Position numbers and translations under genes: made by a program. Under the pieces are notes generated by a model. The model saw only the letters and a list, made by a program, of their open reading frames with translations, was not told where the DNA came from and searched no databases. Source: Artemia franciscana (Eukaryota; Arthropoda; Branchiopoda; Anostraca; Artemiidae). Taken from it: a stretch of 64,000 nt of DNA. This document shows, piece after piece, positions 1 to 64,000 of this stretch; the stretch's first letter is position 1, and every line of letters begins with the position of its first letter. The stretch is from contig NC_088880.1 of assembly GCF_032884065.1 (NCBI RefSeq), positions 36,138,827 through 36,202,826 of the forward strand, read 5' to 3'.

Positions 1-60
1 ACACAATTTCCGGACCTCACAATTACACTGAACAAAATGGCTTTCTAAAAATGTTGCTTT

Positions 61-216
61 GATGTGTTTTGGGAAATGGTGGGTGTGGGAGGAGGGTTAG
101 TTACCCTACAATCACTTTCGACTATTAAAAAGGGCAGTAGCCCTTTCAATTTCCAATGGAATAAGTTCTTTCGAAGTTTCTATGTCAACTCCTTCGATAC
201 AAAGTGCCCTACTCTA

Positions 217-271
<55 letters not shown>

Positions 272-400
272 ATTGTGCCCACGTCACTCTTTACATAGGC
301 AGCATCTTAATTATTGCGCTGCCTATGATTTTTCTTGAACAAAAGGGTACATTTGGTCAAATAGTTTACCGTTATAGGATTTGATCTGTTCAAAAGATGT
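61..400 (-). repeat. Degenerate inverted copy of an element L-related segment
   Basis: Read on the minus strand this stretch matches, with many changes, the plus-strand stretch at about 52.50-52.95 kb. Shared blocks are the 'gcgcaatagcgctgcctaag' type hairpin region, the 'aatgtgggcacaatg' block and the 'ggagggcaactaaccccc' block. An internal A tract interrupts it at 220-270. The short open frame across it (64-384) is repeat translation with a poly-lysine run and is not a gene. Confidence 0.55.
220..270 (+). repeat. Poly-A tract, 51 bp
   Basis: An uninterrupted run of A directly follows CTATAT. It could be an expanded homopolymer or an assembly-sensitive stretch. No retroposed gene is recognisable upstream on the plus strand. 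Confidence 0.9.
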
Positions 401-1439
<1,039 letters not shown>

Positions 1440-1615
1440 GGCCCTCTAGCCAGGAAGTGCAATTGGTAATTGGGGGCCAGCCATTCCATGCTTTTGCATA
1501 CCCTTCCTGCTTACCTTCCCCAGATTTCTACATGTACCCATTTAGAGCTGGGTCAACTCTAGCTGATTTTAAAGAGTCACGCCATTATCCCCTGTCCCAA
1601 ACCAAATAGCCTGTC
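1440..1615 (+). repeat. Dispersed repeat R1, copy 1 (partial)
   Basis: The segment from 'ccaggaagtgcaattgg' through 'cacccttcctgc..accttccccagatttct' to 'gagctgggtcaactctagctga' matches the segment at 37955-38190 over about 170 bp with scattered changes. It resembles a short interspersed element, but no polymerase III A and B boxes could be convincingly placed. Only the 3' two thirds of the copy at 38 kb are present here. Confidence 0.6.
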
Positions 1616-1639
1616 ATGCCTGGAATCAACACCCAACGC

Positions 1640-2950
1640 ACATGTTGATGCGTTTGGAATGAACTGTTTTATAAATTTGGAGGGAGTTCATTCCATTGCA
1701 AAGCAAAATTAAGGTGAAACTTTCCGAGATTATTGAGGGGAATGTGTGACTAACTCAAAACACACTAAATGCATTCAGATTGACAAAAGGGCGTATCAGC
1801 TGCATCTCAGGATCAAATTAGAGCATTAAGCCGATACTTCATGACATTTGAAGAAGGATGCTGATCTAAATTGAAAACACTTCTTTACGTACGGTTTATC
1901 AAAAGGGTAAATCAGTAATGTCTCAGCAATGCCTGAAGGTAACAAACCAAAACTTTTCAGGGGCGTGTAATGGGGGATATTGAACTAAATCATGAGATGC
2001 TTGAGCCATCCACGTTTGTCATCAGGGTGTATTTCCGGTATCTTAAGAAGGGATAAAGGCATCAAGTTGAAACATTCCTGGTATATTGAGGAGGTTGCTT
2101 AACTTAATCTTGATGATAAAAGGGTTGTATTTGCGATATATCGAGGATGCCAAATGGAATTAGAGAGAAACTTGTAACTGCTAATGCGGCTACATGTAAC
2201 TGTGAGTACTTGCAACTGCTACTACTGCTGATGTCACTATTGCTACTACTACTAATACTACTGCTACTAATTATACCTACTACTACTGCTACTACTGCTA
2301 TTGCTACTGCTATTGCTACTACTAATACTATTACTAATACTACTGCTACTACTACAATTGCCGCTACTGCTACTATTACTACTACTACTGTTACTACTAC
2401 TACTACAATTACTACTACTTTTACTGTTACTACTGCAACTGCTACTGTTACTAGTACTACTACTACTATTACTACTATTACTACTACTAATACTGCGACT
2501 ACTGCTAATACTAGTGCTACTATTACTACTACAACTATTGAGCCAAATCAAAAGATTTTAAAGTCCATATATTTTCTAAAAATGCCATCGATGCAATAAC
2601 TTAGGAATGTGATATGGTAGAGGGCTGTGAAATTAAATCCAAATAACTACATATATCCAGATTGTTAAAGCTTATTGTTAAAGGATATTTCATCGGAACT
2701 TCAAGGTATGTTGGTGGGGATGTCAAACTAAACAAAAAATACTATGCGCATAAAAGTTTGTCCGAAGGGCATATCTGCAATATTTCATCTACGAACTATG
2801 AATATTAAGTTAAAATTGTCTGGGTATGTTGAGGGGGAGATTGAACTAAATCTAAATGTGATGTATGCATCCAAGGCTGTCAAAGGGGTGTATCCGTAGC
2901 ATCTTAAGAAAGGTTAAGGGAAAAAGGCTAAGGGACCGTTGACGCGCCAA
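1640..2950 (+). repeat. Degenerate ~117-bp tandem repeat family (R117) with embedded triplet array
   Basis: A unit with the landmarks 'ttgaaactttc', 'atgttgagggg', 'ttgaactaaatc', 'gcatccag' and 'tcaaaagggcgtatc' recurs. The 'gaaactttc'-like landmark falls near 1715, 1831, 1947 and 2065, then near 2692 and 2810, so the period is about 116-118 bp. A 330-bp triplet array interrupts the repeats. The same family occurs inverted at 30.1-30.86 kb and direct at 50.64-51.56 kb. Confidence 0.75.
2213..2541. repeat. Imperfect (ACT/GCT/ATT)n triplet array
   Basis: About 110 imperfect trinucleotide units, mostly act, gct, att and aat. They give low-complexity Thr/Ala, Leu or Ser frames in three phases (2147-2599, 2301-2561 and the minus strand). 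These frames are repeat shadows, not genes. Confidence 0.92.
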
Positions 2951-4826
2951 TGTACCACCGGTCTATATGTATTTACCCTTACGTTTTTACAGTAACCTGT
3001 TGATTTCGGTGTACTAAGTAACCTAGCGTGCTACATAACTTTGTAAAATTTTATTGACATTGAATTCTTAGAGCTTAGAAACAGAGTAGGCAGCGGCGTA
3101 ATTAGGGGGAACGCCCCCAGAGCCTCCCAGAAATTTGGGATGTTCTTTTAAAAAGTTTATTCTATCCCTTACTTCAATCCTCTTGATTTCTTACAGCATA
3201 GTTTGATAATTTATTCGAAATGGTTTGCAGCAATAAATATTTAAAACTCTTTCAGCATTTGCTTATACTCAAGGGTGCAACATTATTGAGTTTAGGATTC
3301 CGTCCGCCCTACTGAACCTCAACGATTATGCAGATTTTGAACCTATGTTTTTAATAATTTTCTCCCTACGCATCATTCTAAATTAGTACAGTAAAACTAT
3401 TATCAAAATTTGGCCAACATATAAATAGTAAGCCAAAAACAAGTAAAAAAAAACAGTAGCCCATTTTTCAATATTCTGTTTTGTTTTACTTAGAGCTATA
3501 TCCTCCTGCGCCACCTGGTCGGCCCTCTCTCTGATACTTTCGTGCGTGCTCCTGAACAGAGATTTTTCGAAAACGACTTGTAAAGCATAGAATCCTGATC
3601 AGAACATCCCCATCTTTGTTTTCCTCACCTATGCCTACTAATAAAAGGGGAGGCAAAGCTATACATCGTTAAGTTTAGTGTATATATGTTTCTATGTGTT
3701 CTTTAGAGACTCCCAACTCCCTTTATATGTATGGCTAATAGTCTTAAGGTGTCAATCGCTGATTTTCATGCAGTTGCAAGCTTATTTTGAGATTTGTTTA
3801 TCAGACATTATAAACGTGTTCTGTCATTTTTTTTTTCAAATAATATTTTAAAATAAGAAACTATCTTGTAGTCAAATTTGCCAGAATATCGTTTCGCTTA
3901 ATTTAAGGCGTTACCTGCATTAAAACTAACAAAAAAAAAAAAATGCTTTCAACCAGCATGATCCGGAACTGCGCTTTTTATGGTTTCAAATCTTTGTTGT
4001 GTGAGTTGGGTACCGAACTAGCTACCGTGATTGCATCATACTGTAACCCTTAAGAATCCAATCTCAGCAAGTTTAAGGCTCACTTTTGTGAAGCTATAGA
4101 TTAGGATACCCTAAGAAAATTTTCTAGAACTATTTCGTCAAAAATACTCTTATTATGTTAGAAAGAGAAAAGCAAAAGGAAGAAAATTAATACTTAGTCT
4201 GAATCATCAATTTAAAAAAGGCATTCAAAATATGTAGCATTATACAAAAATATAACACCTTAATTAAAAGATGAAGTCTGATGTAATAGGGGTTTGTTTC
4301 CGGAGTAAGGGGATAATTCAGTTTAGGTTTAGGAGCAAGCAAAGCCAAAATTTTATTTTTTTAAAAACTAGTGGGAGCGGCTGGGAGATTTTGCTGTGCA
4401 TCCCATAAAAATACATGAAAGTATTTTTTTTTTTTAATTTAAGGGGGATGGTAGAAGTTTCATCAGGGTCTCCAGTTGTTTTTGCTCCCAACCCCAATCA
4501 TCAAAGCTACAATATAAGTAGATAAACAGAAACTCAGTTCGGCACCTCTTCAGAGGCTCCACATGGGACAGCCACCCCTCCTAGCTATACCCTTGGGGCG
4601 GATTTAGGTGGGGTTGGGGGTAATAACTATCGAGAAGCAGGAAGATACTCTCCCCACTCTCCCTGTTTATGCCACTCACATTATAGTCTTTTTGATAAAG
4701 TCAATGTTATTTGGCACAAGTGATGGGCCAACTTCTTCAGCTTCTTATTTCATATTAAACTCAAGAAAAAAAACATGGTCGGGCATAACAGTTTTTCCAC
4801 TTTTCGAATGGCTTAGCATTTCCTTT
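2951..4826. other. Intergenic, nothing recognised
   Basis: AT-rich sequence with short homopolymer runs. A small 'cggcgtaattagggggaacgc' block near 3092 resembles the ends of dispersed repeats at 37-38 kb. The 81-residue open frame at 4608-4853 runs into element L and shows no domain. No gene is supported. Confidence 0.5.
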
Positions 4827-5259
4827 CAAACGGTTCGTGGTAACGAACTGTAGCAAGGAGCGACCCGGCTCAATAGTAACCAAAACTCTAAAAAATGGAA
4901 TTTTGATATCAATAGCTACATCAAAAGAATCACATTTTAATGCTGATTTTAAATATATAAGTTTCATGAAGTTTAGTCTTACTCATCAAAATTTACAAGC
5001 CTGTGAAAATATGCCTTATTTTATAAAATAGGGGGAAACACACCCTAAAAGTCATAGAATCTTAACGAAAATCTAACGAAAAACTGTTTTTTACTTTTTT
5101 AAAAAGAAGAGTTGAGAGAAAGAGTCAAACTTTAGCGTAAAGAGTGGGGCGTTGATGAGGAAGCATCTCCTTTCATATGCGAAGTAATTTCTGTTCGTTT
5201 TAAGTTTTAATGTCGCTCCTTACTTTCAGTTAAAAAACCTTGTTTTTTTTAATTTAATT
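4827..5259 (+). mobile_element. Element L, internally deleted copy
   Basis: It starts with the element L 5' end (CAAACGGTTCGTGG, then the ACGAACTG half of the hairpin) and continues for about 240 bp of 5' sequence. It then jumps directly into the loop and right arm of the terminal foldback module, ending in the usual T-rich 'atttaatt'. About 1.27 kb of internal sequence is missing compared with the full copies at 6458 and 8634. No coding capacity. Confidence 0.85.
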
Positions 5260-6457
5260 AATAAAGACATCAGAACTTTGTCGAGCACAATTGCTAAAAG
5301 CTGGCATACTTTAAATAAATAAAAACACTGTTTTATCATTTACCTCTAATTTTAAGTAAGGTTTATAAGGGATCTCACTAAAAACTCAAGAAACAAGTTA
5401 ATATTAAAAAATAAGAAATTAGTCGTTCTTGTAGCTCTTTTGGAAGGGAAGCCAAATTGATTTTCTTAACTTAAATTAATACCGTCATTAAAAGTAAATT
5501 TTTACTTAATTAATTTGAAGGACAAGTCAAAGTTTTGACATATGGCGTCAAAAAATCCTATATTCTGAAAACATAATTCTTTGTTTATACGTGTGAATGA
5601 CCAAGCATGCAGAAAAGGATGTTATGGAATTTAATGCCCGAACTTGGATTGCAAGGTTGGATATAGTGAACATTATTCACCAGTGTTTTTTAACAGCAAT
5701 AGTAAATTGGACTTCGCTTCTAGCTGAGTATATAATTTTAGTCAGTTTTCTACGTAGGTATGAAAATGATGAATTTAAAGGTAAGAATTTTTACTCTATT
5801 TACACTGAAGATTTTTAGTTTCCTTTGCTATAGATTCTTATTGATACTTCGCAATTTTGTGCCTTGATTACTCATAGGAAGTAAATATTGTGCTGACAAT
5901 TGAGCATATGCATATCAAGTTCAATGAACTTTCTAAGCATAATGGGTAGAGCCCTAACAACTTGAACACAACCCTTTTAGTGAGTCCAGATTTAGCCCAA
6001 AATAATATGTTTATCCATTGTTTTTCATTGCTTGAGTTTTCGCACGTGTCTGTTCTATTTCTCTTCTGTATAATAAGTAGACAAGGGGAAATAAAACCGA
6101 TAAATAGAAAACTAAAATATTATGAAGAAAGAATTTATTACTAAAGTGTTTTCTTGTAATAGTGTATATAGCGCACGGCTACGTCTGGTCTCACCAGGGG
6201 AAAGATTGTCAGGGTAATGACCCCAACGTTTGGAAAGAGGGTTGATCGCGAAGTTGAACAATCCAACTCTTTCGCTATCGTAGGGTTATTTTCTTGACAG
6301 GCCACAGACAAAAATGGTAACAATCTTTACCGATATTTTTCGGTTCGTTACATTTTAACCACATTTTTTAGCTCAATTTAAAAAATAGGATTAGATTTGC
6401 CCGGTCAAAAAAAAATTAATTTCTTTCGCAAGACAACTTTCATTTGTTTTATGTTAT
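5260..6457. other. Intergenic, nothing recognised
   Basis: AT-rich DNA between two element L copies. Open frames of 60-73 residues (5597-5818, 5962-6144) have no recognisable domain or splice context. Nothing is supported as a gene. Confidence 0.45.
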
Positions 6458-8163
6458 CAAACAGTTCGTGGTAACGAACTGTAGTAAGGAGCGACCCGGC
6501 TCAATAGAAACCAAAACTCTAAAAAATGGAATTTTGATACCAATAGCTACATCAAAAGAATCGCATTTTAATGCTGGTTTTAAATATATAAGTTTCATCA
6601 AGTTTAGTCTTACCCATCAAAAGTTACGAGCCTGAGAAAATTTGCGTTATTCTAGAAAATAGGGGGAAACGCCCCCTAAAAGTCATAGAATCTTAACGAA
6701 AATCACACCATCAGATTCAGCGTATCAGAGATCCCTACTGTAGAAGTTTCGAGCTCCTATCTACAAAAATGTGGAATTTTGCATTTTTTGCCAGAAGGCA
6801 GATCACGGATGCGTGTTATTTGTTTTTTTGTTTTTTTTTCCCAGGGGTGATCGTATCGACCCAGTTGTCCTAGAATGTTGCAAGAGGGCTCATTCTAATG
6901 GAAATGAAAAGTTCTAGTGCCCTTTTTAAGTGACCAAAAAAATTGGAGGGCACCTAGGTCCCCTCCCACGCTAATTATTTTCCCAAGGTCAACGGATCAA
7001 AATTCTGAGATAGCCATTTTCTTCAGCGTAGTCGAAAAACCTTATAACTATGTCTTTGGGGAGAACTTACTCCCCCACAGTCCCCGTGGGAGGGGCAACA
7101 AGTTACAAACTTTGACCTGTGCTTACATATAGTAATGGTTATTGGGAAGTATACAGGCGTTTTCAGGAGGATTTTTTTGGTTTGGGGGAGGGGTTGAGAA
7201 GAGGGGGATATGCTGGGGGAACTTTCCTTCGAGAATTTGTAATGGGAGAAGAAAATTTCCATGAAGGGAGAGCAGGATTTAATAGCATTATTTAAAAAAT
7301 AAAATAAAAAATAAATGTGAAAAAGCTTTTTCAGCTGGAATTAAGGAACAGCAATAAAACTTAAAACAAACAGAAATTATTACCCATATAAGGGGCTCAC
7401 CTCCTTATGATACCTAGCTCTTTACGCTAAAGTATTTTCGGTAATTTCAACTACTTATTCTACGGCTTTTGTGATTCAGGGGGTCATTCTTAATGAATTG
7501 GGATAAAATTTAAGCTTTAGTGTAAAGAGCGAGGTACTGACGATGGGGTGAATCCCCTCATATATGTAATAAAAACATGAGAATACAAAAGTTCTTTACG
7601 TAAGCTAATTTATAAGTTACGTAAATCTTTTACCAATAAAAAGATTCGTAAAAAATTAAAAGTTCTAGTTGCCTTTTTAATTAATCAAAAAATCGGGGGG
7701 CAACTAGGCTTCGTCCCCCGCTCTTTTTTCTCAAAATCATTCGATCAAAATTATGAGAAAGCCATTGAGCCAAAAAAAAAAAAATATGCAAATTTGGTTT
7801 TGATTATTCCTCTGCGGAGTGCCAAAATCAAAACATGCATTGATTCAAAAACGTTCAGAAATTAAATAAAAAAAAACAAGTTTTTTTAACTGAAAGTAAG
7901 GAGCGACATTAAAACTTAAAACGCACAGAAATTACTTCGTATATGAAAGAGGCTGCTTCCTCATCAACGCCCCGCTCTTTACGCTAAAGTTTTTTACTGT
8001 TTTAAAAAGAAGAATTGAGAGAAAGAGTCAAACTTTAGCGTAAAGAGCGGGGCGTTGATGAGGAAGCAGCCTCTTTCATATACGAAGTAATTTCTGTGCG
8101 TTTTAAGTTTTAATGTCGCTCCTTACTTTCAGTTAAAAAAAAACTTGTTTTTTTATTTAATTG
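6458..8163 (+). mobile_element. Element L, full-length copy A (~1.71 kb, non-autonomous)
   Basis: The 5' end is CAAACAGTTCG followed by a hairpin with arms ACAGTTCGT and ACGAACTGT around the loop GGTA. Next come 'agtaaggagcgacccggctc', a ~900-bp A+T-rich body with runs such as 'cccaggggtgatcg', an internal degenerate foldback (about 7330-7560), and a terminal foldback module at 7875-8154. It ends 'cttgtttttttatttaat'. It encodes nothing longer than about 80 residues. The motif AACTGwArTAAGGAGCGAC recurs at the 5' end, at the start of the foldback, and inverted at the 3' end, so it may act as a terminal recognition motif. The class is unknown. Confidence 0.85.
7875..8154. repeat. Foldback module: ~100-bp inverted arms with ~50-bp loop
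   Basis: The left arm begins 'aacaagttttttt..aactgaaagtaagg' and runs to 'cgctaaagttt'. The right arm runs from 'aaactttagcg' to 'ccttactttcagtt'. The arms are near-perfect reverse complements and would form a hairpin of about 100 bp. Other copies with both arms are at 10065-10348, 18375-18641, 21375-21652, 24799-25070, 34705-34985 and 53860-54130. Confidence 0.9.
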
Positions 8164-8179
8164 GCTAATAAAGCCATTG

Positions 8180-8600
8180 TTTACGGATAGTTTCGGATAT
8201 CAATTTGACTGACCTTGACACAAACAGCAGGCTGTTGGAAAAATACCCTTTTGTTCCGCTTTCTAGGGACTACAATGAGAGAAATGTTGCTAGTACACGG
8301 GTTGCGGATGAAGAATTAAAGCTTTATAAGAGTGTTATTTCTGGTCATTATTCTAGGGCCAAGGATAGCATATCTTTCCTGAATTGGATGGGTAGAGGTC
8401 TTAAGAAAGGATTCCAAGGAAACTAAAACTTCTTGGGAGTGTGTAGGGAGTGATGAGGGGAGCTTCAATTAGACCGGGATGGATAAGGAGCATGTGCAAC
8501 TTTGTTGGGCTGTGGAGTTATGATACTTTAGTCAGTTGTTTGTAGTAGCAATTGCTGTAGTTACTACTACTAAGTTCTAAAAACTTTTATAGCAAGTGTC
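8180..8600 (+). pseudogene. 3' end of a decayed non-LTR retrotransposon (RT C-terminal region)
   Basis: The plus-strand frame 8205-8426 contains 'LTDLDTNSRLLEKY' and 'PLSRDYNERNVA'. These match the equivalent stretches of the retrotransposons at 32.5 kb (+) and 33.2 kb (-), which read like LTDRxSNSRL and PLSRAxxRER. After the stop, 'tcttgggagtgtg' to 'gggatgga..gagcatgtgcaactttgttggg' matches the family's 3' end, followed by TAG/TAC-type triplets (8560-8578). Only the extreme 3' part survives, wedged between two element L copies. Non-functional. Confidence 0.75.
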
Positions 8601-8633
8601 TGCCCGCCATGGAACGTACATGTGCAGACATTT

Positions 8634-10355
8634 CAAACTGTTCGTGGTAACGAACTGTAGTAAGGAGCGACCCGGCTCAATAGTAACCGAAACTCTAAAA
8701 AATACAATTTTGATACCAATAGCTACATCGAAAGAATCGCATTTAAATGCTGATTTGAAATATATAAGTTTCATCAAGTTTAGTCTTACCCATCAAAAGT
8801 CACGAGCCTGAGAAAATTTGCGTTATTTTAGAAAATAGGAGGAAACGCCCCCTAAAAGTCATAGAATCTTAACGAAAATCACACCATCAGATTCAGCGTA
8901 TAAGAGAACCCTACTGTAGAAGTTTAGAGCTCCTATCTACAAAAATGTGGAATTTTGCATTTTTTGCCAGAAGGCAGATCACGGATGCGTGTTTATCTGT
9001 TTTTTTTGTTTTTTTTTCTTTTTCCCAGGGGTGATCGTATCGACCCAGTTGTCCTAGAATGGGGCAAGAGGGCTCATTCAAACGGAAATGGAAAGTTCTA
9101 GTGCCCTTTTTAAGTGACCAAAAAAATTGGAGGGCACCTAGGCCCCCTCCCACGCCAATTATTTTCCCAAAGTCAACGGATCAAAATTCTGAGATAGCCA
9201 TTTTATTCAGCGTAGTCGAAAAACCTAATAACTATGTCTTTGGGGACGCCTTACTCCCCCACAGTCCCCGTGGGAGGGGCAACAAGTTACAAACTTTGAC
9301 CTGTGCTTACATTTAGTAATGGTTATTGGGAAGTATACAGGCGTTTTCAGGAGGATTTTTTTTGTTTGGGGGAGGGGTTGAGAAGAGGGGGATATTCTGG
9401 GGAAACTTTCCTTAGAGAATTTGTGATGGGAGAAGAAAATTTCCATGAAGGGAGAGCAGGATATAGGCTACTAGCATTATTAAAAAAAAAAAAAAAACAA
9501 TTAAAAAATAAAAGTGAAAAAGCTTTTTCAGCTGGAAGTAAGGAACAGCAATAAAACTTAAAACAAACAGAAATTATTACCCATATGAGGGGCTCACCTC
9601 CTTCTAATACCTCGCTCTTTACGCTAAAATATTTTCAGTAATTTCAACTACTTATTCTACGGATTTTGTGATTCAGGGGGTCATTCTTAATGAATTGGGA
9701 TAAAATTTAAGCTTTAGTGTAAAGAGCGAGGTACTGACGATGAGGCGAATCCCCTCATATATGTAATAAAAACATGAGAATACAAAAGTTCTCTACGTAA
9801 GCTAATTTATAAGTTACGTAAATCTTTTACCAATAAAAAGATCCGTAAAAAATTAAAAGTTCTAGTTGCCTTTTTAATTAACCAAAAAATCGGGGGGCAA
9901 CTAGGTTTCGCCCCCCGCTCTTTTTTTCTCAAAATCATTCGGTCAAAATTATGAGAAAGCCATTAAGCCAAAAAAAATATGCAAATTTCGTTTTGATTAT
10001 TCCTCTGCGGAGAGCCAAAATCAAAACATGCATTGATTCAAAAACGTTCAGAAATTAAATAAAAAAAACAAGGTTTTTTTAACTGAAAGTAAGGAGCGAC
10101 ATTAAAACTTAAAACGCACAGAAATTACTTCGTATATGAAAGAGGCTGCTTCCTCTTCAACGCCCCGCTCTTTACGCTAAAGTTTTTTACTGTTTTAAAA
10201 AGAAGAATTGAGAGAAAGAGTCAAACTTTAGCGTAAAGAGCGAGGCGTTGATGAGGAAGCAGCCTCTTTCATATACGAAGTAATTTCTGTGCGTTTTAAG
10301 TTTTAATGTCGCTTCTTACTTTCAGTTAAAAAAACTTGTTTTTTTTTATTTAATT
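8634..10355 (+). mobile_element. Element L, full-length copy B (~1.72 kb)
   Basis: Nearly identical by eye to copy A at 6458-8163 and in the same orientation, separated by a 470-bp retrotransposon remnant. It starts CAAACTGTTCGTGG, whose one changed base weakens the 5' hairpin. It carries the internal degenerate foldback and a terminal foldback module (10065-10348) and ends in 'tttttttttatttaatt'. The high similarity of A and B points to recent insertions or a local duplication. Confidence 0.85.
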
Positions 10356-11586
10356 GCAATAAGGAGGCTCAATAATAACAATAAAAATCGTATTTGTTAG
10401 TTAAGTGAAATTAAGATTTCTCTTCTGCATATGTACTTGTATCAATCAACCACATTTTCAAAGTTGTTGGCGAAAGCGTTTCTCGTGCCTTGTCTTCCCT
10501 GAGTTAGTTAATAGTATTACGTAATCCAATACTTATAGTTTTTACTTAATTACAAATAGTAAGTACTTTCAGAATCTTTTACTTAAGTAGACTACAAGTT
10601 ACTGATACTTTTTACTTGAGTAATTGCTAAAGAACTTTTTACTTAAGTAGTTAATTAATCGACTGGTTAATACCCCCCTTAGATTGACGCTGCAGTGATT
10701 AAGAAGGGCAATAGCTTTTGTGGGGATTTGTATCGTGCATTTATTGTACCCCTAATTCATTAGGAATAATGAATTAGTATATCTATGATTGTTATTTGTA
10801 AGACAATAACAATCTATAACAATAATAATCAATAACAATAACAATCTATAGCAATCTATAACAGCAACAATAAAAACAACAAAAATAACAATCTATGATC
10901 GTTATGATCGTTATTTGTCTCAAGGAAAATAGAAAACTATAATTTTTAGTTTATTGCAGCAGCTCCTAGTAGCAATAAATTATTCCTTAGTCATGTCCTA
11001 AAATATCAGTCAGAAATAATTTTTAACATTTTAAGCATAAGCAAACACTAAAAAGAACAAGTATCAAGCTAATCAGATAAACGAGAAAGAAGCCTGAAGC
11101 CTTAAACCTTTGACCATATTTGTCAATAGCTGCAAGGGTTCAACATTCACTCACCCTTGTATCAAAGTGTCAAATTTTAGGTTGACAGTGTTGTTTCTGG
11201 TGGTTGGGTCTCTATTAGAGCCAGTAAACGAGTTCTCAAAAATGTATAAATAATGACGAGACGGGAAAGCAAATTTTAACGTAATCGTTATTAGACTTTT
11301 TTTTTGCAGAGCAGAAAATGTTATTATGTCAATTCGGAAAAATTATAGAAAAAAATACTAGAAAAATATTTCTTTTTTTTATAAAAAAAAAAAATATCAA
11401 GAAAAAATATCATAAAAAAATTATTCAGAACAATTCAGAAAAATTTTTCAGAAAAAATTATAGTGCTGTTTTCAGGAAACTAATACATATATACAGATAG
11501 ATTACAGTGGAACATACTTTTCGATAAAGAAGTTCTTGAAAAAAATTAAAGAGCTATATTAAACTAAAGACCAGCAGAAATGGAGC
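10356..11586. other. Intergenic with simple-sequence patches
   Basis: Holds an ACTTAAGTA-rich patch (about 10530-10665: repeated 'tttttacttaagtag' and 'acttgagtaattg') that looks like a degenerate short repeat. It also holds an AACAATAACAATC-type array (10795-10915) flanked by 'gattgttattt' and its complement. The 60-residue Lys-rich frame at 11318-11500 is AT-rich noise. No gene. Confidence 0.5.
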
Positions 11587-13165
11587 GTTCCATTGCAACT
11601 GAGCCCCCATGTAGCAAAATCCCTTGTAAATGAACCCTCGTGCCTCTGAACCCTCGCGAAACTGAACCCCCGTGTAGCTCAATCACCATACATTTCAACC
11701 CTCGTTTAACTGAACCCTTCGTTACCTGAAACCTCGTTTAATTGAACCCCTGTTTAACTCAACACCATTCAACTGAACCGTCATTCAACTCTTCCCCCCT
11801 GCAACCGAACCCGTGTTTATCTGAATCCTATATAACTGTACCGAGTACAAATGAATCCTCCTAAAATTCAATCACTGTTTAACTCAACCCCCGTGCAACT
11901 CAAGATCTATTTTAACTGAGCCCCTATTCAACTAAAATCCCAGTCAACTCAACCTTCATTCAGTACAAACCCTTATTCAACTCAATATCTGTGCAACTCA
12001 ACCCCCGTGTAATCCAACCTCAAGCAGCTCAATCCCATTGTAATTTGATCCCCATTCACCTGGATCTCCTGCAAGCCAACCCTCATTTAACATAATTCTC
12101 ATGCAACTCAACCCCTGTCTTGCCTAGACCTGTTTGACTCAGACCCTCATTCGAATCATCCATATTCAGTTCAACCTTTTTCAAATGACCAATATAACTA
12201 GAAACTGAAATTTAGCCCATTCTGTCGCTGGATATAAAGTGACTCGAATTAAACAATCTTTATTTATTAGTTAATTTGCATGAAAGTGTTCCTTTTTATA
12301 TTTTATGCTGAAACATTTTTATGTTTCATACATTGAAACAGTTGTGTTCTTCAATTGTTCTTCTGTCTTACATATTTAAAAATTAGCAGAAGTTCATTAC
12401 ACATGTACATTTATGGCAATTTTTTTAAAAGATCTGGAAACGGTGATATGTCTTCTTTTTCTGTTTTATCTCTCCAGTACTAATAGGGCACTGGAACATC
12501 ATATATACCTGTTTACGGTCATTTCAAAGCTAATACTCACATTTAGATGTTTTTTTTTTTGAATTTTGCCATGACAATACCATCATAAAGCACTTTATGG
12601 TACTAAATATGATTTTTTTGTCATTTCTGGAGTATAAGGGCTTGAAGCCATAAAAGTTCTACCATTGGAACCTTTGTGATCAAAACCCTGATGCTGGTCT
12701 TTAAAATGCCCCTCTTAAATACTTCCCTCTCAGTTTCCTATGCAAGTGCAAAATAAAAATAAATAAATCTTAAAAAATATATAAATTCGAAAAATATCAA
12801 TTTGCTAATGAGAGACGATATCTATTTTCACATCATCACTGAAATTAATTACGAAACAAATTTTTGGAATTTCCAAAAAAGTGCTTGATACCCGTATGTG
12901 TCTTCCTTTTCCTTCTTTGAATGAGGATTCAGTTAAATGGGGTTGACTTTTACAGGGGTTGAGTCACAAGAGGGTTGAGTTAGAAGGGGTCAAGCTACAT
13001 TTAGTTTGAGTTACATGGGAGTGGAGTTAAACAATGTTCAGATGAAGGAGGACTCTGATAAATAGGGTTGAGTTGTATGGGGCTCAGTTGAACGTGAGTT
13101 TAGTTAACTGGGGTTCAGTTAAAGAAGGTTCAGCGACATGGGCTCAGTTGCACGAGGTTCAGCTA
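11587..13165. mobile_element. Foldback-like structure with minisatellite inverted arms
   Basis: The left arm (about 11587-12190) is a degenerate array of roughly 19-bp units of the form 'ctcgtttaactgaaccccc'. The right arm (about 12930-13160) is the reverse complement of the same repeat ('ggggttcagttaa', 'gggctcagttg'). The outermost ends align as inverted repeats: left 'ttgcaactgagccc' and right 'gggctcagttgca'. The ~740-bp centre (12191-12929) is AT-rich with no open frame. Known FB-type transposons have long inverted ends made of short tandem repeats, and this looks alike, but no transposase is present and target duplications were not identified. Confidence 0.6.
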
Positions 13166-14037
13166 TACATAAAATTAATGAATAAATGATATCCAGAAAG
13201 AACAGAAACTACAATGGACAATTAAGTCAAACTTAAAATGAACATATTTTGAACAAACGGGGAAAGGAGTAGTGTACCTTCAGCCTTCTAAAGTCCCGAG
13301 CGTGGTTTGAGCATAACTATATTTTTTTCAAAAATCTACTTTCCTTGATAAGCTCCTGCTGGCCCCCAAAGGTCAAGATTCAAGATCTAGTTCCTTCCTC
13401 CCCTCTGTCTAATATTTCCATAAATTATGTACTAGGTTGTGTTGAAAGAACTTCAAATGCTACTACTATGGGCATTAGCTTGTAAAGATGCAATTTCTAT
13501 GGGTTTATAAATTTCTTTATTTTCCTCCAAAATATAAGCAGTAACTCCTGCTTGCCTTTATATTCATATTATTTTATATTAATTTATGTTAAAATTATCA
13601 GCAATGGTCAAATTTACAAAAACTTTCCATCAGTGGTATTGTGCGTTTAGATACCCCTGGGTTTTGCAATAAAATGCTGAACTTCTTGTTTTATTATGTT
13701 TCTTGTCGCAATCGAGTATTTGAAATGTTAGATTTTTATGGATTTTTTATGTTAGATTCTATGGATAAATCAGGTTTATCCTGATTTATCCCGCTACTGT
13801 CAGTTTAAATTTTCAGCGATTTTCTTTTATTTTAAGGGATTGGGCCACTTTAGTTGAGCAAAACATTTTTCTCTGGCGCTTGCAAAAGAGCTCAGGTCAC
13901 ATTTTTTGTTTATTATTTTATGTGTGGCGCCTGACAAGCGGTGTTCCTAGTCTATTATTTTTCTTAGTGATTATCATCATTGTTATATAAATGATAATAA
14001 GCCCATTATTACGATAGTATATGAATACTTATTCTAG
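13166..14037. other. Upstream region of the Gly/Tyr-rich gene
   Basis: AT-rich DNA. The sequence ends in a good splice acceptor, 'tacttattctag', directly before 14038, so the first exon of the next gene must lie in or beyond this region. A TATAAA occurs at about 13985-13990 but lies too close to the acceptor to serve that exon. The first exon could not be placed with confidence. Confidence 0.45.
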
Positions 14038-14574
14038 GTGTTTATCATTACTTTTATCATCACTGCAACATACTCAGAAAGCACTGCTAAGAATGACCAA
14101 GCAAGCACCAAAACTTTGAGTCATTTATTCAGTGGCTTTGGTGGACTCGGCGGTCTTGGAAGCACAGGTGGCCTTGGAGGTGTTGGAAGTCCTGGTGGTT
14201 ATGGAGGACTTGGTGGTGTTGGAAGTCCTGGTGGTTATGGAGGACTTGGTGGTGTTGGAAGTCCTGGTGGTTATGGAGGACTTGGTGGTGTTGGAAGTCC
14301 TGGTGGTTATGGAGGACTTGGTGGTGTTGGAAGTACTGGTGGTGTTGGCGGTATTGGAGCTCCTGTTGGTGGATATGGGTATCCAAATTATGCCAGCTAT
14401 GGATACCCTGGGAGTTTATATAGCGCTTACAGCTACCCTTATGGGTATCAAGGATACAGCTACGGTTACCCATGGTACAGTTATGGATATCCAGGATACG
14501 GTTACGGATATACTGGCTATGGTTACGGGTATCCTTACGGATCTAGTGGATACCCTTATGCCTACGGAAAATAA
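14038..14574 (+). CDS. Secreted Gly/Tyr-rich structural protein, main (3') exon
   Basis: The 178-residue frame begins right after an acceptor (ttattctag). It first encodes a hydrophobic stretch, VFIITFIITATYS, that reads as the end of a signal peptide, so a short upstream exon with the ATG is expected and the frame starts in phase 0. The mature part is GGLGS-type glycine-rich sequence, then four tandem GSPGGYGGLGGV repeats, then a Tyr/Gly/Pro tail with many YGYP motifs, ending YAYGK. There are no cysteines and few charged residues. Such composition is typical of extracellular matrix, cuticle, eggshell or silk-like proteins. The exact role is not recognisable. The DNA repeats are identical copies, suggesting recent expansion. 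Confidence 0.75.
   Translation: MFIITFIITATYSESTAKNDQASTKTLSHLFSGFGGLGGLGSTGGLGGVGSPGGYGGLGGVGSPGGYGGLGGVGSPGGYGGLGGVGSPGGYGGLGGVGSTGGVGGIGAPVGGYGYPNYASYGYPGSLYSAYSYPYGYQGYSYGYPWYSYGYPGYGYGYTGYGYGYPYGSSGYPYAYGK
14185..14328 (+). repeat. Four identical 36-bp coding repeats
   Basis: Units begin at 14185, 14221, 14257 and 14293. All are 36 bp and identical by eye, including third codon positions. Each encodes GSPGGYGGLGGV. The absence of silent differences implies very recent slippage, unequal exchange or gene conversion. Copy number is probably polymorphic. Confidence 0.95.
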
Positions 14575-15669
14575 TTCGAAATTTTAAATATTAACAGACA
14601 TATAACTAATTAATTGCTCATATATTCTTTTCAATTAACGGAGAATGTTTATTTTATATACATCTAAAAAAATATAATTTCCTTTATTTTTTATAGCACT
14701 TTTTTACAATGTTTCAGGAAGGGGAGTTTTAGTTAGAATAAGGTATTTATGTTTTTCGTTAATTATGTATTTTCGATAAACAAAAACTATACTTTTTATA
14801 CCATACATGAGCTGAATTGTGAGCATCAAAAGACATCTGTCTGGATTTCCCCTCCAAAAGTCACTTTAATTCAGGTCTTCTAGAGTGCTTATGTATGTGC
14901 ATGTTCGCTCAGAAATTACTGGAGGGGTGATATAGGTTTAAAATTTTGCATCCTTTAAGCAGCGTTCACATGTGTCTAGCTTGAATTTCATGTCTAGACA
15001 CGTGTATGGCCGGAAATCAATGTCGAGGAAATTACTGTTCACAAGAAAAATTCAGTGCTTAGCTAAAACTACAGCTTTAGTTTTAAATAGATTACAGTCG
15101 TCATTTCTAGCCAATCAAGAGAGCTTATGCGGGCAAAACTTTCAAAATTGTAATCCTTTTTTTACTGTGACAAGACAATGGATGAGACAAACCAAACAAT
15201 TGCCTTCGTGTGCTTCACTATTATGTCTTTTGTTGCATATTTGTCTACAATAAAAAAAAATTAATGAGAAAACAAAAACTATATTTCACTTGAAAAATGT
15301 AAACATATATGATGAAAATAGTGGAACTTGACACATTCTCATTGGCTGTAATTGAAAATTTGAGTTCTAGAGTCTAGAACACGATGCTTAGCTGAAATTT
15401 GCTGAATTTACAAAACCTTAATAGATAGGAACATATTTTTTTCCAACAACTGGCAAGTAGCAAGAGTCCATTATTCAAGACGTTGTATGTAAAACTGGTA
15501 AAACTTTGCAAAAAGAGAGTAGAGCTGTAAAGAGTCTCTTTGAACGATTTGAGTGGCCGTCAATAAAAAAAATGAATTAAAGCCTTTCCTTTACAAGTGG
15601 CTAGTAAATATTAATATTTTTCATACTTTTGGGTTTGCAAGGTCATAAGACAGAGTGACTGAATGGACA
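14575..15669. other. Intergenic after the Gly/Tyr-rich gene
   Basis: AT-rich. It holds a 12-bp inverted repeat, ACATGTGTCTAG at 14968 and CTAGACACGTGT at 14994, that may be a transposon end. A block at 15485-15625 resembles 28745-28850. The 93-residue frame at 14972-15253 starts inside the inverted repeat and has no recognisable domain, so it is not called a gene. Confidence 0.5.
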
Positions 15670-16160
15670 AAAGATGGCAAAGGCTGGTCTTGCCTTGTAT
15701 ATTTTTAATATTTTCCCATATTCTTTTGGAATAGATTTATGCAGAAATATCAATGGTTTCTTTAAATCACTGTTCATCGATGTTAAATGTGGGGGTAAGG
15801 ATTTAGTTGTTGGTATAATTTATCGATTTCCTAGTGGATCTGTTTCTATGCATCCTTAATGATCTACTGGATACCATCCACAAACAGTTGACTGAGTGAA
15901 TTACTATGGGAGCTTTAAACATAAATCTGATGGATATAAGATCTTCCATATCTTTTGATTTGCTTTAGTCCATACTTGCCACATGTACTTTGCCTTCTGC
16001 ATGTATCCCATCGCGCATAATAGAAAAAACATCATCTCTAATTGACAATGTCTTCTGTACTAGGCTACCTTGATCCAAAATTATGTTTTAGTGAGCAACT
16101 TTTCTGCTCATTTCCCTGTTTACTCTAGATACTGTTTTAATAATATGAATATTGAGAGGA
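15670..16160 (+). pseudogene. Endonuclease-domain fragment of a CR1/Jockey-like non-LTR retrotransposon
   Basis: Plus-strand frames read GLALYIF, then 'DLVVGIIYRFPSGSVS', matching the conserved VVGxIYRPPSGS region of apurinic-type endonuclease domains. Further on come 'ALNINLMD' (the usual GDFNINLLD) and 'SSLIDNVF' (the usual ATLIDNIF). Stop codons and substitutions lie between the blocks. Only the endonuclease part is present. A reverse-transcriptase fragment of a similar element type lies in the same orientation at 26.4-28.7 kb. Dead remnant. Confidence 0.8.
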
Positions 16161-17086
16161 CTAGTGAGTCTGGTAGGAGGTCTTTTAAGGCTGGACGGAC
16201 TCGCAAAGAATCTTCCTATACCTCCCATGTTAAACATTTGGAGTTTGCCTGACGTTCCTGAATTAGTGATTTTGGCGGTTTTTATGTCAATAGAAGTAAA
16301 AAAATCTGGTGAACATTTTGGCATAATCAAATCTTAAAGCCGACAATTATTTTTTTTATAATTCCAAAATAATTATAAAACCTGTTTCGGGTTTGCATTC
16401 TAGATTGCTAAGCTTGACATTGTTGTTGTGGGTATCAAAAACTAGAGCAAAAAATTTTCTATTCATCAATAAGCAGCTTTTTTCTATAATATATACCTCC
16501 TGGCTGCAGTCCCTTCAAATACTTTACATATTTGTGTTCCGAAATCAAAATTTCCCCTCAAAAGGTTAGATTGAGCTGTAATCGGAGCATCTAAGAATGC
16601 AAAAATTACACCAAGGGGCTAACCACTCGGATTGTTCAGGAGCGATTCAGTCAAGCATTATTTAGTTCTAACCTGTTTAAACAGAGTCTAGAGAAGAAGT
16701 AAGGTGCAGACACCAAACTGCCGGTTAATGAATGTATAAGAAAATTGTATTGTATAAATAATTAAGGATAAGCTGCGTCTAATCCTAGAGATAAATTGAA
16801 CACAGCACAAGGGCCGAATAAGAAGCAATGGTTTTATTTTAAAAAGATTGATCTATCGTTTTGGTTTAATTAAAATAAATTCAGGACAAATTTATGTATT
16901 GTAGTATAAGTACAATTTTGCATAATCTTCGTACTGAAATAAGAATTAAAAATATATAAAACAAGCTAATTAATAACTAATGAATGAAACAAAATAACTA
17001 ATGAACGAAACAAAATGTCCCAAGAATATTTAAATTTGTTATAGCAAAACCCGAGTCTTGCTGTAGAACTACCAAAGCAAACTACA
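16161..17086. other. Intergenic, nothing recognised
   Basis: AT-rich sequence. No open frame, RNA gene or repeat was recognised in this stretch. Confidence 0.45.
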
Positions 17087-17275
17087 AAAGCAGTCAATGA
17101 CCAGTCTCAAGTCCAAGGCCTTTCGAAGAAACAATCCCACCCCTTGGTAAATAAACCCCAATAAAAATTACCCATACTAAAGCAGTCAAATGACCAGTCT
17201 CAAGTCCAAGGCCTTTACAAGAAACAATTCAACCCTTTAGTAAGTGAACCCCGATAAAAATGGTCAAAACCCTAA
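17087..17275 (+). repeat. Two-copy ~92-bp tandem duplication upstream of the transposase gene
   Basis: 'aaagcagtcaatgaccagtc' begins at 17087 and recurs at 17179. Both copies continue through 'tcaagtccaaggccttt', 'gaaacaat' and 'aaccccgataaaaat' with few differences. It ends 40-70 bp before the first exon of the Mutator/YqaJ gene, so it may be promoter sequence or an element end. Confidence 0.85.
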
Positions 17276-17346
17276 TAAAGTTCTTCTATGGTTCTTGTTA
17301 TTGACCACAGTAACATGGAAAAAAAAGAAATATACGAGGGCTCCAT

Positions 17347-17618
17347 TTGCCAAATGTGCAGGCCCATCGTGAAAAGTTGAAATTAAATTATCGGGCTAGA
17401 GGCAGACCGCGTTTACCAAAATATATGTTAGGAGACTTAACGGATGCTTCGGTTCACGACGAATCAAGTTCCAAAGGAATTGGAACAAATTCCCCTTTTG
17501 TGTTTAAAGTTATCACTTCTGGAAGAAATTTGGGGTCAGACCTTCTAAAAGGCTCACGCTGGATTGTGGATCTGCCTTACCTTTTTGAGAATTATGAAAA
17601 GCTCGTGATTCGCCACAT
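17347..17618 (+). CDS. Mutator-type transposase/YqaJ nuclease gene, 5' exon
   Basis: This frame has a basic N-terminal part (GRPRLPKYM) and the block GSRWIVDLPYLFE, which fits the start of eukaryotic Mutator-like transposase-domain proteins (often xRIVDxxxL). It then meets a strong donor (cat|gtaagt) at 17619. Joined to the acceptor at 22315, the split ATG codon restores an open frame that continues HMCQDINLVS. The frame is open from 17314. The first in-frame ATG is at 17425. An ATG at 17315 lies in another frame just before an A tract, so the true start is uncertain and may lie in a further exon. The splice is inferred from sequence and phase only. Confidence 0.65.
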
Positions 17619-18116
17619 GTAAGTTTTTTCTTTGTCTTTCATTTTAATGTTTAATCAACAATTAGTTCCAAAGAATGTATGATACCAAAATATGGTACTA
17701 ATTTTTTTTTTGACAATACAAAGTTTAAGTAACTCGCTATAGTCGCCAGAAGTGCAAATGCTAAAAATTATGCAGAAAAGATTTAATATATTATTTTTTT
17801 GTAGAGGGTGAACAACCTTTTAATTGTGTTTTATGGCGAGGTGGTTCTTATAAACTTACTTTTTTTGTATCAATATTTCTAATTGACTTTAATTTCAATA
17901 GAACTCATCAGATTTTATATTAAATTAAAGTCCATGTCCACTACCTACCCACGACTTAGAAATTGTTGCAGTTCCCTTTAAATTGTTGGTATTTCTTTGT
18001 CCACAAGTTTATCGGAGTAACCTTTCATGTACACCCCCCCAAAAAAAATCCTAGATCCGCCCCTGACGTGGCGGGTGGGTAAATATTCACTAGGGAAAGG
18101 AGAAGTAGTACAAGGG

Positions 18117-18310
18117 TTATGCACGATATTGTTGGCAAAATAATAAGGAAATTTGTACTCTCATTTCCTTAAGGGTGACTAGATTTGCTCTCCGAAGAAG
18201 GGAAATGTAAGGCCCTTTACACTGTTTGAAAATAATTCTTAGACACGTTTTTTGAACTGCCTCTATTCTGTCCCACAATTCATTGGACATGCCAGAATGG
18301 CAAACAGAGA
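18117..18310 (-). pseudogene. C-terminal fragment of a non-LTR retrotransposon reverse transcriptase
   Basis: The minus-strand frame reads VCHSGMSNELWDRIEAVQ, then CLRIIF and YISLLRRANLVTLKEMR. This fits the conserved region downstream of RT in CR1/Jockey-type elements (W..L....LE.IQ+..LRIIF...YxxLLxxxxLxxLxxRR). It is truncated at the 5' side by a foldback module. Dead fragment inside the predicted intron. Confidence 0.7.
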
Positions 18311-18374
18311 AACAGAAAAAAAACACAAAAAAAAATGTATTAATCCAAAAACGTTCAGAAATAAAATGAAAAAA

Positions 18375-18641
18375 AAACAAGTTTTTGAACTGAAAGTAAG
18401 GAGCGACATTACAACTTAAAACAAGCAGAAATTACTCTGTATATTAAAAGGTTTTCTCCCTTCTCAACGCTCTGCTCCTTACGCTAAAGTTTTTAACTGT
18501 TTTAAAAAGTAAACTTAAGAAAAAGAGTCAAACTTTAGCGTAAAGAGCAAGGTGTTGAGGGAGGAAAAGCCCCTTTGATATACAGAGTAATTACTGTTCG
18601 TTAATTGTGCTCCTTACTTTCAGTTAAAAAACTTCTTTTTA
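18375..18641. repeat. Foldback module, stand-alone copy in the intron
   Basis: Both arms are present ('gaactgaaagtaaggagcg' to 'acgctaaagttt', and back from 'caaactttagcg'), separated by a ~40-bp loop. It is more diverged than the copies at 7.9 and 10.1 kb: the right arm has lost the stretch between 'ctgttcgtt' and 'gctccttac'. Confidence 0.85.
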
Positions 18642-18687
18642 TCATTTTTTTTCCAACATAAAGCGAACTTACCAGTAGGGGTAATTT

Positions 18688-20150
18688 CGAACAGTTCGTG
18701 GTAACGAACTGTAGTAAGGAGCGACCCGGCTCAATAGTAACCAAAGCTCTAAAAAACAGAATTTTGATATCAAGAGTTACATCTCAAGAATCGCACTGTT
18801 ATGCCGATTTTAAATATGTGAGTTTCATCATCAAGTTTAGTCTTACCCATCAAAAGTTACGAGCCTAAGAAAATTTACCTTATTTTCGAAAATGAGGGAA
18901 CCCCCCTAAAAGTCATTTAATCTTAAAGAAAGTAACACCATCAGATTCAGCGCATCACAGAACCTTATTGTACAAGTTTCAAGCTCCTATCTACAAGAAT
19001 GTAGAATTTTGAATATTTTGCCAAAACACAAATCCCAGATGCGTGTTTATTTATTTAATTCTTTTTTCCAAGGGTGATCGTACCGACCCAGTGGTCTTAA
19101 AATTTTGCGAGAGGGCTCATTCAAATGGAAATGAAAAGTTCTAGCGCCATCAAAATCCTGATATAGCCATTTTATTCAGCATAGTTGAAAAACCTTATAA
19201 CTATGTCTTTCAGGACGACTTACCCCCCCAAAGTTCCCATGGGAGAAGCTGCAAGTTAAAAACTTTGACCAGTGTTAGCACATAGTAATGATTATTGGGA
19301 AGTGTACAGACGTTTTCAGTGGGATTTTTTGGTTGGAAGGAGGGGTTGAGAAGAGGAGGTTATGTTGGGGAAACTTTACATGGAGGAATTTGTCATGGGG
19401 AGGAAAATTTCCATGAATGGGAGGGGGCAGGATTTTCTAGCATGATTTAAAAAAACAATAAAAAATAAATATGAAAAAGTGTTTTCAACTGAAAGTAAGG
19501 ACCAGCGGTAAAACTTAAGAAGAACAAAAAATATTACACATATAAGGGGTTCATTTCCTCCTAATCTCTCACTCTTTACGCTAAAGTATTTTTTAGTAAT
19601 TTCAATTATTTATTCTACGGCCTTTGTGATTCAGGGGTTATTCTTAAGGATTTAGGACAAAATTTAAGCTTTAGTGTAATGAGCGAGGTATTGACAAGTG
19701 GGCGAGCCCCCCTTATATACATAATAGATACATGCGAATATAGAAGTTCGTTAGGTAAGCTAATTCGTAAGTTATGTATATTTTTACTAATGAAAACCAT
19801 CGTAAAAAACTAAAAGCTCTAGTTGCCTTTTTAAGTAGCAAAAAATTGGAGAGCAGCTGGACCTCCTTCCCCGCTCATTTTTCTCAAAATCGTTTCGATC
19901 AAAATTATGAGAAAGCCGTTTAGCCAAAAAAATAAAAATTCAAATTTCGTTTTAATTATTCATCTGAGCAGAGCCGAAATCAAAAATATGGATTAACTAA
20001 AAAAAAACGTTCAGAAATTAAATAAAAAACGATATTTTTTAAATGAAAGGAAGGAGTAACATTAAAACTTAAAACGAACAGAAATTACCCAGTATATGAA
20101 AGGGGCTGTTCCCTCCTCAACGCCCCGCTCTTTACGCTAAAGTTTTTACA
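18688..20150 (+). mobile_element. Element L, degraded copy (3' truncated)
   Basis: Starts 'cgaacagttcgtggtaacg' with the intact 5' hairpin and follows the element L body, including the internal foldback (19480-19700). It enters the left arm of the terminal foldback (about 20030-20150) and then stops matching. It is clearly more diverged than copies A and B, with small deletions, so it is an older insertion. No coding capacity. Confidence 0.8.
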
Positions 20151-20454
20151 GTATTAAACAATAGATCTTTTAAATTATATTTTTGGTAAAAAACAAGGAG
20201 AGGGGCACTTTTGAAGGAAGGCCTAAAAATTCAGAAAAGAACTTAAAACAACCATAAGTAGCTACTTATACTTTTCCTAAGAGCGAATGCTTTGCTATAC
20301 CCCACCCCTCGCCCCTCTTTAAGTGACAGTTTATAGCCCATTATATATTTCCCCATTACATTTTGAAATAGCCCCACTTTTTACTTCTGTATTAATTTAT
20401 GACGAAAGCTAATCAATCGGCAGAAAAAATGAGTCGCGCTATTCTGAAATAAAT

Positions 20455-21660
20455 AAAAAAAAACAAGTTTTTTCAACTGAAAGTAAGGAGCAACATTAAA
20501 ACTTAAAACGAACAGAAATTACTCCGTATATGATAGGGGCTGTTCCCTTCTCAACGCCTTGCTTTCTACGCTAAAGTTTGACTCTGTCTCACAACTCTCC
20601 ATTTAAAAAAAAAAACTTGCCATTTTGAAAAATAAAAAAATATACTATGACGTTTAGGGGCGTTTCCCCTTAATTTCCAAACTCGTAACTCGAAGAAGAG
20701 TGGGATATGTTGGGGGAACTTTCCTTGGAGGAATTTGTCATGGGGGAAGAAAATTTTCATGAAGGGAGCCCAGGATTTTCTAGTATTATTTAAAAAAAAA
20801 TAATGAAAAAATAAATATGAAAAAGCTTTTTTCAACTGAAAGTAAGGAGAAGCATTAAAGCTTAAAACGAACGGAAATTATTAAGCATACGATAGGCTCA
20901 CCTCCTCCTAATACCTCGCTCTTTACGCTAAAGTATTTTTAGTAATTTCAACTATTTATTCTACGGCTTTTGTGATTCAGGGGTCATTCGTAAGAAATTG
21001 GGACAAAATTTAAGCTTTAATGTAAAGAGCGTGGTACTAACGAGGGGGTGAGCCCCTTCGTATACGTAATAAAAACATGAGAATACAGAAGTTAGTTACG
21101 TAAGCTGATTTGTATGTTACGTGTATCTTTTACTAATAAAAAGATTCGTAAAAAATTAAAATTGTTAGTTGCCTTTTTAAGTAACCAAAAAATCGGACGG
21201 CAACTAGGCATCCTCCCCCGCTCCATTTTTTCTCAAAATCATTCGATCAAAACTATGAGAAAGCGCTTTAGACAAAAAAATAATTATTAAAATTTCGGTT
21301 TAATTATTCATCTGCGGAGAGCCAAAATCAAAACATGCATTGATTCAAAAACGTTCAGAAATTAAATATAAAAAAAACAGTTTTTTTTTAACAGAAGTAA
21401 GGAGCGACATTAAAACTTAAGACGAACAGAAATTACTTCGTATATGAAAGGGGCTGCTTCCTCATCAACGCCCCGCTCTTTACGCTAAAGTTTTTACTGT
21501 TTTAAAAAGTAGAGTTAAGAGAAAGAGTCAAACTTTAGCGTAAAGAGTGGGGCGTTGAGGAGGAAACAGCCTCTTTCATATACGGGATAATTTCTGTTCG
21601 TTCTAAGTTTTAATGTTGCTCCTTACTTTCATTTAAAATACTTGTTTTTTTATCTAATCA
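20455..21660 (+). mobile_element. Element L, rearranged copy
   Basis: A lone left arm of the foldback module (20455-20590) is joined, through a short inverted piece of element L sequence (20590-20695), to the element L body from 'gggatatgttgggggaactt'. It continues to a complete terminal foldback module (21375-21652). Together with 18688-20150 it may be one element L copy disrupted by rearrangement. Sequence 20155-20455 between them is unrecognised. Confidence 0.7.
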
Positions 21661-22315
21661 TTAAAAAGTACGGATAAAGGTTCTGAAAGAATGTCTGCAA
21701 AGGCTTTAAACGATTTGAGAAATAAACTAGCTAATTTGATCCTCCTAACTCATAAAAGCATATTGGTATTTTTAATCGTACTAATAAGAACTTTGTGAAT
21801 TACTCGAATAAAAATTTAAATGATAGCTGAGATGCAACTGAATTTGGGGCACGGATTTTTACTTTGAATTTGATTTTAGGGAGTCAAGTGAGACTTAATT
21901 TTTCTTGGAATTTGGTTAGTAATTTCCGTTGGAATTTGGTAAATCGACACGGGTCTGTTTAGAGGGCATTTCCTGTCATGCCCCAAAGGATTTTGTAAAG
22001 TTTTGAAATACTTGGCTTTCCTGATTGGTAGTTCCAGGACAGTTTTTGGCTTGGTTACATACATAAATAAAATTGGGTGGTTTAATCTGACAATGAAATA
22101 CAACAAACTTTCGGTTAGATCGTATAATTTCCACTTTTCGCCCATTTCTAGCTATATTTTATATTTTATTTCATATTTTAATTACCCTACATCGCTCACT
22201 ACTCTACATACTACCTATCCTTTTTGAAGCTATAGCACTTTCCTTTCTACCAAAACAATAAAATCGCTACTTTACTATTTTACTTCCTCACAACCAATTA
22301 GCATTTTATTTACAG

Positions 22316-24034
22316 GTGCCAAGACATCAATTTGGTTTCAAATATGATGTTTTCTAAAGAACATAGAGCTGGATTGCGCTCAAGACTCATCTTCAAATGC
22401 GAATCATGTCATGAGGAAGCCACAATTCACACAGAAAAACCCCTTGCTCCTAGAAGGCTTAAAAAAAAGACTCAACGAAAACCGTAGTCAAAAAACGGAA
22501 AAGGACTGATTTTGATTGTGTGAATACTATCAGAAAGAAACACAAAACAGAAACAGGAACAGTAAGTGTCAACAAAGAGGTAGTGGTTGGTGCAATAAAT
22601 GGTGGAATGACTCACGCCCAGGTTCAAGAACTTTTCTCTACCATTGGAATAAATACCCCGTCTCAAAAAGTCTTTACGAAATTTGAGAAAGAAATTTGCG
22701 TAGAATTGGAAAAAGTTCTCTATGATTATCTTATCGAAAATGGGAAAACCGAGCGAAGGATGGCACTGGAAGCAGGTGAGAAAATTCACCCAAATGGAGC
22801 TGTAGAGACATGTGTTATAGTTGATGGAAGCTGGTGTACACGAAGTTATGGGAATAGATATCGTGCACTCTCAGGCTGTGGAGTGGTGATAGGTTTCTAT
22901 TCGAAGAAACTCTTAAATCTAGGAATTAGGAACAAATATTGCTGTACTTGCGTGAAATACAGGCATCAAGTTAATAGATCTGTTCCTGAACATACATGTT
23001 TTATGAACTGGCAGGGGCCCAGTACAGGTATGGAGTCAGATATATTAGTTGACGCATTCCGAATAGCAACATCCATGCACAATCTAAGATATACTCGATT
23101 TGTTGCCGACGGCGATTCGATTACCCGTTCTGAAATTATAGCAAGGGTACCATATGGCAGAAATGTACAAAAAATTGAGTATGCTAATCATGCGTGCAAA
23201 TGCTTGAAAAACAGACTATATAAGAAGCAGCATGAAAATGCCGAATGCAGAAGATTTCTTAGTGCCGCAATAATAAAGAAAATGTGTGATTTTGCCAGAA
23301 ATGCAATTGTATGTGCCACCACAGAGAAGAAAAGCGTGAAGGATCTCATCAGTGCGCTGAAGGCAATTCCTCTACATTTTTTCCGTGGCGATCATAGATT
23401 TTGTCCTACAAGCTGCTCGTTCTCCGGGAAAGTTCTACAGGTCAATCCTGAAGACACCCCTAGCAACATCTTTCTCAGCCATGTGTATTCAGCCTTTGAT
23501 ACGCTGACCAGAAGGGCTCGTCTACTGATAGGAAACCACACGAGCAACCTGGCAGAATATTTTATGAGCATAGTTGCAAGGCTTATAGGTGGCAAAAACA
23601 TCATGGTTAGCCAAAGTGCGCGATATACCACCCGTGTTAAAGCAGCAGGAATCCGATTTACGAAAGGTCACTCAGCTCGCCTTGAAATATTTCGAAGAAC
23701 TGTAGGATCTACACCAAGTAGGCAGTTGAAAAAACTTGCACAACAGCGGGCCATGACTACTGCTCGACGTAAAAAACTGTCTGCTAAAAAGCGCCTTTTC
23801 ACTAATGCTTCCACAAAACTCCCTTCAAAAGAAATCAGGGAGCCAACCGGAGCAGACAAAAACTACGGCTCGAACGCAACTGCTCCGGATCTTGATTGCA
23901 GTGCGCTCGAAATTGCAAAAACAGATTTTTTGACTCGTCTCCAATGTACTGCGACAGATATCCTCAGTATCGAAAAAGCCACTAGACTTCAGAGAAATTC
24001 TATCGATAATAGCTGGATAGAATACAGAAAAAAA
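22316..24034 (+). CDS. Mutator-type transposase domain (second exon, first part; one frameshift near its start)
   Basis: After the acceptor the frame encodes CQDINLVS, GLRSRLIFKCESC (a CxxC as in these proteins' N-terminal zinc site) and then breaks at an A8 tract (22461-22468). The next frame is open for 513 codons (GTG at 22520 is internal, not a start). Counted from there: VDGSW 101-105 with the first acidic residue, KYCCTC 139-144, DGDS 197-200 with further acidic residues, HRFCPTSC 292-299 as a zinc-type cluster, and SNLAEYF 342-348 with a candidate third acidic residue. This order matches the arthropod Mutator-like transposase domain. It should cut and join transposon ends in the nucleus. 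The frame ends at an A7 tract, where a one-base change leads into the nuclease part. Confidence 0.8.
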
Positions 24035-24656
24035 CAGAATTACAGCTTCCGTAGCTGGTGATGTTTGTAAAAGGCGGTTGAAGACTGTGGGCTCATTAGT
24101 TCGGCAGCTGCTGTATCCCAGAAACCGCCAAACAAAGGCAATGGAGCATGGTCAGATGTATGAGCCTGTAGCTATTGCAGCTTTTGCAAAGAAAATGGGT
24201 TGCATTGTGAACTCCGCTGGGCTTTTCATTCACAAGGAATATGGGTTTCTAGGGGCCAGTCCGGACGGGATAGCAATTTTTCCTTCGGGTGAGAAGGCTC
24301 TTTTGGAGGTGAAGTGCCCTTTGACAGCAAAAGGGCTTACATTGGAAGAGTGGATAGCGCTTAAAAAAAATACATGTCTAGAAAAGAAAGTTAATAGTGA
24401 AATAAAGCTGAAAAGAACACATGACTACTATTACCAAATTCAAATGCAATTGGAATGTTGTGACATTGATTTTGTATACTTTGTAATATTTTTAGGGGAA
24501 GAGGAATTATATTATGAAAAGATTGGTCGTGACCGTGAATTCTGGTCTAACAAAATGCTACCAAATCTAATAAAATTTTATTTTGAGGCACTGTTACCCG
24601 AAATTGTCGACGGAAGGTTGCCAAGAAGTATGGAGATACGAGAACCGTTTATATAA
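24035..24656 (+). CDS. YqaJ-family exonuclease domain (continuation of the transposase gene)
   Basis: The frame is open from the A7 tract (24028-24034) and reads RITASVAGDVCKRR before the 192-residue stretch counted from TTG at 24078. YqaJ nuclease motifs are all present: GQMYEP (Glu29), LGASPDG (Asp63), LEVKCP (Glu77, Lys79) and YYQIQMQL (Gln120, Gln122). This is the PD-(D/E)XK active site of the lambda-exonuclease-like superfamily, so the domain is predicted to be a metal-dependent 5'-3' DNA exonuclease. RITAS-type sequence usually precedes this domain within the same chain, so the original gene was probably one protein with the transposase. It stops at TAA/TAG-rich DNA, and AATAAA follows at 24790. 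Confidence 0.85.
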
Positions 24657-24787
24657 ATCCAACTGTGCTAGGTATGGGTAGTTATCATGTGTCATTACAG
24701 TCTTATCCGAATACAAATTCAGATATACAAATACTCAAGCAACAATCAAACTTTAGAATATTTTTTAATGAACCCGTATGGATAAGC

Positions 24788-25822
24788 TAAATAAAAAGAA
24801 CAAGTTTTTTTTAACTGAAAGTAAGGAGCGACATTAAAACTTAAACGAACAGAAATCACTTCGTATATGAAAGGGGCTGCTCCCTCCTCAACACCCCGCT
24901 CTTTACGCTGAAGTTTTTTACTGTTTTAAAAAGTAGAATTGAGAGAAAAAGAATAAAACTTTAGCGTAAAGAGCGGGGCGTTGAGGAGGGAGCAGCCCCT
25001 TTCACATACGAAGTAATTTATATTCGTTTTAAGTTTTAATGTTGCTCCTTGCTTTCAGTTAAAAACATGTCTTTTTTTCATTTAATATCTGAACGTTTTT
25101 GAACTAATGCATGTTTTGATTTTGGCTCTCCACAGATGAATAATTAAAACGAAATTTCATATTTATATTTCTCATAATTTTGATAGAATCACTTTGAGAA
25201 AAAAGGAGCAGGGGAGGAGGCTTAGTTGCCCTCCAATGTTTTGGTTACTTAAAAAGGCAACTAGAACTTTTAATATTTTACGAACGTTTTTGCTAGTAAA
25301 AGATCTACGTAACTTACGAGTTAGCTTACGTAACGAACTTTTGTATTCTGTTAGTGTATTAGCGTGGGAAGAGGCCTATGTGCCCTCCAATTTTTGAGAT
25401 CACTTAAAAAGGGTACTATTTTTTTATATATAATTCACTTGTATATAACTTCATTTCCGTTGGAATGAGCCCGCTTGCAACATTCTATGACAACTGGTTC
25501 GATATAATCACCCCTGGAAAAAAAAATCCATATTTTTGCTGATAGAAGCTTAACACTTCCACGGTAGGGTTCCCTGATAGGCTGATTCGGATGGGTGTAA
25601 TTTTGGTTTTATTACTTTTATTGGGTGTTTCCCTCTATTTTCTAAAATAAGGCAATTTTTCTTAGACTCGTAATTTTAGATAGGTATCTCATATATTCAA
25701 AGTCAGCATTAAAATGCGATTTTGTTCATGTAGCTATTGGTATCAAAAATCCGTTTTTTAGAGTTTTGGTTACTATTGAGCCGGGTCGCTCCTTAGTACA
25801 GTTCGTTACCACGAACTTTTTG
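24788..25822 (-). mobile_element. Element L, inverted copy with internal deletion
   Basis: On the minus strand it starts CAAAAAGTTCGTGG at 25822 (one hairpin arm altered) and runs through the 5' body. It jumps near 25340-25345 from the middle to the 'gttacgtaagc' region and ends with a full terminal foldback module (24799-25070). About 0.7 kb is missing relative to the full copies. Confidence 0.82.
24790..24795 (+). promoter_or_regulatory. Candidate polyadenylation signal AATAAA
   Basis: It lies 134 bp after the nuclease stop codon and falls in the extreme end of an inverted element L copy. The transposon would therefore supply the signal. Prediction from the hexamer only. Confidence 0.35.
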
Positions 25823-26380
25823 ATAAAATGAAATAAATTTGACTCTTCGCTGCGATCAATTATTTAAATTATATTTTTCTAAATAGGTCTGCATGAAGTA
25901 AAAACCCGAAAATATGTACTTTTATTTGTAATTTCCACAATTTTATACCGCGTCTCCTGGCAAATAATGATGACCAGACCACAGGCACACACGCAGGCGA
26001 GGGATTCACCCACCTTAGATTTGTATAATGCTTAATTTTCTCAGCGAAAAGTTTAATTTTCCTGTGTTTTCCTGGTATTTCTTTCGTAAGAGTTGAACCC
26101 CCATCCTCAAAAAAAAAATCTCGAATAATAATTTCTCTAATTTTCTCCTCGAATAATAGTTCTTTTCCAAATAAATATTCATATTTACTTGTCGAATTAC
26201 GAAGAATGAATATACATTAATCATAATTTTCAGTGAGAAACCCCTTGAGTTTAATGACGGCAGTGAAATCTGATAACCTTGAGTGTTTGTGTGATATACC
26301 GCGATAGAAAAAGAATTGAAAAGACAGTATAAATTCTGGAGAAGCGTCCAGCCTTAAATTTGGTGAAGTGGAATTAATGC
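25823..26380. other. Intergenic, nothing recognised
   Basis: AT-rich. The 69-residue minus frame at 26015-26224 has no recognisable features. Confidence 0.45.
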
Positions 26381-26389
26381 TGCTTAGGT

Positions 26390-28740
26390 CAAGATTGGAA
26401 GATATTTCTTGGGATAATTTTGAGATTGATTCTGATTTTGTATTTCATTTGATACTTTTCATAAGTCTATCAAAGATACTTTTCTTGATATTTGCTCTTT
26501 TTCACCTTCTAATCGTAAGTGTAAGAGTGCCTTTCCCCTAAATCCTAGGATGATTCCTGGTATCCATTAATGAAGTTGTAGAAAAAAGATTTCCGGAAGG
26601 ACTGTAAGTCTGCTATCTCCTCTCTGAAAGCTATACGCTTTCAGTGATTTAAAATTTTTAAAAATCTTTTTAATTATGTGTGTCGAAAGGCCAAGTCCCA
26701 GTATTATTATAAATGTGTTTCAGATTGTGGTAAAGATATTCGAAAAACTTGGCAGGCTATAAATTCTGTCTTTAGACCCTCTTTTCAGTCTCCATCAGTC
26801 CCTTCTTTTTTGGATCTCCATGGCTAAATTATCGAGGGCTAAATTATCGAGGGCAAACTGAAATTTCAAGATGCATTTACTTTTTATTTTGCGAATATTG
26901 GTAAAACGACCGCTTCTGCTGTTAGTTCTTCTCCGTCACGATCCAACTGCAGGTCTTATCTTGGCAACCGTGTTTTAAGTCAATTTTCTTGGAACCAGCG
27001 ACTGATATGGAAATTATTAAAATTCTATGGGATTGAAAAATTCCTCGTCGATGCTTTCTCGTCTTAACAATTTTCTTACTTCTAACTTTCAACGATTTTC
27101 AATTTTGTTTTCGAGAAAATCATTCAAGTGAGCATGCTTATTAGTTTTATTGAATTATCTTCGCTCTACCCTAGACCCCCTTTTGATTCTTGTTGTTTTG
27201 ATTTTTGATGCTCGTAAAGCATTTGTTTCTCTAGCCAACAGTGTTCTTTCTAAACTTTCTCCTTTTGGCGTAAAAAGTGCAATTCCTTGGTTCTAGTCTT
27301 TCATGTCTGGTAGAATAATTTCTATTGATCCGCTTTTTAGCTCACCATAAAGTGTAGACCAAGGGGTCCCTTAAGGGTCAACTTTAGGGCCAGAATTATT
27401 GTTAATTTATGTAAATGACCTAATTTCCGTTGATTTTTTTATATTTTTAACACTATATTTAGCCATTCTCTGGGGAAGGGAATATAGAATTTTTAATTTT
27501 GCATTATGTATTGTAAGTTCTAATTTACTGTTTCTTGTTATTTACTTATTGTCTCAATTAAATCTTATTTATTGTTGTATACGTCGTCTAACATTCTCCC
27601 CTACCCATAACCATAGTTTGTATTCCTTGGATTCTTTTGTTACTTCTGCCGATGATACTACCCTTACTACTTCTGGGAGAACAAAGAATGAGGTTCTTAC
27701 AAAGTTAGGAGGCTTGTTTGAGAGAGTTTTAATTTAATCTATTTCTCTGGCTCTAAATGTTTCTAAATCTTGATTTTTAGTTTTTTTCTCATATATTTCA
27801 GGCTTGTCCTCAACTATCTGAAATTCATATATCCAAAGGCTTCATTAGTAGAAAAAGGGATGGTCATGTCCATTTCCTAGGTATCCTCCTAGATGAAAAT
27901 TTATCTTGAAAACACCATACTGATTTGATTAAAATGAAGGTATGCAAACCTCGGTATTCTAAGAAAACTGAAACATATTTTTCCTTGACTAATTCTAAGA
28001 ATCTTGTTTCACAGCTGAATTGATTGTTTAATTAAAATTTATCTTAATCTTAATTAAATGTTTCTTTTTGTCCAGTCAGATGGATGTCTACTTTTTCTTC
28101 CTTTCTCAAACCACTTTTAAGCACATCATATAGTAAAGCTATAAATCTTATACAGGATGGAAATCGTTCGGCAACTAAATTGTTACTTGATATTAAAAAA
28201 CCTATGTTCTTCTCCTGTGCGTCTTCCGCTTTCCTTCAGTTCCTTGGTGATTTTCCCAGGTCCCTTAGATTTATGTCTTCTTCTGTATTTGATCGGTCAA
28301 ATTATCAGCTCCGTAGTTTTCTAAATATTCGGATTCCACGTACACCGACAGTAAGATTCGATCTTAATCCTTTCATTGTGTGTCATTTGATGTGGGAAAT
28401 CCTTCCCGATTCGCATCGAGAATGCCACTGGTTTGGCGCCATCAAAAGACTTTAAAAAAATTATTTTGTTTCCATATGATTATTTTTTCCTTGATGGAGG
28501 CATATATTCATCATAGTTTATTTAATAAACTCTCTTTTCTTATGTTTGTTTATATTTTTTCATTTTCAAGAAACAAATGCTTTGCATGTTAATGTTTAAG
28601 TTTAATAGTTCAATGTAAGGATTTTGTGTCATAATCCCCCTCCTACGGGCCATGAAGCCTTTGTGGGGAACTGTAGACTGTAGTGTTGTTATTGTATTGT
28701 TATATGGAAAATAAATTTATATATCTATCTACCTATCTAA
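26390..28740 (+). pseudogene. Decayed CR1/Jockey-like non-LTR retrotransposon (RT region to 3' tail)
   Basis: Several frames together show the order of a non-LTR polyprotein. A linker reads 'KTWQAINSVF' (about 26740). RT blocks include 'FDARKAF' (about 27205), 'VDQGVP' followed by 'GSTLGPELLLIYVNDL' (27355-27420), and 'TSADDTTL' (27640), the catalytic (Y/F)ADD motif with Tyr replaced. After RT come 'HFLGILLDENLS' (27870) and a region ending 'IRIPRT' and 'LPDSHRECHWFGAIKRL' (28330-28455), typical of the C-terminus. The 3' end is AT-rich with 'aaataaatttatatatctatctacctatct'. Many stops and frameshifts make it inactive. The endonuclease part is missing. Confidence 0.8.
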
Positions 28741-30090
28741 GCTGTATAAGTTTTGCAAACGATCAGTAAAACTTTGAGTGGACTTTCAGGAAGATTTGAG
28801 TAAAAAAAAATGTTTTGTTTACCAGTGGCTAGTAAATATTTATATATTTCTGTGATAATCCGGAAGTTACAACAGAAGATACACCTTAAAGATAAGTTTT
28901 GGATGCATCTGTTTTAACGTCGAACATTTCTTTTATTTGAAAAGATTTTTATTTGGTCTTTAGACGTGCTTTTTTAGGTATTTTTAACGTATTGTTTTTC
29001 AAAGGCAAGGCCTTCAGACCTGAAAACATTTGCTTTTTGTGATGGACTAGCAGAATTCATAATTTAAATATACGAAAGAAAAAAAAAATAAAAATGTTTG
29101 ACTCGTCGTCTACAGGTATAACCCTGCTGTTGAAGTGACTGTAGCTAATTCCTCGTCCTTGGATGGTTCATATTTTAATTATAGCTAGAATAAGATGAAA
29201 TCCAGTGTTTTACGTAAAACTGGGTATTTCCTAGTTTATATTATTAGGGATGATAAAGGGTTATTTTTGGAGAAAACCATGGTATTACCAGATTTGTTTC
29301 ATCCTCAAAGTTGTTTTTGGTAAAAAGACGCTCAGGGAACATTCAAGGGAAGAAAGAGGGATAGCAAATGTAACTCATGAGTAATATACAAGTTATATGA
29401 GAAACATGAATAAAAATAACAATCCTGAAATTTTAGGAACAGACCAAAGATACCCTCTCCTCTGAAAGTGTTTGTATCTTATTGCTAATAAAAAAAAAAC
29501 ATTCCACAAAAGAAGTTTTTCAAAGCAAAGAGCTTTATCAAATTAAAGATGGGTAGAAATGAAGTCATACAATATTTAACGCGTAAAACGATCATAAATC
29601 ACTGTCATTATAAATAAAACCCAAAATCAACAAAAAATTACAATAAATAATCAAGTTAAAATTAAAACTGCCAAGCACTAAGAGGTGTAGGACTAGCTCT
29701 TCCAGTGCCATCTAAAGACGAGGAGATAATTTGCATTTTACTGAAAATAGTTCTGATTTCGAAATGCTTATACATTTGTAATAACATTACAAAAAGTAAA
29801 ACAAAAACCCAAAATAACCAAGATTGCTGAAAAGAACAAACTAATTTGAAATGACATTTCAATATATATTGCTATTCATTCCTGAAAGCCTCAATAGTTT
29901 TAGATTTGTTAAAGTTACAAAAGAGGAAACATGTAAAATATATTTTGTTCTCACTAAATTATAAATCACGGTCTGGTATTTAGAAGACTTTACTTTATTT
30001 CTGCTCATCTTTGGATTTTTCAGCTCTTTACTTTTATTTGAAAAACCTCCTCTCAGTATTCGCTGAATTAATCCTTATAACACCCATATC
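28741..30090. other. Intergenic, nothing recognised except a short shared block
   Basis: Positions 28745-28850 resemble 15485-15625 ('agtggctagtaaatatt'). The rest is AT-rich without a supported gene; the 66-residue minus frame at 29662-29862 has no domain. Confidence 0.45.
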
Positions 30091-30094
30091 CTTA

Positions 30095-30860
30095 GAAGTA
30101 GTAGTAGTCGTAGTAGTTGTAGCAGTAGCAGCATTATAAATATGTTGCCTTTGGTGAGTGGGACATTCCCCAAATCATGCCCTGAAATTGACATTTAATA
30201 TTTATAGCCCTTCTCGAGGTGTTGTTGATAGCCCTTTTTGACAACCAACACGCACATAGTGTGTTTATATTTTGTTCATCATCTCCTCAACATTTCCTTA
30301 AATTTTCACCTTAAAACACTTAGTGTTAATGGTAACAGTAGAATTAGTAGTAGTAGCAACAGAAATAGAAGTTGTGGTAGTATGCCTATAGTGTCCAATC
30401 GATAAGTTCAACATTCCCCTCAACCAACTTAACCCGTCAATTTTGAGTTTGTTCTCCATTTCATTCCTAAAATATTTCTGATACGCCCTTTCAAAACCCT
30501 GCATGCATATAGTGTGTTTTATTTGTTTAATTTCCCCATCAATATTTCCTGAAGTATTCACCTTATTATCTTTAGCCTTAGTATTACTAGTAGTCACAGT
30601 AGTAGTGGTAGTAGTAGTGCTAGCAGTCGTTAGAAAATAGCATTATTAGTAGTAGTAGTATTCACATATTGTCTTTTGTTCAGTTGAGTGCCCCCTCATC
30701 TTGCCTGAAAGTTTCAAATTTGATACTTCGAGCCGTTTCAACGATATTGCTAACGCGCCCTTTAAATATGTCCATGCACATGGTGTGTTTTGATTTAGGT
30801 CAACCCTTCCCTCGACATTCATTGAAAGCTTCAACTTAATGCGCTTAGCCTTCTTGGCTA
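30095..30860 (-). repeat. R117 repeats with triplet arrays, inverted locus
   Basis: On the minus strand the landmarks of the ~117-bp unit recur (ttgaagctttcaatgaatgt near 30820 and tttgaaactttcaggcaag near 30702, 118 bp apart; further ones near 30547, 30410 and 30295). Three triplet patches are mixed in at 30095-30135, 30330-30375 and 30585-30662 (tag/gta on the plus strand). Minus open frames here (30298-30597, 30646-30834) are repeat translation. Confidence 0.72.
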
Positions 30861-31161
30861 CCCGGGATAAATCATTCCAGGGAAAAAATACAAAAAAAAA
30901 TTATAATTGCAATAAATAGGTAAATTACAAACCTAATAGCTCTTGCTCTAAGGGCTTTGGCGGGTTTTGTTAATCCTAGAGGCATGGTTATTAGACCTGT
31001 CAACTATTCTGAACAAAGTAGCTGTCGCAAAAATTTTGATCAGATTTCTTAAAGCTTGAAAAGGGAGCTATTTGCTCTTCAACTACTTCGAATCAACTTT
31101 TTGAAGTTTCTACGACAAATTCTTCCATAAGCAGTGGCTTGGTGAAAAGAAGAGAAAACAA
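30861..31161. other. Intergenic, nothing recognised
   Basis: AT-rich DNA. It includes a weakly element L-like stretch ('ggcatggttattagacctg..caactattctgaac' near 30980), but it is too diverged to call. Confidence 0.4.
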
Positions 31162-31318
31162 TAATACATTTAGCCCACTCTGCTGTTTAACTGAGCAGCG
31201 CTAAAGTGCTGGGCTAATACATTTAGCCCACTCTGCTGTTTAACTGAGCAGCGCTAAAGTGCTGGGCTAATACATTTAGCCCACTCTGCTGTTTAACTGA
31301 GCAGCGCTAAAGTGCTGG
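31162..31318 (+). repeat. Three perfect copies of a 53-bp unit
   Basis: Units start at 31162, 31215 and 31268 ('taatacatttagcccactc' through 'cagcgctaaagtgctgggc'). They are identical except that the last copy is one G short at its end. Each unit has dyad symmetry: TAGCCCA pairs with TGGGCTA across the unit boundary, and CTGCT pairs with AGCAG. A hairpin is therefore possible in every copy. Confidence 0.95.
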
Positions 31319-32085
31319 CTATGATTCAGCGACAGAATTTGTCTGCATGTTCTCTTCTATGTTGATGCTAAAGCTAACAATCATAAATCCAAAAACTACC
31401 TTAACCTTCAAGAGCTAAAATATGCTATGTGACTAATTTGCTTCCTGTTACGTTTGATGTGCTTTATTTTTGGATCTTAATCAACAGGCACGTTCAAAAT
31501 ATGGAGAATACCGAGTATATTTCATCTGGTTTACCTTCATATATTAAATTTTCAATCGACTTCCAACTTGTTTCTATTTTGTAGTGTGATCGTAATGGTA
31601 ACATTGGCGTTATTCACAAAACTGTTACGAGTGTGGAGGGTAGGGGCAAAAATTTTATTCTAAAATCAAGTAGTGACAAGTTTGTTTGTTTAGTTATTAC
31701 AATGAGAATTCCTGAAAATGCCTCCTTCAACGAAATACCCCCCTAACACATATTATTTAAAATCTCTTGGGAGAGGAGGGGGGAGAATTTTAATAGGGTT
31801 TATATGCACCCCTCCTCTTCCCTTCACACAATTGAATCGCCTCGATAGTAGTTTACAGCGTTCAGACTTTGAACTTTAGTTGACTTTACTTCGACTACAG
31901 TTAACTTCCAGAGTTTATCCTCCGTACAACTCTGGTCATTTTCTCCTTGAACTCTTTTGATTTTTTTTTTGTCTTTTTTTTGTTATTCTTCAACTGAGTA
32001 GAGTCAGTGTGTAAGAAAGGCTAGAGAGGTTACCCTCTCATGAAAACTTAAACACACGAGTCACGCTCGTCTAGTAATTTTTGAA
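31319..32085. other. Intergenic, nothing recognised
   Basis: AT-rich with a T-rich patch near 31960-31985. No gene or repeat is supported. Confidence 0.4.
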
Positions 32086-32866
32086 ATACGGTATGGAAAC
32101 AAGTATCCTAGATGAAATTGATAGCAAAATAAATGAACTTTTAGAGGTTTTGCGAGTTCAGGGTGCAAGAATAGGTTTGAATATTAATGTTAAGAAGACT
32201 AAATCCCCAAGACTAGGAATAAGTGAAGGTGAAGATAAGATGCTGGGTAACGAGAAGATCGATCATATGGACAGCTTCACTTACCTAGGACGTATTAGTA
32301 GTAATGACAATTGGTGTTCTGAAGATGTTAAAAGTAAAATGTAAAGTATTTTTTTTCAAAGTTGATAAAATTTGGAAGAAAGATAATTCTGCATGTCAAG
32401 ATTAGAATAAGGGAAGCTACTTTGATGATGGTGGTCAGATGTGGTTCTTAAGTGCGAACGCTCCGAAAATCGAAGAAGGATTTGTTAGATATTCTTGATA
32501 TTCTCCAGAAATCATTACTTAGGGATTGTTTTGGGTACCCGACTGACTGACCGTGTTTCAAACGCTGAGCTATACAAAAAACATTGGTCAATCCCACTTA
32601 CTAGGGCTAACACGAGAGAAAAGTTGAGATATTTAGGACATGTTCTGAAGATGGACGGCGACAGATAGCCCAAGATCGTCCACCTCGGCGAACCTCTAAG
32701 GCCAAGCGCACGTCACACCTGAATGGGATGATAGGGTGTCGTAAGGAAAGAGTCATGGAAAATGGTGTAAAGAGGGAGGTATTGAATAGATTGGGATGGA
32801 AGGGGAGCATGCGTAGCTGTGTTGACCTCAAGCAATTTGTTTCTGAACTGGTTTCTTAGTAATAGT
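32086..32866 (+). pseudogene. Non-LTR retrotransposon 3' fragment, plus strand
   Basis: The frame 32081-32344 reads 'LDEIDSKINELLEVLRVQGA', then 'INVKKTKSPRLGISEGE', 'DSFTYLGRISS' and 'SEDVKSKM', the region just after the RT catalytic core. Further frames carry 'LTDRVSN', 'KLRYLGHVL', and a 3' end 'gattgggatgga..gcatgcgtagctgtgttg'. It ends in 'agtaatagtagta'. The fragment is 5' truncated and frameshifted. It abuts, tail to tail, a minus-strand copy of the same family. Confidence 0.8.
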
Positions 32867-34185
32867 AGTACAATTCAGGATTATGCTACTACTAACAACT
32901 CACCGCAGCACCCGGCCACCTGAGGCCAACACAGCTAAGCACGCTCCTCCTACATCCCAATATATTAAAAGCCTCCCTCTTCACACCCTCCTAGGAAGTT
33001 CCCATTTCCTTTAAATCTTTCTTCATGACATTTTCTCACCCTAGACGAGGACAACCTGCTTTCCTTTTAGCCCTAAACGGTTGGCCAAAAAGGATAATAT
33101 TCGGCATTTTGTCATCCTTCATCCGCAGAACGTACCCCTAGCCATCTCGACCTTTCTTTCATTATAGTCCCAGAAAGCGGGATTGAGCTACATTTTTAGC
33201 ACACCCTACTGTTTGAAATACGGTCAGTCAGCCGGGTACCCAGAACAATCCGTAAGCAATTTCTCTAGAAAACATCTAGTAAATCTTCATCCCCTTTTCG
33301 GAGCGCCCATGCTTCAGAGCTATATTTGACCACTATCATCACTGTACCTTCCAATATTCTCATCTTAGTTTGCAGACTTATCTTCGTATTCTTCCAAACT
33401 TTTTTTAAATGTGAAAAAATACCCTGAGCCTTGGCTATTTTACTTTTAACATCTTCACTACTCCCATCGTCTTTACTATTAATACTAACAAGGTAAGTGA
33501 AGCTGCCCATCTGTTCAATCTTTTTGTAACCCAACGTCACCTTTTCAGCTTCACTTATTCCTAGCCCTTGTGACTTAGTCCTCTTAACATTAATTTCCAA
33601 AACTAATCTAGCATCTGAACTCGCAAAACCTCTAAAAGCTCATTCATTTTGCTCACACTTTCATCTAGGATACTTAAATCATCAGCAGAGTTCAATTCCA
33701 GGAGAGTTTTTCCTCCCCATTTGATTCCGTTGTCTCCCATTGCCTTTCCTATGCTCCTTCAGATGACGTCCATCAAAATGATCCATATGAAGGGGGATAA
33801 AACAAAACCATGTCCAACTCATGATCAAACAGTTCGTGGTGACGAACTGTAGTAAGGAGCGACCCGGCTCAATAGTAACCAAAACTCTAAATAATGGAAT
33901 TTTTATACCAATAGCTACATCAAAAGAATCGCATTTTAATGCTGATTTTAAATATATAAGTTTCATCAAGTTTAGTGTTACCCATCGAAAGTTACGAGCC
34001 TGAGAAAATTTGCCTCATTTTAGAAAATATTGGGAAACACCCCTTAAAAGTCATACAATCTTAACAAAAATCACACTATCTGATTCAGCGTATCAGAGAA
34101 CTCTATTGTATAAGTTTCAAGCTGTTATCTACAGAAATGTGGACTTTTGTATTTTTTGCCAGAAGGCAGATCACGGATGCGCAAG

Positions 34186-35365
34186 GTTTCCACTTTGACG
34201 GATTTTTCCGTCAATAACGGATTTTTTGTCTTCGACGGATGAGAGTTTGATCTGTCGTATTTTTGACGGATTTTCAAAGTTCTTACATAAGAATTTAATT
34301 TAGTTGTTTTTATTCTCAAATCACTCTGATCTTTCCTGAGTATCAATCTTTACTTTTGTTTCTTGGTTGTTTTCCGTTCCGACTATTTTCCAACCAGGTT
34401 TGATTCCCAGCCAGACTAATTAGCTCGCCTACTCCAGTCTAGAAACTGGTTTGGGGTTAACACGATCAAGTCGCATGATCTACTTGTCAATTAGCCGTGA
34501 GCTATGCAGTGAGTCAGGTTAGGTTGATTCCTGCGATTTATTTATACCGGGCTCCCGGTAAGTCCAGAGTCCGGGCCCGGGAGACAGAGTTAGTACTGTA
34601 TTATATTAAAGCGGGGAAGCTATTGGAAACTGAGGAGGCGTTTTGTTGCATACGTTGATACGATACGCGGTTAGTAAATAGGCTACTTCAAGAAATTGAA
34701 TAAAAAAAAAAAGTTTTTTTAACTGAAAGTAAGGAGCGACATTAAAACTTAAAACGAACAGAAATTACTTCGTATATGAAAGGGGCTGCTCCCTCATTAA
34801 CACCCCGCACTTTACGCTAAAGTTTGGCTCTTTCTCTTAACTCTACTTTTTAAAACAGTAAAAAACTTTAGCGCAAAGAGCTGGGTGTTAATGAGGGAGC
34901 AGCCCCTTTCATATACGAAGTAATTTCTGTTCGTTTTAAGTTTTAATGTTGCTCCTTACTTTCAGTTAAAAAAACTCAATTTTTTATTTGATTTCTGAAC
35001 GTTTTTGAATTAATGCATATTTTGATTTTGGCCAGCGCATGATTTCTCCAACCCTCTTATCTATCCCCATTCACACCACCTTTTTCAAGGGGTGAATAAA
35101 TAGAATTTTAAGCATCTTTTTCTCGTTTGACAGCCCACGGATCTGGTGGAATATATTTTGGGAGCAGCATTGAACTCCAGGAAATGTTTTAACAGAGCAC
35201 ACTGTTCTGCTTATAGTAACTGCTTATCACAATATCACAATAGTTATCACTGCTTATCACTGCTTATCTAGCAGTTATCACTGCTTATCACAATAGTTCT
35301 ATTTGAAGAGATTTTTGTTATGGATTTTGAGGATTTTTTAACGAAAAATTTGACGGATTTTTGCT
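34186..35365. mobile_element. Insertion inside element L with 'tttgacggattttt' ends
   Basis: About 1.18 kb that separates two parts of one element L copy. Its left end has repeated 'ttgacggatttttccgtcaa' and 'gacggatgagag', and its right end has 'aaaatttgacggatttttgct'. The ends therefore share GACGGATTTTT in the same orientation. It contains a unique GC-richer stretch (34380-34640: 'ccgggctcccgg', 'ccgggcccggg'), a complete foldback module (34705-34985) and short CACTGCTTAT repeats (35215-35300). No coding sequence. Class unknown. Confidence 0.5.
34705..34985. repeat. Foldback module nested in the insertion
   Basis: Complete inverted arms from 'aactgaaagtaaggagcg' to 'acgctaaagtttgg' and back to 'gctccttactttcagtt'. 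The arms differ at only a few positions and the loop is ~45 bp. It is followed by 'atttctgaacgtttttgaa', which in full element L copies lies just outside the module, inverted. It may therefore be the end of an inverted, truncated element L. Confidence 0.85.
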
Positions 35366-37070
35366 TTGATGAGGCTGCTTCCTCATCAACGCCCCGCTCT
35401 TTACGCTAAAGTTTTGTACTGTTTTAAAAAGAAGAGTTGAGAGAAAGAGTCAAACTTTAGTGTAAAGAGCGGGGCGTTTATGAGGAAGCAGCCCCTTTCA
35501 TATACGAAGTAATTTCTGTTCGTTTTAAGTTTTAATGTCGCTCCTTACTTTCAGTTTAAAAAAACTTGTTTTTTTATTTAATAAGTAAAAGAGAACTAAT
35601 ACATTGTAGTGATAGCAATCAGAGCAGAGAGCGCCTTGCTTGTTCGAGTATTATAATTGCTACAATCAGACCTAACCTGAAACATGCCTGAGAAGCATAA
35701 AGGTACATTATTATTACCATTATACTTAAACACAAATAACAGGATATCTAATGCTATCCATTAATATTTATAGATGTTGTGATTCATTGCAGTTTGATAA
35801 AGCTAATTTAATAAATTCTCTCTCTTTTTTTATTTAATTTAATACGAAACCAGCTGCTAACCTCATTTCCTACCTTAACCGCAGCAAAATTATTCTCGTA
35901 CATAGCACTAATCACTTTAATATATTTGTCTGGTATACCATATAAGGATAAGATCTTACTAAAGCACTTCTATCAACAGAATAGAACGCTTGCTCATAAT
36001 CAATAAAACTGAGGACCAAAGGTGTTTGACAACTAAGGCACTTCTTAATTATAACCTAAGAGTAGAAATTTGGTCGAAACATCCTCTTCCTTTTCTAAAA
36101 CCCGCATTGTCCTTCTCTTAAAAATTTTTCTACAGCATCTCTCATTCTAAAAAGTATCATATTACTAAGTAATTTGCTACCTACAGAGACCAGACTAATG
36201 CCTCGATAATTACGACAATCGATATATTACTTGACATTTACGGTGGTTTAATTAAGGTTTTCCTAAAATTGTTAAATACTTCCCTTTTTTCAAAAATCAT
36301 ATTCATAGTCTTCAGTAACTTATTTCTTACCTCAGAGCCACCATATTTAAGAAACTCATTTACCGCACTATCAGCACCTGGGGGCTTATTATTTTTTTAA
36401 TCCTTTTAGTAATGTCGCTAATTCTTCCTAAAAACACAAATCTTCCTTCACATCCTTGGCATCACAAACTTCTTCATTTTCTTTTATATCTTTTGCTGCA
36501 ACTGTACCTCGGTTTAGCACATTCTCAAAATGTTCCGCCCATCTCTCTTTAACTCTGTTCTTATCACTAATTGTGGCCCCGTTCCTATCTTTAACTGGGA
36601 CAAGTTCGGATTGACTACTTCCTCTCAATTTATTAGCATGCCAGTACAATATATTACTATTATGCCCTCCAGCTACATCTTCCTTATCCTCGGTAATTTT
36701 GTCCATGGCCTCCACTTCACACCTCCTTAGTTCATATTTTAATGCTTTCTCCACTTACTTTACATTCCTTTTGTTTTCATATGATCTATCACACAGATAA
36801 GTCTTACACAAACCCCTTCTACTCTTTATTAAACATAAAGCTTCTTCACAAATATTCCTAGATGCAGTCCTAACTTTCTTCCCATAGACACCATCAGCAA
36901 TTTCACAAATTGTTTTTTTTTTTTAATTATTCCAACCATCTTTGATATTGTCAAATTTTAAACTCTTATGTTTAGTATTCATCTGTTCCTGGAAAGTTCC
37001 TTTCAAATTCTCATCATGGAGTCTACAACATGTTGGTAGACATCATAGTCTACCAACATTCGGAATTATG

Positions 37071-37147
37071 AATTAATCTTTTTCTCGAAAAAATAGCGAA
37101 ATTTAGTTAATAGTATGTATTAGTAATTAATGTCACATACATGGATA
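37071..37147. other. Short spacer
   Basis: AT-rich spacer between the retrotransposon's 5' limit and repeat R2. Nothing recognised. Confidence 0.4.
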
Positions 37148-37551
37148 CAGTGGCGGAATTTCAAAACCCTGGGGGGTTCGGAGTTGGAGTCGATTTTCCC
37201 AAATCAATTGAAAATAACAGTGAAAACTGAAAAATGAGCCATATAGTCATATATATAAGGTATATATATACCTTATGCCATAATATAAATATAGCCATAT
37301 AATATATAATATAGCCATATAATATAGATATAGCCATATAATATACATATAGCCATAAGGCAGAGATATGCTGAGAAATCTGACACGTCTCTGTGGATGC
37401 TTGAATTATGCAGGCTTATCCTAGTTTTGACAAAAAAATTTGAAAAAAACTAAATTTCAGCTGGTGGAGGGGGAAAACTACGGTTTGGAGGGGAAAACTG
37501 GGATCTAGGGGCAGTTGCCCCAAGTCAAATTGCGAATCACACCCCTGGACA
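37148..37551 (+). repeat. Dispersed repeat R2, copy 1, with expanded internal ATATAGCC array
   Basis: Begins 'agtggcggaatttc', contains 'aatgagccatatag', 'ggatgcttgaattatgcaggc' and 'ggggcagttgcccc', and ends 'tcacacccctgga'. It matches 38355-38640 block by block. The ends (gtggcgtaattt and aaattacgcccc in better copies) are imperfect inverted repeats, as in MITE-type elements. Copy 1 has an extra AT-rich array at 37236-37360, built on 'atagccatataatat', including a palindrome around 37258-37275. Confidence 0.72.
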
Positions 37552-37954
37552 CAAATAATTAATTTCTTTAATTATTGTAATTAAGCAACACAAATATCAT
37601 GATTTCACAAAACATCGTACCCAAAAAGCTTCACCCACCAACACCGGAGGCCGATCCTTCGGTTTTAACATCCTCCAGGATTAATCGAAATTTCATCGAC
37701 GCCTCTGTATGTAAAATTCGTAACATATATCAAATCAGCTCTTTTCAATAGTGTTTGATAATTAGTGTATGCAACAGAGCCTGGGTTGCTGTTTAACAGA
37801 TAACTCTACCGTGACTGCCAGGACTTTATATCAAACATTTAATATTATAATTTGTTTCAAAAACCAAAATTTTCCCATCATCTCCTCGTGATTTTTATTT
37901 ATGTGGTAAGTTCAGTAATCCTTGGCAAACTTGTGGTTTACTAGCAGAAAGGTA
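37552..37954. other. Intergenic, nothing recognised
   Basis: AT-rich DNA with no supported features. Confidence 0.4.
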
Positions 37955-38190
37955 AAGGTAAAGAAAACGGCGTTAGACTTTACAGTCTCTACCGGCGGTG
38001 CTGATCTCCGTTACTTGGCCTTTCAACCAGGAAGTGTTGGGTGGCTGGGGGCCAACCATCCTATGCTTTCGCACACCCTTCCTGTTTATCTTCCCCAGAT
38101 TTCTCCAGGTACCCATTTTGAGCTGGGCCGACTCTGGCTGAGCTTACAGAGTAACGCTATTAGCAGAAAACTTTGTAGTAAAATGGAGAA
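37955..38190 (+). repeat. Dispersed repeat R1, copy 2
   Basis: Contains 'ggcgttagactttacagtc', 'ctaccggcggtgctgatctc', 'caaccaggaagtg', 'cacacccttcctgtttatc' and 'gagctgggccgactctggctga'. The last two thirds match 1440-1615. GC content is higher than the surroundings. The 90-residue frame through it (37922-38194) is repeat translation. A SINE-like origin is possible but not shown. Confidence 0.65.
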
Positions 38191-38354
38191 ATAAGATTGT
38201 GCAGCAAAAAGTAAATTTTATGAGTTAAAAAAATTGCTTCTTATCATTAATTTATGTTTTAATCCTTGAGCAATTATTCGTCACCCTGAAATTAACAAGT
38301 TCATTGCAATTGATTTTTGTAGTTTGGTGTTCAAAAAAGTAATTGGAATTATTC

Positions 38355-38640
38355 TGTGGCGTAGTTTCATCAAAATCGGGGGGGGGGACATGTAGCCAAT
38401 TTTCTAAAATCAAGTGAAAATGACAGTGAAAAGGAAAAAATGAGCCCTATAGTGCCATAAGGGTAAAGATACACTGAAGAAAACTGACCTGTTTCTCCGG
38501 ATGCTTGAATTATGCAGGCCTAGTCTCTGAAATTTTTTTTTCAGAAACTAAAATTTCAGCTTGGGGGAGACTCAGGTCTGGTGGAGAGAATGAGTTCTGG
38601 GGGCAGTTCCCCCTACCCCATAGCAAATTACGCCCCTGGA
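38355..38640 (+). repeat. Dispersed repeat R2, copy 2
   Basis: Begins 'tgtggcgtagtttcatc' and ends 'aaattacgcccctgga', forming imperfect inverted ends. It shares 'aatgagccctatag', 'ggatgcttgaattatgcaggc', 'actaaaatttcagc' and 'gggggcagttcccc' with copy 1. It lacks the expanded AT array. Non-coding. Confidence 0.72.
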
Positions 38641-39654
38641 ATTTCTTAGTTATGTTCAAAATGCTTATTAAAACCTATTAAATTAACCAGCTCCTTAGTG
38701 TGCTTCAGAGCTCAATAGGCTGTCAGTGTTGTATAGACAGAATAAATTTTGGTATTTATCTACCAAAACAAACCAAAAATCTTTCCTACCCGAACTCTTC
38801 TCTAAAGACACTTCAGAGCTGCAAAATTTTTGAGCCAATGATTTTTAAGTTTCAACTACAACTTTTAGTGTTGCTGTGAATATGTGAAAAAAATGCATAG
38901 TGGGAGAGGCAGACGACCAGACTTTAAAGGAGTTCTTTAAACCAGTTCCTACACCAGTTCTTCAAACTAGTTCTCTTCATTTTTATATTACTAGTGTAGC
39001 ACTCATGTTGTTGTACAAAAAGTATTCAACACAACGCAAAGTTATTGCAACCAGTTATAATGACCAATATCGAGCCGGCAAAAGTAGGCGTCGGTTCACG
39101 GGAAATTATACGAAGAGGTTTTCTCTGGGGGGGGGGAGGCAAAGCTATCATTTCTAACTTTGCAATGAAAATACCCTAATAAAATGCTTTTTCCACAAAA
39201 TTCCGACAATATAAGGTTTTTCAGAATCCAAGGATAACAAAATCTAGGAGGGAGAAAAAGCCCTCCCCACCTGCCTATTTTACGCCACAGCTGGTTTTTT
39301 TTTGTTATTTTGATGATTTTTTCGTTAGTTGATGATTTTAAGTTGGAGGGCTTGTGATCTAAGCAGCTTTAAGACCCGGCTAACAGATTTTCCTTTGGGG
39401 TGTCTTTTGCCACAAACATATAAAGTGTCTCTTATTATTATTAGCATTTTCATTGCCTCTATTCTTCTTATTATCTTTTCTTTCTTATTTTCCTTTTTAT
39501 TGTCTCTCCTTTCCCGGCAAGGCAATTCGAAAAATTACTCTTGTTAACGTGAATCACTTCAAACCTAATATGAATATAACAGTTATAGCTAGAGCTGTAA
39601 CCAAGTAAAATAAGAAAATAGAACAATGTTCTATTTTAACTTTTTTAGTGGGTA
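38641..39654. other. Intergenic, nothing recognised
   Basis: AT-rich. A G run lies at 39128-39137. Open frames of 66-85 residues have no recognisable domains. No gene is supported. Confidence 0.4.
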
Positions 39655-41200
39655 AATAACATGAGTTAAATAAATTAAGGAGCAACATTAAAAATTAAAA
39701 CGTACAGAAATTAAGCTGTATATGAGAAGGGCTTCCTCTTTCTCAATACCTTTCTCTTCAAGCTAAATTCTTTTTAGTACAAACATTTTATTCTTTTAAA
39801 CGGCCCTTGCGTTAAAGAAATCTTTCATAGAGAATTGGGACATAAAGTTAAACTGTGAGGCAAAGAAGAGTGAGCTATTGAGAAGCGGGCAGCCCTCCTC
39901 GTATGCGGAATAATTTCTGCTCGTTGCTTCTTACTGTCAGGTGATTTTTTTTTATATTTCTGAATGTTTTTCAAATAGTGCTGGAAAATCCAAGGCAGGG
40001 GCAATGATGTACTGCGGAGAGAGCAGTTCTCCACATACAGAGTAATTTCTGTTCGTTGTAAGCTTTAATGTTGATCCTTACTTTCAGTAAAAAATTTTAC
40101 CCCACAAGAAATTTCCATAGACAGTTCCACCTGAAAAATTCTCCTTAGCCTTCTTTCATTTGGAAAAAACACTTATTTTTTTTAGTTCTCTTACTTTTTT
40201 CAAATTATATTGGAAATCCCCACCACCACTTTGGCAGCCCCTCTCTCCATTGGAGAGTCTCTCAAATCGAAATTTCTCCATGGAGAATTTCTCCCGTGGA
40301 AAATTCCCTATTGGAAATTTCTGCAGTGGAAAATACCCACACACACACACTCGGAAAAAATTCCGAAAAATTCTTCCCCAAAAAATTCCTACCCTGTCCA
40401 ATATTTCCCAGGACTATTCCCCGGGACATTTCCATGTGCAAGGGTCACCAAAAAGAAAATAGGACAAATAAAAAATAATTTCGTATGGGAATTTTGGCAA
40501 ATTCTCACCGTGTAAAATTTCCTCTGAAACTTCAACCCTTGAAATATCCCTTCCCACGAGAAATCTTCTTTGTGGAAAATACATCTCCCATCCTGGAATA
40601 AGTTTCTATGCTTCCCAATTACAAATATTGCATGTAAACAATGGGTAAATTGGGTACTATAGAGTTCTTTCCCCATGGTCTGTGGGTGGCGGAGGGTGGC
40701 CATGTCATCCTGAGAGGCATAGCTATTGGACCGTTCAAGTATGTTGAACAAAAGGGCTATCTAAGTTTCCGTTTGAGTGAGAACTTCCCGATCTTCCAGG
40801 ACTTTTAGTTCAATACAATCTCAACCCAGTGAAAAAAACATTCTTCTGTATAAAAAAAGAAGAAAAAACACGAAATTCCATAATTTTGCATATGGGAGCT
40901 TTAAACCTCTACAGTAGGGTTAGCTGATAAGTTGAATCTGATGGAGAAATTTTCATCAGGATTCTTGATATGCTAGTGGATGATACCCCCTTTTTTCGAA
41001 AATCAGGCAATTTTTTCCGACTTGTAGCCATTGATGGGTAACATTGAACTTACTGAATTTTGTATGCTTGGAATCAACATAAAAAGTCAATTCTTTTGAT
41101 CAATCTATTGCTGTCAAAATTCTGTTTTATAGAGTTTCGGTTACTATTGGGTCGAGCTGCTCCTTACTTACAGCTTTTCTACCATGAACTGTTATTCGTC
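39655..41200. mobile_element. Two degraded element L segments, the second inverted
   Basis: 39655-39960 resembles a foldback segment of element L in plus orientation ('ggagcaacattaaaa' to 'agagtgagctattgagaag'). From about 40030 to 41195 the minus strand follows element L: the 5' end lies near 41193 ('aacagttcatggtagaaaagctg'), and 'aaaactctataaaacagaatttt' and the 'aacccta' block follow. The stretch 40230-40400 is an expanded run of 'tttctccatggagaa'-like palindromic units plus (CA)n. Open frames here are shadows. Confidence 0.6.
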
Positions 41201-42935
41201 TGATATTCATATTATTAGCTGATATTCGTCTTATTAATGTTAATGTCAAGAAATGAAGGAGGCTTGATACCACTATTCGTCAAACAAGACCAGCCAGAAT
41301 GATAGTTAAGGCGGGCTTTTAGCTATTAGAAACACTTTTATTCACCTCTTTTATTGGTACTGACTTGCTTAAGCGTTAAATTTAAATTAAACTAAATTTA
41401 GACGAAGCGATTATTAGGCTTACTTTGCCTGAGAATAATCAATGTTAGTTTCTGCAGCCTAAAACTTACCGATTTCATTTCAAAACTGTTTCAACATGGA
41501 GTAATTACTTAAGTTTGAACTTCATTGCCACTGATTAAACGAAATAATGTCGCACCCACACTGGATTTTATCATGGATTTCTTTATTTATTATTATTAAT
41601 ATAAATTAATCATGAAATCATTATTTATCAGGAATATCAGATTTATTATTTTATGATTTATATTTTATTATCATTATTATCATTATATTTTATGATTATA
41701 TTTTATCATTATTTATCATTATTGTTCATTTATATATTATATTTTATATTTTATTATCATTTATATGATTTATTATCATTATTTATCAGAAACATTATTT
41801 ATCATGGATTTCTAAAGTAGCGTTTTGTGTCTTTATCAGAAAACAGTTAAATCGTTGCCTCCCTTCATTTTCGTGAATTGGTGCCCCTGGAAACTCTTAG
41901 GACTTAAGGACTTAGGACTTTATTAACACAGGCACCTACCTACTATACTTACCTAGCTGGGTAACAGACGACCGTCGAAGCCTCGCCAATGCCCATTATT
42001 TCGCTCTAGCATCTCAATGCACAAATGATTCCTTAAAGCAAAACAGGAGAATAAGACCCGAGGCTACTAAAAACAGGACCGATACTGATATTTTAATTTA
42101 GATAATTTCAAACGCTGAAAAAGTTTTTCTGCACGACATCTTGCAGAAGTTCACATTACTCTGCGATTAGAAGACAAGCAAGAGCGAGAACTACATATAC
42201 ATAAGAAGCCTGCCGTTTGCTGAGTGCCAGGGCCCGATCAAAGCATGGTCTCTTGGTAGTGTGTATATTCCCTATGTAGTATGTTATAAAGCGTATTATA
42301 ATATTATAAAGCGCCCTATGTAAGTTAATTTCGCATTGTAAAATATGATTGCTTCATTAATTAACCGTCTTGAAGGTCAGCTGAACCTTGAAAACTTGCC
42401 AAAAATAACTTTTTTAAAGAAAATGGTGCCTGATTAACCATTAATTTATTTATCTTTTTCTTTTTTAAATTTTTGACAAACCGGGCAATGAAGAGAGTAG
42501 GGGACAATTCCCCAAATTGTCATTTTTGTAGATAAGACACGATATTCCAGAATATAGATTAGGAATCTTTTTTTTTTCACTTACGTTGTTCTACGGACTT
42601 GAAATTTTTTATTCTGGGTTTGGCTCTACATCCTCTGCACTTAGAAGAGATCCCAACAGGAGGGGGAACATTGACAACAAGATTTTAAAGAATACCTTCC
42701 CCTTTGTATCTCTCCTTTAAAAACTAAATGTAGGAAAATTAAACAAAAACAGCTTTTCTTGTTTGAGTCAGGGCAAGAGAGGTACGCACTTCTGCAGAGG
42801 AGGGGGAGATGCGCGGGATACTATTATCATGCCTAAAATTCACTTTACTGAGTTCTCTAAGCTCTTTTACCCGGTGCTAATTAACTATAGTGCTAATTAC
42901 TCTACAGGAAGATAAAAACGGCAAACATTAAAAAA
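41201..42935. other. Intergenic with AT-rich simple sequence
   Basis: 41560-41815 is a TTATCATTATT-type low-complexity patch. 42165-42245 matches the minus strand of 47808-47890. Otherwise nothing is recognised. The 3' end of the next gene (minus) comes in from the right. Confidence 0.5.
42165..42245 (+). repeat. Short dispersed repeat R3, copy 1
   Basis: Direct counterpart of the inverted block at 47808-47890, sharing about 60 of 80 positions by eye. No coding capacity and no internal promoter seen. Confidence 0.6.
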
Positions 42936-42937
42936 TA

Positions 42938-42943
42938 TTTATT
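42938..42943 (-). promoter_or_regulatory. Candidate polyadenylation signal for the 43.0-kb gene
   Basis: On the minus strand AATAAA occurs here, about 90 nt after the stop codon of the gene at 43030. Hexamer evidence only. Confidence 0.4.
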
Positions 42944-43029
42944 CCATTAAAAATAAATCTGTGACGCAATAAATCTGTGTTTACCATTAACAATTTTTCT
43001 TCTAGTTATATTTAGGAAACGTTAAAATT

Positions 43030-43743
43030 CTAGCTGGGCTGTTGGAGCATTTGAATAACCCTTCCCACACCTTGAAACATTTGCATCCACTGACGAGCAC
43101 TGATGGTAGGCCTACTTGTTTGACGATTATTTAATTGTGGATTATTTACGACAATGGCATCGGTGCTGTCTGAGGAAATGGGGGATGCCACCCCGTCACC
43201 TCCTGGATAAAACGGTCCTTGTAAACTCGGTGAACCTCCACTGGAAGGAGGGGGGCTTGGTGGGAAAACTCCTCCACCAGAAGGAGGGGGGCTTGGTGGG
43301 AGAATGCCTGCACCTCCTCCTCCACCTGTTGGTGGAAGAACTCCTCCACCTCCTCCTCCGAAAGGATTTTGGATAAAATTCTGTACAGGTTGGAACACAC
43401 CACCAAAAGGAGCAATACCAGGAGGTGGAGCTGTGCCTTGACCAAAGAAAAGGGGGCAAATTCTTCCCATACCGAAGAAGGTCATCAATCCACATTTGAA
43501 TTGTCTTTGGCTGTCAGCAAGGTTTTGTAACGAAGGTCTTAAATTTCCAAAAACTTGTCCTGTATTAAAAAAAAATCTTCCTTGTTGATTGTCCCTAATA
43601 ATCTCCTGATTTGGAGAGTTTTTCGGGGGTATGATATAGACATCATTAGAAGGGGGACTTTCCACTTTGGGTGGTATAATGTAGACATCTTGAGGCATAG
43701 GACTTGAATTTGATATGGTAACCAGGAAGACACTGAGAAGTAA
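43030..43743 (-). CDS. Secreted Pro/Gly-rich protein with C-x11-C domain, main exon (paralogue 1)
   Basis: The exon starts after a good acceptor (ttcatttcag on the minus strand) at 43743 and encodes 237 residues. It begins LLLSVFLVTISNSS, the core of a signal peptide. Next come two DVYIIPPK repeats, a 56-residue block with RQFKCGLMTFFGMG and CPLFFG then TAPPPGIAPFGGVFQP, a long low-complexity Gly/Pro part (GGGGG, PPSPPPSGGG), and a hydrophilic tail ending WMQMFQGVGRVIQMLQQPS. The 56-residue block has 34 identities, ungapped by eye, to the gene at 54.4-55.1 kb. The family is not one I recognise. Extracellular matrix, eggshell or cuticle function is inferred from composition and secretion only. 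The ATG lies in an upstream exon. Confidence 0.8.
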   Translation of the reverse strand, partial: LLLSVFLVTISNSSPMPQDVYIIPPKVESPPSNDVYIIPPKNSPNQEIIRDNQQGRFFFNTGQVFGNLRPSLQNLADSQRQFKCGLMTFFGMGRICPLFFGQGTAPPPGIAPFGGVFQPVQNFIQNPFGGGGGGVLPPTGGGGGAGILPPSPPPSGGGVFPPSPPPSSGGSPSLQGPFYPGGDGVASPISSDSTDAIVVNNPQLNNRQTSRPTISARQWMQMFQGVGRVIQMLQQPS

Positions 43744-43791
43744 CTGAAATGAAAAAATGAATATCAGTTTAAATAGGTGAAGCAAACTCAC

Positions 43792-43827
43792 CAAATCGTA
43801 TTGGGAGGGGTAAAAAATAGTGCCCAT
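43792..43827 (-). CDS. Candidate first coding exon of the 43.0-kb gene
   Basis: On the minus strand an ATG at 43827 opens 12 codons (MGTIFYPSQYDL), ending exactly at a GTGAGT donor (43791-43786). A 48-nt intron would lead to the acceptor at 43744 in phase 0. The joined N-terminus then runs into LLLSVFLV, which makes an acceptable signal peptide. The open frame also happens to read through the tiny intron, so transcript evidence is needed. An exon farther upstream is also possible. Confidence 0.4.
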
Positions 43828-44524
43828 AGAGGTAATAAGTTCAAATTTCAATCCTTTTTATTTTTCTTTCTTTGTAGACAGGTATTACACCATTCTTGAC
43901 AAATTTCACAATAATGACATAGGAATTTTTTTTTTTTTTTTTTGCATTTCTTGACCTATTCCATCTTCTACATTTTTGTACAAGTACATTTTTATCCATA
44001 TATGTACATTTATACATTTTTTGTAAAAATCCATATTTGTACATTTTTATCAATATACTTGCACGTTTCATCCCATTACTTTCTAACAAATAGAAATAGT
44101 CTGACAAACGTTGTCCGCGATGATCAGGATCATTGATCATTTGATCATTTGAGACTGAACAACTATTTCTTTATTTTGAAAAACAGTATAAAAAAAAATT
44201 GCGCACGATAAAGGAATTTGTGATTCTTTTGGAAAATAATCAATTTTTTCTAAACAGTCTCTGCCATTACTTTGTATTTCCGAATGCAACCTCGCTTTCG
44301 GATAGAATGAAAGGGTAACTTGTCACAAGTATCCATCTGAACAAAAAATCAATAAAAGGAATTACTCAGATCTCATTTGCTCGGTACCAAAGACTGTTTT
44401 TATTGCGAGTGGTGCTTTTTATTCGTCATTACGTCCTACAGATATGTAGGGTACCTCCATAGGAGGCACGAAATTTGCATATTAGTTAATTAGGAAATTT
44501 GCATATTAATTAATTGCAATTAAT
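43828..44524. other. Intergenic with a 'tacatttttat' repeat patch
   Basis: Includes a T18-19 run at 43927-43945. At 43965-44070 a patch repeats 'tacatttttatccatat' and variants about five times at a spacing of 22-30 bp. No gene is supported. The promoter of the 43.0-kb gene should lie here on the minus strand, but no clear TATA box could be assigned. Confidence 0.45.
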
Positions 44525-45865
44525 CGGAAGATTTTGAGAAAAAATGAGCAAGGGAGGAGGCCTAGTTGTCCTCCAATTTTTTGATTAAAAAATTTGTCAT
44601 AAATTTTTTGAAAAAGCAACTAAAACTTTTAATTTTTTACAAACGTTTTCATTGGTAAAAAATATACGTAACTTACGAATTAACTTACATAACGATTCTA
44701 TATTCGTATGTTTTTATTGCGTATATGAGGGGGTTCAACCCTCGTCGATACCACAGTCTTTACACTAAAGCTTAAATTGTGTCCAAATTCCATAAGAATG
44801 ACCTCTGAATCACAAAGGCCGTAGAATAAATAGTTGAAATTACTAAAAATACTTTAACGTAAAGAGTGAGGTATAACGAGGAGGTAGACCCCTCATTTAC
44901 GAAATAATTTTTTTTCGTTTTAAGTTTCAATGTTGCTCCTTACTTTCAGTAGAAAAAACTTTTCATATTATTTTTTCATTGATTTTTCAAATAATGCTAG
45001 AAAATCCTGCGCCCCTTCATTGAAATTCTCTTCCCCCATGAGAAGTTTCTCAATGGAAATATTCTCCCACGTACCCCCCCCCCCTCAACTCTCCCCCCTA
45101 AACCAAAAAAATCCCCCTGAAAACGTCTGTACACTTCCCAGTAACCATTACTATATGTAAACGCACGTCAAAGTTTGTAACTTGCAGCCCCTCCCACGGG
45201 GACTGTGGGGGGGGGGGGTAAGTCGTCCCTAAAGACATAGTTATTAGGTTTTTCGACTATGGTGAATAAAATGGCTATCTCAGAATTATGGTCCAGTGAC
45301 TTTGGGGGAAAAATTAGCGTGGGAGGGGGCCTAGGTGCCCTCCAATGTTTTTGGTAACTTGATTTTTTTTGGTCACTTAAGTTTGGAACTTTTAATTTAC
45401 GTTAGAATGAGCCCTCTCGCGACATTCTAGGACCACTGAGCCAATACGATCACCCCTGGAAAAAAAACAACAAAAAAACAAAAAAAAAACAAATAAACAC
45501 GCATCCGTGATCTGTCTTCTGGCGAAATTCAACATTTTTGTAGATAGGAGCTTGAAACTTCTACAATAAGGTTCTCTGATACGCTGAATCTGATGGTGTG
45601 ATTTTTGTTAAGATTGTATGACTTTTAGGGGGTGTTTCTCCCTATTTTTTAAAATGAGGCAAATTTTCTCAGGCTCGCAACTTTTGATGGGTATAATTGA
45701 TCTTGATGAAACTTATATATTTAAAATCAGCGATTCTTTTGATTTTATATATTAGAATGTGATTCTTTTGATGTAGCTATTGGTATCAAAATTCCATTTT
45801 TGAGAGTTTCGGTTACTATTGAGCTGGGTCACTCTTTACTACAGTTCGTTACCACGAACTGTTTG
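44525..45865 (-). mobile_element. Element L, inverted copy
   Basis: On the minus strand it starts CAAACAGTTCGTGG at 45865 with the intact 5' hairpin and follows the body in order ('cccaggggtgatcg' block near 45455, 'gggaggggctgcaag' near 45185). It passes the internal foldback (44735-44960) and ends near 44525 in the 'ggcaactag..cctcctccc' region. The terminal foldback module is missing. Moderately diverged. Confidence 0.8.
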
Positions 45866-47639
45866 ATACAATAAATAAAATTACAATAGAGCACAACATT
45901 ACACCACTACAACAGATAAGTACAACAAATAGGGTATACTAATGAAAAACTAAAGCTGAGGACTTTATTGGAACTCCAGCAATTTCTTTTGAAGTATATA
46001 CTCTACCCCTTCTCCCTTAAAAGAATACCGGCGTTGCATAATCTTCTTGTTATAAGAAAAAACTTGAAAATACATCTTCATCTCAAATAGGGTACAATGT
46101 ATTTTTAGCCTCATATCTTTGCTAAGGCCTGATTTATAAAGTTCTTAAGAATTTGTAATTTATTTCTTAGCTTCATATAGTAAAGACAGAGACAAAAAAC
46201 AAATAAATCTCTTGATATGGTTTTTTATCATACAGAAAACACATAGATTGTTTTTTCAAAACCGAGGCGAAAGAAAAGAGACTAAAAATCCGAAGAAAAG
46301 GTAAACATTTTGGCTCAACCCCATATTCTATGCAATATCCTAAGCCCTAAAAACAGGAAAAGACTACAAGCAGTCGATTAAAAAGATCTTTGCGTTGGAG
46401 GGGGTATTGTAGGGCCTGCTTTCACTCTTGAGACTTTCATTTACTTATCTAAAGCTAAAAGACATTTACATAGCTTTCATTTACCTAGCTAAAAGACCCT
46501 CTTTTAGAACTTTCCTCAAAATAAAGCCCATTAAAAAATCAGAACAAAATAAAAAAAGAACAAAATGAGAAGGATTTGTGTATAGCCCATAGTATCCATA
46601 GTATTTCGTAGGATGGGGATTCCTGGAAACAATTATGATGTGTGCGATTATTTTATTTGGAAAGAACAATGAATAAAAAATCTATTAGTACATTCCTTTT
46701 TTCTACCTGATTTTTGCTCTAAGTTTTATCTTTACCGTAAATAGATGCATAACAGTGGTCATGAAGTAACCTTGTCTATCTGAATCATGTATTGGATTGC
46801 TCCCTCTAAGCAGAATACCATCTGGGTTGGGGAACAATTGTCACATTAAACATGATTATATTTGAAAAATTTGGAGTTGGGGTGGAATAGTTCATTGTTT
46901 TTTGCTTTGACACTTTTTCCGTCTCACGAAGAATCTCTTCTTCGTAACCGATTGCCTACATTTGTTCAATAGAATAAAATTGGACTCGTTTGAAACAGAG
47001 CTGGGGACAAAGCACAGCAAACACTAAGAAGCCTTAATTTTCAAAATCAAGTCTCGATTGTCTTCGTGTTCCCAAGGTGTACTGTTCCACACTCTGGTGT
47101 CATCCAAGGGGGAATGAGTGCTCCGAAAACTTTACTTCATTCAAATAGAGTATTAGTTAGGCAAAAACCTTTTAATGAACGAAATCCCCATCCCAGGTCA
47201 TTCCCAGTAAAGGAAGCTTAGTCCTAATTTTAATGGTGGCTGGTCTACCTGAATGTGAACTCGCATAATTGACAGAAATACTCACTAAAGATTTTAGGTT
47301 AAACTGCTTAACCACATCCTATGATCAAGACACTCCTAACACACTGACCTTGTCAATCCAAAAACACAATTCCTGTTTCTAGATGCTTGCTTCATTTTTT
47401 ACTAACTGATTACAATGAAGCGGGTTTGACGGGTTTGAAATAAAAAAAAAAAACCTTAATTTTGGGAATTCTCACATGCAGATATAGAATGATCCATCAG
47501 CTATCATTAACCTTTTTCACAAGTCAATGACCGATGCTAATTTGGGGCTATTAAAGGATTTTAAAGCGATTAATTTCTTAGATCACAGGAAGGGAAAGGA
47601 TGTGATTGAGAACTACACCATTTTTGTACCGTAGGACGT
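45866..47639. other. Intergenic, nothing recognised
   Basis: 1.8 kb of AT-rich DNA with no open frame over 62 codons, no repeat and no RNA gene that I can recognise. Confidence 0.45.
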
Positions 47640-48655
47640 CTATGTTGTCTTTTCATATTGATGTCTTTTCAAAGATACTTGATTATTAAAGCAAGTCCAA
47701 TTTCTAACAACGATATCTACTATGCTTCTAACTTTTGTTTTTCTTTTTTAAGGTTTTTGAATTTTTGTAATCTCTTGTTAAAATAGATACAAATAAATTT
47801 TTGCATTTATCAGCTGTCGGGCCCCGGCATTTGGCACACGGCAGGCTTTTACATATAGATTCTCGTTGTCGCTTGTTTTCTAACCGTGGACAATCTTTCC
47901 GTCTTTTAATACTGCAGGCTTTTCAAAGATAATTTGATCATTAAAGTAAGTCTGATTTCTAACAACGATATCTACTAAGCTTCAAACTTTTGGTTTTCTT
48001 TTTTAAGGTTTTTGAATTTTTGTAATCTCTTGTTAAATATATATAAATATTTTTATAACTACCAGTTTTTGCTTTTTACACAATTTAATGTCTTTTCATA
48101 TTGTGACAATTCAAAGATATTTGATTATTAAAGCAAGTCCAACTTCTAACAGCGATTTCTATTAAGTTTCAAACTTTTGGTTTTCTTTTTTAAGGTTTTT
48201 GATTTTTTGTAATCCCTTGTTAAAATAAATACAAATATTTTCACTATTACCACTTTTGTTCTTTACGTAATTTAGTGTCTTTTCATACTGAGTCTGTTCA
48301 AAGATATTTGATTATTGATGCTAGTCCGATTTCTAATAACGTTATTCCAAATTTTCGTTTTTTGGGCCTTCCTACTGACATTTATATAACTGGTTGCGTT
48401 CAAAAAGGTTTTCTTATTTAAGGTTTTTGAATCGTTGCAATCCCTTGTTAAAATATATACAAATATTTTTGCAATTACCAGTTTTTTTACTATTTGCATA
48501 ATTTAATGTCTTTTCATACTGCTTTCTTTTCAAAAATGTTTGACTGCTGAAGCTAGTCCGATTTCTAACAACGATATGTGCTATACTTAAAACTTTTGGT
48601 TTTCCTTTTTTAGGTTTTTGAATTGTTGTAATCCCTTGTCAAAATATCAGATCAT
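47640..48655 (+). repeat. Satellite-like array of ~186-bp units, left part
   Basis: Unit landmarks are 'cttttcaaagatatttgatt', 'gatttctaacaacgatatct', 'aaacttttggttttctttt' and 'ttgtaatcccttgttaaaat'. The first landmark falls near 47663, 47922, 48108, 48293 and 48527, giving spacings of 259, 186, 185 and 234. The first unit holds an ~85-bp extra block (47808-47890) and another holds an extra 'ccttcctactgaca' block. Further matching sequence lies at 49925-50295, beyond a Helitron. Confidence 0.8.
47808..47890 (-). repeat. Short dispersed repeat R3 (pair with 42165-42245)
   Basis: On the minus strand: 'gttagaaaacaagcgacaac', 'gagaatctatatgtaaaag', 'cctgccgtgtgccaaatgcc', 'ggggcccgacagctgat'. 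The plus strand at 42165-42245 has 'attagaagacaagcaagagc', 'gagaactacatatacataag', 'cctgccgtttgctgagtgcc' and 'agggcccgatcaaagc'. It is a small inserted repeat inside the first ~186-bp unit. Confidence 0.65.
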
Positions 48656-48754
48656 CATCTTCTATATATATAAAAATAAGTTGTCTGTGTGTCTGTGTGT
48701 CGAGTGACGTCATGTTTGTGTGTCGACTGACGTCATGTTTGTCGACTGACGAAA

Positions 48755-49800
48755 TTACAGACCGGGACATCGGGACACAAATGACGACCGGGACACCGGG
48801 ACATGGGGAATATAAATGACGACCGGGACACTCAAAGAGAAAGCGACCGGGACACAAGGAATGTTCGATACGTAATCACCATCAACAAAGCACCGGGACA
48901 CAAATGACGACCGGGACACAGGGAATATAAATGACGACCAGGACATAAGTAAAAAAAAAACTAAAAAAACTAAAAAAAGGTAAAGACTACAAAAAAAACT
49001 AAAAAGAAAAAAAACTAATAAAAAAACTAAAAAAGCTAAAAAACTAAAAAAAACTAAAAAAGAAAAAAATAAAAAAGGAAAAAAACTGAAAAATAAAGGA
49101 GAAAAACAAAACTAAAAAATGAAAATAAAAATTAAAAAACTAAAAAGGTAAAAACTACAAAAAAACTAAAAAGGAAAAAGAAAAAAACTAAAAAAACTAA
49201 AAAAAGTAAAAACCAAAAAAAAGACTAAAAAGAAAAAAAGGGGAAAAACACAAAAATTTGTTTCATCATATACCAATTCAAAAACGAATGTATATACAGA
49301 CCGAGACACCGGGACACAAATGACGACCGGGACACAGGGAATATAAATGACGACCGGGACACAGGGAATATAAATGACGACCGGGACACAGGGACAGAAC
49401 TACAACGGGGACGTCGGGGGGCACAGGAGGATATATAAATGACGACGGGGACACAGGGAATGTTCGATTAGCAATCATCATCAACAAAGCTCAAGGGCAA
49501 TCATTAGAATCATGAGGTATAACTAAAAAAACTAAAAAAAAAAGGTAAAAAACTAAAAACTAAAAGAAAGACCAATTCAAAAACGAATGTATATACAGAC
49601 CGGGACACCGGGACACAAATGACGACCGGGGCACAGGGAATATAAATGACGACCGGGACACAGGGACATAACTACAACGGGGACGCCGGGGGGCACAGGG
49701 GGATATATAAATGACGACGGCGACACAGGGAATGGTCGATTAGCAATCACCATCAACAAAGCTCAAGGGCAATCATTAGAATCACAGGGACACAACTACA
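48755..49800 (+). repeat. Internal GACCGGGACAC repeats and helicase-relic duplications
   Basis: 'atgacgaccgggacacaggg' and variants recur more than ten times (48755-48945, 49296-49460, 49595-49735). A block of about 280-290 bp starting 'caattcaaaaacgaatgtat' at about 49275 and 49570 is duplicated. Each duplicate ends in a helicase relic whose frame reads INKAQGQSLES. A shorter relic lies at 48860-48895. A-rich 'aaaactaaaaaa' DNA fills 48950-49260. Confidence 0.8.
48950..49260. repeat. (CTAAAAAA)n-type A-rich low complexity
   Basis: Irregular repeats of 'aaactaaaaaa' and 'aaaaggtaaa' fill this interval inside the Helitron. They are non-coding and probably arose by slippage. Confidence 0.85.
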
Positions 49801-49919
49801 ATGGCGCGTAACTAAAATGGCGCGTAACGACTTACGCGCGCGGGGGGGCTTGGGGGGGCGCGAAGCGCCCCCACCAACTAGGTGTTGAGGTGGCGCGAAG
49901 CGCCACCCCAACAGCTAGT

Positions 49920-50300
49920 TTATGATAATTACAAATTTTCGTTTTTTGACCCATCCTACTGACATTATATAACTGCTTGTGTTCAAACCTGTAAGCTTGA
50001 TCACGTAGCGAGTAGATTTTAGCTAGCAAAAAAAAACTATTTTCAAAATTCTCAGGTATTTTTCTATTTTGAATTAAAACTTTAACATTATTGCTCAGGC
50101 ACCTTAAATATTTTTGCAGTTTACATAATAACTTTTGTGATTCTGACCTGAAATTAAAAAAAAATTCAATTTTTTTTCATGTCTTAAAAAGACATTGCTT
50201 ATACGTATAAGAAAAGAAATCAGGTAACGATGTTTTTCTAACAACGATTTCAACTATTTTTCAAACTGTTGGCTTTCTTTCTTAAGGTTTTTAATGTGAC
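49920..50300 (+). repeat. Continuation of the ~186-bp array, right part
   Basis: After the Helitron 3' end, 'aattacaaattttcgttttttgacccatcctactgaca' (in pieces) matches 48335-48385. Then 'tttctaacaacgatttcaac' and 'ctttcttaaggttttt' (50230-50290) match the unit landmarks. Other parts are diverged. Confidence 0.6.
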
Positions 50301-50523
50301 AAATGTGACAACGTCATTGCAATACTGATAACGTTAGTCACATATTTTAATCTAAAATTAAGGCTCTTAACGAATTTTCTCAGACTTCTGACCCATCTAG
50401 ATCGTTTTTTAAGCCAGAATATCCCAGGATGCCAATTTTTCTGAAAAAATGTAGAGCCGTTTACGAGAAAAAATACACACAAACATACATACAAACACAA
50501 TTATTGCTCACTTATAAAGACAG

Positions 50524-50530
<7 letters not shown>

Positions 50531-50598
<68 letters not shown>
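50531..50598. repeat. (AT)34 microsatellite
   Basis: A pure AT dinucleotide run preceded by 'tatatgt'. It yields spurious Tyr-Ile frames on both strands. Confidence 0.95.
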
Positions 50599-50600
<2 letters not shown>

Positions 50601-50639
50601 GAATGTTTTATCCTGGGTGTGTCCAAAAAAGCTAGGTGT

Positions 50640-51560
50640 GCTAAGGTGAAAATTCAGGAAATGTTGACTGGGATACTGAAATAAATCAAAAGACACTGTG
50701 TATCCAGGCTAGCAACATGGGTTATATGCAATATCTTAGGAACAGCTAAGTTTATTAACTCGAAAATTTCAGGGCCTGTACTATTATCACTACTACTGCG
50801 GTTGCAACTGTGACTAGTTGTAACCGTGACTGCTTAGGACTGCGGCAACTAGAGATTGTGACCGCGAATGCTCGTAATGGCGACAACTTCTGCTTGTGAC
50901 TACTTTTAGGAAATGATAAGGGAAATGATGAAGAAAAAGAATGCACACTAGGTGTATACTTATTGCCTAAGGGTGCATCAGTGATATCTCAGGAACAGCT
51001 GAGGTTATTGCAATGAAAATTGCAGGGAATGTTCTACAAGGATTGAAGGGCAAAGGACCCCTTTGTCCTTTTTAGATGTCTTCTCTCAACACTGATCAAA
51101 AGTATGAAATTGCTGTTTTGTTTAAAATAGTCAAAAGTTCAAATAACTCTGTCTCTTGGTGTGCCAAGCCCCCACGCCACAACCCCTGTTTTGTAATTTA
51201 TGCAATGTAGCCATTACTTACATACAAGATTTATCATTGAGAAAGAGGGGGAATTTTTGATTCTGGGTGTGTTAGAAAATTCTAAGGGTATTAAATTGAG
51301 AATTCATGGAATGCTTAGGGAAATTTTAAACTAAGTTAAAAGACACTATCTGCATCCAGACTATCAAAAGGACGTATCTTCAATATTTTAGAGGTGGCTA
51401 AGGGTATTAACTTGAAACATTTAGCACCCCTATTGCTACTACTACTGTGACTGCAACTGCGGCTACTTTTGATTGCAATCTTTTGAGGCTATGACTATGA
51501 CTACTTATAACTGTAACCACTTGTGACTTCAACTACAACAATGGACGTAAGTTCAGCATT
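50640..51560 (+). repeat. R117 repeats with triplet-like patches, third locus
   Basis: Landmarks 'gtgaaaattcaggaaatgttg' (50647), 'cgaaaatttcagggcctgt' (50760), 'atgaaaattgcagggaatgtt' (51019), 'ttgagaattcatggaatgc' (51296) and 'ttgaaacatttagcacccc' (51411) give spacings near 115 bp or its multiples. Triplet-derived patches follow the landmark at 50775-50900 and 51430-51545 ('attgctactactactgtgac'). Confidence 0.72.
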
Positions 51561-52084
51561 TCGAAGGGGGTGGCAAGAGTAGGTTCACATCTGTGGGCTC
51601 TGGAATACCTTTGAGGGGAAAGAGAGGTTTTTAGGTTTATGAAAAACACATGCCTAAACTTGTTTTTAAGCTGTCTGAAAAGTTATTTTAGGAAATTAGT
51701 TTATAATGGTTACCTAAAACCCACCCACCAGTAAAAAATAAAGGTTGTGCATGTCTGCCCCAAGTCTTCAATAGCACATTTTTTCTAGCGGTAGCGAAGA
51801 ATATAAACCTGGCGAACCTAACCTGGCGAATGCTCATTGGTGAATTCTTGGTGTCCAGCGTGCACAAAATGTATCATAAGAATTTTCTTTATATTTATAA
51901 TATTAAAAATGTTCCATCACACGGTAATACTGTTTCTAAAGCTACAAATTTTACTAGAAAGTGTTTTAATTCTGAACTGACTGACCATCTCGATTTTTTA
52001 TCAATAGCTTTTCTCCTTCTTTGGGGCAAAATTGTTCTTCTCGTAAAATGGCAGAAGACGCAACTTTGTTGTGGCGAATTTTTT
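51561..52084. other. Intergenic, nothing recognised
   Basis: The 86-residue frame at 51830-52090 has no recognisable domain. No gene is supported. Confidence 0.4.
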
Positions 52085-52430
52085 TCCTAATTGGAAAAGG
52101 CCCTAAGTCTTCAAATTTTCTTTTGAATTAGCCTTCTCCTGATTTTAGAACCATTGTTTCAGTGCGATCACCCCTGGATAACAACAAAAGAGAAACGTTA
52201 GCATCCATCCGTGATAATTCGTCTTGAAAAGAATAGTAAACTTTTTGCAATTTTGTATATAGGAACTTGTAACTTCTGAGAAATGACTCTGTGATACACT
52301 AAATTTGATAGTGTAATTTTCACCAAGAACACTCACTCTTTTGATGGTGCTTTTTCCTTATTTTAAAAAATAAACAAACTTTCTTAGATTCGTAGCTTTT
52401 AATGAATACTCATTTTGAGTTTACATTTGG
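52085..52430 (-). mobile_element. Element L 5' half, degenerate, inverted
   Basis: On the minus strand the order 'caaaagagtgagtgttcttg', 'gtgtatcacagagtcat', 'agaagttacaagttcctata', 'aaattgcaaaaag' and 'ccaggggtgatcg' follows element L. The extreme 5' hairpin is absent. It faces, head to head, a plus-oriented degenerate copy to the right. Confidence 0.6.
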
Positions 52431-54135
52431 TAATGATTAATTATCCTTTTCTTATATTTTAATTTCATAGAAATAAAGAATCATACGCAGCGCAATAGCG
52501 CTGCCTAAGTAAAGAACAATGTGGGCACAATGTATACTTTGTGTTTTTTTTATTCTTTTTTTTTTTAATTTACAAAAGGATCGGAAATTATGTATTTGAG
52601 GGATGACAATCTCCTGCAGTCCTCAGGGCAAGGGTTGTAAGTTATATCCTAGAGGCATATAAAGTTTATATAGAAAGTGGGATTGTGTAAACTTTGGAGG
52701 GGGACGAATGGATTGTTAATCAGAAGTTTTACTGCCTTTTTTGAGATTCAGAATGATGGGAGAGTGAATACCCCTCCACACCTCGTATTTTCCTGAAATG
52801 CAACTGACAGAAATTTTAGATGGCCATTAGTTGCCATAGAAATTTCGAAAAAGGCTCATTCAATTGGAAATTGAAAGGGCTAGTGCAGTTTTTAATAGTC
52901 TAAAATGATTGGAGGGCAACTAACCCCCTTCTCACGACCGCCATTTTCCCAAAGACATCCAATCAAAATTTTGAGATAACCATTTTGTTGTTCAATTTAA
53001 ATGAAAGTTCCAGAAATTATGTCTGTGAGGATGACACCCCCTAGAGCCCTCAGGGCAAAGGCTGTAAGGAAATTATGTGTTTGAGAAGGACAACTCCCTC
53101 CCTCAGCCCTGAGGACATGAACCGTAAGTTGTGCCCTGGGGGCATGTAAGGTACATATAAAAGGTGTGATCGTACAAACTTTGGCGTTTTTACATAGAGA
53201 AATTTAAACCATGGAGAAATTTACCATGAGGGAAGAGATTTTCAATGAAGGGTTCGTAGGATTATCTTGCATTATTTAGAAAAACAATAAGAAAATAACT
53301 AAAAAAAAATTTCAACTGGAAGTAAAGAGTAGCATTAAAGTTTAAAACGAACAGAAATTATTATGCATATAAGGGGGTTCGTCTTCTCCTCAATACCTTG
53401 CTCTTTGCACTAATTTTTTTTTTTAGTAATTTCAACTACTTATTCTACGGCCTTTATGATTCAGGGGTCATTCTTAAAGAACTGGGACAATATTCAAGCT
53501 TTAGTGTAAAGAGCGAGGTATTGACGAGGTGGCGAGCCCCGTCATATAAATAATAAAATATACAAATATAGAAGTTCGTTAGGTAAGTTAATTCGTAAGT
53601 TACGTATATTTATTACAAATAAAACCGATCATAAGAAAAAATAGGAAGTTCTAGTTGCCTTTTCAAGTAAACAAAAATTGGAGAGCAACTAGGCCTCTTC
53701 CCCCACCCCTATTTTTGTCAAAATCGTCCCATCAAAACTATGAGAGAGCCATTTAGCAAAAAAAATCAATATGCAAATTTTATTTTAATTATTCATGTGC
53801 GGTGAGCCAAAATCAAAGCAAGCATTAATTCAAAAAATTTCAGAAATTAAATTAAAAAAAAGTTTTTCAACTGAAACTCAGGAGCAACATTAAAACTTAA
53901 AACGAACAGAAATTATTCTGTATATGAAAGGGGTTGTCCCGTCCTTAACGCTCCGCTCTTCATGCTAAATTTTTTTATTTTTTAAAAAGTAGAGTTGTGA
54001 GGAAGAGTCAAATTTAGCGTAAAGAGCGGGGGTTGAGGAGGTGACGACGCCTTTCATAGACAGAACAATTCCTGTCCGTTTTAATTTTTAATGTCGCTCC
54101 TTACTTCCAGTTAAAAAAAAACTTTTTTTTTATTT
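52431..54135 (+). mobile_element. Element L-related degenerate sequence, plus strand, with terminal foldback
   Basis: 52490-53170 is a diverged relative of the element L body, partly duplicated ('gaaattatgt..tgagg..gacacccc' twice), and matches the inverted segment at 61-400. From about 53210 it follows the element L 3' half: internal foldback 53320-53560, 'ggagagcaactaggcctctt' at 53680, terminal foldback 53860-54130. It ends in 'tttttttatttaac'. Confidence 0.65.
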
Positions 54136-54189
54136 AACCGTTAACATAGAATGCTCAAAATTCAGCAAATCATCACGGTTACGAATTTG

Positions 54190-54195
54190 TTTATT
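54190..54195 (-). promoter_or_regulatory. Candidate polyadenylation signal for the 54.4-kb gene
   Basis: AATAAA on the minus strand, about 200 nt beyond the stop codon at 54398. Hexamer evidence only. Confidence 0.35.
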
Positions 54196-54397
54196 AAAAC
54201 TCCAGTATAAAAATATATTTCGTTTTATAGCGAACATAAGCACAAAACTTGGATATCATGAATAGTATCTATGCCTAAGATAGTTATAATAATATCCTGG
54301 AAAAATTCCTAGCACAAAACACTCAACTTAGATCAACTAAACAGTTTTTTAAAAAGTAATCATTCTAAAGTTTAACTTGATTGCAACTTGGGGTGCT

Positions 54398-55132
54398 TTA
54401 ATTAGGGTAGATATCTCTTCTGTACGATGGTAAGCTATTATACAGCTGAGGGTAATAGTTGACAGCGTAAGCGGGGTAGCCGTAATATCCCCAAGGATAT
54501 CCATATCTTAAGTAGTTAGAATAATATGCTGGAAAAATTACTTGTGTACTTGGCAGTTGGTTCTGATTTGGTACTGAATAAATATTGCCTGTGTCACTGA
54601 AGGTGGCACTATTGACTTTTTCCTTATCAGTTTGAGGTGTATTTGGTGTAGTAGCTGGTATATCAACTGCATGGGACGGTTGCGTAGTGACAGCTATACC
54701 CTGCAACAGTTGCTGAAAAGGCATAACAATTCTTCCAAAAGGATTGAGCCCATCTGAAGATGCAGGGGATGCAGCTGCAGCTGCATTGTTAGCATAGGAT
54801 GCAGGCGCAGCAGGAGCTATTCCTTGAAACATTTGCTGGAAAGGCTGAAATATACCTCCAAAAGGTCGTATTCCCTCAGGAGGGGCTGTATCACTCCCAA
54901 GGAAAATGGGACACATATCACCAACGCCAAAGAAAGTCATAACACCACACTGAAATTGTCTTGATTGTATTACTAACTGTTCAAAGGAAGGTCTTAGGGG
55001 TGTAAATAGGCTCCCCAAACCGGCCTGCCTTCCAAACCGATTTGACCGTGTTGTAAAATTCACGTTGACTTCTGTTGGTAATGGGTTTCCCGTGACTGAG
55101 GTTACACAAATGGAACAAACCAGTAGACAAAC
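54398..55132 (-). CDS. Secreted protein with C-x11-C domain and Tyr/Pro tail, main exon (paralogue 2)
   Basis: On the minus strand an acceptor (ctttttttttag) at 55133 opens a 244-residue frame in phase 0. It begins VCLLVCSICVTSVTGNPLPTE, clearly the end of a signal peptide, so the GTG at 55063 is not the start and the ATG is in an upstream exon. The shared block (RQFQCGVMTFFGVG, CPIFLG, TAPPEGIRPFGGIFQP) is at exon residues 45-100, with cysteines at about 62 and 74. A weaker internal echo, GLNPFGRIVMPFQQLLQ, follows an Ala-rich stretch. The tail is Tyr/Pro-rich (YGYPWGYYGYPAYAVNYY), like the gene at 14.0 kb. It is paralogous to the gene at 43.0 kb. Function is unknown; a matrix, cuticle or eggshell role is inferred. 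Confidence 0.82.
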   Translation of the reverse strand, partial: VCLLVCSICVTSVTGNPLPTEVNVNFTTRSNRFGRQAGLGSLFTPLRPSFEQLVIQSRQFQCGVMTFFGVGDMCPIFLGSDTAPPEGIRPFGGIFQPFQQMFQGIAPAAPASYANNAAAAASPASSDGLNPFGRIVMPFQQLLQGIAVTTQPSHAVDIPATTPNTPQTDKEKVNSATFSDTGNIYSVPNQNQLPSTQVIFPAYYSNYLRYGYPWGYYGYPAYAVNYYPQLYNSLPSYRRDIYPN

Positions 55133-55134
55133 CT

Positions 55135-55774
55135 AAAAAAAAGCGCATTATATAATCTTAAACATTTTATTTTTATCATTATTATATATTAAGTAAAAGT
55201 ATAGCACTTGTTACGAAAACATCAAATGATTAAAATTAAGAAGATATTTAAGATATTTTTGTGTACTCAAATCTATAATCCAAAGCCAAATATTTGGAAC
55301 GGTGTCAGCGCTAAATCCATCTTCTGTTGATGATTTTTATCTTAACCAGATAAGTGTTTTCCACAGCTTTGGTTGAAGATAGCAAGTCGTTCCAATGTGT
55401 GCAAACCTTAGTAAAGAAATTATGTCTTCCAATTCTTCTGCTTACTCCAGGCTAAAATAAATTTCGTGGGTGCCATCGTTTTAATTAATTTGAAGGGAAG
55501 TCGAAGATGCGTTACAGGTCAAAGTGAACCTTTCACTGGTCAGTTATTTTTCTTAGAAACTAGCCAGTGAGGAAAATTGAACAGTCTGTTTGTACTATTT
55601 ATTACAAGGTCAGAGACGGGATGCAAGTCTTGTTAAGCAAAGAGGGTAATTTCTAGCTACAGGCTCTTCTTCCATTATGCCAGATATGAAACGGCATTTT
55701 TTCCCTTTTCAAGTCGCATATCTTAAACATATCACCATTAAACTTGTTTACGTTGTTCTTTGTTTTTTTTTAAA
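55135..55774. other. Upstream region of paralogue 2, intergenic
   Basis: Should contain the first exon and promoter of the minus-strand gene. An ATGTTTTC followed by GTAACA near 55215-55235 (minus) was considered, but its phase does not fit. No exon is called. No other feature is recognised. Confidence 0.4.
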
Positions 55775-56155
55775 GAAAAATGTAGAAATTGTTATTTGAT
55801 TTCAATTCACCTGACTGACTACCCGTCTGATTCACTGTATTTCAAACTCCAAGCTGTAAGAAAGATTTGGTCCTATCCCCCTTTCCATGGCTGTAATGAC
55901 AGAGAGACTGAGATGGCTAAGACATGTTCTGCGGTTAAAAGACTGCCGATTGCCAAAGATTTTGCTTTCTTACCAACTATCTAGGGCCAAACACAAAACT
56001 AGTCGTCCCTAAATTCGGTAAACACAGGTCTTAAGGAAGGATTAAAGGGAAGTTACAATTTCTTGGGAAGGTATAAAGAGGAAGGTTTTATATAGATTGG
56101 GATGAAGTAGGAACGTGCATAGCTTTTTTGGCCACAGATAACTTGGTGTAGCAGT
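55775..56155 (+). pseudogene. Non-LTR retrotransposon 3' fragment, plus strand
   Basis: Frames read 'LTTRLIHCISNSKL', 'GPIPLSMAVMTERLRWLRHV' and 'LRLKDCRLPKILLSYQ', matching the C-terminal region of the retrotransposons at 32-37 kb (PLSRAxxRERLRWLGHVLRxKDxRLPKI). The 3' end 'gattgggatgaagtagg..cgtgcatagc' is the same. 5' truncated and frameshifted. Confidence 0.75.
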
Positions 56156-56164
56156 GCATAATTA

Positions 56165-56905
56165 GCAGTAATGGTAATTCTTCTGAAAGGCAAGATGTTT
56201 CCAGTGTCTATTTTTTGGTGCAGGGATTTTTGTCCCTCCTAGAAAATTTGTGGACTTTCTTTTGCAATGCTCTGAATGCTGTCCTTTTGGAGGCTTTTCT
56301 TTCGTCCTTTAAAGCAACAAGCGTTTCTGCAGTGCAGAATTTCCTAGTACCTTATTTTCTCTTTCCTAGAACTTCCCCAGCAGCCTCCTATTCGATTTTT
56401 TTAATGTCTGCCAGGGTCTCACTGTTGTCTCCTTGTCTATTGTATCAGATTCATGCTCCAGTTGTTCCAGGACCTAAAAGTGATTTCTCAACTGCAGGTC
56501 AAACTAAGCTTGTATTTCTGGAACTTAGAGTTTTTCCGTGTCAAGTATGGGGGGCGGTCTGGATTTCTCCTGATTAGAAATTTTTAGTTTTACTGCTGTT
56601 ACTAGGAGGAAATGATCTGTCCCACTATTTAATCCGTTGGCAGCTCCTCTGAACACTCTGCAGTTGACAACAGATGATATCCGTTTCAGATAGGTCAATA
56701 TATAGTCACATCTAGCAAGGGTACGGCCATATCTTGATTTCCCCTTGAATGTGCGGGATTTCTTGTGCGGAAAGAAATCATTTTCTGCTAACGTATATTT
56801 TTTTTATGGCCAGTAGTAGCAGCCGTTGGAGCCAATCCACAGACCAATCCTTCCATTAACGTTTCCAGCATGAATAGTTGGTCTCGATTTGAGCAACAGT
56901 CTATC
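56165..56905 (-). pseudogene. Endonuclease-domain fragment of a non-LTR retrotransposon, minus strand
   Basis: On the minus strand: 'AGNVNGRIGLW' (from GDFNGRIG), 'DFFPHKKSRTFKGKSRYGR', 'RCDYILTYLKRISSVVNCR' (catalytic DYI) and 'GTDHFLLVTAVKLKI' (the SDH-type motif as TDH). A linker rich in Lys/Glu follows ('PWQTLKKSNRRLLGK', 'KEKPPKGQHSEH'). This is the C-terminal half of an apurinic-like endonuclease. It is probably the same family as the RT fragments at 32-37 kb, which lack this part. Stops and frameshifts are present. Confidence 0.78.
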
Positions 56906-57106
56906 ATCTACTGGAACAGATCATCGATTCATCTTTGGGTATATGTGACTGAAATTCTTCTTTTGAGAATGTATGTGGATGCAAAAACTTTACTTGACAA
57001 AATACAATTTTTTTTTCTTTTGAGTACCTGTCTCTGAAGTCCAAGAAAAAAAATTAGGTTCAGGACCCTATTTTAAAGAGTTTTCAAAATTGGCACAGGC
57101 TCATAT
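56906..57106. other. Short spacer
   Basis: AT-rich sequence between the endonuclease fragment and element L. Nothing recognised. Confidence 0.35.
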
Positions 57107-58185
57107 CAAACAGTTCACGATAAAGAACTGTAAGTAAGGAGTTATGGGGCTCGATAGTAACCATAGAAAGAAACACAGTCTTAATAAAAATATATTCAAG
57201 ATTTTAATCAAATTTTGATGCTAGTTCAAAATATGTAAAATTCATCAAATTTAATGGTACTTATCAAAACTTTCAAGCGTCAGAGCATTTGCCTAACTTT
57301 TGACAAGGGGAGTAAACACCCCAAAACATCAGGTGATTTTAATGAAAATCACATCGTCAGATTCAGCATAACAGAGAACCCTAGTGTAGAGGTTTCAAGC
57401 TCCTATGTACAAGAATGTGGAGTTTTGCGTTTTTTGCTAGAAGAAATCACGGATACGTGTTTATTTGGGGGGTTTTCGTTTTTTTTCCAACCAGTGATCG
57501 TAGGAGATCGGTAGAGGGCTCATTTGATCGGAAATCAAAAGTTCTAGTACCCTTTTTAAGTGAAAAAAATATTAGGCGGCAGCTAGCCCCCCTTCCACCC
57601 TCATTTTTCCCCAAAGTCATCCGATCATAATTTGAGATCGCCATCTTTTTCAGCATAACCGAAAAATCCAATAAATACGGCTTTAAAGATGAATTAGCCC
57701 CCCACAGTCCCTGGGGAAAATGCTGCGAGTTATGAACTGTGTCTATTGTTTATGCGTAGTATTGGTTAGTGGGAAGTATACTGACGTTTCCAGGGTAATT
57801 TTTTCTGGTGGGGGGAGGTTATGTAGGAGGATCTTTCCATGGATGAATTTCTCATGGGGGAAGGGAATTTTTCATGGAGCATTATTTAAAAATATGATCG
57901 GAGATTGAATAAAAAAACAAGTTTTTTTCAGCTGAAAGCAATGAGCAACATTAAAACTTAAAACGAACAGAAATTATTACGTATATTAGTGGGATGCCCC
58001 CTCCTCAACACAAACTTTAGCTTTAGGGATTTCAACACAAACTTTAGGGACAGTATTCAAACTTTAGTGTTAAGAATAAGGTATTGAGGAGGGGACAACC
58101 CCCTCATGCTCGGAATAATTTCTGTTTGTTTTAAGTTTTAATGTTGTTCCTTGCTTTCAGTTGAAATTTTTTTTTTATATTTAAT
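57107..58185 (+). mobile_element. Element L, old diverged copy
   Basis: Starts CAAACAGTTCACG with a damaged hairpin (ACAGTTC / GAACTGT still pair). It keeps the order 'ctcgatagtaacc', 'agattcagcataacagagaaccct', 'gatcacgg'-like, 'aaaagttctagtaccctttttaag', 'ccccacagtccctgggg', and a degenerate terminal foldback (57905-58175). Shortened and much diverged. The frames 57254-57514 and 57415-57630 are shadows. Confidence 0.72.
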
Positions 58186-60005
58186 TCCTAAAAAGCTGCC
58201 TTTTGTGTTGACAATTTTACCAATTCTACTTCTGGATCCACGGATTACGGATTTCCGTCGATGTAAAGAAATCCTAAAATCTGCTTTGTCAACGCTAAAA
58301 AGTGGCTCCACATCAACTAAAATTCTTCAGTCGAAAGTAAGAAAATATTAAAAGAATCAAGATCTCGGTATTCTTACGATGACGCAGAGGAAAGAGGTGT
58401 GCTTCCTCATTTTAGGTGCATAAGTTTAATCCCGCGTGTCGTAAGGAAGCGGTTTAAACAATTTATGTGCTAAAATTTTATTTAAAGATTAAGGAATTTT
58501 TATAGAATGTTGATCGAATAACTCTTTTCTTAAAAGTTATTTTATATAAAAAAAAGAGGTATTAGGGTATGTAAAAAGAAAAATAGTACTTATTTGTTAT
58601 TCTGACTTTTATAGACACCAAACTGGCCATAAAGATCAGACATTGGCAAACTGGAGTGTCAATTAGGGAGAGGAGTTGCCTCCTTGATCTTTCACCCCAC
58701 CCCTTAATTTAACTTTTTTCAATATGGAATTTTCAATGAAACATACCTTTATTTGTGTTTTCAAAAAAAGAAACAAAGTTCAAATCCTAGATTTCAGAAA
58801 TACAATCTTCCTCTCTCTCTCTAGTCTCGTGAATTGATGCTATTACTTTCAATGATGTTCTTGCTGGATTTAATATACTGATGCGCTCATTGTGCAAAAT
58901 ATGTTTTATGAGCTAAAAAAGGAATGGCTTCTCATAACATTCGTTTGAAAAAAAAAAATCGATGTGCCTGATATTCATATTTAAAAGACATTGGAGGCAA
59001 CGCTTCAGCATTGCCTATAATAAATAACCATAAACGCTGCACCAGTAGTGGCAGATCCAGGGGGCACGGGGGTGCCCCCCTAAAGAAGTGGTGGATTTGT
59101 GGTTGGGACTGTTTCCTCTGGTTTGAGTTGGGACGAAAGTTATTTTTTTTGTAGTTGGTTTTTAATAGTTAAAGTTTTAATACGTTTTTAATTATTAAGA
59201 CTGTTTCTTTTTGCAAACAAGTTTGAAACAAGGTTCTAGTCATTTTATGCGGTCTCTGTTAGATTTTACTAGTTTCACCGACAAAAGGTGTTTAATTAAA
59301 CTTAGGTTTATCAAGGGAAGCTGTCCGTATTACCAAAAAAACAACAACTGGGAGGTGAAATCTTCATTTCGTAATAACAAGGAGGAGAAATTTAAAATCC
59401 TATCTTCTTTAGGTTGTGGAAATGATATTTCAGGATTGTGCTGTCACAACGGGACTGAAAAGCAAAATATTTAATTCTTTTTACTGTCAAAAATTTGTTT
59501 TCGAGTCTCGCTATGATACTGATGTGAAGAAATTGATATCATTACTTTTTTTGGCTGTCTATTTTGGTTTTTCAAGTTTGCCTTTTTTGCAAAGCAGGGT
59601 CGTTTTTTCAACAATGCTGTTATTTAGGGGATTTGTATCATAGAAAGTAAATGAGTTGTAACTGATTATTAAGTTGTAACTGTAGAGTTATGTTGAGTAG
59701 GAAGCAGAAATAAGTTGTGGATATTGGTATAAATGACTCGCTTTATGGTTGTTAGGTATTTGGTTTTGTTTCTTCTAATTTTTTCTTTTATTGAATTTTA
59801 TTCGTCTTTTAATTTTGATATTTTCATTGGTTTTTATTGGTTTGTTTTGCACAATGACTCTCTGCGTTTGTTTTTGGTTTTTTCTTTGTCTTTTTTCTTG
59901 GCAATTTTTTTGCGCTGAAGGAGAGAGGCGGTTGTCCTTTCAAAATATTCAGTTTGTAAATAGCGACGTAGACCACATTGCCTTTCCATATCAAACAGAA
60001 ACAAC
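58186..60005. other. Intergenic, nothing firmly recognised
   Basis: A 'ggcagatccagggggcacgg' block at 59050-59085 resembles transposon-end sequence common in such genomes. The 87-residue frame at 59211-59474 and the Phe-rich frames at 59733-60009 have no recognisable domain or splice support. No gene is called. Confidence 0.4.
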
Positions 60006-60008
60006 TTA

Positions 60009-61225
60009 GAGACAATAGGGAAATTTTTGCAAGACAGTGGAATTCAATCCAGTTAATATTTTGGCCCTATGTCCAAGTTCCGTCTTCAGCACAACACCAA
60101 AAATATATATAAACTTAGATAAAATGTGAAAATTAAAACTAAAAGTGTTTTTAAGAAACTTCTTAAAAACATTTTGGCCTAAAAAACTTTAAGGCCAAAC
60201 ATTTTCGTTTGGCCTTAAAAAAACCATTTTGATCGTTCCTTCTTTATACTATGGTGGTTCAAAATGATCGTTCCTTCTATGGGCAATGCGGTTCAAGAAA
60301 TTATCTTCAATTTTTTGCTCTAAATGACTCATTAAATGCTCAAAAATATGTCCTTCTAGCTGTAAGAACATTATCTGCTTTAAAGACCAATTTTTTATAT
60401 ATGTAAACACCAAAAATATATATATAAACTTAGATTAAAATGTGAAAATTAAAACTAAAAGTGTTTTTAAGAAACTTTTCAAAACAGCCCTAGCATCCTT
60501 ACTTCAACGAAGCTGAACTAGGACTCTAGGGCCGAAATGTTCGCTGAATTGAATTCCACTGTCTTGGAAAATTTCTCCTATTGTTTCTTAGTTATTTTTG
60601 TTTGATATTCAGTTTGTGTGTGTTTTTTTTTTCAGCATTTTCGTTTGGCCTTAAAAAAACCATTTTGATCGTTCCTTCTTTATACTATGGTGGGGTAATG
60701 CGGTTCAAGAAATTATCTTCAATTTTTCGCTCTAAATAACTCATTAAATGCTCAAAAATATGTCCTTCTAGCTGTAAGAACATTATCTGCTTTAAACACC
60801 AATTTTTTATATATGTAAACACCAAAAATATATATATAAACTTAGATTAAAATGTGAAAATTAAAACTAAAAGTGTTTTTAAGAAACTTTTCAAAACAGC
60901 CCTAGCATCCTTACTTCAACGAAGCTGAACTAGGACTCTAGGGCCGAAATGTTCGCTGAATTGAATTCCACTGTCTTGGAAAATTTCTCCTATTGTTTCT
61001 TAGTTATTTTTGTTTGATATTCAGTTTGTGTGTGTTTTTTTTTCAGCATTTTCGTTTGGCCTTAAAAAAACCATTTTGATCGTTCCTTCTTTATACTACG
61101 GTGGGGCAATGCGGTTCAAGAAATTATCTTCAATTTTTTGCTCTAAATGACTCATTAAATGCTCAAAAATATGTCCTTCTAGCTGTAAGAACATTATCTG
61201 CTTTAAACACCAATTTTTTATTCAT
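60009..61225 (+). repeat. Tandem repeat of a ~412-bp unit, two full copies plus one deleted copy
   Basis: 'ccaaaaatatata' starts units at 60097 (deleted copy, 313 bp), 60410 and 60822 (412 bp apart). Units contain 'gtgaaaattaaaactaaaag', 'cttcaacgaagctgaac', 'attgaattccactgtcttgg', 'ggccttaaaaaaaccatttt' and 'aatatgtccttctagctg'. The two full units are nearly identical. The flank 60009-60055 is the reverse complement of the 'attccactgtcttgg' part, so the array starts with an inverted piece of itself. Confidence 0.92.
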
Positions 61226-62649
61226 TTAGCCATCACGCTACTATATTAAGAACTGTGCGTAAAACAAAATCAGTCACAACAGATGACTTGTCAAACTTAA
61301 TAGCAAAAATTTCCCTAAGTTTGTCACGTCTGTTGACTCTTCAAATTTAAGAGCAGCAATTCCATTTGCCTCGATCTTTGGCAACTGATGACTATTTCTA
61401 CATCAATTTATTGGCTTGACCAAGCAGGACAAAGCTTAAACTTGTGCCCCGTCAGTTACCTCGTAAATCTGAATAGAAAAATGTCACTTAAGCCCCATTC
61501 AAAGTGAGATTTTACTTATGTCGATGTTTAGCTAGTGCTAACGTGAACTAAATATAATTTTTCGTTGAATTTTTAAGCTGATCAGAAGATGCAGATTGGC
61601 TTCAATTAGCACTCGCTAAATCTCAATAATAGTAACGACTCATTGCGAACAGGAATTTAAACAGAGCTACCTTATTAATAATTTGTCTCTTGAACGAACG
61701 AAATAATAAGCCAAAAATGTTTCGTTCACATAATCCCTTTATTATCACACAAAACATAAAAATTTTGCTAAGTTCGCCACATTCTTTGATTCATCAGACT
61801 AAACCAAAAAGTGTCATTTTACCAGAATTAAATTGAATCCTCGTCAATCACTCATTTAATTAATGACCAGATAATGTTTCTGATTCAAACATAATTTTCT
61901 CTGATAGAAGTAACCCTTACCTTACAGCTCATCTTATGGGGGCTGTATAGCGCATACCACTTAAACCAATAGCTGACTATGACAAAAAAATAGATTATAA
62001 CACACTGCGTTAGCTTAGCTTATGTAATCGTAACCTTGGGAGAAGACTGCTTGGTATTCCAATATGCTGATTCTTGGATCACCTCCCCGATATGCCAAAT
62101 ATTTATGTCAAAACACTTTCGTCATCATAAAACGAGATCCCCTTGCAAACGCTTAGAATTTAGACTCAATGTATTTTTATGTAAAAATAAAGGGCATTTG
62201 GCTAACCTAAAACGTGTGAATCTCATTTTAAAACAAAAGAGAGGGGAGTTGTCTCTCCTAAATCTATACGTTCATCTGTAAGTTTTCTTTTACGGTGTAC
62301 TGACTTGCTGAGGTAGATTTCCTTGTCTTAAGTAACTTTTTTTTAACAATAGGCAAATGCTTTACCCTTGTAATTACCGTTGTAGATTAATTATAGGTTG
62401 GTGAAACCAGCAGCAGTGATGCAGGGAAATTGGAGCGCGCCCATCCCCTCCCCAAACAAAATCCTAAACTTTACTAAATTTTGTCCACTTGCTGTTCAAA
62501 CTATCTAATATTTTTTTTTATTATTTATTTAAAACATATTTTAACATTGATCCCCCCCCCTCTCAACCAAGCAAAATCTTGGTAATGTGCTGGTTCTTAA
62601 TAATTCTAAAAAGAGTGTAATCAAATCATTTCTTTCGATAGTATCTTAT
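61226..62649. other. Intergenic, nothing recognised
   Basis: AT-rich DNA. The 81-residue frame at 62036-62281 has no recognisable domain. No gene, RNA or repeat is supported. Confidence 0.4.
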
Positions 62650-62927
62650 CAAACCGTTCGTCGTAACGAAATTTTGATACCAATAGTTATATCAAACGAA
62701 TTGAATTTTTATGCTTATTTTAAATATATAAGTTTCATCAAGTTTAGTCTTACCCATCAAAAGTTACGAGCCTGGGAAAATTTGCCTTATTTTAGAAAAT
62801 AGGCGTAAATACCCCCCTAAAAGTCATAGAATCTTAACAAAAATCAGACCATCAGATTCAGCGTACCAGAGAACCTTTCTGTAGAAGTTTCAAGTTCCTA
62901 TCTACAAAAATGTGGAATTTTGTATTT
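62650..62927 (+). mobile_element. Element L 5' fragment interrupted by a second element L
   Basis: Starts CAAACCGTTCGTCG. It has a 61-bp internal gap (from 'gtaacga' directly to 'aattttgatacc') and runs to 'aatgtggaattttgtattt'. There a fresh copy starts at 62928. The matching continuation would be expected past the right edge of the window. Confidence 0.82.
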
Positions 62928-64000
62928 CAAACAGTTCGTGGTAACGAACTGTAGTAAGGAGCGACCCGGCTCAATAGTAACCAAAACTCTAAAAAATGGA
63001 ATTTTGATACCAATAGCTACATCAAAAGAATCGCATTTTAATGTTGATTTTAAATATATAAGTTTCATCAAGTTCAGTCTTACCCATCAAAAGTTACGAG
63101 CCTGAGACAATTTGCGTTATTTTAAAAAATAGGGGGAAACACCCCTAGAAGTAATAGAATCTTAACGAAAATCACACCATCAGATTCAGCGTATCAGAGA
63201 ACCCTACCGTAGAAGTTTCAAGCTCCTATCTACAAAAATGTTGAATTTTGTATTTTTTGCCAGAAGGCAGATCACGGATGCGTGTTTATTTGTTTTTTGT
63301 TGTTTTTTTTTCCCAGGGGTGATCGTATCGACCCAGTTGTCCTAGAATGTTGCAAGAGGGCTCAGTCTAACGGAAATGAAAAGTTCTAGTGCCCTTTTTA
63401 AGTGACCAAAAAAATTGGAGGGCACCTAGGCCCCCTCCCACGCTAATTATTTTACGGATCAAAATTCTGAGATAGCCATTTTATTCAGCGTAGTCGAAAA
63501 ACCTTATAACTATGTCTTTGGGGACGACTTACTCCCCCACAGTCCCCGTGGGAGGGGCAAGAAGTTACAAACTTTGACCAGTGCTTGCATATAGTAATTG
63601 TTATTGGGAAGTGTACAGGCGTTTTCAGGAGGATTTTTTTTGTTGGGGGGAGGGGTTGAGAAGAGGGGGATATACTGGGGGAACTTTCCATCGATAATTT
63701 GTCATGGGGGAAGAAAATTTCCATGAAGGGAGCGCAGGATTTACTAGCATTATTTAAAAAAACAATGAAAAAATAAATATGAAAAAGTTCTTTCAGCTGG
63801 AAATAAGGAACAGCATTAAAACTTAAAACAAACAGAAGTTATTACCCATATGAGGGGCTCACCTCCTCCTAATACCTCGCTCTTTACGCTAAAGTATTTT
63901 TAGTAATTTCAACTATTTATTCTACGGCTTTTGTGGTTCAGGGGTCATTCTTAATGAATTGGGACAAAATTTAAGCTTTAGTGTAAAGAGCGAGGTACTG
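62928..64000 (+). mobile_element. Element L copy running off the window edge
   Basis: Starts CAAACAGTTCGTGG with a perfect 5' hairpin. It closely follows copies A and B through 'cccaggggtgatcg', 'ctcccccacagtccccgtgg' and the internal foldback up to 'taaagagcgaggtactg', where the window ends. The open frames at 62920-63105 and 63485-63724 (-) are repeat translation. Confidence 0.85.

Follow-up and report, generated by a model that had tools for sequence, protein, structure and literature searches.

Transposons of the Kolobok superfamily encode a DDD/E transposase and insert with duplication of a TTAA target site. The published marks of Kolobok and of its KolobokE group include this TTAA duplication, GG..CC termini, a C/DxxH signature and two zinc fingers, and in KolobokE a lambda-exonuclease-like domain is located after the transposase (Kojima & Bao 2022, PMC9587614). 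The same source gives the Kolobok termini as 5'-RR ... YY-3', places CCHC, C/DxxH and HxxCxxxC in that order between D, D and E in KolobokE, describes C/DxxH as common to Kolobok and MuDR, and states that MuDR has no zinc finger in the stretch from C/DxxH to the last E (PMC9587614). The ISL2EU transposons of the PHIS superfamily are likewise reported to carry a YqaJ exonuclease, in elements whose terminal inverted repeats usually start with GG, but there the nuclease is described as a second ORF accompanying a transposase with HTH/THAP domains (PMC4482050, PMC9179366).

Here, we analysed a 64,000-nucleotide stretch of the Artemia franciscana genome, hereafter the window, in which a split gene joins a transposase to a YqaJ nuclease. 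This gene is very probably, judging from its sequence, the transposase gene of a decayed KolobokE-type Kolobok DNA transposon of 10,165 bp, a filing that rests on motifs, ends and target site set beside the published description. The element resembles KolobokE, as described, in its PD-D/ExK lambda-exonuclease-like nuclease downstream of a DDE transposase, its 4-bp TTAA duplication, its RR..YY termini, its C/DxxH signature and both zinc fingers; it differs in having an intron with repeats and in being broken in the window copy (PMC9587614). The architecture of transposase plus nuclease has already been described under the name KolobokE (PMC9587614). Our literature search found no paper naming Kolobok together with YqaJ, and for Mutator, YqaJ and transposon combined it returned only bacterial studies, judged from the listings. 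Compared with the published outline of ISL2EU, the Artemia element has one chain, a PF20700 core and TTAA sites.

Domains of the fused gene

The second frame of exon 2 (22463..24061, forward strand; open at 22463-24058, TGA at 24059-24061) encodes the DDE transposase and matches Pfam PF20700 ("Mutator", "Mutator-like transposase") with an E-value of 1.8e-60 and 205.2 bits against a curated cut-off of 26.5. The third stretch (24021..24656, forward strand; coding 24021-24653) returns to the first frame and encodes the YqaJ / lambda-exonuclease-like nuclease, which matches PF09588 (YqaJ) with an E-value of 3.6e-18 and 66.7 bits against a cut-off of 22. An earlier note on this DNA had proposed both domain families from motifs, and the domain search bears this out with scores far over both curated cut-offs.

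All the motifs named at that time are present on the forward strand: VDGSW (first D, 22820-22834), ADGDS (second D, 23105-23119) and HRFCPTSC (HxxCPxxC, 23393-23416) in the second exon-2 frame, and GQMYEP (24150-24167), GASPDG (24252-24269), LEVKCP (24303-24320) and QIQMQL (24435-24452) in the nuclease. The second frame also holds, on the same strand, a CCHC zinc finger (22940-22999), a C/DxxH site with Tyr for Cys in the window copy (YANH, 23180-23191) and the E (23546-23560) of a putative DDE triad identified from the order of motifs, which in aligned relatives runs CCHC, C/DxxH and HxxCxxxC between D, D and E. CCHC (CxxC...HxC) follows the first D in all eight rows covering the region, and HxxCxxxC occurs in seven of eight covering rows, in all four families, Tyr replacing the last Cys in locus L028. 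The C/DxxH site reads CANH or CVNH in 15 of the 15 loci matched by a free-position pattern (12 of family A and three of family B; 20 scanned), and CANH is also found in L040 and L041. The HxxCxxxC zinc finger would be expected to bind metal.

Over its catalytic core, the nuclease matches a RecE-like phage family (E 7e-20), the solved exonuclease structure 3syy, which we take to be LHK-Exo (E 6e-6), and, weakly, lambda exonuclease 1avq (E 0.09). These are phage or bacterial enzymes, whereas here the domain is a predicted nuclease located C-terminally on a transposase chain.

Fusion and conservation across families

Both domains stand on one frame in related copies and in three further families (B, C and D) of 29-53% identity. 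The earlier note had named beforehand, as a point on which the fusion would turn, whether homologues carry both domains on one chain, and such chains were found: both Pfam domains share a single frame in six of the six long related frames scanned, from four families and in contrast to the two-ORF layout of ISL2EU, and YqaJ lies just downstream in 11 of 11 sampled PF20700 matches, all of family C or D by best match, both samples having been chosen from best-scoring lists. These comparisons support the prediction that both domains reside on one chain in the family. In this genome, several families carry a transposase-nuclease fusion at high copy number, and the frames of some copies are intact. 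The families with the fusion are diverged and number at least four, and the fusion has gone together with hundreds of copies. When viral contigs were searched for the transposase frame, nine stretches matched a pattern, of which none was confirmed. Rfam at its gathering threshold returned no matches and ARAGORN no genes.

The E, D and ExK motifs of the nuclease are kept in the four diverged families, save in single copies such as L027, which has GASPEG in place of GASPDG (Glu at the Asp). Protein identity of the nuclease is 50% between families A and B and 57% between C and D. The NG86 method gave no finite synonymous distance in seven of seven comparisons, synonymous change being saturated; dN/dS could be computed by LWL85 in two of the seven, at about 0.18 (transposase, families A/B) and about 0.23 (YqaJ, families C/D). 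Since the linker between the two domains is about equally conserved (51-52% identical), the conservation of the nuclease is not exceptional.

This last comparison speaks for the idea that YqaJ is carried along as a passenger domain with no role in transposition; also in favour of that idea, our literature search found no experiment on a KolobokE nuclease. We nevertheless regard a passenger as improbable: the catalytic motifs persist across four families, protein identity remains at 50-57% while synonymous change is saturated, and ISL2EU transposons, as described, are also accompanied by YqaJ nucleases (PMC4482050, PMC9179366).

To the question of why a DNA transposase would keep a phage-type exonuclease, our tentative answer, possible rather than probable, is that the fused nuclease may resect the cut donor and force homologous repair, through which an element that moves by cut-and-paste would increase in number. 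Excision by the transposase would leave broken donor ends, which the fused lambda-type exonuclease would resect 5'-3'; resection would steer donor repair toward a homologous copy, and the donor site would thus keep its element, with an additional copy gained at another locus. If this were true, the chain of a cut-and-paste transposase would also supply the enzyme that resects the ends. A link between end cleavage and resection had already been suggested in the earlier note.

Boundaries and target site of the element

In the window copy, the split gene is enclosed by the element at 16189-26353. Its left terminal inverted repeat, GGCTGGACG, lies at 16189..16197 on the forward strand, and its right one, CGTCCAGCC, at 26345..26353 on the reverse strand. 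They are bordered by TTAA target-site copies (no strand assigned) at 16185..16188, from flank comparison in which the joined-flank halves overlap exactly at TTAA, and at 26354..26357, from the end search and the joined-flank search. The genome-wide copy count that the earlier note had called for gave 201 matches to the left-end pattern (32 bases, at most three mismatches; none with a reversed control) and 111 to the right-end pattern (22 bases, at most three mismatches; none in the control).

Every left end found (12 of 12) has the terminus GG and every right end found (nine of nine) CC; of the eight right-end stretches that were fetched, one (L032) yielded no right end, and the inverted repeat is imperfect at seven of nine right ends. 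TTAA borders both flanks in eight of the nine copies with both ends located, in searches whose patterns included TTAA itself and tolerated 4-5 substitutions; the departures among copies are TTAT at one left end and TAAA at one right end. When the flanks of the window copy were joined, 19 of 22 genome matches spanned the site without the element, and two further matches were the window's own halves, overlapping by exactly TTAA. Five paralogous empty sites read TTAG (four) or TAAG (one), none having an exact TTAA.

The Pfam name "Mutator-like transposase" and the C/DxxH signature, common to Kolobok and MuDR (PMC9587614), would suit a Mutator (MuDR) transposon that picked up a YqaJ nuclease, and the earlier note had called the transposase Mutator-type. 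It had also called for a search for terminal inverted repeats with 8-10-bp duplications, a length it gave for Mutator; short inverted ends are indeed there, but the duplication is TTAA. Flanks agree at 15/72, 22/81 and 23/90 positions for 8, 9 and 10 bp, against control identity rates of 0.27-0.28 (0.27 at 9 bp), and no 8-10-bp duplication is seen. The element has GG..CC termini and a zinc finger between C/DxxH and E, the latter stated to be absent from MuDR (PMC9587614). A MuDR origin is therefore very unlikely, the assignment being rejected because of the target-site evidence. With Kolobok as the preferred reading, a likely mislabel is corrected: by its TTAA sites, the Pfam "Mutator-like" domain of the Artemia element belongs to Kolobok.

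Exons, intron and reading frames

For exon 1 (17315..17618, forward strand), the frame that is open in the window copy (17314-17618) is not the frame of the likely start, the ATG at 17315. The equivalent ATG is in frame in five of 11 related loci; in five others the exon-1 frame is without a start there, and the eleventh (L027) is cut at this point. A phase 2 intron follows (17619..22315, forward strand), with the donor GTAAGT (17619-17624) and the acceptor TTTACAG (22309-22315) located as previously claimed. It contains repeats in the window copy, and the intron of a related copy (L023) measures only 258 bp. Among 17 family-A loci, of which several stop short of exon 1, the donor is found in 12 and the acceptor in 15. 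Family B has an exon-1 homologue (best E 5e-12), and in one of its loci (L021) the splice sites agree with those of the window copy in position and phase. This comparison of related copies supports the predicted intron as real.

The first frame of exon 2 (22316..22484, forward strand), the N-terminal CxxC part, is ended by a TAG at 22485-22487 and matches PF20700 positions 28-62 with 21.3 bits, under the cut-off of 26.5. The exon-joined peptide scores 21.1 bits, with no gain from exon 1; since this score does not help with the splice, the case for it relies on exon-1 conservation and on the position and phase of the family-B intron.

The two exons together would encode about 880 residues. Of the split gene yielding one chain of about 870 residues, as first proposed, the intron is upheld by the related copies, but the chain is not open: exon 2 shifts frame twice, and the likely start ATG does not lie in the open frame. 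As judged from its reading frames, the window copy is unable to produce the protein as one chain.

Both frame changes are located where the frames briefly overlap, and these overlaps (22463-22484 and 24021-24058) include runs of A, as might be expected if they were programmed ribosomal frameshifts rather than decay. Relatives, however, read through: all of exon 2 is in one frame in three of 17 family-A loci (L011, L012 and L027), in 12 of the 17 the frame that closes with the YqaJ C-terminus measures 409-784 residues, a length at which it must extend across from the transposase, and a single long frame is present in each of the seven loci that represent families B, C and D. The window copy, moreover, has Tyr where the matched loci have the Cys of C/DxxH. 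Programmed frameshifting is for these reasons highly unlikely, and we favour decay.

A domesticated host gene assembled from transposase and nuclease, which the earlier note had entertained and which introns and long chains would allow, has a negligible probability and is rejected because of copy number and decay: what lies here is a frame-broken copy, retaining both ends and TTAA, of an element that has 201 left-end matches in the genome, 150 scored exon-1 places among 574 candidates, and fetched family-A exon-2 copies that are 96.7-99.0% identical to it (91.6% for L026). Both the frame changes in exon 2 and the enclosing element had been overlooked by that note.

Element ends, target sites and assignment

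The split transposase-YqaJ gene lies within an element that spans 10,165 bp in the window copy, with a left end, GGCTGGACG, starting at 16189 and a right end, CGTCCAGCC, stopping at 26353; sequence common to several copies begins at about 16185. Using end-search patterns that themselves included TTAA and allowed 4-5 substitutions, we located 12 left and nine right ends; TTAA stands directly outside 11 of the former and eight of the latter, and it brackets eight of the nine copies in which both ends were found. No right end was found in one (L032) of the eight right-end stretches fetched, and the inverted repeat was imperfect at 7/9 right ends. Past TTAA, the two flanks show no agreement: over 9 bp, 22 of 81 positions are identical, versus a control rate of 0.27. 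Across the 1.27-Gb genome searched, with up to 3 mismatches allowed, the left end, searched as a 32-base pattern, gave 201 matches and the right end, searched as a 22-base pattern, gave 111, against 0 for either reversed control.

Joining the window flanks via a single TTAA yielded 22 genome matches. In 19 of these the sequence continues through the insertion site with no element present; two others come from the window itself, one from each flank, and overlap by exactly TTAA, and the remaining match is partial. Five of the 19 empty sites were fetched; they align without gaps at the insertion point and carry TTAG (four sites) or TAAG (one), exact TTAA being present in none of the five. Because these 19 paralogous sites lack the element and the joined flanks (16065-16184 and 26358-26477) form, by eye, an open frame, we conclude that the element inserted into a repeat, perhaps a LINE. 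A nearby stretch at 27375-27737, which we take to be reverse-transcriptase-like, received no support from Pfam.

Members of the Kolobok superfamily are characterized by a DDD/E transposase and by insertion with TTAA duplication. The relevant passages of Kojima and Bao (2022, PMC9587614) give 4-bp TTAA duplications and RR..YY termini for Kolobok, and the transposase-nuclease architecture is already named there, as KolobokE. The features published in those passages are found in the window's element family, apart from single-copy exceptions, namely the Tyr in the C/DxxH of the window copy, the zinc finger of L028 and the nuclease Asp of L027. Comparisons of the YqaJ part gave E = 7e-20 for phrog_434, a RecE-like phage family, and E = 6e-6 for 3syy, an exonuclease of solved structure; the match to lambda exonuclease (1avq) is weaker, at E = 0.09. 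On the basis of these features and exonuclease matches, rather than of a tree, we file the element, with reservation, as KolobokE. The Mutator identity given in the earlier note was dropped, since the label follows Pfam's name for the domain and the target sites do not support it.

Coding capacity of the window copy

The two domains read from the motifs were both recovered by Pfam, PF20700 ('Mutator-like' transposase) at 22463-24058 (E = 1.8e-60) and PF09588 (YqaJ) at 24021-24653 (E = 3.6e-18). Exon 1 by itself obtained no Pfam match, and the score was no higher for the two exons joined. The earlier note described a two-exon gene (17347-24656) encoding one chain of about 870 residues; its motifs and splice sites are in place, but the chain is not open in the window copy. 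The frame from the splice acceptor ends at a TAG (22485-22487), the transposase occupies a different frame closed by a TGA (24059-24061), and the nuclease returns to the first frame. The likely start, ATG 17315, is out of frame; among 11 related loci, the same ATG is in frame in five (L009, L013, L017, L020, L025) and not in five others, while L027 is cut at this position. The Cys of C/DxxH is replaced by Tyr in the window copy and is retained in 15/15 related loci matched, out of 20 scanned with a pattern left free at that position. The frame breaks, the out-of-frame ATG and this Tyr make the window copy look decayed.

Related families and the splice junction

Genome searches scored the best 150 of 493 candidates for YqaJ (all 150 listed exceeding the cut-off), the best 114 of 860 for PF20700 and the best 150 of 574 for the exon-1 protein. 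Among 17 loci of 10 kb sampled from family A, that of the window copy (L009-L020, L023-L027), exon 2 is open across 784 residues in three (L011, L012, L027), and the frame ending at the YqaJ C-terminus spans 409-784 residues in 12. The diverged families B (L021, L022, L028), C (L040) and D (L041-L043) display the same domain order in one frame and are 52-53% (two aligned), 32% and 29% (L041 only) identical to L012, respectively. Both domains were detected in all six long frames run through Pfam (L012, L027, L022, L040, L041, L042), and YqaJ lies directly downstream in 11/11 PF20700 matches sampled at steps along the search list; both samples were drawn from best-scoring lists and thus favour well-preserved copies. 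The 11 downstream stretches best match families C or D, some covering part of the domain. Separately, the nuclease of L022 (frame 1870-4134, residues 518-639) matches Pfam Viral_alk_exo at 29.1 bits (cut-off 20) and L040 reaches 16.6 bits, under the cut-off, which hints at a wider viral alkaline nuclease group.

Comparison with related copies supports the predicted 17618/22316-type junction, as the earlier note had proposed. Family B possesses an exon-1 homologue (L021, E = 5e-12, 33% identical) that likewise begins with a Met-Gly-Lys-like stretch and whose splice sites share place and phase with those of the window gene, the phase being read from the printed sequence. In family A, where several loci stop short of exon 1, the donor was found in 12/17 loci, invariably as GTAAGT, and the acceptor in 15/17, as TTTACAG or TTTGCAG. 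The window intron, 4.7 kb long, contains repeats; in L023 the same donor and acceptor are just 258 bp apart, so most of this intron is dispensable. Family C and D frames continue farther upstream, unbroken. Related copies also differ in blocks: near 17646 they either carry an insert of about 1.1 kb or have a short stretch in place of about 1.3 kb, and about 390 bp are added after 25357 (25357/25358) in 14 of the 15 copies reaching there.

Possible role of the nuclease

Nuclease and transposase share one chain in four families, and the nuclease motifs are mostly kept. The nuclease is 50-57% identical between families, with synonymous change saturated; since the adjacent linker is conserved to a like degree (51-52%), such conservation argues only weakly that the nuclease has a special role. 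The fused nuclease might trim 5' ends at the donor break, and such resection could tip donor repair towards homologous copying. YqaJ also accompanies ISL2EU transposons, where the passages concerned (PMC4482050, PMC9179366) place it in a second ORF, unlike the single chain found here; this association hints that such nucleases aid DNA transposons.

Other features of the window

An abundant fold-back repeat occupies 24788-25090, in the 3' part of the element, and related stretches occur in the intron (about 18370-18602, 20017-20609 and 21363-21658) and elsewhere in the window (about 34691-35582). Its genome search returned 4961 candidates, the 40 scored giving 80 matches on both strands. Outside the element, an open frame at 14038-14571, without a Pfam match, encodes a hydrophobic start followed by tandem repeats rich in Gly and Tyr, with a 36-bp unit and 98% matches, and resembles a secreted structural protein.
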